From a bacterium (GTDB lineage: Bacteria > Hydrothermota > Tepidihabitantia > B3-TA06): DNA of 49,968 bases. This document shows positions 1 through 49,968 of the stretch, piece by piece. Both the position numbers and the translations under genes were made by a program. The stretch is taken from NCBI GenBank assembly GCA_012517375.1, contig JAAYVC010000065.1, positions 1-49,968 on the forward strand, read 5' to 3'. How positions within the stretch are numbered: position 1 is the stretch's first letter; every line of letters starts with the position of its first letter. The notes under the pieces were generated by a model, which did not search any database, was not told where the DNA came from, and was given only the letters and a program-made list of their open reading frames with translations.

Positions 1-1
1 A

Positions 2-85
2 TACGTGCACAGCAGCCTGGGATACAGGAGTCCGGAGGAGTTCGAGGCCCTTTACTCCCAGCAAGTTCTTAAGGAAGCAATGTGA
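2..85 (+). mobile_element. IS3-family transposase (OrfB), C-terminal end only
   Basis: Reading from base 2, the plus strand encodes 27 residues followed by TGA, beginning YVHSSLGYRSPEEFE. The HSSLGYRSPEEF pattern is the C-terminal signature of IS3-family DDE transposases (rve integrase core), which act on IS ends. The rest of the gene lies upstream of the window, so I cannot tell whether the element is intact. A terminal-repeat-like sequence follows within about 55 bases, as expected for an IS right end. The family assignment is confident; the subgroup is not. Confidence 0.85.
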
Positions 86-113
86 AATCTCTAAACTCAT
101 TTTACCTCAAATC

Positions 114-139
114 TGTCTTGACAAATGGGTCGCACTACA
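114..139. repeat. Putative right terminal inverted repeat of the IS3-family element
   Basis: The complement of this stretch begins TGTAGTGCGACCCATTTG. It starts with the TG typical of IS3-family ends (the top strand ends in CA) and lies 28 bases after the transposase stop. The left end is outside the window, so the inverted pairing cannot be confirmed. Confidence 0.55.
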
Positions 140-383
140 CTTTGTGAGAAAGTCTAATTGCGAGAGGACTTAATATTAAAACACTTAAGAAATTGGAACC
201 TTGTCGGTATTACCGCTTACATCAATCCGTTTCTTTTTGCTGGTAATTGAAGTGATGGTTGTTAAAGGTGCGCGAAGATTGTCAAGTTGTATATTGCTTT
301 AATTGAGAACAGTTCCTGAAACCGCATCGGCGGATTTCGAAGACTTTTTCTAAAAGATGAAGAAAATAATCGAAGCTATTCTC
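140..383. other. Non-coding flank of the IS element
   Basis: Between the IS end and the stop codon of the next (minus-strand) gene lies AT-rich sequence with stops in all frames. I see one imperfect hairpin (about 317-339) without a convincing T-run. No gene, promoter or RNA is recognised here. Confidence 0.5.
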
Positions 384-839
384 CTACCAGCCGGTGTTGC
401 AGTTTATCGCATTCGAACAGGCGTTGCCTAGCGCCGTGCCTATTGCATCGCCGCAAGCATCGCCGCAAGCCTGGCCCGCTTGTTGAGCCGAGATAACGAG
501 AATGACCGTGCCTATTAATGCCACTCCTCCTGCGACTCCGCAGCCTATCCAAGCCTTGCCTGCTCTTTCTTTTCTTGCTTCCTTGACGTAACAATCGGTA
601 TATGCTGTAACATAGTCACTTGGTTTACCAAGCAATCTTTCAGGGGGAGGTGAGGGTTTCAACAGATAAGCTAATCCAACACCGATTATGTTTATAAGGC
701 ATCCTGCTCCTGTCCAGAGCCACCATTGAGAGTCTCTTTTTGCATCCGCTTTTGCCTGCTCGCAGGCGTTTTCTGCAAAAGCCGATATCGGCAACGCAAC
801 AATAGCAAAAACGATTATTAAAGATATTATTCTTTTCAT
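384..839 (-). CDS. Small Cys-rich membrane protein of unknown function
   Basis: The 151-aa protein starts with a clear signal peptide (MKRIISLIIVFAIVALPISAFA) and has two further hydrophobic segments at about residues 41-60 and 100-116. A Cys- and Gly-rich tail contains repeated ACGDACGDAIG-type elements. The start is supported by an AAGGGAGAAGG ribosome-binding site directly upstream and a promoter further up. The alternating cysteines suggest disulfides or metal binding, but I do not recognise the family. It is a monocistronic gene between an IS remnant and a sigma/anti-sigma pair. Function is unknown. Confidence 0.7.
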   Translation of the reverse strand: MKRIISLIIVFAIVALPISAFAENACEQAKADAKRDSQWWLWTGAGCLINIIGVGLAYLLKPSPPPERLLGKPSDYVTAYTDCYVKEARKERAGKAWIGCGVAGGVALIGTVILVISAQQAGQACGDACGDAIGTALGNACSNAINCNTGW

Positions 840-867
840 CCTTCTCCCTTACGTTTAGCTTTATAAC

Positions 868-895
868 ATTATCTTAAATAAAAATGATTTGTCAA
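868..895 (-). promoter_or_regulatory. Sigma-70-type promoter for the Cys-rich membrane protein
   Basis: On the minus strand the -35 is TTGACA (890-895) and the -10 is GATAAT (868-873), with a 16-bp spacer. It gives a leader of about 22 bases containing the ribosome-binding site. Confidence 0.65.
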
Positions 896-970
896 GTGTT
901 GATTGATAAATAAAATCATCTTTAATCTAAGAGTGAAACTAACCACTTAGTCTGTCGTTAAATTGAGGGC

Positions 971-2083
971 TTAGTCGTTCTTTGTGTCTGTCTGTTTTTG
1001 ACCGAAAGGAATGTAGAGAGTCGTTTGACGCTGACGAAGCACTTGTCCGCTCCACTGTTTTTTATATGCCGCGATTGCCTGGCTATCCACTTTAGCATCG
1101 CCAGAGGAGCGGTAGATGGTAACTTCGGCTAGTTTTCCTGTGGAATCGACAACCACGCGGAGCGTTCCGCCTTCAGAAAACTGGCGGTCGAACACTATGG
1201 CGTTCTCCGGATAGGACTTGGCTATCGTTCCGACGGATGGAGCGGCGGCTTTAGTCGTTCTTGCCGATTTTGTTTCTTTTGCAGCGCCGCCTAAGGCAGA
1301 GGATTCATTCTCCTTGATTTTATTGTTGATGTCGCTGATTGTTCCTGCAACAATCGCCTTGCCTGCCTCCTCGGAGCTTCTGCGGCCTCCGCCTTGCTCT
1401 GCATTAGCGGTTTTTTCCTGCGCCAATTGAAGTTCGGCTCCTTCAGTCGAGGAGGATATAGACTCGTCTTTGGCAATGTCATCCACATCGTAGGCGCTGA
1501 CAAGCTCTTTGTTCTCCTCAGGCATTGCAGGTATGGGAACGCTCATTTTCGCTTCGGCTTCCGAGGCGTAATATCCGGCACGGCTTTGCATCTCGACGGC
1601 TCTTTCATTAGAAGCAACAGGTGCGCTCTGGGATTTGTCCGTTTTTGCTATTCCCTGTTCACGTTTGAGGTCGACTTTCCCGAGTTCCTCTATTTCTTTC
1701 ATTTGCGAGAATTTGGCAGGCGCTCGACCTATGAGTTCGATTCCGATTACGATGGCGAATACGACTGCAACGCCGGCTGAAAGGTAGGGCAGAAGACGCC
1801 ATCCAAGAAGCTTGCGCCTTGGACGGTGGACAAGCATATGTCTGGAATCCGTGAGTCTGCGGCTCAGGCGATTGGTGAAACTGTGCCAGTAATGCTCGCC
1901 CGGATCAGGGACGCTTTCTGATTCACCGTCACGAACCAGAGCGTCTAATGCATTTAGCTCCTGAAGTTTTGCTTTACACGCAGAGCATTTCTCCAGATGC
2001 TTTTCAAATTCACTCTTCTTTTTTTCGCTCAACTCCCCATCGTGATATAAAGGTATTAACTTTTCAAAATCATTGCATTTCAT
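971..2083 (-). CDS. Anti-sigma factor with zinc-finger N-terminus and TonB-like C-terminus
   Basis: This 370-aa protein begins with an anti-sigma zf-HC2 domain: C3, then H31-x3-C35-x2-C38 in the HLEKCSAC segment. A single transmembrane helix lies at about residues 98-115. A long periplasmic low-complexity linker follows. The last 75 or so residues (from about 295, FDRQFSEGGTLRVVVDSTG) resemble the TonB C-terminal/energy-transducer fold that gives a periplasmic domain. The gene overlaps the upstream ECF sigma gene by four bases (ATGA), the usual translational coupling for a sigma/anti-sigma pair. It presumably holds the sigma factor at the membrane and senses an envelope signal. The sensed signal cannot be read from the sequence. 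Confidence 0.8.
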   Translation of the reverse strand: MKCNDFEKLIPLYHDGELSEKKKSEFEKHLEKCSACKAKLQELNALDALVRDGESESVPDPGEHYWHSFTNRLSRRLTDSRHMLVHRPRRKLLGWRLLPYLSAGVAVVFAIVIGIELIGRAPAKFSQMKEIEELGKVDLKREQGIAKTDKSQSAPVASNERAVEMQSRAGYYASEAEAKMSVPIPAMPEENKELVSAYDVDDIAKDESISSSTEGAELQLAQEKTANAEQGGGRRSSEEAGKAIVAGTISDINNKIKENESSALGGAAKETKSARTTKAAAPSVGTIAKSYPENAIVFDRQFSEGGTLRVVVDSTGKLAEVTIYRSSGDAKVDSQAIAAYKKQWSGQVLRQRQTTLYIPFGQKQTDTKND

Positions 2084-2667
2084 AGCAGTGCTCCAAGTTC
2101 CCCTTTAAGCATCTCTCTTGCGCGCGAAAGACGCGACATCACCGTTCCTACAGGTATCTCCAGCACCTCGGAAATCCTCGTATACGACCAGTCCTCGTAT
2201 ACCCTCAGAACAAGAACCTGTCTGAGTTTTAAGGGCAGGCTGGCTATTGCCTTATGCACTTTTTTCCTTGTTTCATCCTTCAAGGCAGTTGTTTCAGGCG
2301 TTTCACCTGAAGATTGGAATTCAAGATCAACATCAGCTATCTTGAGTTTTTTCTTTTTCAGATGGTTCAAGGTCAGGTTAATGGCTATACGGTAAATCCA
2401 TGGGCTGAAAGGGTAGTTGACATCGAAACGTTCTATTGCCTTGAAGGCGCGTATGAACGTTTCTTGAGCCAGATCATCAGCTTCGTGATGATTCCTTACA
2501 AACCTGTAGATCACTGTATAAACCTTTCTTTGATAACGCTCTACCAGTTTGGAGAACGCACCAAAATCTCCATTTTTTGCCTCTATTAAGAGTTTTTTTT
2601 CGTCTTCGGGAGGTCCTTTATGTTCCTCGGACCTTATCCCTTTGTCTCTTAATACCGAAAGAGGCAT
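2080..2667 (-). CDS. ECF-family RNA polymerase sigma factor (RpoE-like)
   Basis: The 195-aa protein has sigma region 2 at about residues 35-105 (DDLAQETFIRAFK, then WIYRIAINLTLNHLKKK). Region 4 at about 135-185 contains the helix-turn-helix WSYTRISEVLEIPVGTVMSRLSRAR. This is the ECF layout with no region 1 or 3. An extra 25 or so residues precede region 2. The start ATG follows GAGGG. It is the first gene of a two-gene operon with its anti-sigma factor. A TGAAACTT element about 50 bases upstream resembles an ECF -35 box and could mean autoregulation, but that is tentative. Confidence 0.9.
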   Translation of the reverse strand: MPLSVLRDKGIRSEEHKGPPEDEKKLLIEAKNGDFGAFSKLVERYQRKVYTVIYRFVRNHHEADDLAQETFIRAFKAIERFDVNYPFSPWIYRIAINLTLNHLKKKKLKIADVDLEFQSSGETPETTALKDETRKKVHKAIASLPLKLRQVLVLRVYEDWSYTRISEVLEIPVGTVMSRLSRAREMLKGELGALL

Positions 2668-2740
2668 GATTTATTCCCTCATGGAATATGCAGGGGGCGG
2701 AAGGGGTTTAGCGTAAGTTTCAGGCTTAAAGTATTATACA

Positions 2741-4297
2741 TCAGGAACCGATCATTTTTTTTATGTCGGAGTCCATCTCTTGAGGGGCTCGGCCTGTAAC
2801 AATCGTCGAATAAGGAAAGCTTCCTTCAGGTTCAAATTTATTCTTCATTTCGCTGTATATTTCCCATGTAGCGTCAGATAGAAGATCAGAAGTCTTTCTT
2901 TTCTCAATCCATTCCCTTACTTTTTCAGGCGCTGCGTCTGTCCGTATAAAGAAAGACTCGACTCCAAGCTCGTCAGCTGCTTTTTTCAACTCAAGCCTGT
3001 TTTTTTCTTTATGGCAGGTTGCATCGATTATAAGTGACTGTCCTTGAGAGAGATATAGCTTCACTTGTCTGGCAAGGTAGTCGTAGACCCTCTTTGATAT
3101 CTCCGCAGAATAGAGATCAGATCCGAATCCGGCATAGTGGTGTTCGTCTAATGAAACGCCGGCAATCACTCTTCTCACAACATCCGCCCTGATATGGATG
3201 GCGTTTGTCCAATCCCTTGTTCTTGATGCAAGATATGTTTTGCCTGTTCCCGGAAGGCCGTAGAAGACTATTAACCTTGGTTTTGAAAAAAGGGTGGAGG
3301 CGTAAAGCTCGGCAGAGTCGAAGTATGCACTTGCTCGTCTCTTTATCTCCTGTGCATCGCGGGGATTCTGAGACAGTTGAAAACCTATGACCTTTCCCCT
3401 TACGTAGGCGCGGTAGCAGCGGAAAAAGTCATGAAACTTCAGCAATGAATAATCCTGCGTTATGTCAAGATACCTCATAAGGAGGAAATCGGACAGCTCC
3501 CTTTTCGAGTGAAAATCAAGATCCATGGTCATGAACGCTAAATCCGCGGCTGTATCCGAACAGGCAAAGCGCATATTGAACTCGATTCTATCGAAGATGT
3601 GAATCTTATCCTCGTATATAAAGATGTTGCCGGAATGAAGGTCTCCGTGGCAGTATTTGATAAAACCTTCCTTCTCCCTTTTTCTGAAGTCCTCCTTCTT
3701 GTTCTCAAGGAATCTGAATACATTCTTCCTTATCGACTCAAAACGTTCCGAGGAGAGTGTAATGTCCTTCACGTTCTCGGTCTGCTGAAAGTTTTCCTCC
3801 CAGTTGAAGCGAACATTCTCCAGGGAACCTTCTTTTGTAATCTCTTCAGAAGTTTCAGCCGATTTATGAAATTTCGCAATCTCTTTTGCAAGGCCGTCAA
3901 TCGTATGATAATCAATTTTGTCGTTCTTCAGTAGGCTGCTCATCAAGGATTCCTGGGGAAGCTCCTTCATGACTACAATATATTCGAGCGGTTCGCCGTT
4001 TCCTGAAATCACGAGTCGCCCATCCTCGTCTCTCGTTATCGGTTCGACACCAATATACAAGTCCGAAAGCAAGCGATTGAGCTTGACTTCCTTCTCGCAG
4101 AACTCTTTCCTTTTATCCAGAGTCGAAAAGTCCAGGAAACCGAAGTTGACAGGTTTCTTGAGCTTATAGGCCTTAGAACCCGTAAGAAAGACCCATGCGG
4201 TGTGAGTCTCCGCTTTTCTTATCTCTCTTACTTTGTGCGGATAAAACCCAGGCTTGCTCATTGCATCGAGGACTTCTTCTGTTAAATCATGGAACAA
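2741..4297 (-). CDS. Two-domain protein: APH-like kinase fused to P-loop kinase
   Basis: In this 518-aa protein the N-terminal 330 or so residues are an aminoglycoside phosphotransferase-like kinase (COG2187 type), with YCHGDLHSGNIF as catalytic loop and IHIFDRIEF as metal-binding loop. The C-terminal 170 residues are a P-loop NTPase of the gluconate-kinase/AAA_33 type, with Walker A GLPGTGKTY at about residue 348. The fusion is widespread in bacteria with no settled substrate; antibiotic resistance is not implied. The start is TTG preceded by AGGA, overlapping the glycerate kinase stop by 11 bases, so it is the last gene of the dap operon transcript. Confidence 0.8.
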   Translation of the reverse strand: MFHDLTEEVLDAMSKPGFYPHKVREIRKAETHTAWVFLTGSKAYKLKKPVNFGFLDFSTLDKRKEFCEKEVKLNRLLSDLYIGVEPITRDEDGRLVISGNGEPLEYIVVMKELPQESLMSSLLKNDKIDYHTIDGLAKEIAKFHKSAETSEEITKEGSLENVRFNWEENFQQTENVKDITLSSERFESIRKNVFRFLENKKEDFRKREKEGFIKYCHGDLHSGNIFIYEDKIHIFDRIEFNMRFACSDTAADLAFMTMDLDFHSKRELSDFLLMRYLDITQDYSLLKFHDFFRCYRAYVRGKVIGFQLSQNPRDAQEIKRRASAYFDSAELYASTLFSKPRLIVFYGLPGTGKTYLASRTRDWTNAIHIRADVVRRVIAGVSLDEHHYAGFGSDLYSAEISKRVYDYLARQVKLYLSQGQSLIIDATCHKEKNRLELKKAADELGVESFFIRTDAAPEKVREWIEKRKTSDLLSDATWEIYSEMKNKFEPEGSFPYSTIVTGRAPQEMDSDIKKMIGS

Positions 4298-5393
4298 GTA
4301 AACGTCCTATCTGTGCCGCTGTTTGTGTAAGTCTGGTCTTAGTCTCAGCCATTGCCTGCTTGAGTGTCGTAGGTCCTGGTTGAATCGAGATTGCCGTAGT
4401 ACGGCGATCTCTGGGTGCTATCTGTATAGCAATATCGCCACACAGAAGGATCATCCTGCGGTGCGGGAGTCTCCTCAGGTTTCCGACAACCTTATACGAA
4501 AGGCTTTGCTTATCCAGTCTGCCTTCTCCGGATATTATTACATCGTGCCTAGTAAGCCGTTCACGCAGACCTGAGAGTCTTAATAAAAAATCTGCGCCGC
4601 TCATGGTTCGCGAGCCTGCTAGCGCGGCGAAACCGAAGGCTATTCCTCCGGCAGCTCCCATGCCTTTGCGGTGATCAAGACGCTGCGCGGTTGTCATCTC
4701 GGCAATAACTGCATATCGATCAAGAGCGGCTGCAAGAATCCTCATCTCCTTTTCGCCCGCTCCCTTCTGCGGAGCATAAACAAGCGAACCAAGATGTCCT
4801 ACAAGGGGACTGTCCACATCCCAGAGTATTGTAACCTGTTTTTTCACTCTGGGATCCAGCTGTGAAAGGTCTATCTTGGCAAGGTTTTGGAGCTCCTGAG
4901 GCCCTTTGGATAGGGGTTTGCCGTGAGAATCGAGGAACCTGGCGCCGAGCACCTCCAGAGCATCTCTGCCTCCGTCAACGGTTGCACTCCCTCCGAGCCC
5001 TACGATAACTTCGTCCATGCCTTTATCCAGCACGTTCCTTATGGCTTCGCCTAATCCTCTTGAAGTGGTATGCAATGGATTTCGTTCTTCTTCTTTTACA
5101 AGTCTTAATCCAAGCACGGATGCAGATTCGATATAGGCGCTGCGACCTGCTATCAGAGCTTGGGTTTTTATCCTTCTGCCTGTGGGACCCGTAACCTGCA
5201 TTGTGGAGATCCTGGCTCTTCTTCCCTTAAGATAGTACGATAGACACTCAATAAATCCGTCTCCTCCGTCTGAAAGAGGGTAGAGCTCCATCTTTTCCCT
5301 TTTCAAGCTGCTTTTGAGGCCGGCGGCAATCGCCCGCGCTGCGGCTACCGGTCCTAGCGCTTCTTTATATGCTGTGGGGGCAATGAAGATCAT
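4287..5393 (-). CDS. Glycerate kinase (GlxK/GarK family)
   Basis: The 368-aa length and the sequence match the glycerate kinase family that phosphorylates D-glycerate with ATP. Diagnostic segments are the N-terminal IAPTAYKEALGPVAAARAIAAG, PLSDGGDGFIE at about residue 40, VGLGGSATVDGGRDALEVLGARF around 130-155, and GAAGGIAFG plus SGEGRLDKQS toward the C-terminus. Which hydroxyl is phosphorylated (2 or 3) cannot be decided here. The gene lies 21 bases downstream of the aspartokinase gene and overlaps the next gene. Its link to lysine synthesis is positional only; glycerate/serine metabolism is the obvious biochemical role. Confidence 0.88.
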   Translation of the reverse strand: MIFIAPTAYKEALGPVAAARAIAAGLKSSLKREKMELYPLSDGGDGFIECLSYYLKGRRARISTMQVTGPTGRRIKTQALIAGRSAYIESASVLGLRLVKEEERNPLHTTSRGLGEAIRNVLDKGMDEVIVGLGGSATVDGGRDALEVLGARFLDSHGKPLSKGPQELQNLAKIDLSQLDPRVKKQVTILWDVDSPLVGHLGSLVYAPQKGAGEKEMRILAAALDRYAVIAEMTTAQRLDHRKGMGAAGGIAFGFAALAGSRTMSGADFLLRLSGLRERLTRHDVIISGEGRLDKQSLSYKVVGNLRRLPHRRMILLCGDIAIQIAPRDRRTTAISIQPGPTTLKQAMAETKTRLTQTAAQIGRLLVP

Positions 5394-5414
5394 CTTAACC
5401 TCTCCAATCTTGCT

Positions 5415-6647
5415 TTAACCTCTCATGTTTTGTGTTTCAAGGAGATTAAACTCCTCAAGTAATCTTGATATAGCTCTTTTGAGATTGGGTGCACGAAGAA
5501 AGAATGACAGTTTAAGTTCTGAATTGGTAAACGCCTCGATATGAACGTTGTCCGCACGGAGAGCTTCGAAGGCACGTTTGGTTATGGCCGAATCCTTGCC
5601 TGCTCCGGGTCCTACCAGGGAAAGCTCGGATATGCCTTTTACTACAGAGAGAGCCTGAGCTCCTGTTTCTTTCTTAAACTTCTCCAATAGAGTCCTTGCC
5701 CCAGGAGAGTCCGTTTCTGATACAATGAATGCCAGGTCGAAACTCGAATCTTGAGGATGACCGTGATGGTAGAAAAGGATGCGTATTCCCGCGTCGGCCA
5801 GCCTGGCTATCGCCTGTGACATGGCGTTGGGGTCTTGCGGTACGTCCTTGACCGTTATCCTGACAAGCCCTTTCATGTGGGTGAATGCCCGGACGAAACG
5901 CTCCTCGAGTTCTTCCTGTTGCCCTATAGATGTTCCTTTTTTGTAGGGTCTTGTGCTTGAACGCACTTCAAGCGGAATCCTGTAACGCATTGCCAGCGAT
6001 GCGGCTCTTGGATGGATGACTCTTGCTCCGTAGTCTGCAAGCTCCACGAGCTCCTCGTAGCTTATCGTATCGAGAACCTTTGCCTTCGGGAAAAGCCTGG
6101 GGTCTGCCGAAGAAAGCCCCTTGACGGTCTTGTAGAATTCGCAGGAATCGGCGTTAAGAAACCGAGCCAGCGCTACCGCGGTCGTATCCGAACCCCCTCT
6201 GCCCAGTGTTGTTACTTCCTTGGATTCCGAGCTTACACCCTGGAACCCTGCAACTATAGGTATGTATCCCTTGTCAAGAGCTTCCTTCAGTCTCTGGCCT
6301 CTGACATAGAGGATTCTTGCGTCGTTATGTCTTTCATCGGTATGAATTCCTACCTGGGAGCCCGTGAACGAAAGGGATTTTGCGCCTCTTTCCCCCAGAG
6401 CCATTGCAAGAAGACTCATCGTAACGCGTTCTCCTGCAGTCAGGAGCATATCCAGTTCCCTGCCTTTAGGCGAAGAACACACCGAATTCGCAAGCTTCTG
6501 AAGCTCGTCCGTCTGGCTGCCCATCGCAGAGACCACCACACATATTTTTGTTTCTTTTGATCTCCTAGCCAGATAAGATGCAACCCTTTTAACGTGGTTT
6601 GCGGTAGCCAGAGAGCGACCGCCGAATTTAGCGACAATCAAAGCCAC
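5415..6647 (-). CDS. Aspartate kinase
   Basis: This 410-aa protein is the first enzyme of the aspartate pathway, phosphorylating L-aspartate. The amino acid kinase domain covers about residues 1-235 with AKFGGRSLA, VVSAMGSQTDEL and TTLGRGGSDTTAVALA. Two ACT regulatory domains follow (about 265-400), so feedback inhibition by lysine or threonine is likely. The nucleotide motif is KFGGRS where most family members have KFGGTS or KFGGSS. The start is GTG and overlaps dapL by ten bases; a TTG two codons inside is an alternative start. The gene order dapA-dapB-dapL-aspartokinase points to a lysine/DAP role. Confidence 0.92.
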   Translation of the reverse strand: MALIVAKFGGRSLATANHVKRVASYLARRSKETKICVVVSAMGSQTDELQKLANSVCSSPKGRELDMLLTAGERVTMSLLAMALGERGAKSLSFTGSQVGIHTDERHNDARILYVRGQRLKEALDKGYIPIVAGFQGVSSESKEVTTLGRGGSDTTAVALARFLNADSCEFYKTVKGLSSADPRLFPKAKVLDTISYEELVELADYGARVIHPRAASLAMRYRIPLEVRSSTRPYKKGTSIGQQEELEERFVRAFTHMKGLVRITVKDVPQDPNAMSQAIARLADAGIRILFYHHGHPQDSSFDLAFIVSETDSPGARTLLEKFKKETGAQALSVVKGISELSLVGPGAGKDSAITKRAFEALRADNVHIEAFTNSELKLSFFLRAPNLKRAISRLLEEFNLLETQNMRG

Positions 6648-7783
6648 TTCTCTAGACGTTTGACGGCTTCCTCTATGCGGGACCGCTCGATTGTCAATGA
6701 AAATCTTACAAAACCTTCACCGGACTGGCCGAAACCGATGCCTGGTGTTACGAGGACGCCTGTTTCAGCAAGCATCTTCTTGGCAAATTCCATCGAGGAT
6801 ACGCCTTTTCGAGGAATCTCGGCCCAGACATAAAATGTTGCCTTTGGTGCCGGTATGTTCCATCCTAGAACATTTAATCCCGCCAAGAGGGTTCCACGCC
6901 TTGATCTGTAGAGGGCTCTTGCATCCTTAGTAACCTGATCCACGACTTCGAAGGCGGTTTGAGCCGCCCTTTGTATGGCCACAAAAACGCCTGAATCCGT
7001 ATTCTCCTTGATTCTTCTCAAGGCTGAAATCATATTGGAATTACCTACAACAAAGCCTATTCTCCAGCCCGTCATGTTGAAGGTCTTTGAAAAGGAGTGA
7101 AACTCTACCGCGCATTCCTTTGCTCCCGGCACGGCTAGGACGCTTGCAGGTTTTTCGTCGAAGTATATCTCGGAATAACAGTTGTCGTTTATAAGCCACA
7201 TATTGTGGCTGCGGGCAAACTGAATTGCCTCGGCATAATCAATAGGGGTAGCCATTGCGCCAGTAGGATTGGAAGGATAGTTCATAATAAAGAGTTTCGT
7301 ACGCTGTGTAGGCCTGAGTCTTGGAATATCTATAAGAAAATGATTCTCTTCGAGAAGGGGCGCAGGATTAGGCTTTCCTCCGGCAAGGAGAATCTGATTA
7401 CGGTAAACCGGATACGATGGATCAGGATATATAACCTCATCTCCTTCATCGACAAGAGCCCAAATTAAATGGGAGATTCCTTCTTTAGAACCAATTAGTA
7501 CGCAGACTTCTGATTCAGGATCTACGTCAACTCCGAATCTGTCCTTGTACCACTTGGCTATATCACGTCGCAGAGTTAATGTGCCGGTGTATGTAGGGTA
7601 TCTATGGGTGCTAGCATCGCTGGATGCCCTAACAAGGGCGTTAACTATTTCTGGATTAGTAGGTTGATCCGGATCGCCTATCCCGAAGTCTATTACTCCT
7701 TCGCCGTATTCTGTCTTGAGCTTATCGAGTTCTGCAAACAGATAAGGTGGCAGAAGTTCCAAACGTTTTGCTGTTTCTCTCAA
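6638..7783 (-). CDS. dapL: LL-diaminopimelate aminotransferase
   Basis: The 381-aa protein is a fold-type I PLP aminotransferase. SFSKTFNMTGWRIGF holds the PLP lysine, NYPSNPTGA and INDNCYSEI are conserved cofactor-pocket segments, and IDFGIGDPDQPT is the DapL/AspC-type N-terminus. DapL converts tetrahydrodipicolinate directly to LL-diaminopimelate, skipping the succinyl or acetyl branch. The placement between dapB and aspartokinase supports DapL over a generic aspartate aminotransferase. The start is TTG with a GGAGG site, overlapping the dapB stop by four bases. Confidence 0.85.
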   Translation of the reverse strand: MRETAKRLELLPPYLFAELDKLKTEYGEGVIDFGIGDPDQPTNPEIVNALVRASSDASTHRYPTYTGTLTLRRDIAKWYKDRFGVDVDPESEVCVLIGSKEGISHLIWALVDEGDEVIYPDPSYPVYRNQILLAGGKPNPAPLLEENHFLIDIPRLRPTQRTKLFIMNYPSNPTGAMATPIDYAEAIQFARSHNMWLINDNCYSEIYFDEKPASVLAVPGAKECAVEFHSFSKTFNMTGWRIGFVVGNSNMISALRRIKENTDSGVFVAIQRAAQTAFEVVDQVTKDARALYRSRRGTLLAGLNVLGWNIPAPKATFYVWAEIPRKGVSSMEFAKKMLAETGVLVTPGIGFGQSGEGFVRFSLTIERSRIEEAVKRLEKWL

Positions 7784-8547
7784 TTTTCCTCCAAGATGTC
7801 GGAGTATCCATAGAGCCCTTTTGGACGTCCGACAATAAATCGTATAGCCTTGAGTGTTCCTTGTGCAAATGCAAGGCGACTGGATGCCCTGTGTGTAAGT
7901 TCCAGTCGTTCGCCTTCGGTTGCAAAGAAAATCGTATGTTCTCCCGCTATGTCTCCTGCCCTCAAAGCCAATACAGCTAATTCGTCCGCATCTCTTTCAC
8001 CGGTCAATCCTTCACGTCCATACAGGGTTTTTGTTATTCTTCTCTCTCTTTTTACAATCTCCTCTAGCATCTTTGCCGTCCCGGATGGTGCGTCCTTTTT
8101 GTGGCGGTGATGCATCTCGAGAATCTCGATATCATAATCCTTGAGTGAACTTGCCGCTTGCCCGACGAGTTTGAAAAGCAGATTTACGCCAGTTGACATG
8201 TTCGGCGACCACAAAACGGCTTTGTTTTCGGAGTGTTTCTTGAGTTCTTTCAAGTCGTCAGGCGTGAGGCCGGTCGTCCCCGAGATTATAGGCAGCGATG
8301 ATTCCTTGAGTTTCTTCAGAAGAGAGAGGAGACTTTGCGGTGATGTAAAGTCAACAACTACGTCGGATTTGTCAAGTAGTGACGAAATATCAGAAAGAAC
8401 TAAAGTATCGGAAAACATCTTACCGATTTCAGGATGATCGGTTCGTTCAATGATGCCGGATAGGCGCATATCCTTTGTCTTCGAGATGAGTCTTGCAACT
8501 TCACCGCCTATTCGGCCGCAGCCGCCGGCGACGATTACGCGTATCAT
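7780..8547 (-). CDS. dapB: 4-hydroxy-tetrahydrodipicolinate reductase
   Basis: The 255-aa protein has an N-terminal dinucleotide-binding fold (VIVAGGCGRIGGEVARLI), VVDFTSPQSLL, the central SGTTGL motif, and the catalytic EMHHRHKKDAPSGTA region (about residues 145-160). The His-His and Lys of that region act in the NAD(P)H-dependent reduction of the dapA product. Length is typical of the family. The start overlaps the dapA stop (ATGA), so translation is coupled. Confidence 0.95.
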   Translation of the reverse strand: MIRVIVAGGCGRIGGEVARLISKTKDMRLSGIIERTDHPEIGKMFSDTLVLSDISSLLDKSDVVVDFTSPQSLLSLLKKLKESSLPIISGTTGLTPDDLKELKKHSENKAVLWSPNMSTGVNLLFKLVGQAASSLKDYDIEILEMHHRHKKDAPSGTAKMLEEIVKRERRITKTLYGREGLTGERDADELAVLALRAGDIAGEHTIFFATEGERLELTHRASSRLAFAQGTLKAIRFIVGRPKGLYGYSDILEEN

Positions 8548-9428
8548 TTAACTAAACCGTACTCCTTGAGAGCGGTCTTGAGTTTCGAAAGATTCTCTTC
8601 AGAAAGTCCTGACATAGGAAGTCGAACCTCTCCAGTGTTCCACTTGAGGATTCCAGTTGCGGTCTTTATCGGGCCAGGATTGGTCTCTGTGAATAAAGCC
8701 TTTATCAGCTTAAAGAGCCTGTGATGCATGTCTCTTGCTTCATCAATTTTGCGTTCCTCGAAAAGCCTGACGAGCGTTGCCGTATCCTTTGGAGCGATGT
8801 TCGAAACAACGGATATGACGCCTTTGCCGCCAACGGAAAGAATGGGCAAAGTAAGGCTGTCATCCCCAGATAACACGCTGAGCCATCCGCACCTCGATAC
8901 AATCTCAGATACTTGATCCAGGTTTCCAGAGGCTTCCTTCACGGCTACAATCTTGTCATACCTCCTGCATACTTTTTCGAAGGTGGCAGGTGTCATGTTA
9001 ACTCCCGTTCTTCCAGGGATGTTGTAAATAACTACGGGCATATCCGTCTTCTCACAGACTTCTGAGAAGTGACCGTAGAGACCGTCCTGCGTAGGCTTGT
9101 TGTAATAAGGCGTAACAACCAGCGCGGCATCGGCACCCCATTCTTTCACTTCCATTACTTCTTTGACGGTTTTCGATGTTGAGTTAGTTCCTGCTCCTGC
9201 AATCACGGGCAGCTTTTTCCCTGATTCTTTTGCTAGTTTAACTGCCGTTTTGACGACTAGTTCCTTTTCGCTATCTTCCAGGGCAGGGGTTTCTCCGGTC
9301 GTCCCGCACGGCAGGAGTCCGTCAATTCCTTCTTGAATCTGCCAGCGGATATGTTTTTCTAAGGCCTCTGTATCTATTTTCCCGTTCTTGAACGGTGTTA
9401 CTAAAGCTGTAATCGCGCCACGGAACAT
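8544..9428 (-). CDS. dapA: 4-hydroxy-tetrahydrodipicolinate synthase
   Basis: The 294-aa TIM-barrel aldolase condenses pyruvate and aspartate semialdehyde. Visible motifs are GAITALVTPF at the N-terminus, LLPCGTTGETPAL, YNIPGRTGVN with the catalytic Tyr at about residue 135, and VAVKEASG with the Schiff-base lysine at about 163. It is the first gene of the minus-strand operon, with an AAGGAGG ribosome-binding site four bases before the ATG and its own promoter. No lysine riboswitch is seen in the short leader. Confidence 0.96.
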   Translation of the reverse strand: MFRGAITALVTPFKNGKIDTEALEKHIRWQIQEGIDGLLPCGTTGETPALEDSEKELVVKTAVKLAKESGKKLPVIAGAGTNSTSKTVKEVMEVKEWGADAALVVTPYYNKPTQDGLYGHFSEVCEKTDMPVVIYNIPGRTGVNMTPATFEKVCRRYDKIVAVKEASGNLDQVSEIVSRCGWLSVLSGDDSLTLPILSVGGKGVISVVSNIAPKDTATLVRLFEERKIDEARDMHHRLFKLIKALFTETNPGPIKTATGILKWNTGEVRLPMSGLSEENLSKLKTALKEYGLVK

Positions 9429-9448
9429 CTAGCCTCCTTGGAGAGTTA

Positions 9449-9477
9449 ATAATACTCGATTTTTGGACTCAAGTCAA
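9449..9477 (-). promoter_or_regulatory. Promoter of the dapA operon
   Basis: On the minus strand, -35 TTGACT (9472-9477), a 17-bp spacer and -10 TATTAT (9449-9454) precede a roughly 15-base leader that carries an AAGGAGG site (9433-9439). The leader is too short for a riboswitch. Confidence 0.7.
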
Positions 9478-9575
9478 GTGGATGCTAAGTATCTGTCTTT
9501 GTGGTGTCTTACATGCATCTGTCGGAGAAAATAATCTCGATTTCCCCTTAGTACCGCAATGCGTTTGTTTTATTC

Positions 9576-9603
9576 TTGACATCTTAACCTTGTCTCTTAT
9601 ACT
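9576..9603 (+). promoter_or_regulatory. Leaderless-type promoter of the PilM-like gene
   Basis: TTGACA (9576-9581), a 16-bp spacer and TATACT (9598-9603) are followed after only 8 bases by the ATG of the next gene. The predicted start of transcription falls at or within about two bases of the ATG, and no ribosome-binding site is present. Confidence 0.75.
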
Positions 9604-9611
9604 ACTCACTA

Positions 9612-10457
9612 ATGATTTACGGAATCGACGTTTTGAACTCAGAGGTTCGCTGGGTGAGAAACTCCAAAGGCGATGAACCAACAACCTTCGGCAGAGTGTT
9701 TGTTGAAGATAGCTCGCCTTCGGGCTTAAAACAAACCCTTAGAGGGCTTTTTACTCGTCTTCAGATAAGAAAATTCGTGTTTCCACTTCAGGGAAGGGAT
9801 GTAAAGGTAAAGTGTTTTGCATCCGACAAGGTTGATATTTCAGAACTTGAGGATAATGTTGCCTGGGAGGCAAGATTTTTCCTTGGTTTTGATAAGAGCC
9901 GCGACATTATGAGTTTTGATCCTCTAAGAAGCGTTGGCCAGGAGACATGGGTTGTTGCTGCCAAGGCTCTCTTCGAGGATGTGAAACGTCAAAGTGAAGT
10001 TTTTCCGATTTCACCCGTCCATACGGAAACGGGGCAGACGGCGATTGCGAATGCAGTGCTTGAGTCTAAGTGGGGGCAGAATGCGGTAATGACTTTACAC
10101 CTCGACACAACAAGGGCTTTCCTTGTGGTTGTAAGTCACGGTATTCCCATACTTGCTCAAGAATTGTTCATGGATAAACCATTCTCCGGTCAATTTGATG
10201 AGGTTTCGTTCACGATGTGGCAGGAGGAACTAAAACTCAGAAGAAATTTTCTTCTGCCGGATCATCGCAAACTCGATGCCTTTCTTCTGTCCGGTGAGGC
10301 TGGTTTAAACCAAGAAAATGCAAAAAGACTCGGAGAATCCATCGATCTTGATGGCAGTGTCTTTGAACCTTTTGAGGGAAAAGACACTGATTCCGGCACG
10401 AATGTTTCACCGCTGTATTCGATTGCTTATGCCTGTTCTTTGAGGGATGAGCCTTGA
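9612..10457 (+). CDS. PilM-like actin-fold protein
   Basis: This 281-aa protein starts IYGIDVLNSEVRWV, a beta-hairpin opening like the ribonuclease-H/actin fold of PilM/FtsA. It is followed directly by genes encoding proteins with the topology of PilN and PilO, each overlapping by four bases. I assign it as the cytoplasmic PilM-type component of a type IV pilus or type II secretion inner-membrane subcomplex mainly from this context. Conservation is weak and the protein is shorter than typical PilM (about 350 aa). The start codon immediately follows the promoter, so the mRNA should be leaderless. Confidence 0.6.
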   Translation: MIYGIDVLNSEVRWVRNSKGDEPTTFGRVFVEDSSPSGLKQTLRGLFTRLQIRKFVFPLQGRDVKVKCFASDKVDISELEDNVAWEARFFLGFDKSRDIMSFDPLRSVGQETWVVAAKALFEDVKRQSEVFPISPVHTETGQTAIANAVLESKWGQNAVMTLHLDTTRAFLVVVSHGIPILAQELFMDKPFSGQFDEVSFTMWQEELKLRRNFLLPDHRKLDAFLLSGEAGLNQENAKRLGESIDLDGSVFEPFEGKDTDSGTNVSPLYSIAYACSLRDEP

Positions 10458-10975
10458 TACGAATAGACCTTTCTGTGCCCAATCGTCATAAGTCATTGCC
10501 CTTATGGTTGTTTGCCTTGATTTTTCTGGGTATATTCCTGGTATTATCAGTATGCTTGGGTTTAGGGCTTTTCTTGCAGTGGAGGTATTTGAACGATGTT
10601 GAAAATCAGCTCGGAGTTCTTGAGACGGAAAGGGACTCTCTGAGATTACTCAAACGCGAGATGATGAGTTATAATGATGTTGCCGGAAGGTTGGATTCTT
10701 TGAAGCTTGAAATAAAAAAAGGCAGGAATAAAATTGAAGAACCTTTAGGTATACTATATCTTCTCGAAGCAAAGCTCGTTCCTGGGATGAAACTTGTTTC
10801 CATCCGGTTTTCCGACCGTTTCGTAAAACTTGAGTGCTTAAGTCCGTCCAACGTAAAGATAGCCCGTTACATGGATGCCCTTTCCGAGACGGAGAAGTTC
10901 GATTCTCTTATTAGTGAGCCGCATGGTTTTAGGGAAGGCTTGATTGATCACAAGGTAACGTTGAGGATTAAATGA
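10454..10975 (+). CDS. PilN-like inner-membrane protein
   Basis: The 173-aa protein has a short cytoplasmic N-terminus (IRIDLSVPNRHK, resembling the conserved PilN INLLP-type segment that binds PilM). A single transmembrane helix follows at about residues 17-40, then a coiled-coil (about 45-90) and a small periplasmic alpha/beta domain. This is the PilN topology. The start overlaps the preceding stop and its own stop overlaps the next start. No pilus ATPase, pilin or secretin gene is in the window. Confidence 0.6.
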   Translation: MIRIDLSVPNRHKSLPLWLFALIFLGIFLVLSVCLGLGLFLQWRYLNDVENQLGVLETERDSLRLLKREMMSYNDVAGRLDSLKLEIKKGRNKIEEPLGILYLLEAKLVPGMKLVSIRFSDRFVKLECLSPSNVKIARYMDALSETEKFDSLISEPHGFREGLIDHKVTLRIK

Positions 10976-11478
10976 AGACTCTTGTCGTCGTTGTATTTAC
11001 CGTGCTGGTTGCCGGAGCAGTAGCTGCGGGTGCTTTCTTCGGCGTCTCAAACTATTACCGATCAAGGGAGATGATCGAAAAGAAACAACGTATTGAAGCG
11101 GAGGTCGCATTGCTGAGATTTGAAACGAGTTCATATAACGGCAGCCCGGAAGCGACTGAAATGCTTATGCACGAACTGGACAGTATAAGCAATACGATAA
11201 CATCTGCTGAAGAGAATCTCAAGGAGATTCTTGGCAGAAGGGGGGCGCTCAACAGCAAGCCGGGTGTTAAGCTCGAGAATTATCTCGATGAAGACGCTTT
11301 AAGATTGTATCCTTTCTTTCTAACTTTAGAAGGCCGGCATTCAGCTTTAGACACCTTTCTTTTAGAGCTTCATGACGAGCTTCCATTGATGCTTCTCGAC
11401 AGCCTCGATGCCACACCTGGGCATTCGAGCTACAAGCTTAAGATTTGGGGCGTTGCAAGATTTCCCAGAAACGAATAG
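10972..11478 (+). CDS. PilO-like inner-membrane protein
   Basis: In 168 aa this protein has an N-terminal transmembrane helix (residues about 4-25), a coiled-coil (about 30-95) and a C-terminal periplasmic domain. This is the organisation of PilO/GspM, which pairs with PilN. Its place as third gene of a PilM-PilN-PilO order is the main argument; sequence identity to known PilO is not obvious by eye. Confidence 0.55.
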   Translation: MKTLVVVVFTVLVAGAVAAGAFFGVSNYYRSREMIEKKQRIEAEVALLRFETSSYNGSPEATEMLMHELDSISNTITSAEENLKEILGRRGALNSKPGVKLENYLDEDALRLYPFFLTLEGRHSALDTFLLELHDELPLMLLDSLDATPGHSSYKLKIWGVARFPRNE

Positions 11479-11480
11479 GT

Positions 11481-12257
11481 TTGAAAAAAAATCTTAAAGA
11501 GATCGTAGACCGTCTCCGAAGGGAATGTCCGTGGGATCGCGCTCAGACCATGCAGTCTATTCGTCATCTTTATGTAGAGGAGGCATACGAGCTTTCAGAG
11601 GCGCTTGAGTCCGCGGATTCACTAAGGATTTCGGAGGAGTTAGGTGATCTGCTTTACATCGTTCTCATGGGAATAAGAATTGCTGAGGATGAGGGCATTG
11701 CATCATATGAACAGGTGGAGGAAAAGGCAGCCGAAAAGCTCATTCGCAGGCATCCTCATGTCTTTAAGAGTAAGTCGGTATCGGGCGAAGCAGAGGTCCT
11801 GGCGAACTGGGAGAAGATAAAGGAAGATGAGCGTCTTTCAAAAGAATCGGATAAAGGCTTTTTTTCGGGCGTACCAAAATTACTTCCTGCGCTGATTAGA
11901 GCCCAGATGATGCAGGAGCGAGCTGCGAGAGTGGGTTTTGACTGGCCTACTTCGCGGGGCCCCCTGGATAAGATACACGAAGAAGCGAGAGAAATTGCCG
12001 AACATCTAGAGTCAGACAACAAAAGGGAGCTTGAAGCAGAACTGGGTGATCTTCTTTTTTCGGTGGTAAATCTTGCACGGCACATAGGCGTTCAGGCTGA
12101 AGAGGCATTATCAATCTCGAACAAGAAGTTTTCGGCAAGATTCGAGCATGTCCGGAGGTTAGCGAAAGAACGTAACCTAAGCCTAGAACAGCTTAGCATA
12201 AAAGAACTGGATGAGTTATGGGAGGAAGCCAAAAAATTGCCCCAGGAAGACAGCTAG
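11481..12257 (+). CDS. mazG: Nucleoside triphosphate pyrophosphohydrolase MazG
   Basis: The 258-aa protein hydrolyses NTPs to NMPs plus pyrophosphate. It has two MazG domains. The first (about residues 1-115) has the opening RLRRECPWDRAQT, the metal-binding VEEAYELSEAL and EELGDLLYIV. The second (about 140-240) has EEAREIAEHLE and ELGDLLFSVVN. I place the start at TTG 11481, just after the PilO-like stop, because the family opens with this LKEIVDRLRRECPWD segment; a more upstream TTG at 11445 would lie inside the preceding gene. The C-terminal SIKELDELWEEAKK is typical of the family. Confidence 0.92.
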   Translation: MKKNLKEIVDRLRRECPWDRAQTMQSIRHLYVEEAYELSEALESADSLRISEELGDLLYIVLMGIRIAEDEGIASYEQVEEKAAEKLIRRHPHVFKSKSVSGEAEVLANWEKIKEDERLSKESDKGFFSGVPKLLPALIRAQMMQERAARVGFDWPTSRGPLDKIHEEAREIAEHLESDNKRELEAELGDLLFSVVNLARHIGVQAEEALSISNKKFSARFEHVRRLAKERNLSLEQLSIKELDELWEEAKKLPQEDS

Positions 12258-12271
12258 CTATCCTCCTGGGG
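12231..12271 (-). terminator. Terminator of the AsnRS-like gene, overlapping the mazG 3' end
   Basis: Read on the minus strand, CCCCAGGA (12264-12271) pairs with TCCTGGGG (12240-12247) around a 16-base loop. CAATTTTTT follows. The T-run exists only in the minus direction, so this terminates the convergent AsnRS-like gene and sits antisense to the last codons of mazG. Confidence 0.65.
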
Positions 12272-12328
12272 ATTCAGACCTAGTTTCTTTCTATAAATAA
12301 GAATCGTTGCATCTCAGATAGACGGGTA

Positions 12329-13213
12329 TTATCCATTCGACTCGTTAAACTTACCGTTTAGCTTGAGTGCTCTTATCAATCGCGTGATGCCAATTCCCCC
12401 ACCGAAGCGTTTAGTCATCGGTAAAGCCAGGAATGACTCCAATTCGGATAATACTCGTTCCTTGCCGAAATGTGCAAACAAGAGCTCGGAATACATACCA
12501 TTTGAGATAGAAAGGAATCTGTCGTGCATGATTGACGGATCCGTTTCACGTTCAGCCGAACCGATGGTTTCGATTCCATGAATGATTACATCTACCTTGT
12601 TGGCGCAAGTGTCGGTGCGTCTCATGTTCCAGAAGGGAGACGTTTTTTCAGGAAAATTGGTTAAAAACACTACATTTCCATAATCCCTGCAGAGAGCTTC
12701 TTCTTGTTCAGCCTCAATGCAATCCGTCGAGTACTTTCTGCACGCCGATTCGTAAGATATACTGGGGAACTGAAAGTCTTCGCGTCCTCTTGCCGCATCC
12801 AGATGTGAATCCATTTCAAACCCCGAATGAAATCCTAAATGCTGGCATAGTTCGGATTCCAGAGCCATAAGCTCGTCAATACTGCCACGGGACTCGAATT
12901 CGAACATCGGAAATATAAGATCGTGTCTCCCGGGAACAGGATTTGCTTCCTGACGGTAGCTCGTGCTTTGGCAAAAAACGCCCGGATACTCCTTGTGAGT
13001 CAATAGCTCATGTTCAAGCCACATCTGTCCGGTCTGGGGAAGGGGCCACACTGCTCCATTGTAATCGAAAGACCCTATGGTCGTAGGGTCTTCACATGCA
13101 GCAAGTATGCTCAGTCTTGACTGCGTCGGGACCTCAATGTAGCCTCTGGATAAAAAAAAACCCCTCAAGAGGGTTATTGTTTTGTGGTATTCTAACGGGT
13201 CAATCAGATTCAA
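12329..13213 (-). CDS. Class II aaRS catalytic-core protein (AsnRS/asparagine synthetase A-like)
   Basis: In 294 aa this protein is essentially a class II aminoacyl-tRNA synthetase catalytic domain with no anticodon-binding domain. Motif 2-like segments are FCQSTSYRQEANPVPGRHD and FPMFEFESRG, and motif 3 is RFGGGIGITRLIRAL. The arrangement is closest to AsnRS paralogs and archaeal-type asparagine synthetase A, which make asparagine from aspartate and ATP. Asparagine synthesis is the best guess; an EpmA-like modification role is an alternative. I choose the TTG at 13213 because AAAAGGAGC lies seven bases upstream, rather than a TTG 36 bases further out with no such site. Confidence 0.65.
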   Translation of the reverse strand: MNLIDPLEYHKTITLLRGFFLSRGYIEVPTQSRLSILAACEDPTTIGSFDYNGAVWPLPQTGQMWLEHELLTHKEYPGVFCQSTSYRQEANPVPGRHDLIFPMFEFESRGSIDELMALESELCQHLGFHSGFEMDSHLDAARGREDFQFPSISYESACRKYSTDCIEAEQEEALCRDYGNVVFLTNFPEKTSPFWNMRRTDTCANKVDVIIHGIETIGSAERETDPSIMHDRFLSISNGMYSELLFAHFGKERVLSELESFLALPMTKRFGGGIGITRLIRALKLNGKFNESNG

Positions 13214-13263
13214 TCTATTGCTCCTTTTATAATAAATATTTATCGACAATGCCTTTTAAAATA

Positions 13264-13294
13264 CGCCCGCCTTTTTTTGAGAATAAGGCGGGCG
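13264..13294 (-). terminator. Hairpin terminating the SHOCT-module operon
   Basis: A perfect 10-bp stem (CGCCCGCCTT with AAGGCGGGCG) with an 11-base loop is followed on the minus strand by TATTTTAAAA. It lies about 110 bases after the last gene of the operon and just upstream of the AsnRS-like gene. Confidence 0.55.
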
Positions 13295-13405
13295 CAGGCT
13301 ATTAAAAGACATTATACATTATGATAACGAGAAAGTCAAGATTTTTTGAAGGGGTTCTCTCGCGGCGCTATAAAAGGAGGGCTGGGTCAGACGAATACGG
13401 TTTTT

Positions 13406-14050
13406 TCAGAAAAGATGAACGATTGCTCTTGCAAGAGGTCTTAACCACGATACATGCATGGTCGCGAAAGACCCGAGAATGTGAATTAGTTCTGGAGCAA
13501 CGTATAACCTCAGGGATGCGAAACCGAAAAGCAATCCCACAACAAGCCATGTTTGCCATTCCCTCAACGCCCACAAAGGATTGAATCCCTTGAAAAATGA
13601 ACCACGAAAGATTTTCGGGAAGAAAAGTTTTACCCTCTTCTTGTACATCTCGTAATCCTTTCCGAAGCGTTCGGCAAGGCTTTTTTCCTCCGCTTTGCCA
13701 ATCAATATGTAAAGGACTATAAAACCTGCCGATGTCAAGGATATCAGTATCCAGTGAGGCTGAAGAAGCGCTAATCCTGCTCCGACCAGAAGGCCATTTG
13801 CGATGTACAAAGGGTGCCTTGAAAGAGAATATGGGCCGCGAGTCACAAGACTCTCGTTTGATATCTTGGGGTTGCGCGAGACCGGACCTATGAAGCCCGC
13901 GGCCCAAAACCTTATAGCCAACCCGGGAAGGAACAACAAGGCGCTCCACAAACTTATCCAAGGATGTGCGAAGGCAAGCAAAACGAATACCCACAGCGCC
14001 GCAAGGGCGCTGCGGGTACGGAAGAGAGTTTGTCCTAAAGAAGCCTTCAA
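13406..14050 (-). CDS. Isoprenylcysteine methyltransferase-like membrane protein
   Basis: This 214-aa polytopic membrane protein has about five hydrophobic segments. The RGPYSLSRHPLYIANGLL motif (about residues 71-88) is the SAM-binding signature of the ICMT/phospholipid N-methyltransferase (PEMT) superfamily. A second conserved block, AEERFGKDYEMYKKRV-like, follows near 130. The substrate is unknown; small membrane lipids or isoprenoids are typical. It is the last gene of the SHOCT-module operon. The TTG start overlaps the preceding stop. Confidence 0.7.
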   Translation of the reverse strand: MKASLGQTLFRTRSALAALWVFVLLAFAHPWISLWSALLFLPGLAIRFWAAGFIGPVSRNPKISNESLVTRGPYSLSRHPLYIANGLLVGAGLALLQPHWILISLTSAGFIVLYILIGKAEEKSLAERFGKDYEMYKKRVKLFFPKIFRGSFFKGFNPLWALREWQTWLVVGLLFGFASLRLYVAPELIHILGSFATMHVSWLRPLARAIVHLF

Positions 14051-14391
14051 TGCAGGTAAATCTCCACGCGTTTTCCTTCGTTGTCTTTTACTTCAAAGAC
14101 CTTGCCGGGCTGGGCCTCGTTAAGAGCTTTCAGGATAGTTTCTGCCTGAATCTCCTGTTTGGAGAACACGCTCGATGGTACGAAGTTCATTGCGAATTTT
14201 GCGAGCGAGATGGGCAGGTTTACCCTTACATTCGGTTTTTCCTTATTGCCTTCATCAAATACAAGGATAGTAATCTCTCTCGCAAAAGGTCTTGCGCCTT
14301 CTATACTCTCAAGTAGTTTTTCAGCTTCCTCGGCCGTTATCTTGCCGCTTGAGACCATCCTGAGTATGCGAAGGGTTGTGTCGTTACTCAT
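14047..14391 (-). CDS. SHOCT-like module protein (114 aa)
   Basis: The protein starts MSNDTTLRILRMVSSGKITAEEAEKLLESI, a SHOCT-like two-helix module of the DUF2089-C/YvlB N-terminal type. A compact domain of about 75 residues follows with alternating beta and helical stretches (REITILVFDEGN, PNVRVNLPISLAKFAMNFVP). That arrangement is reminiscent of the LiaX/YvlB family partner region. The ATG at 14391 begins the family motif and overlaps the upstream stop by eight bases; an ATG at 14421 would add ten residues lying inside the preceding gene. It is probably cytoplasmic. Function is unknown. Confidence 0.7.
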   Translation of the reverse strand: MSNDTTLRILRMVSSGKITAEEAEKLLESIEGARPFAREITILVFDEGNKEKPNVRVNLPISLAKFAMNFVPSSVFSKQEIQAETILKALNEAQPGKVFEVKDNEGKRVEIYLH

Positions 14392-14902
14392 GGCGTCTTC
14401 TGCCCTTTTTCTGGTTATCAATGTCGACGGTTACTCCGAAGGACTCGTCGCGCCTGCCTCTGGTTTTGCGTATCTCCTCAACAGCGGTATCTACGTCTAT
14501 TTTTCCTTCTTCAAGCTTGTCTATAATTACCGTTACGTTGCGTGGTCTGCTTAACGCCTTGACTATGACGCTTACGATTATCGTTATTCCCAGAATCACT
14601 ATTATTACAGGCCACCACTGGGCGAAAGTAACAGGAATTATCAGGGCGTTGGAAAGCCAAAGACCGATACCGAACGCCGCGATAATAAGTCCCCAGAATA
14701 TGCCCCAGCCTGAGAACCATCTGCGTCTTTTTATGGCAGAGGCTATTACTCCGCCAAGCATGAGGAGTCCAAGCATCGAGAATATAAGGGGCCATGCTGT
14801 TTTGAAAGCTAGTAATTGAGGATAGATATTTCCGAGGTAAATCCAGACGCCTATCCAGGCTACTATAAGTCCAAAGATGATTCCCGAGATTGCACGGGTC
14901 AC
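14384..14902 (-). CDS. LiaF/LiaI-like membrane protein with SHOCT-like tail
   Basis: The 172-aa protein has four hydrophobic segments (about residues 5-23, 35-55, 64-85 and 92-113), arranged like the membrane domain of LiaF/LiaI/DUF5668 proteins. The cytoplasmic C-terminus carries a SHOCT-like module, DKLEEGKIDVDTAVEEIRKT (about 127-146). The GTG start has a strong AAGGAGG site and overlaps the preceding stop (GTGA). LiaF-type proteins damp envelope-stress signalling in Firmicutes; a comparable membrane anchor role for the other SHOCT proteins of this operon is my inference. Confidence 0.65.
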   Translation of the reverse strand: MTRAISGIIFGLIVAWIGVWIYLGNIYPQLLAFKTAWPLIFSMLGLLMLGGVIASAIKRRRWFSGWGIFWGLIIAAFGIGLWLSNALIIPVTFAQWWPVIIVILGITIIVSVIVKALSRPRNVTVIIDKLEEGKIDVDTAVEEIRKTRGRRDESFGVTVDIDNQKKGRRRHE

Positions 14903-15051
14903 TTATTCCTCCTTTTAGTATCGACTTTCACTAAAGCGGGGACACCTTTAACGGTGCGGCCAGCAAGGAAGTATATGATGGCAACCGTTCCAGCAAGTAC
15001 GGCTGTTATCAAGAGAACTCCAATTCCCGCTCCGTAAATCAGACCTGTCAT
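14899..15051 (-). CDS. 50-aa single-pass membrane protein
   Basis: A short gene encodes 50 residues: MTGLIYGAGIGVLLITAVLA and onward gives one transmembrane helix (about residues 6-30), then a basic tail ending KRRNK. It overlaps the upstream DUF4097 gene (ATGA) and the downstream LiaF-like gene (GTGA), and its last codons form the next ribosome-binding site. The exact overlaps on both sides and the clean helix argue that it is a real gene. No family recognised. Confidence 0.65.
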   Translation of the reverse strand: MTGLIYGAGIGVLLITAVLAGTVAIIYFLAGRTVKGVPALVKVDTKRRNK

Positions 15052-15998
15052 ATATTCCTCCTTTTGTGAATGGCTATATCCCCCTCCCTAGCCTTGATGT
15101 AAAGTTTTGTTTTCGGTTTACCGACTGTTATCTTATATTCTTCCATATCAAAAGCCGGTTCGTAATCCGTTTTTATTAAATCAAAATCGGAGTCGATATC
15201 CGAATCCTTGTTTTTGTGAATCGTTATCTCGACATCGGCGTCTTCGGGGAGACTCAAGTCTAAATCGCCGGAGCCAAGCTCTATCCTTCCCCCTTTGCAT
15301 TCTTCGAGGTCAAGATTGATATCTCCTGAACCCATGGATATTGTGAGCGATGCTGAAATGTTTTCTGCGTCCAGATCGCCCGAACCAAGGGATATCGCCA
15401 TTGCCCCTTTTATATATTCGAGGCGAATGTCGCCCGAACCAAGGGAGGCGGCAGTGCGTTCAGTTATATTGCTTATATCAATCTCACCTGAAGTGCTGCG
15501 CAAGGAGATATCAGCTATTCTTTCTACCTTAACATCACCCGAAGCGGCTTTTAAAATCATCTTCTGGGTGGCAGGTACTTGAACGAACATATCCCCTGAC
15601 ATTGTCTTTATCGTCAGTTCTTTTTCGGTCTCATTGACTCTGTGACCACCCTCAACTTTTATGCGGATATTAGCATCCTCGTCACCTTTTATGGTTACGT
15701 CGCCTGAGACTGCTTTGATTACAATGTTATCCTTCGGATTAAAGAGAAGATCCTTTTCTTCTCCTTCTCCGGTTATGAAACCCATTCCGGAGATGCTGGT
15801 TGAGATCAACTCGGGGAGATCCTTCAATTTTAGCTCCACTTTTCGGGCAATGCGTTCGCCAAAATCCGGACCGAAACCTGCATGACCTTTTGGACCCCAG
15901 CGATAGGTTTCTCCAAGAGCTTCAAGCAGCTTTGCCGCTTGATCGGCCGTTATTTTTCCTTCTTCAAGTAACTTAAGAATTCTTTCACGTTCTTCCAT
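15048..15998 (-). CDS. DUF4097-type beta-repeat protein with SHOCT-like N-terminus
   Basis: This 316-aa protein begins with a SHOCT-like module (RILKLLEEGKITADQAAKLLEAL, residues 5-27). A long right-handed beta-repeat of the DUF4097/YvlB adhesin-like type follows, with repeated units such as AVSGDVTIKGDED, AASGDVKVER, SLGSGDIRLEYIKG, SLGSGDLDAENIS and SMGSGDINLDLEE. There is no signal peptide or transmembrane helix, so it should be cytoplasmic. The layout matches LiaX/YvlB proteins, known effectors in antimicrobial-peptide and envelope-stress responses. Its start lies inside the end of the methyltransferase gene, preceded by GGAGG. Confidence 0.8.
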   Translation of the reverse strand: MEERERILKLLEEGKITADQAAKLLEALGETYRWGPKGHAGFGPDFGERIARKVELKLKDLPELISTSISGMGFITGEGEEKDLLFNPKDNIVIKAVSGDVTIKGDEDANIRIKVEGGHRVNETEKELTIKTMSGDMFVQVPATQKMILKAASGDVKVERIADISLRSTSGEIDISNITERTAASLGSGDIRLEYIKGAMAISLGSGDLDAENISASLTISMGSGDINLDLEECKGGRIELGSGDLDLSLPEDADVEITIHKNKDSDIDSDFDLIKTDYEPAFDMEEYKITVGKPKTKLYIKAREGDIAIHKRRNI

Positions 15999-16536
15999 TA
16001 TTGCCTCCGTTCTTCACGAAGTTTATGACCTTTTTTGTTTCTTCCCCTGCATTAAAGATGGCATCTTTTTCGATGATTCTGATAATCTCATGTTCTTCCA
16101 TATGGTGATCGCTGACTGAAAGCGTCCCTTCCGGTTTTAATATCCTTGCGATTTCAAAGAGGACCTTCTCCGGCTCTTTGAGCATGTGAAGGATGTCGTA
16201 GAGGATGACTAAATAAATCGAACCATTTTCGAGGCCTGTTTTGCAGTTCGAGGTTATTGTTTCTATATTTTCCAGGCCGTTTTTGCACGCAATGGACTTG
16301 ATTCTTTTAGCTGCAAGAGGTTGTATGTCAAGTGCGTAGACCTTGCCTTCTGAGCCCACAAGCTTTGAAGCAGCTATTGAATAGCTACCTGGTCCGCACC
16401 CGAAATCAAGAACCTTAAATCCTTTCTTGATACCTGCTTCTGCCAGAATCTCCTCCGGTGGGTTCTTGCGGTTGCGGCTAACCAGAGATGCGCACATGAT
16501 TCGAAATGCAATATCGCTCATGGGTTTATCAGACAT
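15985..16536 (-). CDS. SAM-dependent class I methyltransferase
   Basis: This 183-aa Rossmann-fold methyltransferase has motif I VLDFGCGPGSYSIAAS (about residues 40-55), motif II VYALDIQPLAAKRI, and the post-motif ILYDILHMLKEPEKVL with LKPEGTLSVSDHH. It is UbiE/ArsM-like in appearance but short, and the substrate cannot be told. The ATG at 16536 has a weak GAGG upstream and follows the previous stop by eight bases; a longer reading from 16590 would run back into the upstream gene. Confidence 0.8.
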   Translation of the reverse strand: MSDKPMSDIAFRIMCASLVSRNRKNPPEEILAEAGIKKGFKVLDFGCGPGSYSIAASKLVGSEGKVYALDIQPLAAKRIKSIACKNGLENIETITSNCKTGLENGSIYLVILYDILHMLKEPEKVLFEIARILKPEGTLSVSDHHMEEHEIIRIIEKDAIFNAGEETKKVINFVKNGGNNGRT

Positions 16537-16544
16537 TATTTGAA

Positions 16545-16817
16545 TCAATCCTCGTCGCAGCAGCAGTCGATATCCTCGTGACATCCACAATCGTCTGCGT
16601 GTTTGATAATTATCATCTTACGACCAGGACCGAACCCGTGGTTAATGTTATGAATTTTTCTCATAAGCTTGTGGGGGTGAAGATGATGGTGTGAATGTCC
16701 AAATGAAGCATTAATATGACCATAACTTTTTTGCACCGCTTCGAGAAGCTTCACAGCCTCGTCCGTTGTAATCTTACCTTCTTCAAGAAGATTCAGGATT
16801 TTTTTCCTTTCTTCCAT
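16545..16817 (-). CDS. SHOCT-like module protein with His/Cys-rich tail (90 aa)
   Basis: The first 30 residues are the SHOCT-like module (KILNLLEEGKITTDEAVKLLEAV). The rest holds a histidine cluster (HSHHHLHPH, about residues 41-49), further histidines, and a C-terminus with CGC...CCC (DCGCHEDIDCCCDED). The metal-binding look of the tail is striking; whether it binds zinc, copper or nickel is not determinable. The start at 16817 has AAGGAG six bases upstream. It is one of four consecutive small genes that share only the module and differ in their tails. Confidence 0.7.
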   Translation of the reverse strand: MEERKKILNLLEEGKITTDEAVKLLEAVQKSYGHINASFGHSHHHLHPHKLMRKIHNINHGFGPGRKMIIIKHADDCGCHEDIDCCCDED

Positions 16818-16827
16818 CGTATACTCC

Positions 16828-17022
16828 TTAAGCTCGACAGTCTTTTTTGAAGGCTGCAAGAAGCCTGTCTGCTTCATTTTTTGTTATCTTGCCTTCTTCA
16901 ACAAGCTTGAGGATTCTTTCCTTGTTGAGCATTGAATCCTCTTTCCTGCAAGCCTCTTCCTCTGCAATAAGCATTTCTTCTTCGTAGCAGGTATCCGTCG
17001 ATTCTTTCTCTTCGTAAGTCAT
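16828..17022 (-). CDS. SHOCT-like module protein (64 aa)
   Basis: An acidic N-terminus of about 30 residues with two cysteines (TCYEEEMLIAEEEACRKED) precedes a SHOCT-like module at the C-terminus (RILKLVEEGKITKNEADRLLAAFKK). The start at 17022 has GGAG six bases upstream. An internal ATG at 16932, also with GAGG upstream, would make a 34-aa protein that is the module alone. This is the only member with the module at the end rather than the beginning. Confidence 0.6.
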   Translation of the reverse strand: MTYEEKESTDTCYEEEMLIAEEEACRKEDSMLNKERILKLVEEGKITKNEADRLLAAFKKDCRA

Positions 17023-17037
17023 TTTAGTCTCCGTAAG

Positions 17038-17196
17038 TTACTCTTTATCGGGCGTTTCAGGAGGAGCTGGGGGAGAGGGAGGCTCGATGATACAGCATTC
17101 CTGACCTGGGCCTAAAGCCTCGAGAAGACGCACTGCTTCATCTACGTTGACCTTTCCATTTTCAAGGAGGTCAAGAATTATCATTCTTTCGTGCAC
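17038..17196 (-). CDS. SHOCT-like module protein with Pro-rich tail (52 aa)
   Basis: The module MIILDLLENGKVNVDEAVRL-LEAL covers residues 5-28. A short tail has a CC pair and a proline-rich stretch (ECCIIEPPSPPAPPETP). I take the GTG at 17196 as start because AAAGGAGG lies five bases upstream; a TTG further out lies before that site and is unlikely. The C-terminal Cys pair parallels the cysteines in the neighbouring tails. Confidence 0.6.
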   Translation of the reverse strand: MHERMIILDLLENGKVNVDEAVRLLEALGPGQECCIIEPPSPPAPPETPDKE

Positions 17197-17207
17197 GTCA
17201 TCCTCCT

Positions 17208-17513
17208 TTAATCGCAGACGGAGCAATCTCCAAAAGGCATTATTTCAATGTCACCTACATCACCGCAATAGGGTTTATTCATCCTGACAACAATCTTTCT
17301 CGGGGTGTGCCCGAAGAAAGGGTTATGTCTGATGGCAAAGCGCGGTATGTAAATCCTTTTTTCAAAACGCTTATGATGATGCTTGTCAGTATTGACGTCC
17401 ACACAGAGATCATCAGCAAAGCTTTTCTTCAACGCTTCCAGAAGTTTTGCGGCATCGTCGGCATTGATTTTTCCTTCTTCAAGCATCTTCAAGATTCTTT
17501 CCTTAGGGTTCAT
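17208..17513 (-). CDS. SHOCT-like module protein with Cys-ended tail (101 aa)
   Basis: This 101-aa protein starts with the module RILKMLEEGKINADDAAKLLEALKK (residues 6-30). A tail of about 70 residues contains HHH, aromatic/basic segments (KRIYIPRFAIRHNPFF) and a C-terminus with CGDVGD and GDCSVCD. The ATG at 17513 has AAAGGAG five bases upstream. A role in metal binding or thiol chemistry is possible from the cysteines, but the family is unknown. Confidence 0.65.
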   Translation of the reverse strand: MNPKERILKMLEEGKINADDAAKLLEALKKSFADDLCVDVNTDKHHHKRFEKRIYIPRFAIRHNPFFGHTPRKIVVRMNKPYCGDVGDIEIMPFGDCSVCD

Positions 17514-17524
17514 TTCGTCTCCTT

Positions 17525-17626
17525 TCAATCGCATAAGTTAATGAAACCACGAAGGATATTCTTCACGAACGTATCCTCTAGCTTATCTCTTCTCAGGATT
17601 ATCGGTCGGTGGTTATAAGTCTTCAC
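17525..17626 (-). CDS. Predicted 33-aa small protein
   Basis: Between the DUF2089 gene and the first SHOCT-only gene, the minus strand reads GTG then KTYNHRPIILRRDKLEDTF and so on to 33 residues, ending in NLCD. An AAAAGGAGG site lies four bases before the GTG; an ATG directly upstream is too close to the site. The stop overlaps the next ribosome-binding site. It is basic with no transmembrane segment. The good ribosome-binding site and lack of spare space support it, but 33 codons is short. Confidence 0.45.
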   Translation of the reverse strand: MKTYNHRPIILRRDKLEDTFVKNILRGFINLCD

Positions 17627-17637
17627 CATTCCTCCTT

Positions 17638-18024
17638 TTACGCGTCCTCATCGGATTCCTGTTTCCGGATGAGTTTTATTGCATCCTCTGCAGAGAGCTC
17701 ACCTTGCTCAAGTTTATCAAGTACGTCACTTATCTCTTCCTGAGAGGCGCTTGAGGTTATTATGCCCATCTTAGCCAGTAATGCGTCCAGACGGTTGCGC
17801 ACCGTAGGGTAGGAGAGTGCAAGTTCCCTTTGCACGTCTCTTAGGCTACCCCTGGAGCGCAGGAATATCATAAGAAATTCGCGCTCCTGTTCATCCAGCC
17901 TTGAAAATGGCGGTATCTCAAAGTCTCCCTTGATCTTAGTGTCGCACTTTCTACAACTTAGTTCGGAGATGAAAAGCTCTCCTTCGCAGACCGGACATTT
18001 TCCAATCAATTTCTTTTCTGCCAT
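17638..18024 (-). CDS. DUF2089-family regulator with zinc ribbon, HTH and SHOCT-like tail
   Basis: In 128 aa: an N-terminal zinc ribbon with C10-x2-C13 and C24-x2-C27, a helix-turn-helix region (about residues 42-85, with GSLRDVQRELALSYPTVRNR), and a C-terminal SHOCT-like module (KLEQGELSAEDAIKLIRK, about 104-121). This is the DUF2089 layout, probably a DNA-binding regulator. It is the first gene of a twelve-gene operon whose other products carry the same module, so control through module-module contacts is an attractive inference. The ATG falls at the predicted transcription start, giving a leaderless mRNA. Confidence 0.8.
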   Translation of the reverse strand: MAEKKLIGKCPVCEGELFISELSCRKCDTKIKGDFEIPPFSRLDEQEREFLMIFLRSRGSLRDVQRELALSYPTVRNRLDALLAKMGIITSSASQEEISDVLDKLEQGELSAEDAIKLIRKQESDEDA

Positions 18025-18030
18025 GCCCCT

Positions 18031-18058
18031 ATTATAATCAAAATTTTAACTTTGTCAA
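18031..18058 (-). promoter_or_regulatory. Leaderless-type promoter of the SHOCT-module operon
   Basis: On the minus strand, TTGACA (18053-18058), a 16-bp spacer and a perfect TATAAT (18031-18036) lie six bases before the DUF2089 ATG. Two copies of AAAATTAAA further upstream (18072-18080 and 18093-18101) are 21 bp apart, two helical turns. They could be an UP element or regulator site. Confidence 0.75.
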
Positions 18059-18218
18059 GGTCTACTTTAACAAAATTAAATTGAAGTGAAATAAAATTAA
18101 AATTAGGGCAGTTGGGATTAAAATTTTTTTGACGACGTCCATTCCGTTGGCGACGAGGTAGAAAAGCTGGACAAAAGATGGTCAAAAGATGGTCAAATAG
18201 CCGCTGGAAGGCTGCATA

Positions 18219-18783
18219 GCCTCCAGGGGAGGCATGCGCGGAATGGAATTCCGCGAACATTACTTTCGATAGAGATCAATTTTGAAGACACCGGATGAAG
18301 TCAGGTTTGAAGAAGAGAGTCAGTTCTCCTCTCCTTGACGGGAAGGGATTAGGGGAAAAATGAGAGTCGAAATTCGAGAGTGGTCGAAAAAAGATTTCAC
18401 ATCCACCCAGCCTCCCCCTTGTGGGGAGGATTGGAGGATGGGGGTAAACCAAAGTCATTGCGAGGGAGCATCCAAGGGAGGCATGAGCGGAAGTTCCTTC
18501 CGCAAGGCGTGGCGATCTCATAGCACTATCTTATGTTCTGAAATACAGAGTCATGTGTTTTGTGCTTAGTGCCAGGAGATTGCTTCGGTTTCTGGAAGCA
18601 ACCTCGCAATGACTATTCAAGATAACCACGTCACCCTGAGCGAGCGACCGAAGGTCGCATGGGCTTAAGCGTAGCTTAAGTAAGTTACTTCCGTTCAATG
18701 GTAGCGGCTGGAAGCCGCATGGGTCGAACTTCGTTCGACAAAATTAAGGCGGTGCGCCGTGAGGGTCTCACTAAACGTGAGAC
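18219..18783. repeat. Array of five two-hairpin units, 35-37 bases each
   Basis: Five units share one plan: hairpin A, a linker, hairpin B. They lie at 18219-18255, 18468-18503, 18644-18680, 18704-18739 and 18748-18783. In the first four, A is 6+3+6 bases and the linker is ATG, ATGA, ATGGG or ATGG. B is 17 to 19 bases. Stem sequences are unrelated between units, yet both arms match. Loops are mostly three bases and mostly GNA or its complement (GAA, GTA, GGA, TTC). The A hairpin of the unit at 18468 has one mismatch; the last unit has a shorter A and linker GTGAGG. Further triloop hairpins follow at 18890-18902 (inside a larger stem 18879-18911) and 18916-18928, both with TCC loops. Confidence 0.75.
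18453..18614. repeat. Large inverted repeat with CATTGCGAGG ends
   Basis: AGTCATTGCGAGG (18453-18465) is repeated in perfect inverse as CCTCGCAATGACT (18602-18614). GCGATCTC (about 18512) and GAGATTGC (about 18576) pair inside it, so the whole 162 bases can fold as a long cruciform. CATTGCGAGG/CAATCTC palindromic repeats of this kind occur dispersed in many bacterial genomes. One two-hairpin unit sits inside the left arm. Confidence 0.6.
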
Positions 18784-18973
18784 GAATTGTTAATCAAAGA
18801 TGATCGCTTCGCTCTTTAGGTCGGCCCGCACAATTCGGGCGCACCTGAAGGTACGCCCCTACGGGCTTGTGGTTATCTGCCGAACGCCTGCGCTTCCAGC
18901 GCACGTTCGGCCAATGCGCCTCCGGCGCTGCCCCTCCCCCCTTTGTGGGGGAGGCTGGGTGGGGGGGTAATCC

Positions 18974-19002
18974 TTGACACTCCACCCATTCTCGCATAAA
19001 AT
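18974..19002 (+). promoter_or_regulatory. Promoter of the EEP-family gene (copy 1)
   Basis: TTGACA (18974-18979), a 17-bp spacer and TAAAAT (18997-19002). The leader is about 37 bases with a GGAGG site. The whole block through the first nine codons recurs at 20318-20430. Confidence 0.7.
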
Positions 19003-19045
19003 AAACTGCAATTAATAACATCCTTTTAACGCATTGGAGGGCGTT

Positions 19046-20140
19046 ATGCCTTTTTATTACGGACTGAAGACGAGAGAACCCAAGCCTCTGAAGTTTTCAC
19101 AGGAGGACAGGAAACGCACTGCAGAGCGCTTGCTCCTGCTTCGCGAAAAGCTAAGAGGAGAGGTGCCATCCCGTACGGTGTCCGAGAGCCTCTTGCTCGC
19201 CACCTGGAACATCCGAGAGTTTGGTTCGAACAAACGATCAGCGCGTCTGGCGGAATCGCTCTACTATATTGCCGAGATTATCTCCGCGTTCGACATAGTC
19301 GCAGTGCAGGAGGTGAACGCGGACATGGCCGAGCTCGAGCGGGTCATGCGAATACTCGGCCGCAACTGGCGCTACATAGCGACCGACGTCACCGAAGGCG
19401 CGTCCGGCAACCGGGAGCGGCTCGTGTTCGTTTACGATTCCGCTAAGGTCACGTTCCAGAACATCGCGGGCGAGATAGTGCTGCCCGAAGGCTCGCTGGT
19501 CACGGACACAAAGCAGTTTGCGCGCACGCCGTTCATGGTCGCCTACCAGTCGGGCTGGTTCAAGTTCATGCTCGCGACCGTGCACATCTACTACGGCAAG
19601 GAGGGCCAGAATACCCCGGAGTTCGCGCGCCGTGTCGCGGAGATTGAAAAAATAGCCCTGACCATCGCCGAGCGTGCAAAGGAAGATGCACAGCACCGGT
19701 TCGTCCTTCTCGGCGACTTCAACATCGTCAGCCCCGAGCACAAGACCATGGAGGCGCTTCGCAAGCAGGGCTACTTTATCCATCCCGAGCTCATGAAGAA
19801 GCCTTCGAACTACAAGCGCGACATGCACTACGACCAGATAGCGTTCCGCGCCAAGGCCGACGAGCTTTTGCTGGGCGACGGCCGCGTCGCAGCCGACCCC
19901 GCAGCTAAAAAGAACGCGGGCGTGTTCGACTTCAACCAGGTGGTCTTTACCGATTCCGACTTCAAGGTCTACAAGAACACCGTCAAGGAGCAGACGAAGC
20001 TCGACGACTCAAAGCTCGAAAAGGAGTACCTCTCGAGCTGGCGCACGTACCAAATGTCCGACCACTTTCCCATGTGGGTAGAGATGAAGATAGACTTCGC
20101 TGACCGGTATCTTGCAAAAATCGTGGAGTCCGAAAGATAG
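19046..20140 (+). CDS. Endonuclease/exonuclease/phosphatase-family protein
   Basis: This 364-aa protein belongs to the EEP (DNase I/exonuclease III-like) superfamily. ATWNIREFG near residue 53 supplies the metal-site Asn, IVAVQEVN the catalytic Glu, LLGDFNIV the Asp/Asn pair, HYDQIAF follows, and the C-terminal SDHFPMW supplies the Asp-His. No signal peptide is seen, so the substrate (DNA, inositol phosphate or lipid) is open. The start at 19046 follows GGAGG by five bases. The gene is clearly richer in G and C at third positions than the flanking genes, suggesting recent acquisition, and it is bordered by hairpin-rich DNA and a duplicated promoter block. Confidence 0.85.
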   Translation: MPFYYGLKTREPKPLKFSQEDRKRTAERLLLLREKLRGEVPSRTVSESLLLATWNIREFGSNKRSARLAESLYYIAEIISAFDIVAVQEVNADMAELERVMRILGRNWRYIATDVTEGASGNRERLVFVYDSAKVTFQNIAGEIVLPEGSLVTDTKQFARTPFMVAYQSGWFKFMLATVHIYYGKEGQNTPEFARRVAEIEKIALTIAERAKEDAQHRFVLLGDFNIVSPEHKTMEALRKQGYFIHPELMKKPSNYKRDMHYDQIAFRAKADELLLGDGRVAADPAAKKNAGVFDFNQVVFTDSDFKVYKNTVKEQTKLDDSKLEKEYLSSWRTYQMSDHFPMWVEMKIDFADRYLAKIVESER

Positions 20141-20395
20141 GATTCCCTCGAAGAACGTCGCCGATCCAAAGGGAAGGTCTGAGGGATCGCCGGTTTTCAA
20201 TCCACCTAGGGGTACCCGCACATGAAATGACGACGATTGCGGAGTAACCATACAAAGTAGGCTTGTGGGGTGGAGAATCCCCCCTACCCCCCTTCAAAAG
20301 GGGGGCCGATACCTAGCTTGACAGCTTGTAATTCCCCGCATAAAATGAACAGCGATTAACAGCATCCTTATAACGTCAAAACATCGGAAGGCGTT
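20141..20395. other. Intergenic spacer with a C-rich hairpin and a second promoter copy
   Basis: A strong hairpin, CCCCCC-TTCAAAA-GGGGGG, lies at about 20289-20307; it could stop transcription from the EEP gene although a T-run is lacking. It is followed by the duplicated promoter block. No gene is seen before the short copy at 20396. Confidence 0.5.
20318..20346 (+). promoter_or_regulatory. Promoter block, copy 2
   Basis: TTGACA (20318-20323), a 17-bp spacer ending CCCCGCA and TAAAAT (20341-20346). The spacer end, -10, leader (AACATCC/AGCATCC, TAACG) and GGCGTT-ATG closely match copy 1 at 18974-19046. Confidence 0.65.
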
Positions 20396-20461
20396 ATGCC
20401 TTTTTATTACGAACTGAAGACGAGTAACGCAGGGGCAGAGCCTCAGATCGGCAAGTATTAG
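20396..20461 (+). pseudogene. Truncated duplicate of the EEP gene start (21 codons)
   Basis: ATG followed by PFYYELKT matches the first nine residues of the EEP protein (PFYYGLKT) with one change. It then diverges and stops after 21 residues (ends QIGKY). With the promoter, leader and ribosome-binding site duplicated too, this looks like a remnant of a second copy whose body was lost. It could also be an expressed short peptide; the sequence does not decide. Confidence 0.6.
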
Positions 20462-20481
20462 CTTGCAGAAACGGGAAAGCG

Positions 20482-21564
20482 CTACTCTTCGATTCGAACC
20501 GGCGTCCCAACCCGCACTATCCTTTTGAGCGAATCTACGTCCTCATTGTGAAGTCTAATACAGCCCTCTGATGCGCGGGTGCCAATCGAGGAAGGGTCGT
20601 GCGTGCCGTGAATGGCGATACCTTCCCATTTCTTGCCTGATTTTGTCTCGGTCGCAAGCGTCGATAACAAAAAGAACCAGGGTCCGTATGCACCCTTTAT
20701 GGGTCCTTTGCCGTCGCCGAAATCGTGCTCCCATGTGCGGGAGTCCTCAATGGAAGTTATGGTGAAATCTCCCTCTGGCGTGCGGCAGTCGCCTACGCGT
20801 TCCTTGTCCCCCGCGTTTCTGCCTAGCGCAACCGGGTAGGTTTTGACAAGAACCCCGTCCTTATAAAGGAAGAGCCGGAACGTCGATTTCTTTATGACTA
20901 TAGATATTCCGCCCGGAGCCGCCTTTATCTTTGATGCGGTAAGCGCGTCGCTACCGAGCACGAGAACCATATCCCCAAGATTGGTGCGCGTTTCTATTCT
21001 GCCCGTTCCGAGTTCCGCTACGAGCTTTTCTGCGAGCGGTCTATCGGACTCAGAGCAGTACAAAACCGTTTTCGTGAAGGTATCGTCATCGGCCGTCTGT
21101 GGTTCGAGCCCCAGTACGCCGAAGCGCACGCTGAATTTGTATGCGGCGTCGCGCGCGAGTCCCTGTTTTTGGGTGCCGTTCAAAATCAGTATGCCTCTTG
21201 CATAGGGCAGGGAGTCGAATGCGAAGGCGTTGATTCCGTAAAACACGTGAACGGTTCCGCGAGTGTTCGTGTCGGCAATCTGCGCGTCAGGGAATAAAGC
21301 CTTGAGCGTTGCGAGCCACACCCTGTCCTCGGGGTGTATGAGTATCTTCGTATCCACTTCGTATGAGATTCCATTATCCTTTGTCCCTACAGAATCCTTG
21401 ATGCCTAACGAGTCCATGGCGAGTTCGATCGCCTGAACCGGGAACTTAATGCCGCGCAGCTTTTCGTAGCCCGAACACGAGCTGTGATATATTACCTCTG
21501 GAGGCTTTGGCTTGCAGCCAAAAAAGACGAAAGCGGCAAAGACAAGAATCGAAAGAACCCTCAT
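20482..21564 (-). CDS. L,D-transpeptidase lipoprotein with a LytR_C-like domain
   Basis: This 360-aa protein starts with a lipoprotein-type signal ending FFGC at residue 17. A central domain (about 115-215) with GILILNGTQKQGLARDAA resembles the LytR C-terminal domain. The C-terminal YkuD catalytic domain (about 220-358) carries IHGTHDPSSIGTRASEGCIRLHN, with catalytic His and Cys. It should sit in the periplasm and cross-link peptidoglycan or attach proteins to it. The ATG lies about ten bases from the -10 with no ribosome-binding site, a near-leaderless arrangement. Confidence 0.88.
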   Translation of the reverse strand: MRVLSILVFAAFVFFGCKPKPPEVIYHSSCSGYEKLRGIKFPVQAIELAMDSLGIKDSVGTKDNGISYEVDTKILIHPEDRVWLATLKALFPDAQIADTNTRGTVHVFYGINAFAFDSLPYARGILILNGTQKQGLARDAAYKFSVRFGVLGLEPQTADDDTFTKTVLYCSESDRPLAEKLVAELGTGRIETRTNLGDMVLVLGSDALTASKIKAAPGGISIVIKKSTFRLFLYKDGVLVKTYPVALGRNAGDKERVGDCRTPEGDFTITSIEDSRTWEHDFGDGKGPIKGAYGPWFFLLSTLATETKSGKKWEGIAIHGTHDPSSIGTRASEGCIRLHNEDVDSLKRIVRVGTPVRIEE

Positions 21565-21573
21565 AATTGCAGA

Positions 21574-21601
21574 AGTTTACGGCAGCGATTGGCTTTGTCA
21601 A
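21574..21601 (-). promoter_or_regulatory. Near-leaderless promoter of the L,D-transpeptidase gene
   Basis: On the minus strand, TTGACA (21596-21601), a 16-bp spacer and TAAACT (21574-21579), with the ATG nine bases beyond the -10. Divergent from the DUF4388 promoter 20 bases away. Confidence 0.65.
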
Positions 21602-21621
21602 CTCAAAAAAACTTCGTTTCC

Positions 21622-21649
21622 TTGACATCTTTTCCGGCTTGAATATAAT
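21622..21649 (+). promoter_or_regulatory. Promoter of the DUF4388 gene
   Basis: TTGACA (21622-21627), a 16-bp spacer and TATAAT (21644-21649), a near-perfect sigma-70 consensus. The leader is long (about 134 bases) and holds two tiny open frames. Confidence 0.75.
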
Positions 21650-21686
21650 CCTTTACGGACAAGGAGAGGGTCCAAGGAACAATCTA

Positions 21687-21725
21687 ATGCGAGCGTCTTC
21701 TAAAGGCATGCATTTAATCGCTTAG
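21687..21725 (+). CDS. Possible 12-codon leader peptide
   Basis: In the leader of the DUF4388 gene, ATG-initiated MRASSKGMHLIA ends at TAG 21725, preceded by AAGGA at ten bases. It is followed by a second short frame that couples to the main gene. It may act in translational control; nothing shows this directly. Confidence 0.3.
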   Translation: MRASSKGMHLIA

Positions 21726-21736
21726 CGAGGAGAAAA

Positions 21737-21793
21737 ATGATCCTTGGATTGCACAGATTTCGTTCGGAGAATGAGAAAGGGAGAGGTTCATGA
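21737..21793 (+). CDS. Possible 18-codon coupled leader peptide
   Basis: A GAGGAG site lies five bases before an ATG that opens an 18-residue frame (MILGLHRFRSENEKGRGS). Its TGA overlaps the start of the DUF4388 gene (ATGA), the layout of translational coupling. The main gene also has its own GGGAGAGG upstream, so coupling may tune rather than enable expression. Confidence 0.4.
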   Translation: MILGLHRFRSENEKGRGS

Positions 21794-22605
21794 GCGAGAA
21801 ACTCACAGGGTTGCTTTCGGAGTTTCACCTGTCGGATATTATTCAGCTCTTAATAATGACCCAGAAAGCAGGCGAACTGGCTCTTAGGGATCTCGATCGC
21901 CAGAAAACCGCGCTTCTTTACTTCGAAAAAGGGAACCTGGTTCACGCCGCGCTTGACAGCGCGGATGGACAGCATTCAGAGGGTTTAAGGGCATTTCAGG
22001 CTATAATTGGCTGGGACGAAGGGGAGTTCAAGTTTCTTGCCGGCAAGCAGACCCCGAAGGTTACCATCAGGAAAACATCTCAGGAAACCCTCATTGACAC
22101 TCTTGCTCGGATGGATGATATCAAGGAGATGAACAAGGAACTGCCAACAGAGGATATCAACCTTTTCATAAAACCGGAGCTAGACATCGTGCCTTCAATA
22201 TCGGTTCTTGAATGGCGCGTTCTCGCTCTCGTTAACGGACGAAGAACGATCCAGCGGATATGCCAGAAATTCGGAGACGAACTCGAGGCAAAAAGGGTTC
22301 TCAGGGAGCTTGTGAGGAAAGGGCTTGTAAGCGCTGATCCTCCGGAGTCGGACTGGCGAAGACTTGTACCGTCAATCAGATCGGCTGCGGAAGTCGAATA
22401 CGACAGAGCGCTTCCGCCAAGGGTAAGGACGAATCTTCTCTTCAGGGCGATAGACGGAAAGACGCACTTCGAGGATATACGAAGGAAGCTGCAGATGGAT
22501 GAGAACGATCTCCTTGAAGATATGAAGCTTCTTTACGAGCTTAAATGGGTTAAATTGAGCCCGGATGACGAGAGGGCGTTTCTTAAGCATCTTGCCGATT
22601 TGTGA
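21790..22605 (+). CDS. DUF4388 (PatA N-terminal-like) protein
   Basis: The first 110 or so residues (LTGLLSEFHLSDIIQLLIMTQKAGEL, LYFEKGNLVHAAL, then GEFKFLAG) form the DUF4388 domain, common in regulators and gliding/motility proteins of deltaproteobacteria and related phyla. The remaining part (about 135-271) looks like two winged-helix-type segments (VLALVNGRRTIQRICQKFG, then LFRAIDGKTHFEDIRRKL). There is no signal peptide; it should be a cytoplasmic regulator or adaptor. No gene partner is evident nearby. Confidence 0.75.
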   Translation: MSEKLTGLLSEFHLSDIIQLLIMTQKAGELALRDLDRQKTALLYFEKGNLVHAALDSADGQHSEGLRAFQAIIGWDEGEFKFLAGKQTPKVTIRKTSQETLIDTLARMDDIKEMNKELPTEDINLFIKPELDIVPSISVLEWRVLALVNGRRTIQRICQKFGDELEAKRVLRELVRKGLVSADPPESDWRRLVPSIRSAAEVEYDRALPPRVRTNLLFRAIDGKTHFEDIRRKLQMDENDLLEDMKLLYELKWVKLSPDDERAFLKHLADL

Positions 22606-22647
22606 TAGACGCAATCCCTGCAACGCACCAGCCGAATCAGGAAAGGG

Positions 22648-22675
22648 TTGACAAGGGGTTGCTTTTATGTATACT
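22648..22675 (+). promoter_or_regulatory. Upstream tandem promoter of the putative small RNA
   Basis: TTGACA (22648-22653), a 16-bp spacer and TATACT (22670-22675). It would start an RNA near 22682. Confidence 0.65.
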
Positions 22676-22709
22676 TAATATGTATATGTGGGAAATCGGG
22701 ATTATTCAC

Positions 22710-22737
22710 TTGACAAACAGACGATTTTGATTATAAT
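22710..22737 (+). promoter_or_regulatory. Downstream tandem promoter of the putative small RNA
   Basis: Consensus TTGACA (22710-22715), a 16-bp spacer and TATAAT (22732-22737). Transcription should begin near 22744-22746. Confidence 0.75.
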
Positions 22738-22743
22738 CATGTC

Positions 22744-22832
22744 CGATGGAAGACAAGCAAAGGAAGCGTGGATTGAATAACTCGAAAGAGTGCGGAGATT
22801 ATTCGCCTCGACCGTCAGGTCGAGGCTTTTTT
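22744..22832 (+). ncRNA. Putative small structured RNA of about 89 nt
   Basis: A perfect promoter directly precedes it and a textbook intrinsic terminator ends it: GCCTCGACC-GTCA-GGTCGAGGC then TTTTTT (22806-22833). In between, ACTC-GAAA-GAGT gives a GNRA-capped hairpin enclosed by GAATAA/TTATTC pairing. It does not match 6S, SRP, tmRNA, RNase P or any riboswitch I can recall. An open frame starting ATG 22746 runs through the terminator but its composition is not protein-like. Confidence 0.5.
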
Positions 22833-22833
22833 C
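22806..22833 (+). terminator. Intrinsic terminator of the small RNA
   Basis: A 9-bp GC-rich stem (GCCTCGACC/GGTCGAGGC) with a 4-base loop is followed immediately by six T residues. Confidence 0.85.
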
Positions 22834-23150
22834 TGTTGTCAAGATGGAGCTTCAAGAACGGTAAGCCTTTGCTTAAGTTTTATGCGCATACCCCCAACGA
22901 TCAATGGCGGTTCAGACGCAGCTGGATATTCAAGAAATTTCTCAGCCGCGCCCTGAGGGGCGAGAACCGGACAAACAATTCGTCCTCGAAAACGAGACAC
23001 GGTTCGGATGCCGTCTGCCGCTACATAAGATCGATAGCTAATCCCGATATTTGCTTCGACAGTTTCTTCTACCTTCTCGTTTCGGGATATGCGGGAGGCA
23101 ACTCGGAAGCGTCAATGGCGGCGTACGTCCGCGCTGATGCTTTAGATTCA

Positions 23151-23184
23151 AGCCTCGATGCATTGCGTCGGGGCTTTTATTTTG
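23151..23184 (+). terminator. Intrinsic terminator upstream of the small coupled genes
   Basis: AGCCTCGATG pairs with CGTCGGGGCT (T-G wobbles) around CATTG, then TTTTATTTT. It lies 32 bases before the next gene, so it may also act as an attenuator for the porin-pst transcription unit. Confidence 0.65.
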
Positions 23185-23215
23185 CTGAAATAAACGGGAT
23201 AACAAAGGAGGTTCG

Positions 23216-23419
23216 ATGAACCAGCCGTCTGAAAAAGATGGTCTTGCCCTGGAATTGGAGCTTCTCAGGGCCGAGATATTCGAAAGGCTTTACAGCGCGA
23301 TGACCTCTGAAATCAATCCAAGACTTGATAGGCATCTTGCGGCTTTCGTGAAGGAATGGACTGACGATTTCATGAGCCTGCCTGACGCATCTGTCAGTAA
23401 ATTCATGGAGATGTTGTGA
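23216..23419 (+). CDS. 67-aa helical small protein
   Basis: The ATG follows AAAGGAGGTTCG. The 67 residues are predicted mostly helical, with a heptad-like LALELELLRAEIFERLY segment. No signal or membrane segment. Its N-terminal half resembles the 49-aa product at 23522 (ELLRAEIFERL versus ELLKSELLEKV), so the two may be paralogs. It is followed by a chain of overlapping short frames leading to the porin gene. Function unknown. Confidence 0.6.
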   Translation: MNQPSEKDGLALELELLRAEIFERLYSAMTSEINPRLDRHLAAFVKEWTDDFMSLPDASVSKFMEML

Positions 23420-23521
23420 TAAGCGAGTTAAGCGGACGGTTGCTGATATGAGTCTTGAGCCGATTAGATTTGCGAAAGCGGGAGCGGGAAAGCGCAAGCC
23501 GAAGGAGACTATGTGGACGGA

Positions 23522-23671
23522 ATGATGAAAACGAGTGACGCAGAAATGGAACTTTTAAAGAGCGAGCTTCTTGAAAAGGTGGAGAAGATGTTCGGTTCGT
23601 TTTGTGCGTCCGAAGCCTTTGTAAAACAGGAATTATGTCGCCTTGAATCCCTGTACAGCGGAGTGGCATGA
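23522..23671 (+). CDS. 49-aa helical small protein
   Basis: It starts ATGATGAAA, overlapping the stop of a preceding 25-codon frame (23448-23525), and its own TGA overlaps an ATG at 23668 in frame with the porin gene. The product (MKTSDAEMELLKSELLEKV and onward) is helical and resembles the 67-aa protein upstream. The stop-start overlaps argue for a coupled series; the weak ribosome-binding site lowers certainty. Confidence 0.4.
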   Translation: MMKTSDAEMELLKSELLEKVEKMFGSFCASEAFVKQELCRLESLYSGVA

Positions 23672-23724
23672 CGGGCGACATTAATGTAAACCGGAAAACA
23701 ACCCCAAAACCTTTAGGAGGTATA

Positions 23725-24900
23725 ATGGGTCATAGCGCAAATAAGGGCGGCTTTATAAAGGCGGCCCTCTTTGCAGTACTGGGCATCCTTCTGGCAGTTC
23801 CTGCCGTGGACGCGCAGGTAACGGTAAAGGGCGACGCCCGCTACCGCTTCGAGTACTTTGCCGAAGGAAAGAACACCGATACCCTTCAGGGTCCGGACAC
23901 GACAACGACCCGCTACCGCAACCGCATCCGCGGACGCGTAGGCGTGGAAGCAAAGCTTTCCGAAGAGCTCAAAGCCTATATAGGGCTTGCCACAGGCGGA
24001 ATCGACCCGGTGTCCACGAACCAGACCTTTGACGATGCGTTTAGCACCAAGGTTATCGGTCTTGACCTGACGTATTTCGAGTGGAAACCGTCCTTAGTTC
24101 CAGGACTCAATCTATCCGGAGGCAAGGTAAAGAAGCCATGGGTAATGGTTACAGACCTTGTGTGGGACGGCGACCTCAATCCCGAAGGACTTTTCCTTTC
24201 CTACACGCCGTCGTTCGGATTGATAAGCCCCTTCCTTACGGGCACCTACTTCTGGGTGGACGAGACCTCCGGCGACAACAAAGACTTGATGCTCTATACA
24301 GGCCAGCTCGGAACCAGGCTCGCATTCGGAAACGGAATCGGCCTTATGCTCGGCGCCTCCTACATCACATACACGAATATCCAGGGTCATAAGTGGCTGT
24401 ACGATGACAAGGGATTCGGCAACACCGAGGGCGAAGATATGATAATCGACACACTTACCGGTGATACTTCCTATGTGAAGAACAAGACCTTTGCCTGCGG
24501 CTATGACCTTCTTGATATCATCGCGGAGTTCGGCATTCGCATCGGAACGTTTCCGATTTCGGTGTACGGCGACTACGTCATGAACATAGCCGCCGATGAA
24601 GACAACGCCGGCATGATGTTCGGCGTACGTCTGGGCAAGGCCTCCAATCCAGGAAGCTTCGAGATAGAGGCCAACTACAGAACGCTTGACAAGGACGCCG
24701 CGCTTGGGGTTTTCACCGACTCCGATTTCCGCGGCGGCGGAACAAACGGTTCCGGCTTCAAGTTCTCGGGCAAGTACCAGCTGTCACCGGCCGTCCAGCC
24801 CGGCTTGACAGTATTCTACAACACCAAAGGCCTTGGCGACGGCGTTAACGACCGGCTGCCTTACACCCGCGTACAGGCCGATGTAAACTTCAAGTTTTAA
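23725..24900 (+). CDS. Outer-membrane porin-like beta-barrel protein
   Basis: The 391-aa protein has a signal peptide (LFAVLGILLAVPAVDAQ) and then alternating amphipathic strands typical of porins: VKGDARYRFEYFAEGKNTD, TRYRNRIRGRVGVEAKL, and a C-terminal strand ending in Phe (VQADVNFKF), the outer-membrane assembly signal. The start at 23725 has TTTAGGAGG five bases upstream; an ATG at 23668 in frame would put 19 charged residues ahead of the signal peptide. It precedes the pst genes by 21 bases, so a phosphate-related outer-membrane channel is likely by context. Confidence 0.8.
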   Translation: MGHSANKGGFIKAALFAVLGILLAVPAVDAQVTVKGDARYRFEYFAEGKNTDTLQGPDTTTTRYRNRIRGRVGVEAKLSEELKAYIGLATGGIDPVSTNQTFDDAFSTKVIGLDLTYFEWKPSLVPGLNLSGGKVKKPWVMVTDLVWDGDLNPEGLFLSYTPSFGLISPFLTGTYFWVDETSGDNKDLMLYTGQLGTRLAFGNGIGLMLGASYITYTNIQGHKWLYDDKGFGNTEGEDMIIDTLTGDTSYVKNKTFACGYDLLDIIAEFGIRIGTFPISVYGDYVMNIAADEDNAGMMFGVRLGKASNPGSFEIEANYRTLDKDAALGVFTDSDFRGGGTNGSGFKFSGKYQLSPAVQPGLTVFYNTKGLGDGVNDRLPYTRVQADVNFKF

Positions 24901-24921
24901 CAGCTTAGGAGGTATTAGTAT

Positions 24922-25782
24922 ATGAAATCAAAGAGCAACTTACCAGGCGCATTCTTCAAGGGCTTGCTTCTTGCTGGTTTAGCCCTTACGTTCACAGGCG
25001 CAAAAAAAACAAACGAGCTTCGCATTAAAGGCTCGGATACGATGGTCAACCTCGCGTCGGCATGGGCAGAGGCCTACATGCAGACTCACTCTGATGTCTA
25101 CATCTCGGTTGACGGAGGCGGTTCCGGTACAGGCATAGCCTCCCTCATAAACGGAACCGTGGAGATAGCCAATGCGTCACGAGAGATAAAGCAGAAGGAG
25201 AAGGAAGCGGCGGCGGCAAACTACATCAATCCTGTAGAAACCAAAGTCGCACGCGACGCCATCTCCTTCATCGTGAATCCGTCGAATCCGGTTAAGGAAC
25301 TGACCATGGAACAACTTGCCAAGATGTATACGGGTCAGATAACGAACTGGAACCAGGTGGGCGGACCCAATCAGAAGATTACCTTGTGCGCGCGCGAGAA
25401 CACTTCCGGAACCTATGCTTTCGTGCAGGAGTTCGTGATGAAGAATAAGGACTATGCGCAGACAACCCTGCATCTTCCGTCCAACGCGGCTATTGTGCAG
25501 GAAGTCGAGCAGAACAAAGGAGCTATTGGATACTGCGGTCTGGGCTATCTTCTGGAGGCAGGCAACAAGGTTAAGGCCGTGGGCGTAAAAAAGAGCTCGT
25601 CCTCGTCCGCCGTGACGCCTTCAGAGGCAAACGTGAAGAACGGCACCTATCCCGTGGCTCGTTTCCTATATGTATACACTCCAGGCCAGCCGTCAGGCTT
25701 GACCAAAAAGTTCATAGATTTCTGCGTAAGCCCGGAGGGTCAGAAGATTGTTGTCGAAGCAGGCTTCGTGACCCTTAAATAA
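24922..25782 (+). CDS. pstS: Phosphate ABC transporter substrate-binding protein (first copy)
   Basis: The 286-aa periplasmic binding protein has a signal peptide ending LALTFTGA and the phosphate-binding motifs IKGSDTMVNL, VDGGGSGTGIASL, RENTSGTYAFVQE and SNAAIVQEV. No lipobox cysteine, so it should be soluble in the periplasm. It is one of two PstS paralogs in the operon, sharing these motifs with the lipoprotein copy at 26474. A strong hairpin follows its stop and may make the binding protein more abundant than the downstream products. Confidence 0.93.
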   Translation: MKSKSNLPGAFFKGLLLAGLALTFTGAKKTNELRIKGSDTMVNLASAWAEAYMQTHSDVYISVDGGGSGTGIASLINGTVEIANASREIKQKEKEAAAANYINPVETKVARDAISFIVNPSNPVKELTMEQLAKMYTGQITNWNQVGGPNQKITLCARENTSGTYAFVQEFVMKNKDYAQTTLHLPSNAAIVQEVEQNKGAIGYCGLGYLLEAGNKVKAVGVKKSSSSSAVTPSEANVKNGTYPVARFLYVYTPGQPSGLTKKFIDFCVSPEGQKIVVEAGFVTLK

Positions 25783-25818
25783 GAGGCAATTGACCCTTGA
25801 CCCTCTCCCTCATTCAAA

Positions 25819-25844
25819 GGAAGGCGGCAAACCAGCCGCCTTCC
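25819..25844 (+). terminator. Intercistronic hairpin after the first pstS
   Basis: A perfect 10-bp stem (GGAAGGCGGC/GCCGCCTTCC) with loop AAACCA lies 36 bases after the pstS stop. No T-run follows, so mRNA stabilisation or partial attenuation is more likely than full termination. Confidence 0.5.
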
Positions 25845-25907
25845 GAAATTGTTTGCGCAGAAAGAAAAAACGCTCAGAATCCAAAAAATCACGCGGGATA
25901 TCAGGAA

Positions 25908-26411
25908 ATGAAAAGCTTTAATAAGATTGATGCAAGGGGCATATACTATGCCCTGAGAGCGATTGGTTTCAGTATCTCTGACTATACAGAGGATTACATT
26001 ACCCTGTGCGACGACTTGCTGGTTGTGGTGCTCAAAAGAGAGTGGATGAAGCCGGAAAACGAAACGCCCGACAGGGAGCTGGTAAGACAGGCTAAATGGA
26101 TATTCAGCCAGCACAACGCCGAGACGCTCATGAAACTGGCGTCGAGAAACAAGAACCTCAGCAATGTTTTAGCGTATCTGGAATTGAAAGCGGATGATAA
26201 TCAGGAGCAAACGGAAATAGGTGCTAATATCTTGAGAGCTAATGAAGACTTACTCGATAGAGTCTCTCGGCTTGCGCCGAAGAAAACTGGTTCGGATATG
26301 GTTCAATCAAACGGCCGCAACAGGCTTAACCATGTTTTAGGGCCCGAACAGGGCACTATTCGCGGTGATGATTTTCGCATTTCACAAAAGAAATATGATG
26401 ATGCGGGTTGA
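25908..26411 (+). CDS. Protein of unknown function within the pst operon
   Basis: I take the ATG at 25908 (preceded by AGGA) giving 167 residues beginning MKSFNKIDARGIYYALRAIG. A longer reading from 25797 would run through the intercistronic hairpin. The first 100 residues look like a compact alpha/beta domain (FSISDYTEDYITLCDDLLVV, WIFSQHNAETLMKLASRN); the tail is polar. No signal peptide. I do not recognise it. Its place between two pstS copies suggests a regulatory role, but that is positional only. Confidence 0.55.
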   Translation: MKSFNKIDARGIYYALRAIGFSISDYTEDYITLCDDLLVVVLKREWMKPENETPDRELVRQAKWIFSQHNAETLMKLASRNKNLSNVLAYLELKADDNQEQTEIGANILRANEDLLDRVSRLAPKKTGSDMVQSNGRNRLNHVLGPEQGTIRGDDFRISQKKYDDAG

Positions 26412-26473
26412 CTTGAAACCAATTATGAAGAAACTACTGAAAAGAAACTCAATAAGCTCTAAGGAGGAGAATC

Positions 26474-27325
26474 GTGGGTATGCAAAGCGTTAAGACCTTC
26501 ATAGTGTCTTCGATTATTGTTCTTTCGATCGCAGGCTGCAGGAATAAGGATGAGCAGGCGATTACAATTAAAGGTTCGGATACAATGGTAAACCTCGTCT
26601 CTGCATGGGCTGAGGGCTACATGACCGCAAACCCCAAGACCTCCATCTCGGTAGACGGCGGCGGCTCAGGAACGGGCGTCGCCGCGCTCATAAGCGGAAC
26701 TGCGGATATAGCAGCTTCATCCCGGAGCATCAAGCCCGAGGAGGAAGCTCAAGGAAAGGTAAACGGAATAACTCCTGTAGAGCATACGGTGGCGCGCGAC
26801 GCCATATCAGTCATCGTAAATCCCTCAAACCCTGTTGCAGAACTCTCAATGGAGCAGATAGCCGCAGTCTACAAAGGCGAGATAACGAACTGGAGCAAGG
26901 TGGGCGGTCCTGATGAAAAGATAACGGTTCTTTCGAGGGAGAACTCCTCCGGAACCTACGCTTTCTTTCAGGAGCACGTTTTGAATAACAAGGATTACTC
27001 CAAGGCCGCGCTTTTTCTTACTTCCAACGCCACCATTGTCCAGGAGGTCTCGGCGAACAAGTGGGCAATCGGCTACTGCGGGCTCGGATATCTCATAGAA
27101 GCAAAGGGCAAGATAAAGCCGGTAGCGGTCAAGAAGGACGCCTTTTCTGCGGCCGTAATCCCTTCGGAGGAGACCGTAAATTCCGGCGCATACTCAATCG
27201 CCCGGCCGCTCTATCTCTACACGGCAGGAGAACCTAAAGGCCTGGTCAAGAGCTTTATTGACTTCGCGATGAGCGAGAAGGGGCAAAAGATAGTGGTCGA
27301 AACAGGTTTCGTGACGGCAAGATGA
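26474..27325 (+). CDS. pstS: Phosphate-binding lipoprotein (second PstS)
   Basis: The 283-aa protein has a lipoprotein signal ending LSIAGC and the same phosphate-binding motifs as the first copy (IKGSDTMVNLVSAWAEGYM, VDGGGSGTGVAAL, RENSSGTYAFFQE). The GTG start is favoured by AAGGAGGAG six bases upstream; an ATG two codons on is too distant from that site. Having one lipid-anchored and one soluble PstS may divide capture and delivery of phosphate, which is inference. Confidence 0.92.
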   Translation: MGMQSVKTFIVSSIIVLSIAGCRNKDEQAITIKGSDTMVNLVSAWAEGYMTANPKTSISVDGGGSGTGVAALISGTADIAASSRSIKPEEEAQGKVNGITPVEHTVARDAISVIVNPSNPVAELSMEQIAAVYKGEITNWSKVGGPDEKITVLSRENSSGTYAFFQEHVLNNKDYSKAALFLTSNATIVQEVSANKWAIGYCGLGYLIEAKGKIKPVAVKKDAFSAAVIPSEETVNSGAYSIARPLYLYTAGEPKGLVKSFIDFAMSEKGQKIVVETGFVTAR

Positions 27326-27344
27326 TGCGCCGGGAACCAATTAG

Positions 27345-27377
27345 TCCGCTTACCGGCACCAAGCGCCGGAGGTTTTT
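27345..27377 (+). promoter_or_regulatory. Terminator-like hairpin merged with the pstC ribosome-binding site
   Basis: CCGGC-ACCAAGC-GCCGG is followed by AGG and seven T residues; the GGAGG after the stem is the ribosome-binding site and the T-run runs into the TTG start. The element could lower pstC expression relative to pstS both by termination and by occluding the site. Confidence 0.5.
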
Positions 27378-28301
27378 TTGAACATTGCCAAATCGTCAAC
27401 AAAGCCGGAAAGGATGAAGGCTAACCGTGCGGTCTGGCAGGACACGGCCATCCGGATAATCCTTACTGGTCTCGGCTCCACCAGCATCCTTATAGTCATT
27501 CTCATATTCATCTTCCTCTTCAGGGAAGCTCTGCCTTTTTCATGGAAGCCTGGACTCGATAAGCTCTTCAGCGGGAACTGGATTCCGACATCGCCGGTCA
27601 AGGAGCAGTTCGGGGTTTTTCCTCTCATAACCGGCACGCTCATCGTGACCTTAATTGCAACCGCGATAGCGATTCCCTTCGGGATATGCGCGGCCGTCTA
27701 CGTAGCCGAGATCGCCTCGACGCCCGAGCGCGAGTTCTTCAAGCCGTTCATAGAGCTTCTTGCCGGGATTCCATCGGTCGTAATCGGGTTCTTCGGTCTT
27801 ATTGTTCTCGCTCCGCTTGTTCAAAGGGTTTTCCATCTCGATTCAGGGCTCAATGCTGTTACGGGAGCTCTGCTGCTTGCTCTCATGGCTTCGCCCACAA
27901 TAATCTCCATTTCCGAGGATGCAATACGCTCAGTCCCCCGCTCCTACAAGGAGGCTTCGCTCGCGCTGGGAGCAAGCAAGATGCAGACCATCTGGAAGGT
28001 TACTTTCCCTGCATCTCTCTCAGGCATTATCGCGGCCGTAATGCTCGGAATGGGCCGCGTTATCGGCGAGACGATGGCTGTTCTTATGGTTACGGGGAAC
28101 GCGCCGATTCTGAGGATCAACCCTTTTCTTTCGGTAAGAACGATGACGGCAACCATAGCCGCTGAGATGGGCGAGGTGGCATTCGGCAGCGACCACTACC
28201 GAGCGCTTTTCTGGATAGGGATACTCCTGCTTCTCTCCACGTTCGGCCTCAATATGATAGCCCAGCGCGCGCTTCGCAGATTCGGGAGTACGCGCAGATG
28301 A
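27378..28301 (+). CDS. pstC: Phosphate ABC transporter permease PstC
   Basis: The 307-aa inner-membrane permease has six hydrophobic segments. The binding-protein-dependent transport motif falls in EASLALGASKMQTIWKVTFPASLSGIIAAVMLGMGRVIGETMAV. It forms the channel with PstA. The TTG start is supported by GGAGG five bases upstream. Its stop overlaps the pstA start. Confidence 0.95.
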   Translation: MNIAKSSTKPERMKANRAVWQDTAIRIILTGLGSTSILIVILIFIFLFREALPFSWKPGLDKLFSGNWIPTSPVKEQFGVFPLITGTLIVTLIATAIAIPFGICAAVYVAEIASTPEREFFKPFIELLAGIPSVVIGFFGLIVLAPLVQRVFHLDSGLNAVTGALLLALMASPTIISISEDAIRSVPRSYKEASLALGASKMQTIWKVTFPASLSGIIAAVMLGMGRVIGETMAVLMVTGNAPILRINPFLSVRTMTATIAAEMGEVAFGSDHYRALFWIGILLLLSTFGLNMIAQRALRRFGSTRR

Positions 28302-29149
28302 TTACTCGAAGAACAATTACCGACGCTTTTTTGCGCTGGCTCATACGAATCGCAACCTACTTGATAGTCATCGTGGTCGGCTACATTCTCGTCGATATCA
28401 TAATAAAGGGACTTCCTGCAATGAACTGGGAGTTTCTCTCTTCTTTTCCCAAACGCAGAGGCACGCAGGGAGGCATACTCCCGGCGATAATGGGAACGCT
28501 TTTCCTGGTTACGGGCACTATCGTCGTTGCACTGCCTCTTGGCGTTGCAAGCGCCATATATCTCACAGAGTATGCGAAGGATAACCGCTTCACGAGAACG
28601 ATACGTCTTGCCATCATTACTCTTGCAGGGGTGCCTTCAATCGTATTCGGCTTATTCGGGCTTGGCCTTTTCGTGCTCTTCTTCGGGTTCGGGCCTTCAA
28701 TCGTATCAGGAAGCCTGACCCTTGCCTGCATGATACTGCCGACCATTATCGTAGCGTCCGAGGAGGCGCTTAAGGCAGTGCCCCAGTCCTTGCGCGAGGG
28801 GAGTCTTGCTCTGGGTGCAACAAAGTGGCAGACGATTCGCAAGAATGTGCTTCCTTACGCCGTGCCGGGAATCATAACGGGCTCAATCCTTGGAATCGGA
28901 CGCGCCGCCGGGGAGACAGCGCCAATACTCTTGACTGCGGCGGCGTTTTTCATGCCGAAGCTTCCAAGGGGAATACTCGACAAGGTGATGGCGCTTCCCT
29001 ATCACCTGTTTGTGCTGACTACGCAGGTTCCGGACGCTCCCGAATCCTATAAGTACGGGACCGCTTTGACGCTCATAGCTCTTGTTTTAGGAATCAACCT
29101 TGTTGCAATCATTATAAGAATCCGCATGAGGAGAAAAACCAGATGGTAA
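28298..29149 (+). CDS. pstA: Phosphate ABC transporter permease PstA
   Basis: The 283-aa permease has six hydrophobic segments and the EAA-loop sequence [23 protein letters not shown] with [13 protein letters not shown]. It pairs with PstC. It overlaps pstC by four bases and pstB by seven. Confidence 0.95.
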
Positions 29150-29973
29150 AAGAAAAAAGGAATCTTAAGATAACGACCTTATCTCAATCAAGAGCGGGGG
29201 ATGTGCACGCCGGATACCCTAAGCCGGCTATAAGAACTGAGCACCTTAATTTCTACTACGGCTCGACTCAGGCCTTGTTCGACGTCACTCTCGATTTTCC
29301 TTCAAGACAAGTTACGGCTTTGATAGGTCCATCCGGATGCGGAAAGTCCACCTATCTTAGGACCCTTAACCGCATGAACGATATCATCAGCGGAACAAGG
29401 ATTTCCGGAAAGGTTCTAATACATGGCGAGGACATATATGCAAGGAACGCCGACGTTGTCGAACTCAGGAAAAAAGTGGGTATGGTCTTCCAGAAGTCCA
29501 ATCCCTTTCCGAAGTCGATTTTCGAAAACGTGGCGTACGGTCCGCGCATACACGGAGAGCGCTCCAAGTCAAAGCTTTCCGAGATAGTTGAGCGAAGCCT
29601 TGTGCGTGCAGGGTTGTGGGACGAGGTAAAGGACAGGCTCGAAAAGAACGCGCTCGATTTCTCCGGAGGACAGCAGCAGAGACTTTGCATCGCCCGGGCT
29701 CTGGCCATTGATCCCGATGTTCTTCTGATGGATGAGCCCACTTCGTCTCTTGACCCCAAGGCTACAGCACGCGTCGAGGACCTTGTAAGCGAACTCGTCA
29801 AGGACTACACAATCATCATTGTAACTCACAACATACAGCAAGCGGCGCGCGTCTCCGATTATACAGCATTTCTATACGAAGGCAGGCTAATCGAATTCGG
29901 AGTTACGACGAAGATGTTTACCAGACCTAAAGAAAAGCAAACGGAAGACTACATAACGGGCCGGTTCGGTTGA
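29143..29973 (+). CDS. pstB: Phosphate ABC transporter ATPase PstB
   Basis: This 276-aa ABC ATPase has Walker [10 protein letters not shown] (residues 62-70), a Q-loop in [14 protein letters not shown] that is typical of PstB, signature DFSGGQQQR, Walker [14 protein letters not shown] and switch His in VTHN. About 25 extra residues precede the core. Conserved FSGGQ in place of LSGGQ is common among PstB proteins. Confidence 0.97.
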
Positions 29974-29996
29974 GCCGATTCGGCTAAGGAGGAAGA

Positions 29997-30680
29997 ATGT
30001 CAAGACATCTGGAAAGAGAGATAACGAAACTGAAGAAGAAGATTCTCAAGCTTGGCAGAGCCGTGGAAGAAAGCATTACAAACGCTGTCCTATCTATTAA
30101 AAATCGCGACGCCGCGCTTGCGCGCAAGGTCATTTTAAACGACATAGAGATAGACAAGATGGAGGTCAATACCGAAGAGGAATGCCTCAAGATTCTTGCC
30201 CTCCACCAGCCGGTCGCGATAGACCTCAGATTCATCATCGGCGTACTGAAGATGAACAGCGACTTCGAAAGAATGGCTGATCTTGCATCAAATATCGCCG
30301 AACGTTCACTGGACCTCGCCGAGCATAAAAGGAAAGTGGAAGTTCCTAAGGATATATTCACAATGGCTGAAAAGGTCAAGGCAATAGTGGAGAAAAGCAT
30401 GAAATCGATGATAAACATGAGCTCGGCAATGTCGCGTGAAGTATGCAATGACGACGACGAAATAGACGAGCTTCATAAAAAGATTTTCGCGGATGGGAAA
30501 ATCGTGATGTCGAATGACAAAACCAAGATAGAAACCACTACTCTAATCCTATCCATCTCAAGATACCTCGAAAGGATTGCCGATCACGCAACCAACATTG
30601 CCGAAGACGTGGTCTATATGGTCGAAGGGATAATACACAGGCATGTCTACAAATTTCAGAAGGAAGCCTCGAAAGAGTAA
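29997..30680 (+). CDS. phoU: Phosphate signalling protein PhoU
   Basis: The 227-aa all-helical protein contains two PhoU repeats, each with the metal-binding pattern (IEIDKMEVNTEEECLKIL in the first, DEIDELHKKIF in the second, and RYLERIADHATNIAEDVVYM near the end). PhoU links PstB to phosphate-responsive signalling and represses uptake in excess phosphate. An AAGGAGGAAGA site precedes the ATG. No PhoR/PhoB pair is in the window. Confidence 0.95.
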   Translation: MSRHLEREITKLKKKILKLGRAVEESITNAVLSIKNRDAALARKVILNDIEIDKMEVNTEEECLKILALHQPVAIDLRFIIGVLKMNSDFERMADLASNIAERSLDLAEHKRKVEVPKDIFTMAEKVKAIVEKSMKSMINMSSAMSREVCNDDDEIDELHKKIFADGKIVMSNDKTKIETTTLILSISRYLERIADHATNIAEDVVYMVEGIIHRHVYKFQKEASKE

Positions 30681-30709
30681 CTCCTCGCGCCATCCGCTTG
30701 GTCATTAAC

Positions 30710-30737
30710 TTGACACGGCGTCAAATCCCTACATAAT
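30710..30737 (+). promoter_or_regulatory. Near-leaderless promoter of secA
   Basis: TTGACA (30710-30715), a 16-bp spacer and CATAAT (30732-30737). The secA ATG is nine bases beyond the -10 and no ribosome-binding site precedes it. Confidence 0.7.
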
Positions 30738-30746
30738 TAGAAACTT

Positions 30747-33700
30747 ATGGCTAATATCTTAGGAAAAATTTTCGGTACAAAGCAGGAGCGCGAGGTAAAG
30801 AGGATGACTCCAATAGTAGAGGAGATAAACGACAATCTCCTTGCGCTTCACGACTATGTTTCCACTCCGGCGCCCATCACTCACCTTGCTGCCGTCACCG
30901 AGGATGAGGCAAGAAGCCAGGCTCGGGAATTCGAGAAAAGGTGGACGGAGCTGATTGCAGGAATTTCTTCAGACGACCCCGAGCGCGCGAAAAAAATACG
31001 CAAGGCGGAAGAGGACGCATCGGATTGGTTTACGGACGGCGAAGGAGGCGAGCGTCCTCAATTCGACTGGCGCGCCATATACTGGGGCATTGAAAGCGAA
31101 TTGCGTTCTTCGAATCCCTTTGCCGGAGCGGGTGACGACTGGATACTAGAATATCTTAATGAAAGGGTCGGAAGACCGCTGTACAAGGAGCTTCGCGCAG
31201 AACTTGAGGCGAAAGATAAGAACGCCCCCAGACTCTGGCTTGAGGCAAAAAAGAATCTTCAAACGCGGGTCCGTCCAGCTCTTGTCGCGCGCACTAGAGC
31301 GTGGCAGAAGCGTTTCAGGGCTATAACGAGCGAACTGGAAGCGGAGGCAAAGAAGATTGACGAGCTTGAGCGCAAGGATTTCTGGAAGAAGCGTACTAAT
31401 GAGGCGCTTGAGCCTATAATCGTTGAAGCATTTACGCTCGTTCGCGAGGCATGCTATCTTCTCCTGGGCAATGTGTGGAACGTTCGCGGCTTTGATGTGG
31501 AATGGGACATGTTCCCGTTCAACGTACAGGTTATCGGCGGAATAGTACTACACGAGGGAAAGATTGCCGAGATGCGTACTGGCGAGGGCAAGACCCTTGT
31601 TGCCACCATGCCTTTGTACCTCAACGCCCTCATGGGACGCGGCGCTCACCTAATTACGGTCAACGACTACCTTGCCGCGCGCGACAGGGAGTGGATGGGA
31701 CCTGTATACGAGTATCTCGGACTTACGGTGGGCGTTATCCAGACCGGCATGTCGCCTCCTGAACGCAAGCCCATGTACGAGGCCGATATCACCTACGGCA
31801 CTAACAACGAGTGCGGTTTTGACTATCTCCGCGACAACATGGTTATCTCCATGTCCCACAAGGTGCAGCGCGCTCACGCATACGCCATCGTGGACGAGGT
31901 TGACTCGGTGCTCATTGACGAGGCGCGTACGCCGCTGATTATTTCCGGAGCTACCGAGTACGTCGACAGGGGATACGCCCGCTACAAGCCTGGCGTGGAA
32001 AAGCTCTTCCGCTACCAGCAGGGATTGTCGAACGAGCGCGTAGCGCAGGCTGAAAAGCTTATGGAAGAGGGCAAGGATATGGATGCGGCACGCATGCTTC
32101 TTACGGTTAGGCGCGCAACACCCAAGCACAAGAGGCTTCTAAGAATTGAAAAAGAGGGCCCGATGAAGCGCCTTATCGACGACCTCGAATTAGCCATTAT
32201 GCGCGACAAGAAGCTGCCCGAGATAGACGAAGAAAACTATTTTACCTACGACGAGCACAACCGGGCAGTTGAACTCAACGAAAAGGGCCGTGAACTGCTG
32301 AATCCGCATGATCACGAAGCCTTTACGCTTCCCGACCTCTCTACAGGCCTTGCCGAGATTGACAAACGCGACGGGGTATCCGCACAGCAGAAGCTGAAGC
32401 TAAAGGAGGAGCTTTACGAGGAGTATGCCCGCAAGAGCGAAATGCTCAACAACTACCATGCTCTTCTTAAGGCTTACGTCCTTTTCAACAGGGATGAGGA
32501 TTACATAGTAGACGGAGGAAGGGTCGTAATCGTTGATCCTTTCACCGGCCGTCCCCAGCCGGGAAGGCGCTACTCCGATGGTCTGCATGAGGCTCTGGAG
32601 GCCAAGGAAAACGTGCAGGTCCAGGAGGAAACGCAGACGGTTGCTTCAGTCACCCACCAGAACTATTTCCGCATGTACGCAAAGCTTGCAGGCATGACAG
32701 GTACGGCTTTGACCGAGGCGAATGAGTTCTGGAACATCTACAAACTTGAGGTGCTGGAGATACCGACGAACAAGCCTATACGCCGCATAGATTATCCCGA
32801 CATCGTCTACAAGACCCGCGCAGAGAAATACGCGGCCGTTATCGAGGAGATAGATGAGCTTCATAAAGAAGGCAGGCCGGTTCTTGTCGGAACAACGTCC
32901 GTAGACGTCTCAGAGACTTTATCAAGAATGCTCAAGCGCAAGGGCATCAATCACAACGTCCTGAACGCCAAGCAGCACCAGCGCGAAGCCGAAATAGTCA
33001 AGGATGCGGGAAGGCTCCACAGCGTGACAATCGCCACTAATATGGCCGGTCGTGGAACGGATATCAAGCTTACGCAGGAAGTGCTCGATATTCCGACGAA
33101 ATGCCTTATTCAGAATGCCGAAACACAGGCCGATATCGAAAGAATGAAGCGGACCAAGGAATGCGAACAGGAGTATCCAACGGGGCTCATCATTATCGGC
33201 ACCGAGCGTCACGAATCCCGTCGTATTGATAACCAGCTACGCGGACGTTCGGGTCGTCAGGGAGACCCTGGCGCCTCGCGCTTCTATCTCAGCCTAGAGG
33301 ATGATCTGCTCAGGATCTTCGGAGCCGACCGCATGAATCAGGTCATCGAGCGTTTCGGGGGGAAGGAGATGGAGCCCATCTCCTCGCCGTTCGTGACTAC
33401 GGCCATAGAGAGTGCGCAGAAAAGAGTCGAACAAAACAACTTCGAGATACGCAAAAGACTGCTTGAATACGACGACGTCATGAACAAGCAGCGCGAGGAG
33501 ATATACGCTACCAGGGATGAGATACTGGCAGGAGAGGACCTGGATGGTCTCTGCCGTTTCATATTCTCGGAGGTTGTTGACCAGCTCGTCTTCGAGCGCT
33601 GTCAGTCACGCAACGCTGAGGAGTGGGACATGGAAGGTCTTGTCAGTGATTTCGTTACCTACTTCATGCTCGATTTTCCTGTGCCCCGGCCTGAAGAACA

Positions 33701-34229
33701 GTCGCGCATGAAGCGCGAGGAGCTCCTTGAAATTCTGAACGAGCGTACCGAAGAGGCGCTTAAGCTTCGTCGGGAGACCCTTGGCGAGGAAATATTCACA
33801 GAATTAAGGAATCTTGTGCTTCTTACGGTTATAGACAGACACTGGCGCGACCATCTATCGGAAATGGAGGAGCTGAGAAAAGGCATAAGCCTCAGGCAGT
33901 ATGGCCAGAAGGACCCAATCATTGAATACAAAAAAGAGGCATACGGAAAATACCAGGAGATGGTCCGTTCCTTCCAGAAGGAGGTCACGAAGCTTTTATT
34001 CCGTGCCCAGCTCAGGCAGGCTCCAGCACGCAGACAGACGCCAGTCCGCGCCTACAAGGAGGAATCTGGTCCAGCAGAAGCCTCTCAGCAATCTGCAACA
34101 AATCAACCCCAGGCGCCAGGCGCGAAACCAGCACCTGCGCAGACTTCCACAAAGGTCGGCCGGAACGATCCCTGTCCGTGCGGCTCCGGAAAGAAGTACA
34201 AGAAATGCTGCTATCCCAAGTACGGATAA
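30747..34229 (+). CDS. secA: Preprotein translocase ATPase SecA, long form
   Basis: This is the export motor for the Sec channel. At 1160 aa it is about 260 longer than E. coli SecA. Walker A MRTGEGKT falls near residues 276-283 (about 105-109 in E. coli), so some 170 residues are added at the N-terminus. DEVD is at 383-386. Further insertions lie before the preprotein cross-linking domain (RRATPKHKRLLRIEKE, near 450) and around 790 (TQADIERMKRTKECEQ). GTERHESRRIDNQLRGRSGRQGD is intact, as is the C-terminal zinc motif CPCGSGKKYKKCC (1143-1155). Bacteroidetes-type SecAs have comparable expansions. Confidence 0.97.
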   Translation: MANILGKIFGTKQEREVKRMTPIVEEINDNLLALHDYVSTPAPITHLAAVTEDEARSQAREFEKRWTELIAGISSDDPERAKKIRKAEEDASDWFTDGEGGERPQFDWRAIYWGIESELRSSNPFAGAGDDWILEYLNERVGRPLYKELRAELEAKDKNAPRLWLEAKKNLQTRVRPALVARTRAWQKRFRAITSELEAEAKKIDELERKDFWKKRTNEALEPIIVEAFTLVREACYLLLGNVWNVRGFDVEWDMFPFNVQVIGGIVLHEGKIAEMRTGEGKTLVATMPLYLNALMGRGAHLITVNDYLAARDREWMGPVYEYLGLTVGVIQTGMSPPERKPMYEADITYGTNNECGFDYLRDNMVISMSHKVQRAHAYAIVDEVDSVLIDEARTPLIISGATEYVDRGYARYKPGVEKLFRYQQGLSNERVAQAEKLMEEGKDMDAARMLLTVRRATPKHKRLLRIEKEGPMKRLIDDLELAIMRDKKLPEIDEENYFTYDEHNRAVELNEKGRELLNPHDHEAFTLPDLSTGLAEIDKRDGVSAQQKLKLKEELYEEYARKSEMLNNYHALLKAYVLFNRDEDYIVDGGRVVIVDPFTGRPQPGRRYSDGLHEALEAKENVQVQEETQTVASVTHQNYFRMYAKLAGMTGTALTEANEFWNIYKLEVLEIPTNKPIRRIDYPDIVYKTRAEKYAAVIEEIDELHKEGRPVLVGTTSVDVSETLSRMLKRKGINHNVLNAKQHQREAEIVKDAGRLHSVTIATNMAGRGTDIKLTQEVLDIPTKCLIQNAETQADIERMKRTKECEQEYPTGLIIIGTERHESRRIDNQLRGRSGRQGDPGASRFYLSLEDDLLRIFGADRMNQVIERFGGKEMEPISSPFVTTAIESAQKRVEQNNFEIRKRLLEYDDVMNKQREEIYATRDEILAGEDLDGLCRFIFSEVVDQLVFERCQSRNAEEWDMEGLVSDFVTYFMLDFPVPRPEEQSRMKREELLEILNERTEEALKLRRETLGEEIFTELRNLVLLTVIDRHWRDHLSEMEELRKGISLRQYGQKDPIIEYKKEAYGKYQEMVRSFQKEVTKLLFRAQLRQAPARRQTPVRAYKEESGPAEASQQSATNQPQAPGAKPAPAQTSTKVGRNDPCPCGSGKKYKKCCYPKYG

Positions 34230-34297
34230 AGATGCTCTTTTCGTCTTTGCGACGAAAATTCGCAATAACATCGAGTTAATGAGAAAATGGAGGTTTC

Positions 34298-34369
34298 ATG
34301 CAAAAAGCAATTTTTTCTTTAATTGTGAGTTACCCTTTCCTTTCGCCGAATTCGAAAGGAAAGATTTAA
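34298..34369 (+). CDS. Possible 23-codon leader peptide upstream of ddl
   Basis: TGGAGGTTTC precedes an ATG that opens a 23-residue frame (MQKAIFSLIVSYPFLSPNSK, then GKI). It ends nine bases before the ddl start. An 11-bp perfect hairpin lies inside its 3' half. The arrangement suggests translation-dependent control, unproven. Confidence 0.35.
   Translation: MQKAIFSLIVSYPFLSPNSKGKI
34335..34363 (+). promoter_or_regulatory. Perfect 11-bp hairpin in the ddl leader
   Basis: CTTTCCTTTCG pairs exactly with CGAAAGGAAAG around a seven-base loop. It ends seven bases before the AAGGAG site of ddl and lies within the short leader frame. No T-run follows. Confidence 0.5.
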
Positions 34370-34378
34370 GGAGTTTTG

Positions 34379-35326
34379 ATGGATAAGAATCTCGCAAAGC
34401 CCTTGAAGGACAAGCGAGTGCTTGTATGTTCAGGAGGATGGTCTTCAGAACGCGAGATATCTCTTCTTTCCGGCAGAAACGTGTTCGAAGCGCTTCGAAG
34501 GCAGGGGATAGAGGCCGTGAGTTTCGACCTGACGTCCCAATCTGATCTGCCCAGACTGCTCAAGGAGAAGCCCGACCTAATATTCATCGCCCTGCACGGC
34601 AAGATGGGCGAGGACGGCTCTTTTCAGGGCTTCTGCGAGACGGCGGGAATCCCCTACACGGGTTCAGGCGTTGAGGCATCCGCGCTCGGACTCGATAAGT
34701 GGGTCTCCAAGTGGGTTTTTGCCAGAAACGATATTCCTACGCCGCGTTTTTTCCCGCTTCATTCCGGCGAGGACTACATTCCAGTCGCCCGAAAGGCGAT
34801 GCAGGAGTTCGGGTTTCCTTTGGTGATAAAGCCGCGCTACGAGGGTTCAAGCATAGGCGTAAAGATAGTGCACGAGGAGCTGGCGCTGCTGGAAGAAACC
34901 CGCAGAATCCAGACCGAGTTCGGCGATATTCTTCTTGAGGAGTTCATATCAGGAATGATAGGAACCTCGGGCATACTGGGTGATACTGCGCTGCCTCTGC
35001 TCGAACTCGTACCGAAGACTCAGGAGTTCTATGATTATCAGGCAAAGTATACTAAAGGGGCTACGGACTTCGTTTGTCCTGCACGAATCAATCCTGAACA
35101 GACAGCACTCACTCAAGAACTTAGTCTTAAGGCTTTTCGCTCAATCGGGGCAAGGCATTTCGGAAGGGTCGACTTCATGCTTTCCGAGAACGGCCAGCCC
35201 TTTTTTCTTGAGGTCAACACCATTCCAGGCCTTACCGATTTGAGTGATCTTCCTGCGGAGGCTCGGGCTCGGGGAATGGATTATGACGAGCTTATCGTTC
35301 GGATAGCGCTACTTGCCCTGCAATGA
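34379..35326 (+). CDS. ddl: D-alanine--D-alanine ligase
   Basis: In 315 aa this ATP-grasp ligase makes the D-Ala-D-Ala dipeptide of peptidoglycan. Motifs are GGWSSEREISLLSGRNV at the N-terminus, FIALHGKMGEDGSFQG, YTGSGVEASALGLDKW, VIKPRYEGSSIGVKIV and the metal-binding FFLEVNTIPGLT. The ATG at 34379 lies five bases after AAGGAG; a TTG directly before it is less well placed. It shares a four-base overlap with the next gene. Confidence 0.95.
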   Translation: MDKNLAKPLKDKRVLVCSGGWSSEREISLLSGRNVFEALRRQGIEAVSFDLTSQSDLPRLLKEKPDLIFIALHGKMGEDGSFQGFCETAGIPYTGSGVEASALGLDKWVSKWVFARNDIPTPRFFPLHSGEDYIPVARKAMQEFGFPLVIKPRYEGSSIGVKIVHEELALLEETRRIQTEFGDILLEEFISGMIGTSGILGDTALPLLELVPKTQEFYDYQAKYTKGATDFVCPARINPEQTALTQELSLKAFRSIGARHFGRVDFMLSENGQPFFLEVNTIPGLTDLSDLPAEARARGMDYDELIVRIALLALQ

Positions 35327-36735
35327 GATACCTTTCCATTATTCTATTATGCCTGCCTTTGTGGTCATCAACATACGGGGTCTCCGCAGGCAAGGCCTAT
35401 CAGATAGACGACGCCGATCTTCGCATCATAACAAACCAGGGCTCAAGAAGACTTCCGCTTTTCGGTACGCCGGTAACGATTCTTATCGGAACAAGGCCTT
35501 ACGTTCTTACGTCACAGGCGCTTTTTGCGGTCGATGCTTCAAAAGAGGAAATATCGGCAGTATTAAGGCTTGACAGGAGCTATTCCGGTGCCGTTATCGG
35601 CAAGGACGACCGCATATACCTGCTCGGCGCTGATGCCTTGAATGCGGTTCAGGGTTCGCAGACGAAGTTCAGCATTCTCTATACGTATGCGCTGCCTTCA
35701 GCGCCAGACAGGATGTTTCTTCTTCCATCAGGAAACATCTTTTTTTCGGGTCAGAAAAGCTTCGTCTATGATCCTGCCGCAAAGAACACGACCGACGCTT
35801 CGCCTGGCTGGACGCTTAAGAAACCCTCGATGAGCGGAAATGTTCTTATCGAATCCGAAGGTTCGAGCCTTCACTTCTACAACGTCTTAACCAAGGAATC
35901 CGCGAAGCTTGATTTGGCATCCGAGGTCAAGCAGATTGCTGTTTGGAGGGACAAGATATTAGCGTCAACTTCAGCCGAACTCATGCTTGTTGATCCTTTG
36001 AGCGCAAGAATCGTCACCCGCAGGCCTTATCTCAGTATCTCCAGGTTGTCGGCAGTGGATTCCGATACAATAGCGGTAGCGCTAGTCCCGGACGGAATAA
36101 TCACGATGAGTCTTCCTTCACTCGAAGCTCTTGGAAGCTATAACGCATCTTGCGCTGACGGAGGCATCGGCTATCCGTTTTTCGGCAAGCCGCTTTTTAT
36201 TTGCGGCGAGAAGCTTGCGCTTCCCGGAGGAACCAGGGAGACCGAACCATATCTAGTTCAGCCTGTTAAACCGCAGGATGGAAGCTATTATGCCCTTCAG
36301 GTAGGAGCATTCTCCAATCTGGCAAGCGTAGGACCTCTTATGGAAAGGCTTGCTAACCAGGGGCTTCCTTACTATACATTGGAAGACGCAAGCATGACGA
36401 AATTCAGGGTTGGATACTTTAAAACCAGAGCGGATGCAGAACGTATTCGCTCATACCTATCCGATATTAATGCCTGGATTGTTACCGAAAAAAATCAGCA
36501 AAACCTGATACATTCAATTCACGATTTAAACCATGATGTACGTCCTGATGGAATTGTTGCTAAGGCGGATAGTGTAATAATCATCACGCTGCGCGACCAG
36601 ACATGGATTGAAGTACTCAAGGCTTCAAAACTTCCCGAATCCGCAACCGAGGTCTACCTTCAGGGAAACAAGGCGTACGCAAAACTGGAAAAGTCAGGCC
36701 TGAGGGAGCTTGTGCTGCCTGATTCCACACAATAG
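35323..36735 (+). CDS. Secreted SPOR-domain protein
   Basis: This 470-aa protein has a signal peptide (MRYLSIILLCLPLWSSTYG), then a long region of beta-propeller-like repeats (about 30-310; for example LTSQALFAVDAS, LGADALNAVQGS, LLPSGNIFFSG). A SPOR domain follows (about 325-390; YYALQVGAFSNLASVGPLM and RVGYFKTRADAERI). SPOR domains bind septal peptidoglycan stripped of stem peptides, so a role at division sites is likely. Coupled to ddl by an ATGA overlap. It converges with the next gene, leaving four bases between stops. Confidence 0.7.
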   Translation: MRYLSIILLCLPLWSSTYGVSAGKAYQIDDADLRIITNQGSRRLPLFGTPVTILIGTRPYVLTSQALFAVDASKEEISAVLRLDRSYSGAVIGKDDRIYLLGADALNAVQGSQTKFSILYTYALPSAPDRMFLLPSGNIFFSGQKSFVYDPAAKNTTDASPGWTLKKPSMSGNVLIESEGSSLHFYNVLTKESAKLDLASEVKQIAVWRDKILASTSAELMLVDPLSARIVTRRPYLSISRLSAVDSDTIAVALVPDGIITMSLPSLEALGSYNASCADGGIGYPFFGKPLFICGEKLALPGGTRETEPYLVQPVKPQDGSYYALQVGAFSNLASVGPLMERLANQGLPYYTLEDASMTKFRVGYFKTRADAERIRSYLSDINAWIVTEKNQQNLIHSIHDLNHDVRPDGIVAKADSVIIITLRDQTWIEVLKASKLPESATEVYLQGNKAYAKLEKSGLRELVLPDSTQ

Positions 36736-36739
36736 CTTT

Positions 36740-39700
36740 CTAAAAGTACATACCTGCCGACAACTCGAATTTGTTTTCAAGACCGCGCGTATCCGGATAA
36801 AGCGCGCCATCATATGAAAGGCGGACGCTTATCCCTTTCCCGAGTGAGCGCTCGATGCCTGCGTTCCAGGAAGGCGTCAAGCCAGGAGGATTATCCTTCG
36901 AGATAAGATAGGGGAGGAGGTCCTCGGCCACATCCGATTGCCTTTGAGTCAAAAGGAAGCCGGCCTTGAAACGCCAGCTCTTGCAAGGTTTTTCCGCCTG
37001 AACGCCCAACCACACCCTTTGAATATCAATCTGCCCGAGTTCCGGAAAGTACAAAGGTTCCTCGGCGACGAGATAGCCAAAGCCTAATGATGGCTCAAGT
37101 CTGGCCCAGAAATCCAGTATCGGTTCAAGAGCTATGCTCCATTGGTTTCTTGAACGGAGAGGTGTTTCCGCTCTTGTTCGTACTTCATTCATTGCAGAAG
37201 CTTTCAAACGCAGAAGATACTGTCTGTGAACCCTCGAGCGGATCTCTGCATCGACGTTCCAGCTTTCCAGGCGTTCGCGGAGGCCTCCCCATGCCGGAAA
37301 GAGCTGGTTTCTGTAGGAAGGGTAGAGGATCAGGCTGAAATAATCGCTGGCTGGAAGGATTGTTATCCTTGATGATGCATTAAGGTTGTTTGCAGAGTCC
37401 GTGCTCCTGTAATCCATGGTGGTCCACAACCGCAAGAAGTTCAAGTTCAAATCGGTTCCTAGAGAAGCGGAACGCTGGAGCGTGAGCGTCCCTGCGGTCT
37501 CGCGTATAACTACCTGTTTGTAGTCGCCCCCATCATCTGCGACATACTCTCCGGTTGTAGAATCCTTTGAGTAATCTCCGGTGCCGGGTTCTACAGGTAG
37601 ATAGTCAATTCTCACATTAAGACTGGAAGCAAGATGCTGCGAGAGATCAAGCCAGAATTTAGTCCTTGCGGAAGGTGAGTACGTGAAGCGAAGATCGCCG
37701 AAGAACGCCTGTATATTCGAATCTCCCAGGGGAATGAATCTCTCAAATCCGGTCACAAGCGAAGTTTCAAGTCTATCAGTAATCCAGGTTCCTTCCAAGG
37801 CGAGGCGGTCGTAGTACAATGTATCTAGCCAGGTTTTGTTGCCGGCGGAATCCTTCTGGTCAATCCTTCTCGATAGAGTCGTTTTTATCGAGAGATTAGG
37901 GAGAGGGGTGATGCCGAAGCCTGCTAGTGGTTCAAAAGCCTGAGAATTCGGCAGCTTTCCCGTGTATCTTGACCATGAAAACCCTGCCACAGGCGTAAGA
38001 AAGCCGAAGCGCGGGTAGAGATTAGTTCGTATTCGCCATCTTGATGCAAGCCAGTCTGCGTAGATGTCTGCGAACTTGAATCTCACACTCGATTCCGCTC
38101 TCCATGCATTTGAATCCGACCACAAGTGTCCGGTTTTGACCCTGATGCTTAAGGAATCGATCGGGCTCCATTCAACTCCTGCCTCCTGTTCATTGAAAGA
38201 GGAAGAAAAAGTGTCGATGTTCCAGCGATCGGTTTTGTTGGCATTGATCTTTTCAACTGGGAGCCATGAGTGTTCTGTCTGAAGGATATGCGTTAAATAA
38301 AGGTTTACCCTATCGAATCTCAAATCGAAGCCTGCCTGATGGCTGTGTCCGAACATGGCGTTTGCCGTATTGTAAAGGTTAGGCATTTTTCTTGAGCCCG
38401 TTGCGGAAAGAAGAATGCTTGCGGGACCGAATCTCTTGTCGAACGAGAGACCGAGGAGCTCCTCGCTTTCCGGCAGCGGCGTCAATATCTCTGCGCGGTA
38501 ATTCCCTGAACCCGGGCCTGCATAAATGAAAAACCCCGAATCAGGGTTAAGAACGTAGTCCCCTGCTGCTGAGTCGACGCTTCTGAAAGCGACATCGTAA
38601 TCCCCTTCGCCAGGACCAACCCATTCGTAATGATTGCCTATCTGAAAGTAGCTTCCGTTTCCTTCTCCCACAAAACTTGCTCCCGGAAGTACAGCCTCAT
38701 ACGATGTCGCAGTGTCCAGTATCGCCTGCTGCTCAGCAGACCATGAATATAAAAGATGGTTCCGCGACTCCGCCTCCCTGTAGAAAAAAAAGCTGAACGG
38801 GCCACTGCTGAATCCCGCAAGTTCATTGTCAGCCGTATAATCATTCCCGGCGTAGACATATTCCGCCTCTATCCTTGAACGGGATTCAAGTTTCAGGGTG
38901 TTGCTGAAGGTTACCTCGCCCGTAGCATAGTCAATAACATAATCCTTGTCCCTGCCTCGCGCAAGGAGTCTGCCGTCAAGCCATATTTTCTCGGTTCCGG
39001 GTATCAACGGTTGTTCAGAATCCGTCCTGCCTATAAAGTACGGGCCGCGCTTGCCGTCTATGGGTTCTATCCCGCTGCTGCCTCTTTTGGTTCCTTCTAT
39101 TCCGAATGCCAGCAAGGCGGTATTTTTGCCGAATGAAATCTCGCCTGTTGCGCCCTTTATTCTCCTCTCGATTGGACTGTACCCAGCCAAAGGATAAGAA
39201 ATATCCAGGTCGCCAGCGCCCAGTTTCCATTTTTCTTGAGATAATAGTATGTTGATTCTATCAAAATCTTCAATCTTCTCGGTTGTTCCTTCAGGAACGA
39301 AGGATGCCTCCTCGTCAGTGATATAACCTTTAACGTCTACGCCAGCAAGATTCCCCGAAAGGTTAACCGTAAGCCCCTGTTTAAGGTCGCCTGCTCCCTT
39401 GTTGGTTACTGAAAGCGAAAATGTTTTTGAACCGTGAACGCCTAAATTGCCGGTATTGACTGACTCAGGCTCTGAAGATTTAAGAGCTGTTGAATCGAAT
39501 CGGCTCTGGGAAGAGGGTTCGTAGACGCTGAACTCATTGAGGGCATCCGCAAGAGTCTTATAACTGACTACGACAGTTAAGGAATCAACTGGGGTTTTGT
39601 CGAGGATCAGCTTTGAATCTCTAATCAGCCATCCTGAATCAGGTGAAGGGCTTATGGATACTGAATTTTTCACTATATAAGGATAAGCCAGAAGGTATTC

Positions 39701-39781
39701 TAATCTTCCTGGTTCGAGTGTAATCGTTTCCTCTCGAGGTACGAGAAGGGATGATGCAATAAAAAAAGAAACAAGAAGCAC
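36740..39781 (-). CDS. Large outer-membrane beta-barrel protein of unknown function
   Basis: The 1013-aa product starts with a signal peptide (LLVSFFIASSLLVP), has a first part (about 20-330) of beta-sandwich-like strands, and continues as repeated amphipathic strands ending in Phe (FELSAGMYF), an outer-membrane barrel signature. Typical strands are FKAGFLLTQRQSDV and WLASRWRIRTNLYPRF. I do not recognise the family. The GTG start overlaps the stop of the upstream gene, so the pair is coupled. Confidence 0.65.
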   Translation of the reverse strand: MLLVSFFIASSLLVPREETITLEPGRLEYLLAYPYIVKNSVSISPSPDSGWLIRDSKLILDKTPVDSLTVVVSYKTLADALNEFSVYEPSSQSRFDSTALKSSEPESVNTGNLGVHGSKTFSLSVTNKGAGDLKQGLTVNLSGNLAGVDVKGYITDEEASFVPEGTTEKIEDFDRINILLSQEKWKLGAGDLDISYPLAGYSPIERRIKGATGEISFGKNTALLAFGIEGTKRGSSGIEPIDGKRGPYFIGRTDSEQPLIPGTEKIWLDGRLLARGRDKDYVIDYATGEVTFSNTLKLESRSRIEAEYVYAGNDYTADNELAGFSSGPFSFFFYREAESRNHLLYSWSAEQQAILDTATSYEAVLPGASFVGEGNGSYFQIGNHYEWVGPGEGDYDVAFRSVDSAAGDYVLNPDSGFFIYAGPGSGNYRAEILTPLPESEELLGLSFDKRFGPASILLSATGSRKMPNLYNTANAMFGHSHQAGFDLRFDRVNLYLTHILQTEHSWLPVEKINANKTDRWNIDTFSSSFNEQEAGVEWSPIDSLSIRVKTGHLWSDSNAWRAESSVRFKFADIYADWLASRWRIRTNLYPRFGFLTPVAGFSWSRYTGKLPNSQAFEPLAGFGITPLPNLSIKTTLSRRIDQKDSAGNKTWLDTLYYDRLALEGTWITDRLETSLVTGFERFIPLGDSNIQAFFGDLRFTYSPSARTKFWLDLSQHLASSLNVRIDYLPVEPGTGDYSKDSTTGEYVADDGGDYKQVVIRETAGTLTLQRSASLGTDLNLNFLRLWTTMDYRSTDSANNLNASSRITILPASDYFSLILYPSYRNQLFPAWGGLRERLESWNVDAEIRSRVHRQYLLRLKASAMNEVRTRAETPLRSRNQWSIALEPILDFWARLEPSLGFGYLVAEEPLYFPELGQIDIQRVWLGVQAEKPCKSWRFKAGFLLTQRQSDVAEDLLPYLISKDNPPGLTPSWNAGIERSLGKGISVRLSYDGALYPDTRGLENKFELSAGMYF

Positions 39782-40386
39782 TAGCGAATCATCAAGACGC
39801 GCTTTGAATCGGCGAGAATATAAAGCGCGTCCTTGGTCATTGCGATAAGGTATTGAGAAGTCGAGTATATCAAGGATTCCTGATTCGACTTCTCAAGTTC
39901 ATCGCTCCAGTCAGCCTTTACTCTCTCGCCAGGGAAAAGGGGTATCAAGCTGTCGTCAAAACACTCGAGTCGCAGGGGTCGCCTTGTCAGGTTTATACTT
40001 TCCAATTGTCTTCCGAGGGGGGACAGACGCTTAAGTGAAAAATCAGACAACGTCCATATCTCGCCTATGCTTGTCAGGACTGCATCATCAATATCTTTCG
40101 CAATAACCCCTTTCTTTCCAGTCTTTAAATCGTAAAGGATTAATTCAGATCCCGATATCACGTAGAAAAGGTCTTCGTTGAGGAGAATTCTTTGCGCAAA
40201 AACAACCCTTTCAGGCAGGCTGATACTATCAACAACCGAACCAGGTGGCGAAAAAATCACTAAGCGGTCTCCTTCTCCTGTCAGAAAGGCTATTCTTCCC
40301 TGAGTTAAAGGCGTTAAGGCTTTTGCGGAAAAGGGGAGTTCAAGAGTATCCACCATCCCATGAAGCAGAAGCGCTAAAAGAATCAC
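39781..40386 (-). CDS. Short secreted protein coupled to the barrel gene
   Basis: The 201-aa product starts with a signal-peptide-like segment (ILLALLLHGMVDTLELPFSA). It then has beta-strand repeats that look like part of a propeller (GRIAFLTGEGDRLVIF, LFYVISGSELILYDL, AMTKDALYILADS). The GTG start is the only one possible before an in-frame stop. The GGAGGGG site 15 bases upstream precedes a two-codon ATG-CTT-TGA frame, hinting at reinitiation. Function unknown. Confidence 0.5.
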   Translation of the reverse strand: MILLALLLHGMVDTLELPFSAKALTPLTQGRIAFLTGEGDRLVIFSPPGSVVDSISLPERVVFAQRILLNEDLFYVISGSELILYDLKTGKKGVIAKDIDDAVLTSIGEIWTLSDFSLKRLSPLGRQLESINLTRRPLRLECFDDSLIPLFPGERVKADWSDELEKSNQESLIYSTSQYLIAMTKDALYILADSKRVLMIR

Positions 40387-40430
40387 AAGTCAAAGCATAA
40401 TCCCCTCCAAGCAGGTGTCAAGCGAGTGAA

Positions 40431-40459
40431 ATTAAACTTTTGAGCGCTTATATTGTCAA
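40431..40459 (-). promoter_or_regulatory. Promoter of the barrel-protein gene pair
   Basis: On the minus strand, TTGACA (40454-40459), a 17-bp spacer and TTTAAT (40431-40436). Confidence 0.6.
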
Positions 40460-40493
40460 ACATGTTATCGAACAATTCTGAAAGGAGAAAAAT

Positions 40494-40949
40494 ATGTTCA
40501 AACTTGCCGCAATTCCCATGATTGCCGGAATGCTGCTTGCGGCGTCCGCAGTCCGCATGCCCGGAGGGCAGGGGTTCATGAATCCGGGGATGCTACTCAA
40601 TCCTAAGGTTTCAGAGGAGCTCGATTTGACCCGTGATCAACAAGCCAAGATAAAGAAGATACAGGATGACCACCAGGAAAAGGTTCTCGATACAAAGCAA
40701 AAAATAGAGCGTCTGGGCCTCGAATTAAAAAGACTTTTTGAGGAGGATGCACCGCAGCAGTCCAAAATAGAAGCGAAGGTTCGTGAAATAGGCGCTTTGA
40801 GAACCGCCCTGCAGATAGAACGAGTGAATCTCTGCTTCGAGGTTCGCAAGCTGCTTACAGACGAACAAATAAAGAAGCTTAGGGATATGCATCCGTTCAG
40901 GGGTAGCGGGGAAGGGCCGCATGACGGTCAGGGGAGATTTAATCGATAA
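40494..40949 (+). CDS. Spy/CpxP-like periplasmic protein
   Basis: In 151 aa: a signal peptide (FKLAAIPMIAGMLLAASA), then an all-helical domain with two LTxxQ-type motifs (ELDLTRDQQAKIKKIQ near 44 and KLLTDEQIKKLRDM near 122), the mark of the Spy/CpxP/zinc-resistance-associated family. Family members are ATP-independent periplasmic chaperones or metal-stress sensors. AAAGGAGAAAAAT precedes the ATG. A paralog follows at 41098. Confidence 0.8.
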   Translation: MFKLAAIPMIAGMLLAASAVRMPGGQGFMNPGMLLNPKVSEELDLTRDQQAKIKKIQDDHQEKVLDTKQKIERLGLELKRLFEEDAPQQSKIEAKVREIGALRTALQIERVNLCFEVRKLLTDEQIKKLRDMHPFRGSGEGPHDGQGRFNR

Positions 40950-41005
40950 AAAAATAGCGGCTGGAGGCGCAATGTCTCTTGACAGTCGCTTGAGCCCCAT
41001 GGTGT

Positions 41006-41027
41006 GTGGCCGGAGCTCTCCGGCCAC
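41006..41027 (+). terminator. Strong hairpin between the two Spy-like genes
   Basis: GTGGCCGGAG pairs exactly with CTCCGGCCAC around a two-base loop, directly abutting the next promoter. No T-run follows, so its terminator role is uncertain. Confidence 0.45.
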
Positions 41028-41028
41028 C

Positions 41029-41056
41029 TTGCCAAAGGCTTTGCAATTACTATAAT
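41029..41056 (+). promoter_or_regulatory. Promoter of the second Spy-like gene
   Basis: TTGCCA (41029-41034), a 16-bp spacer and TATAAT (41051-41056). Confidence 0.6.
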
Positions 41057-41097
41057 TTAAGTATGATTTTCTTGAATAAAGACAAAAAGGAGATAAA

Positions 41098-41631
41098 ATG
41101 GTTAACTTAACCGCGACATTACTTCTCTCAACATTACTTGGAGCCGCACAGGGCGGTTGCCAGATGATGCAAGGTCAGGGAATGATGAATCAAGGCATGA
41201 TGGGCGCAGGCGGGATGGGCGCAGGCATGCATTATTTCAGGATGCTGCATAATCCGCAAATGATAGAGATTCTCAATTTGACCGAAGATCAGCAGACAAA
41301 GCTCAAGAACTTGAGATATTCACAGCAGGAGAACGCTCTCGAGATAAGGCAGAAGCTGGAGAAGGAAGAACTGGCGCTTTCGAAGCTGATGGATGCAGAA
41401 AATCCCAACAGAGCGCAGATAGAAGCAAAGATCAAGACCATCGGTTCCCTGCGAACGGATCTTGAACTTCTGCATGCCGGAATGATTTTTGAGGTGCAGA
41501 AGATACTTACGGCCGACCAGTGGAAGATGTTAAAGGATATGCGTGGCGGATGCGGCATGGGATCGGGCTTTCCTCAGGGCAAGCCGGGAATGCTTGAGGA
41601 CGATATGGATATGCCAGGAATGCACAACTGA
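41098..41631 (+). CDS. Met-rich Spy/CpxP-like periplasmic protein
   Basis: The 177-aa paralog of the preceding gene has a signal peptide (LTATLLLSTLLGAAQGG). A Met/Gly-rich stretch of about 25 residues follows (CQMMQGQGMMNQGMMGAGG), then the helical LTxxQ domain (ILNLTEDQQTKLKNLR and ILTADQWKMLKDM), and a Met-containing acidic tail (EDDMDMPGMHN). The methionine clusters resemble copper(I)-binding segments, so a copper link is possible. AAAAGGAGATAAA precedes the ATG. Confidence 0.78.
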   Translation: MVNLTATLLLSTLLGAAQGGCQMMQGQGMMNQGMMGAGGMGAGMHYFRMLHNPQMIEILNLTEDQQTKLKNLRYSQQENALEIRQKLEKEELALSKLMDAENPNRAQIEAKIKTIGSLRTDLELLHAGMIFEVQKILTADQWKMLKDMRGGCGMGSGFPQGKPGMLEDDMDMPGMHN

Positions 41632-41644
41632 TGCCTTAAAGGGC

Positions 41645-41673
41645 TTGACTTAACTAAAAAAAAGGATTAATAT
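41645..41673 (+). promoter_or_regulatory. Promoter running into the upstream gene's terminator
   Basis: TTGACT (41645-41650), a 17-bp spacer and TAATAT (41668-41673). The -10 overlaps the first bases of the terminator stem, so RNA from this promoter would start inside the stem and escape the hairpin. Confidence 0.5.
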
Positions 41674-41702
41674 GACCGGATAATATCCGGTCATGTTTTT
41701 TT
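41672..41702 (+). terminator. Intrinsic terminator after the Met-rich Spy-like gene
   Basis: A 10-bp stem ATGACCGGAT/ATCCGGTCAT with loop AAT is followed by GTTTTTTT. Confidence 0.85.
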
Positions 41703-41727
41703 GACCCTTCAAACTCTAGGAGGAAGC

Positions 41728-42261
41728 ATGAAGCGTATATTAACCGTGTTGCTTGTTACAGCACTTCTTTATATCCCGCTCTCTTTAAGCGCACAAGCCA
41801 AAGGCGGAGGTAAAATCCATCCTATGATGATGGGTCCCAAGCTTTCCAGCACCGTTCTTCCGGTAAGCGGAATCCTTAATCCCTTGACCGTTTCGGGTGA
41901 GATGCTTATAAATCTCTACCGCAACGTGCTTTGGCTCAGAACCAACCTCGTGTCGCTCTCTATCCGCGACAGCTCAAACTATTTCGGTATAAATCTGGGA
42001 TCTCCGTTCGATATCGTCTTCATGGGAAGATACAAGCAGTGGAGACCTTATGGCTTCGGCGGATTAGGGGTATCGGTTAATTCGTTTGGAGAGAATACTT
42101 CTTACTGGGCAGGCGTAGACCTTGGGGGAGGAGCTTCCTACGAGATCTCACGAGGACTCCATCTTTTCGGCGAACTTGGCGGCAGACTTGGGTATAACGG
42201 TACGGCTTTTGATTACGGTATTTTCCTGGGAGCGGGTGCAAGGTTTGCGTTCGTCTGGTAG
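41728..42261 (+). CDS. Small outer-membrane barrel-like protein
   Basis: The 177-aa product has a signal peptide (RILTVLLVTALLYIPLSLSAQA) and about eight amphipathic strands (WRPYGFGGLGVSVNSFGEN, YWAGVDLGGGASYEI, LHLFGELGGRLGYNG), ending in an aromatic (FAFVW). This suits an eight-stranded OmpA/OmpW-size barrel. TCTAGGAGGAAGC precedes the ATG. Function unknown. Confidence 0.65.
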   Translation: MKRILTVLLVTALLYIPLSLSAQAKGGGKIHPMMMGPKLSSTVLPVSGILNPLTVSGEMLINLYRNVLWLRTNLVSLSIRDSSNYFGINLGSPFDIVFMGRYKQWRPYGFGGLGVSVNSFGENTSYWAGVDLGGGASYEISRGLHLFGELGGRLGYNGTAFDYGIFLGAGARFAFVW

Positions 42262-42273
42262 TCATAGAATTTC

Positions 42274-42301
42274 TTGACATTCATCTCCAGGTAGCTAGAA
42301 T
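42274..42301 (+). promoter_or_regulatory. Promoter of tRNA-Arg
   Basis: TTGACA (42274-42279), a 16-bp spacer and TAGAAT (42296-42301), nine bases before the mature tRNA. Confidence 0.75.
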
Positions 42302-42310
42302 ACACGTGTT

Positions 42311-42384
42311 GCGCCCGTGGCTCAACTGGATAGAGCATCTGACTACGGATCAGAAGGTTGGGGGTTCAAGTCCCTCCGGGCGTA
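42311..42384 (+). tRNA. tRNA-Arg(ACG)
   Basis: A complete 74-base cloverleaf: acceptor GCGCCCG/CGGGCGT (G-U at position 1-72), anticodon arm TCTGA-CTACGGA-TCAGA with anticodon ACG, and T-arm GTTCAAGTC. CCA is not encoded. Position 34 adenosine is the target of TadA, whose gene follows. Confidence 0.97.
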
Positions 42385-42392
42385 CTTAAATC

Positions 42393-42424
42393 AAGCAAAA
42401 AGCGGCCGCGGCCGCTTTTTGCTT
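42393..42424 (+). terminator. Palindromic terminator after tRNA-Arg
   Basis: A perfect 32-base palindrome, AAGCAAAAAGCGGCCG and its complement, includes a five-T run at the 3' side of the stem. It should end the tRNA transcript and could work in both directions. Confidence 0.8.
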
Positions 42425-42436
42425 GCAAGCTTCAGC

Positions 42437-42464
42437 TTGACATTCCTCAGGTTGTAACTATCCT
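42437..42464 (+). promoter_or_regulatory. Promoter of tadA and tRNA-Ser
   Basis: TTGACA (42437-42442), a 16-bp spacer and TATCCT (42459-42464), followed by a roughly 38-base leader with AAGGAG. Confidence 0.65.
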
Positions 42465-42507
42465 TAGAACTAATGCTTAAGGGTACAGATTCGCAAGGAG
42501 TTGTGTT

Positions 42508-43020
42508 GTGATTGGCTCCGAAGAGCGCTGGATGCGCGAAGCGCTTCGGGAGGCTGAGACCGCTTACAGGGAAGGTGAAATACCTGTGGGCGCCGTAGTC
42601 GTTCACGAGGGAAGGATAATCGGTCGGGGACATAATCAGACCGAACGGTTGAACGATCCGACAGCTCATGCGGAGATTATAGCTATTACGGCTGCAGCCG
42701 CGGCATTGGAGTCGTGGAGGCTCGTGAATACTGCATTGTACGTTTCGGTAGAACCCTGCATTATGTGCTCGGGAGCCATCGTTCTCGCGCGCATTCCGCT
42801 TGTGGTTTTCGGGGCTCGTGATGCGAAATTCGGTGCCGTTGCCTCGCTTTATAAGATAAGCGAAGACGAAAGACTCAACCACAGATTCGAGGTGAAAGAA
42901 GGAGTGCTTGCCCGAGAAGCGGCTTCGCTCATGCAATCGTTCTTTCGCGACAAAAGAAGGAACAAAGATTCAGGTGAGTCTGATATTAAACGGGCAAGCG
43001 GGGGAGATGAAATTTATTAA
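42508..43020 (+). CDS. tadA: tRNA-specific adenosine deaminase
   Basis: The 170-aa zinc deaminase changes A34 to inosine in tRNA-Arg(ACG). Motifs are EIPVGAVVV, THAEII-type (PTAHAEIIAI) with the catalytic His-Ala-Glu, and EPCIMCSGAIVLARI with the two zinc cysteines. The GTG start has AAGGAG seven bases upstream. The gene lies between tRNA-Arg(ACG), its substrate, and tRNA-Ser, which starts 12 bases after the stop. Confidence 0.95.
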   Translation: MIGSEERWMREALREAETAYREGEIPVGAVVVHEGRIIGRGHNQTERLNDPTAHAEIIAITAAAAALESWRLVNTALYVSVEPCIMCSGAIVLARIPLVVFGARDAKFGAVASLYKISEDERLNHRFEVKEGVLAREAASLMQSFFRDKRRNKDSGESDIKRASGGDEIY

Positions 43021-43032
43021 CTTTAGTTTAAA

Positions 43033-43117
43033 GGAGAGATGGCCGAGTGGACGAAGGCGCACGACTCGAAATCGTGTAGGCGGCAACGTCTCGGGGGTTC
43101 AAATCCCTCTCTCTCCG
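43033..43117 (+). tRNA. tRNA-Ser(CGA)
   Basis: An 85-base class II tRNA: acceptor GGAGAGA/TCTCTCC, discriminator G, anticodon arm CACGA-CTCGAAA-TCGTG with anticodon CGA, and a long variable arm. CCA is not encoded. With no room for its own promoter it is probably cut from the tadA transcript. Confidence 0.95.
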
Positions 43118-43211
43118 TTTGAATATTCTGTTAGTGACTGCAATAACATCTGGAGGCGATAGAGCTGTTCTTCGTTTTTGTAATCGGTAAGTAAGATTTA
43201 AGGAAGGAGAA

Positions 43212-46200
43212 ATGAATATGATAAGAAGAATAATGCTTTTAGTGTTTACAGCCACTATCGCTGTATCTGCTGAAAAAATTAAAATACCGCGGGAACCCTT
43301 CAAATCCCGTCTTGATAATCCCTATTATAGAGGCATTCTCGAAAGGTCGGCTAAAACCCCGTCTTGGGTCAATACCGCTGCATTAAAATATCTTACCTCC
43401 AGGATAGGGATAGCGGTTCCCGAGACTCTGCGGGTGCTTGTTTTAAGGGTCGAATTCCCAGAGGATGATGATTCGACTACCTGGGGCAACGGCAAGATGG
43501 ATTTGAAGGGTTTCGGCACTCCATCCGACGGACTTTCCTACGATCCGCCCCACGACCGTAATTATTTCGAGAACCAGATGCTCGGGTTACGCAACTTTTA
43601 TCTCCTGAACTCAAGGGGCAAGCTCGTCATTGAGTATGACGTTTATCCCAAGGAACCTTTCAGATGCTATCAGGTTTCGCATCAGATGGCATTCTACGGA
43701 GACTCAAGCAATCCGGACAGGGGCATCACGCTCTTAATGCGTGATGCGCTTCTTGCCGCGGCAAAGGACCCAGAGATAGATTTCTCCAGATACCATTATA
43801 CCTATGCTGGAAGAAGCTTTGATATGGTGGTTGTCTTTCACGCAGGAAGCACGCTGCAGACATCGGCCGCTTACGGCTACACATCCGATGTCGCGTCAGC
43901 CACGGTTACGCCGGGCGCTCTTGATGCGTATACAGGCAGGGATTTTGTGGAGGCTGGAGGCGTACCGATATCTTCAGCCTCAATCCTGCCCGAATCACCC
44001 AGGGTAGAGGGAGCGATGTACGGACTTCCAGGCGTATTGTATCACGAGTTCGGGCACCTTCTTGGTGCATGGGACTTGTACGACGTTACCTATTACACGC
44101 AGGGTGTGGGCGCATGGTCGCTCATGGGAAGCGGCGGATGGCTGAGCTACCCGCCGGGCCAGATTCCTTCAATGCACGATGCGTTCCACCGCTACATATG
44201 GGGCTGGGATAGCGCGGTAGTCGTTGCACGCGATACGACCATATCCCTATACGCCGCAGAATTCGATACCTTGGCTATTCCTGAAAGAACCGGAGTCGAG
44301 CACCCCACCCTTGTAAAGATTCCTATCAGGGAGGGTGAGTATTTTCTTATTGAGAACAGACAGGTCGACATCCTTGCGAAGGACACGGTTGAAGTCGACG
44401 TTAAGGACGGAGTACCTATATGGGTCGTTAACGGCGAATACGATTCCTACCAGCCCGGATCAGGGATAATCATATGGCACGTGGATGAAGATGTGGTTGA
44501 GGAATGGGGCGATTACAATAGAATTAACTCCTGGATCAGATACGCATCTTACGGACAGCATAATGCAGTCGATATGGAGGAGGCCGACGGTATTCAGGAC
44601 TATGAAATTCTTTACTTAAGCACACAGGCTTACGCGTCTCAGGGTTCTGTGTTCGATCCATTTTTTTCGGGCGGCAATACCGACTTCGGCATTTCTACCA
44701 ATCCATCCTCGGATGGGTACTACGGCGAGACAGGAATCAACGTAGAGGTACTTGATCCATCAGACACCGTTATGAGGGTGAAGATCACGTTCGGCGACAA
44801 CCTGAAGGGATTCCCCCAAACCGCTGAGAATCTCAATGAAGTCAACTTCATAAACGCCATGGATATTGACGGTAACGGAACAAAGGAGTTGGTCGCCTTC
44901 GGGTCGGGCCCTGACGGAGAGGGCCGGATAGGATATGCATGGAGAGCGAACGGACAGCCTTATGCTTCCACATCCCAGTTTCTTACCTTCAACTTCGGAT
45001 CCTTGTCTTCGTCTCCCGCTTTCGGCGATGTTGACGGAGACGGTGTCGTAGAAGCCGTCCTTCTCGGTACAACTGGTCGGATTTCTGTCTTCGACACAGA
45101 CTCGCTCATAAACGGGAGTCAAGCAGCTCCCAAGTCCGGATTTCCATTCGACTTATCGGGCAGGAGTTTTACAGCGTCGATGCTTGCAGATATTGATGGA
45201 GATGGCATCCTCGATATTGTCAGCGTCAATGAATTCGGCAAAGTCTATGCGTTGAAGGTCGAATCCGATACCGTTTCCATTATTTCAGGATTTCCTCTCG
45301 ATCTCGGAGAGGAGGTAAGGGCAGGTTTCGCGCTTGTCCAAACCTCTCCTTTACGAATAGCCGTTATTGCATCCTCCGGAAACCTGTACGTCTTTGACCG
45401 CTCTGGGAAGACTGTTAAGGGGTTTCCTGTTGCGTTAGGCAAGGCTTCTGCCCAATGCGACGTTCCGCCTGTCGTCTGCGATATCGACGGAGACTCGAAG
45501 AGAGAGATCGTTGTTTTCGCCTATGAATATAGTTCTTACAGATACTTTGCCGTGGATTTAGACGGAGTAGTTAAATACAAGTCAACAAGGACGTTCCCTC
45601 CGCCTCTCACAGCCCCGGCTGTAGCTGATATGAACTCCGATGGGTTGCCAGAGGTTGTCTTCGGCTCATTGAACGGCATCTGGGCTCTTGAGGCTAACGG
45701 TGCTGCACTTGACGGGTATCCCCTGGTGTTTCCCGAAACTTACGACAGATTGGTGTGGATTCCTCATGAAGGATATCTATATCCTTTCACTTTTCCTTAC
45801 ACCTTCAGCTTTCGCACCTCGCCCGCAGTGGCCGATATCGACTCAGACGGCAAGATGGAGATTGTTGTAGGATCTCCTGATCATGGGGTGTATCTTCTGA
45901 AATCAGGAAACAGCAAGCCTTACAAAACGCTCTACACCAAGCTTGGTGTGGGCAGGGCTGTATCCGTTGCCGACCTGGATGGAAACGGAAAGCTCGACAT
46001 TCTTGTCGGCGCTGACAGCGGTTTTGTAAATGTCTGGCGTACATCCGGTTCAAAGGCTTTATGGTCATCCTGGATGCATGATCCTGCGAATACCGGTCTG
46101 GTTACTGAGTCTTTTACTTCTCCTTCGGCTCCAAGCCAGCCGCTTACGGGTGTTTACGTTTATCCTAATCCTGCGGCGAACCATGCCTACTTAAGGGCGA

Positions 46201-46418
46201 CGATAGGCGATGTTGACGACTTAAAGATTCAAATCATCGATATCGCAGGAAAGATTCAGGCCTCTCTTGAACCTGATTTTCAGCCTGGTATGATTAACGA
46301 TATTCCTCTTGATCAGGTTCTTGCAGAATTGGTTTCAGGCCTTTACATAGTTCGAGTGGAGGCCGTGAAATCGGGCCTGAAAACGGTTGAACTCTACAAG
46401 CTTGGTATAGCTCGATAA
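43212..46418 (+). CDS. Secreted M6-family metalloprotease with VCBS repeats and sorting domain
   Basis: The 1068-aa secreted protein has a signal peptide (about residues 1-20) and an M6 (immune inhibitor A-type) peptidase domain with zinc motif HEFGH at 278-282 and the downstream WSLMGSGG turn. FG-GAP/VCBS-type repeats with calcium-like DxDGDG loops follow (DIDGNGTKELV, DVDGDGVVEAV, DIDGDGILDIV, DIDSDGKMEIV, DLDGNGKLDIL). The C-terminal 85 or so residues (VYVYPNPAANHAYL onward, GLYIVRV) match a type IX-secretion sorting domain. It probably digests extracellular protein. Confidence 0.88.
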   Translation: MNMIRRIMLLVFTATIAVSAEKIKIPREPFKSRLDNPYYRGILERSAKTPSWVNTAALKYLTSRIGIAVPETLRVLVLRVEFPEDDDSTTWGNGKMDLKGFGTPSDGLSYDPPHDRNYFENQMLGLRNFYLLNSRGKLVIEYDVYPKEPFRCYQVSHQMAFYGDSSNPDRGITLLMRDALLAAAKDPEIDFSRYHYTYAGRSFDMVVVFHAGSTLQTSAAYGYTSDVASATVTPGALDAYTGRDFVEAGGVPISSASILPESPRVEGAMYGLPGVLYHEFGHLLGAWDLYDVTYYTQGVGAWSLMGSGGWLSYPPGQIPSMHDAFHRYIWGWDSAVVVARDTTISLYAAEFDTLAIPERTGVEHPTLVKIPIREGEYFLIENRQVDILAKDTVEVDVKDGVPIWVVNGEYDSYQPGSGIIIWHVDEDVVEEWGDYNRINSWIRYASYGQHNAVDMEEADGIQDYEILYLSTQAYASQGSVFDPFFSGGNTDFGISTNPSSDGYYGETGINVEVLDPSDTVMRVKITFGDNLKGFPQTAENLNEVNFINAMDIDGNGTKELVAFGSGPDGEGRIGYAWRANGQPYASTSQFLTFNFGSLSSSPAFGDVDGDGVVEAVLLGTTGRISVFDTDSLINGSQAAPKSGFPFDLSGRSFTASMLADIDGDGILDIVSVNEFGKVYALKVESDTVSIISGFPLDLGEEVRAGFALVQTSPLRIAVIASSGNLYVFDRSGKTVKGFPVALGKASAQCDVPPVVCDIDGDSKREIVVFAYEYSSYRYFAVDLDGVVKYKSTRTFPPPLTAPAVADMNSDGLPEVVFGSLNGIWALEANGAALDGYPLVFPETYDRLVWIPHEGYLYPFTFPYTFSFRTSPAVADIDSDGKMEIVVGSPDHGVYLLKSGNSKPYKTLYTKLGVGRAVSVADLDGNGKLDILVGADSGFVNVWRTSGSKALWSSWMHDPANTGLVTESFTSPSAPSQPLTGVYVYPNPAANHAYLRATIGDVDDLKIQIIDIAGKIQASLEPDFQPGMINDIPLDQVLAELVSGLYIVRVEAVKSGLKTVELYKLGIAR

Positions 46419-46426
46419 AGGAGGAT

Positions 46427-47083
46427 ATGATGCTCATACTGCTGTCTCTTGTTTGCACGTCTCCGGATTTAGCTGGAACAATTCCTGATTCCGTCGTAAT
46501 GACCAGAAAAGACCGTTTTGCGCCGTGGGCGTCTCTTCTTTTTCCGGGGTCGGGAGAATTGATGCGGGGCTATCAGACAAAGGGAGAGATTCTTTTGTGG
46601 ATAGACGGTATAACGATTGCAGGCGTAGCAGGTTTCGGCTGGGATTCATATCAGAAAAACAACTCGGCAATCGGCATGGCAGCGATGAATGCAGGAGCCA
46701 ATCCTCTCAACCGGTCCTCATCCTATCTTAATTCAATGGAGAGCTATATGTCTTCGGATGATTATAATGCCGATCTTCTTATCGAGGCTAGAAGCCGCTA
46801 TCCCGATGACTTGGAGAAACAAAAGGAGTACTACGAGGCAAGAAAGATAGAGGATGAGGATGCATGGCTATGGAAGACGGACTCACTCAGGCTCGAATAC
46901 TTTCAGCAGAGGACCTCGATGCGGAATTCTGTAGGGGCGGCTCAGATTCTTGCTGGAGTGATGGTGCTGACACGAGTGTTCAGCGTCTTCGACGTGAGCT
47001 TTTTCTCTCCTCCAAAAGAGTCCAGACTAGGCCTGATTCCTCAATTTGACAATCCCGGGGTGCAGCTGGTTTACCGCTTTTAG
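46427..47083 (+). CDS. DUF5683-like membrane protein
   Basis: The 218-aa product has a signal-like N-terminus and the pattern RFAPWASLLFPGSGELMRGYQTKGEILLW (about residues 31-59), which resembles DUF5683-type envelope proteins (SLLPGxGQxYxG). A second hydrophobic segment follows (ITIAGVAGFGW), then a polar central part and a third segment near 170. AAAGGAGGATATG precedes the start. Function unknown; it sits nine bases after the M6 protease and two bases before nadB. Confidence 0.6.
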   Translation: MMLILLSLVCTSPDLAGTIPDSVVMTRKDRFAPWASLLFPGSGELMRGYQTKGEILLWIDGITIAGVAGFGWDSYQKNNSAIGMAAMNAGANPLNRSSSYLNSMESYMSSDDYNADLLIEARSRYPDDLEKQKEYYEARKIEDEDAWLWKTDSLRLEYFQQRTSMRNSVGAAQILAGVMVLTRVFSVFDVSFFSPPKESRLGLIPQFDNPGVQLVYRF

Positions 47084-47085
47084 AT

Positions 47086-48648
47086 ATGCAACTTGAAACC
47101 GACTACATTGTCGTGGGTTCGGGGATTGCGGGGTTATGGTTTGCATATACTGTATCAAAGACCTCTAAGGTAATGGTTTTGACCAAGAAGGGGGATTCTG
47201 ACTCCAACACGAACTATGCCCAGGGCGGTATCGCTGCTGCGGTTGGCTCTGACGATTCGCCGAGACTTCACCTTGAAGATACGTTGAACGCCGGAAACGG
47301 GTTGTGCGATATTGAAGCATCGAGAATAATGGTGGAGGAGGGTCCCGGTCTTGTAAGGGCGCTTAAAAAACTGCACATAGACTTTTCCACAAAAGCTGGA
47401 GCGTTTGAGCTTGGGATAGAGGGCGGACATTCAAAAAGAAGGGTCGTTCACGCTGCCGATACTACAGGCCAGGCCGTCGAGAACGGATTACTCGGTACGG
47501 TTCGTTCAAGCCGAAACGCGACTATTATGGAGCAGTTCTTCGTGATTGATTTGCTCATCGATGATAGCGGGCAATGCTACGGCGTTATTGCTTTTAATCG
47601 CGAAGATAACATGTTCGTTGAGATTCATGCAAAGGCCATTATGCTAGCCTCTGGCGGGCTCTGCTGGCTTTATGAGCATACGACCAATCCGAGAATCGCA
47701 ACGGGAGACGGGGTTGCCATGGCCTGGAGAGCCGGCTGCGAGGCAAGAGACCTTGAATTCGTGCAGTTCCATCCGACCTCTCTTTTCGGCGCAACCATCG
47801 ACGGCAGGGCATTCCTCATATCCGAAGCCGTCAGGGGAGAAGGAGGGATATTGAAGACGCCTGACGGCGAGCGTTTTATGACAAGATATCATAAAGACGC
47901 TGAGATGGCTCCGCGCGATGTCGTTGCAAGGTCTATATACAACGAACTCCGGACTCGAAGGCTCGATTACGTGCTTCTCGACCTTTCCTCAATCCCTTCC
48001 GAAAGAATACTCGAACGGTTTCCGATGATTGCTGAAACATGCAGGCGTTTCGGTCTTGATATCACAAAAGAACCCATTCCTGTTGTGCCTGCGGCGCACT
48101 ATTCGGTCGGAGGAATAAAAACAGACTTATGGGGCCGCACTTCAGTCAAAGGAATTTATGCATCAGGCGAGTGCGCAAACACGGGTGTGCACGGCGCAAA
48201 TCGTCTTGCATCGAACTCCCTTCTGGAGGCGCTGGTTTTTGCAAACAGAGCGGCAATGGCAACGCTTGAAGATAACGGACGGAACCCTTTAAAAATCTCA
48301 AAGATCCCTTTCCAATGCTGCCTTAAAAGCATTGAAGATCCATCTCTCATCAATTCGCTGGCTTCATCATTAAGACAAACTATGTGGAGATTTGCAGGAA
48401 TCGTGCGCTCTGTCTCTGAGATGGAGCGCGGTCGCGCTCGAATTGCGGAACTCGTCAAGGAGCTCGATGCGCTTTATCCTCAAGGTACTTTCAGCCCGGC
48501 TATTCAGGAGCTTCGCAACATGCTTCTTGTGGGCGACTTGATACTTCAATCAGCGCTCAAGCGTAAGGAATCAAGGGGCCTGCATTACGTGGAAGAATAC
48601 CCCAGCGTTCTTCCTGAAGCCGGACATACAATCTTGAAGCCAGATTAA
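47086..48648 (+). CDS. nadB: L-aspartate oxidase
   Basis: In 520 aa this FAD enzyme oxidises L-aspartate to iminoaspartate for NAD synthesis. It has the FAD motif VVGSGIAGLWFA (from residue 8), TNYAQGGIAAA, GGHSKRRVVHAADTTGQ, FVQFHPTSLFG, LISEAVRGEGGIL, the active-site VVPAAHYSVGGI and the GVHGANRLASNSLLEALVF segment near 375. The fumarate reductase alternative is disfavoured by the nearby NadB-type conserved sequences. Genes nadA and nadC are not in the window. Confidence 0.92.
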   Translation: MQLETDYIVVGSGIAGLWFAYTVSKTSKVMVLTKKGDSDSNTNYAQGGIAAAVGSDDSPRLHLEDTLNAGNGLCDIEASRIMVEEGPGLVRALKKLHIDFSTKAGAFELGIEGGHSKRRVVHAADTTGQAVENGLLGTVRSSRNATIMEQFFVIDLLIDDSGQCYGVIAFNREDNMFVEIHAKAIMLASGGLCWLYEHTTNPRIATGDGVAMAWRAGCEARDLEFVQFHPTSLFGATIDGRAFLISEAVRGEGGILKTPDGERFMTRYHKDAEMAPRDVVARSIYNELRTRRLDYVLLDLSSIPSERILERFPMIAETCRRFGLDITKEPIPVVPAAHYSVGGIKTDLWGRTSVKGIYASGECANTGVHGANRLASNSLLEALVFANRAAMATLEDNGRNPLKISKIPFQCCLKSIEDPSLINSLASSLRQTMWRFAGIVRSVSEMERGRARIAELVKELDALYPQGTFSPAIQELRNMLLVGDLILQSALKRKESRGLHYVEEYPSVLPEAGHTILKPD

Positions 48649-48673
48649 TCTCGACAACTTTATCAATAATGAA

Positions 48674-48704
48674 GAAGGCCCGCATTGCGGACCTTCAATT
48701 TTTT
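48674..48704 (+). terminator. Intrinsic terminator of nadB
   Basis: GAAGGCCCGC pairs with GCGGACCTTC (one mismatch) around ATT, then AATTTTTT. It lies between convergent genes. Confidence 0.8.
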
Positions 48705-48734
48705 CAACCTTTTCAGGTTATGCTATACAAGGTA

Positions 48735-49968
48735 TTACCAGCGAATCATGTGTATGGCGTTGTTCCAGTCTGCGAGTATCGCCTGTGTTGTAGAGCCTTC
48801 GCTTCTTATTATTACATCGCGCAGGTCGTTAGCGCCGACGATGTTTGTTATATCCTTGGTGCCGATGTGGTAAGGATACAGAGGATTTGTGAGATTCAGA
48901 ACCCTAAGTCCGTAAATGCCGTCTGAGACGTACACTATGTTGCCGGAGGTCTGAATGCCCCAGGAATTGCTGGCCGGATCGCCTGCCCACAGAGCAGCCT
49001 GGTAAGGACTCGTCGGGTTACCCACATCGACGACGAGGAAGCCTTGCGTGCCGGCTGCAACATAGGCGTATGTTCCTGTTACGTATACCCTGTGAGCGGC
49101 ATCGTAGGTAGAAAAGAGACTTACAGGTTGCATCGGATCTGATGCCGTAGGACTCCAGCTCAAAATCTCCATACCCGCATTGCCTTCAGCAATATAGATG
49201 TAGCCGTTGGTTACATGTATGTCTTCAGGTATATCGTAGAGAGTGTCGATAAACAAAGCGCCTGTGTTAGTGTAGTTAAAGTAAACGAGGGTATGGGTAT
49301 TGGTGGCAGGATCGGTGCAACCGACAAAAATGTCGCTACCTATTGCATAGATGGCACGGGCTTCGCCTCCAAGAGTCGCTGCATCAACGTAAGTGGATTC
49401 AACAGGATTGAACGGATTACCGATATTATATGACCAGTAACCGCCTTTGCCGAAAGCTACGTGCAACAGACTTCCTGACACATACAAATCGTAGGCCCAA
49501 GCGCTGTTGTCATTTAATGGATGAGGGATGGTTGGTCCGGCATCAAGTCCGGCGCTTCCGAGTGTGAATATCTTTACGCTCTGTTCGCGAGTAGCGCAGA
49601 AGATGTAAAGATCCTTATTGGCAAGTCTTACGCCGTGACCGCCGCCTAGGGGCTGTCTGTTGCCTACGTATTCAAAGCTTTGAGTAGTCAGGGACTTTTG
49701 ATCGGAGAGAGCCTCGTTGCCCGCTGAGTCAGTTACCTCGACGGAATAGTAGTAGGTTGTTCCAGGATCGAGCTTATCGTCTGTATACGTGGTATCAAAT
49801 CTATTGTAGCCGTTTCCATAAGTGTAGGATACTATGGGATCTCCAAGCGTTCCGCTTACTTTGGAACGATAGACGCGGTATCCCATCCAGGATTGCTCGG
49901 CGCTTGTCCACATTATAGTGGCTTTTCGAGTTCCGATATCCTTAGGTTCAAGCATCTTTACCGCTTTA
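48735..49968 (-). CDS. FnIII and LVIVD-repeat surface protein, 5' end beyond the window
   Basis: The frame stays open to the end of the window, so the N-terminus is missing. The visible part starts in a fibronectin type III domain (KATIMWTSAEQSWMGYRVYRS, TTYYYSVEVTDSAGNE). A beta-propeller of LVIVD-type repeats follows (VHVTNGYIYIAEGNAGMEIL-like, YVAAGTQGFLVVDVGNPTSPY, YVSDGIYGLRVLNLTNPLYPY). No sorting domain appears at the C-terminus, which ends in IHMIRW. A surface or secreted protein is likely. Confidence 0.75.
   Translation of the reverse strand, partial: KAVKMLEPKDIGTRKATIMWTSAEQSWMGYRVYRSKVSGTLGDPIVSYTYGNGYNRFDTTYTDDKLDPGTTYYYSVEVTDSAGNEALSDQKSLTTQSFEYVGNRQPLGGGHGVRLANKDLYIFCATREQSVKIFTLGSAGLDAGPTIPHPLNDNSAWAYDLYVSGSLLHVAFGKGGYWSYNIGNPFNPVESTYVDAATLGGEARAIYAIGSDIFVGCTDPATNTHTLVYFNYTNTGALFIDTLYDIPEDIHVTNGYIYIAEGNAGMEILSWSPTASDPMQPVSLFSTYDAAHRVYVTGTYAYVAAGTQGFLVVDVGNPTSPYQAALWAGDPASNSWGIQTSGNIVYVSDGIYGLRVLNLTNPLYPYHIGTKDITNIVGANDLRDVIIRSEGSTTQAILADWNNAIHMIRW

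Follow-up and report, generated by a model that had tools for sequence, protein, structure and literature searches.

A dispersed bacterial repeat family of paired hairpins, very probably REP-like and kept for its single-strand fold

The window (the whole stretch of 49,968 nucleotides that was analyzed) holds, between a minus-strand gene for a DUF2089 regulator and a plus-strand gene for an exo/endonuclease-phosphatase, a series of short, paired hairpins. These raise the question of what keeps both arms of a stem complementary when the stems themselves differ from unit to unit. An earlier note, made from the sequence alone, had described five units of 36–37 nt, each with two perfect triloop hairpins (here A and B) and a short linker. 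All five are present (18219–18255, 18467–18503, 18644–18680, 18704–18739, and 18748–18783), but two perfect triloop hairpins occur in only three of them. The note had also counted a loop of GNA or its complement in eight of the ten triloop hairpins of the region. We obtained the same count, the two exceptions being AGG at 18225 and GTG at ∼18752; the wording "GNA or its complement" arose because hairpin A had been pooled with B and with nested hairpins.

The proposed comparison with shuffled controls was made by searching, regardless of sequence, for a triloop hairpin of at least 6 bp adjoining a stem of at least 7 bp (loop of 3–5 nt, gap of 2–7 nt). The DNA read from the source genome comprised stretches around matches and a sample (407–562 kb). 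In 407 kb, 10 adjacent hairpin pairs were found, and none of ten dinucleotide-shuffled versions of the same DNA contained any; nine of the 10 include hairpin A of the repeat family (see below). Three of the 10 are within 18200–18999, compared with 0 in 500 local shuffles, and the DNA folding z-scores of the five units on the plus strand range from −3.3 to −5.1.

The hairpin pairs belong to a single short, dispersed, non-coding, lineage-restricted repeat family. Each unit is built, in order, from a head (mostly TAG; also GTAG or GGAG), hairpin A with a 6-bp stem and a purine-rich triloop that is mostly GGA, an AT(G/T)(G/C) joint, and hairpin B, whose loop in some copies contains a small, nested A-like hairpin. 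The stems had been called completely unrelated, which is overstated: A is nearly always GC..CY/RG..GC and B nearly always GNNGAA/TTCNNC, and the fixed features of the hairpin A region include its outer GC pairs, pair 5 (C-G), and the AT joint. When up to three mismatches were allowed, the core of unit 4 (GCGGCTGGAAGCCGCATGGG) was found at 26 places in the 2.54-Mb source genome, 13 on each strand, compared with 0 for a reversed control, and the exact core was absent from all GTDB species genomes other than the source (84,980 genomes scanned). A covariance model built on 29 copies, R1, matches 39 places in the source genome at E<0.01 and 12 in genomes of the same family (nine in G001, two in G002, and one in G003), with no matches among 57 other genomes of the class. 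The copies are mostly intergenic, between adjoining genes of every relative orientation, and in stretches with usable GC skew, 8 of 15 fall on one replication strand, which gives no informative bias.

Four of the five units of the note match this model, but the fifth has no match. Unit 1 (18215–18254, plus strand; 27.2 bits, E of 3.3e-5 in the window, outside the training set) reads CATA-GCCTCC-agg-GGAGGC-atgc-GCGGAAT-gga-ATTCCGC, with both hairpins perfect. Unit 2 (18464–18503, plus; 19.2 bits, E of 0.0033 in the window, outside the training set) is a weak copy with one mismatch (A-G) in hairpin A. Unit 3 (18640–18681, plus; 33.3 bits, part of the training set) reads GCGA-GCGACC-gaa-GGTCGC-atgg-GCTTAAG-cgtag-CTTAAGT, and unit 4 (18700–18739, plus), the canonical copy and, at 51.9 bits, the best match of the genome, reads GGTA-GCGGCT-gga-AGCCGC-atgg-GTCGAAC-ttc-GTTCGAC. 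Unit 5 (18748–18783, plus) has no R1 match up to E=5 and is not a member: a short GC hairpin with a 4-bp first stem is followed by a 7-bp hairpin with a 5-nt loop, and a partly homologous relative on contig 11 (L034) does not retain the second hairpin. An additional, minus-strand copy occupies 18879–18932 (29.5 bits, E of 8.5e-6 in the window, outside the training set); it reads GGCA-GCGCC-gga-GGCGC-attg-GCCGAACG-(tGCGCTggaAGCGCa)-CGTTCGGC and has a nested hairpin within B. The shorter match that had been reported at 40956 (TAGCGGCTGGAGGCGCAATG) is not a hit of the model.

Pairing was analyzed in 53 distinct copies, in which, as the note had anticipated, a change in a variable pair nearly always affects both of its bases. 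Pair cells are standard in 96–97% of cases and 82 cells carry double changes, the corresponding numbers being 23 for shuffles and no more than 10 for controls with a slid partner, although these counts are inflated, as the model copies were partly picked by pairing and their alignment was fitted to the model. For this reason, two further tests carry more weight. The first used the pattern AGCNNNN-GNA-NNNNGCATNG, in which none of the four variable pairs of A is specified and which thus does not select for pairing. It has 26 matches, compared with 4 in the control, and all four N pairs are complementary in 18 of the 26, which have seven different stems. The second test used the 16 copies that have the upstream flank GTCAGGATT...(GGTCAAAAG)n-TA, whole or in part. 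These contain six A stems (GCGGCT, GCGACT, GCCGCT, GCGGCC, GCGACC, and GCCACC), each with a matching 3′ arm, and 14 of the 16 are fully paired, the broken ones being L026 and L055. The presence of six paired stems within common flanks shows that stems were altered where they stood, and not only through replacement by other repeats.

The head and the loop of hairpin A are fixed on one strand. Among the 53 copies, the head is xTAG in 38 (exact GTAG in 23) and GGAG in 6, and its final G is base-paired with the stem's last C. On the head strand, the A triloops are GGA (33), AGA (7), AGG (4), CGA (2), GGG (2), GAA (1), and GGT (1). No inverted A loop (such as TCC) occurs among the 53 copies, and none was found in the genome-wide core search with three mismatches, which was able to show it. 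An inverted loop (TTCC for GGAA) was seen only in the hairpin nested in B, in two copies (L040 on contig 95 and L049 on contig 10), where a template-switch or inversion event is its likely origin. It is thus a purine-rich loop on the head strand, and not "GNA or complement," that characterizes hairpin A. The fixed strand of head and loop suggests recognition of a folded single strand.

The same observations bear on a mutational explanation, in which the units are repeat debris whose stems are perfected by template switching during replication and whose fold is not selected. Hairpins with multiple compensatory changes are documented products of template switching, which also maintains them (PMC8794818). 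The family shows what such a process could leave behind, since the nested hairpin GCGCTGGAAGCGC is loop-inverted (GCGCTTCCAGCGC) in two copies with related flanks, which is a template-switch signature, and since G-U intermediates are almost absent from helix A (3 of ∼305 cells). This process would nevertheless leave three things unexplained: the constant strand of head and A loop, the fixed state of the outer GC pairs, of pair 5 (C-G), and of the AT joint, and the occurrence of the same frame in other genera. We therefore regard palindrome repair as an unlikely explanation for the family, although for the pairing itself template switching is still the strongest competing account, and the perfect pairing may in part be due to it instead of to selection. 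A REP-like family kept for its single-strand fold is, on this evidence, highly probable. The 53 copies, several of them in common flanks, constitute a compact natural data set on which selection for a single-strand fold can be set against palindrome repair by template switching.

In another explanation, the hairpins would be passengers of a larger, MITE-like composite repeat that is moved by a different (e.g. DDE) transposase. The longer flank GTCAGGATT...(GGTCAAAAG)n is common to at least 12 copies, which indicates that part of the spread occurred as larger composite repeats. One such end, (GGTCAAAAG)n-ATA plus a hairpin A that has decayed (GCCGCTGGAAGGCTGCAT), was read by eye at 18180–18217 (plus strand), directly before unit 1, and the same flank is found at intact copies on contigs 28 and 69. 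The same units, on the other hand, occur in at least three unrelated contexts (a GTCATTGCGAGG palindrome, GGGAGGCATA, and GGGGGAGG), and neither target-site duplications nor empty sites could be resolved around the copies because these sit in mosaics of other repeats. A composite repeat as the mobile entity is, in our judgment, distinctly improbable.

The earlier note had also allowed for a function in RNA, by which the two hairpins would act in transcripts as an mRNA stabilizer, a processing site, or a protein-binding sponge. Such a role would agree with the stability of the folds, the covariation of the stems, the resemblance of GGA loops to CsrA sites, and the view that published REPs are often transcribed (PMC3733652). 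Both likely promoters of the region are, however, strong promoter-like sites that lie outside the repeats and read away from them: TTGACA-16-TATAAT at 18031–18058 (minus strand) precedes the DUF2089 gene (17638–18024, minus), and TTGACA-17-TAAAAT at 18974–19002 (plus strand) precedes the exo/endonuclease-phosphatase gene (∼19046–20140, plus). The units are therefore probably in the transcript of neither gene. In addition, copies are found in every gene orientation, G-U pairs are few in helix A, no terminator-like sites were seen at the region, and the only Rfam matches in the window at gathering score are two tRNAs, with none at the units. A gene for CsrA was not found in the source genome, and a CsrA sponge was rejected; a transcribed RNA element or terminator was likewise rejected. 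A role in RNA is thus unlikely, an RNA element of the above kinds very much so, and a role in DNA is to be favored.

Among known DNA systems, the family is most readily compared with the GTAG-REP superfamily (Di Nocera et al. 2013, PMC3733652; Nunvar et al. 2010, PMC2817692), whose members are short intergenic palindromes of tens to hundreds of lineage-restricted copies with a one-sided GTAG-like head, stems of 5–13 bp, and loops of 2–20 nt. They form sub-families with alternative complementary stem residues and have nested complementary sequence in loops. The present family resembles them in its 39 mostly intergenic places, its 6-bp stem and triloop, and its double-change cells. Alternative stem residues, short loops, nested loops, and missing REPtrons have all been described for GTAG repeats, as have degenerated units joined to unrelated stem-loops (PMC3733652), and in REPs complementary mutation preserves the palindromes (PMC2817692). 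The differences are that the head is here often ATAG, CTAG, or GGAG with its G paired in the stem, that a fixed, head-less second hairpin follows after ∼4 nt, and that a cognate RAYT was not found in the genome. Hairpin B also lacks the CTAC or CTCC end that it would have in the inverted dimers of BIMEs and REPINs. The double-palindromic terminal inverted repeats next to the P. putida 607 and P. fluorescens 4255 tyrosine transposases (PMC3733652) are, by description, similar in combining a degenerated GTAG-1 hairpin with an unrelated one in hundreds of dispersed copies, but B has here a conserved frame and covaries. From these comparisons, we conclude that the family is new and that its kind, a GTAG-REP-like double-palindrome repeat, is already known. 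That A and B together make up one composite single-strand signal, read in fixed register by a putative protein of this bacterial family and selected for its two-hairpin shape, seems rather doubtful.

The mini-hairpins of the C(GNA)G type, such as d(GCGAAGC), are very stable in DNA, and some stems of the family do close C-G with GGA or GAA. The assignment of hairpin A to this type did not hold up, since the A loop closes T-A in 29 of 53 copies and C-G in 17, and its loops are also AGA, AGG, GGG, and CGA.

The note had proposed a search for a linked Y1 transposase. No RAYT or Y1 gene flanked by family copies was found in the source genome (∼97% complete, 125 contigs), and no cognate RAYT was found there or beside the copies in G001. 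The single Y1/RAYT match of the source genome (L009/L205; contig 47, 1260–1577, minus strand) is located in frame inside a restriction-methylase reading frame of the Eco57I/TaqI_C type. On either side it is flanked by GGAG-GGACAAGGGGTTTAAACCCCTTGTC palindromes that differ from the two-hairpin family. A Y1 match within a frame of comparable length was also seen in G001 (contig 7, L212), and this arrangement suggests that a REPtron was inserted or fused in frame.

Relatives of the same family contain true RAYTs (NF047646 above cut-off) with double-hairpin flanks that end GTAG...CTAC or GGAG...CTCC. On contig 87 of G001, the RAYT flank reads GTA-[GAACCGGCA]-GGA-[TGCCGGTTC], with the triloop and layout of hairpin A, and a second hairpin comes next. 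On contig 3 of G002 (L208), the RAYT gene has three double-hairpin units of the form GGAG...CTCC, with compensated changes distinguishing their stems. Unlike the family, these REPtrons have a second hairpin with an inverted head (CTAC or CTCC), and their stems are different. The REP pattern of the G001 unit (L142) was found only at its own transposase gene. The RAYT machinery thus exists in the clade, its putative tie to the two-hairpin family being one of likeness only.

The proposal of the note that the units are REP/RAYT-like elements kept for their fold agrees with the dispersed copies, the TAG/GTAG/GGAG head, the strand-specific loop, the compensated stems, and the similar flanks of the relatives' RAYT genes. 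In the explanation we favor, an HUH (Y1) transposase of the RAYT type would have recognized the folded single-stranded form of head, stem, and loop (e.g. on the lagging strand) and would have spread the units into intergenic DNA. Cleavage by a RAYT is impaired by reversal of the triloop or by a mismatch in the middle of the stem (PMC8266576). Copies that lost their fold would have ceased to spread, so that the survivors would be folded, and template switching between arms may have helped to repair units. Taken as a whole, this explanation is likely; its mobilizer, a RAYT-type enzyme proposed from likeness to the relatives, has about an even chance. Against the explanation speak the different palindrome that flanks the only Y1 match, the exact GTAG in just 23 of 53 copies, and the lack of an inverted head in B, in contrast to ordinary REP dimers. 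In the source genome, the family now looks non-autonomous or a relic because no cognate transposase gene was found.

For a neighboring protein, the best named relatives are from Candidatus Stahlbacteria and candidate division WOR-3 assemblies (51–53% identity), and further matches are labeled Anaerolineales, Clostridia, and Desulfuromonadales; kinship with WOR-3 is tentative. A literature search for REPs in WOR-3 returned nothing. With the present data, the range of fold-conserved, REP-like repeats and of RAYT genes flanked by double hairpins is extended to a WOR-3-related lineage.

Several dispersed repeat families make up, as a mosaic, nearly all of the ∼950 bp between the divergent genes (18030–18980); they include CACCCAGCCTCCCCC palindromes at 18390–18433 and 18933–18975. 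Unit 2 is contained in a longer palindromic repeat with inverted arms, GTCATTGCGAGGGAGC...GAAGCAACCTCGCAATGAC (GTCATTGCGAGG...CAATGAC), at 18455–18613 (plus strand). In dispersed copies of this palindrome, the interior hairpin varies and the outer arms are alike, which is mosaic behavior at a larger scale. Adjoining the DUF2089 regulator gene, a cluster of small genes (14047–17534, minus strand) encodes proteins with a repeated N terminus of the ERKKILNLLEEGKITxxEAxKLLEAL type.
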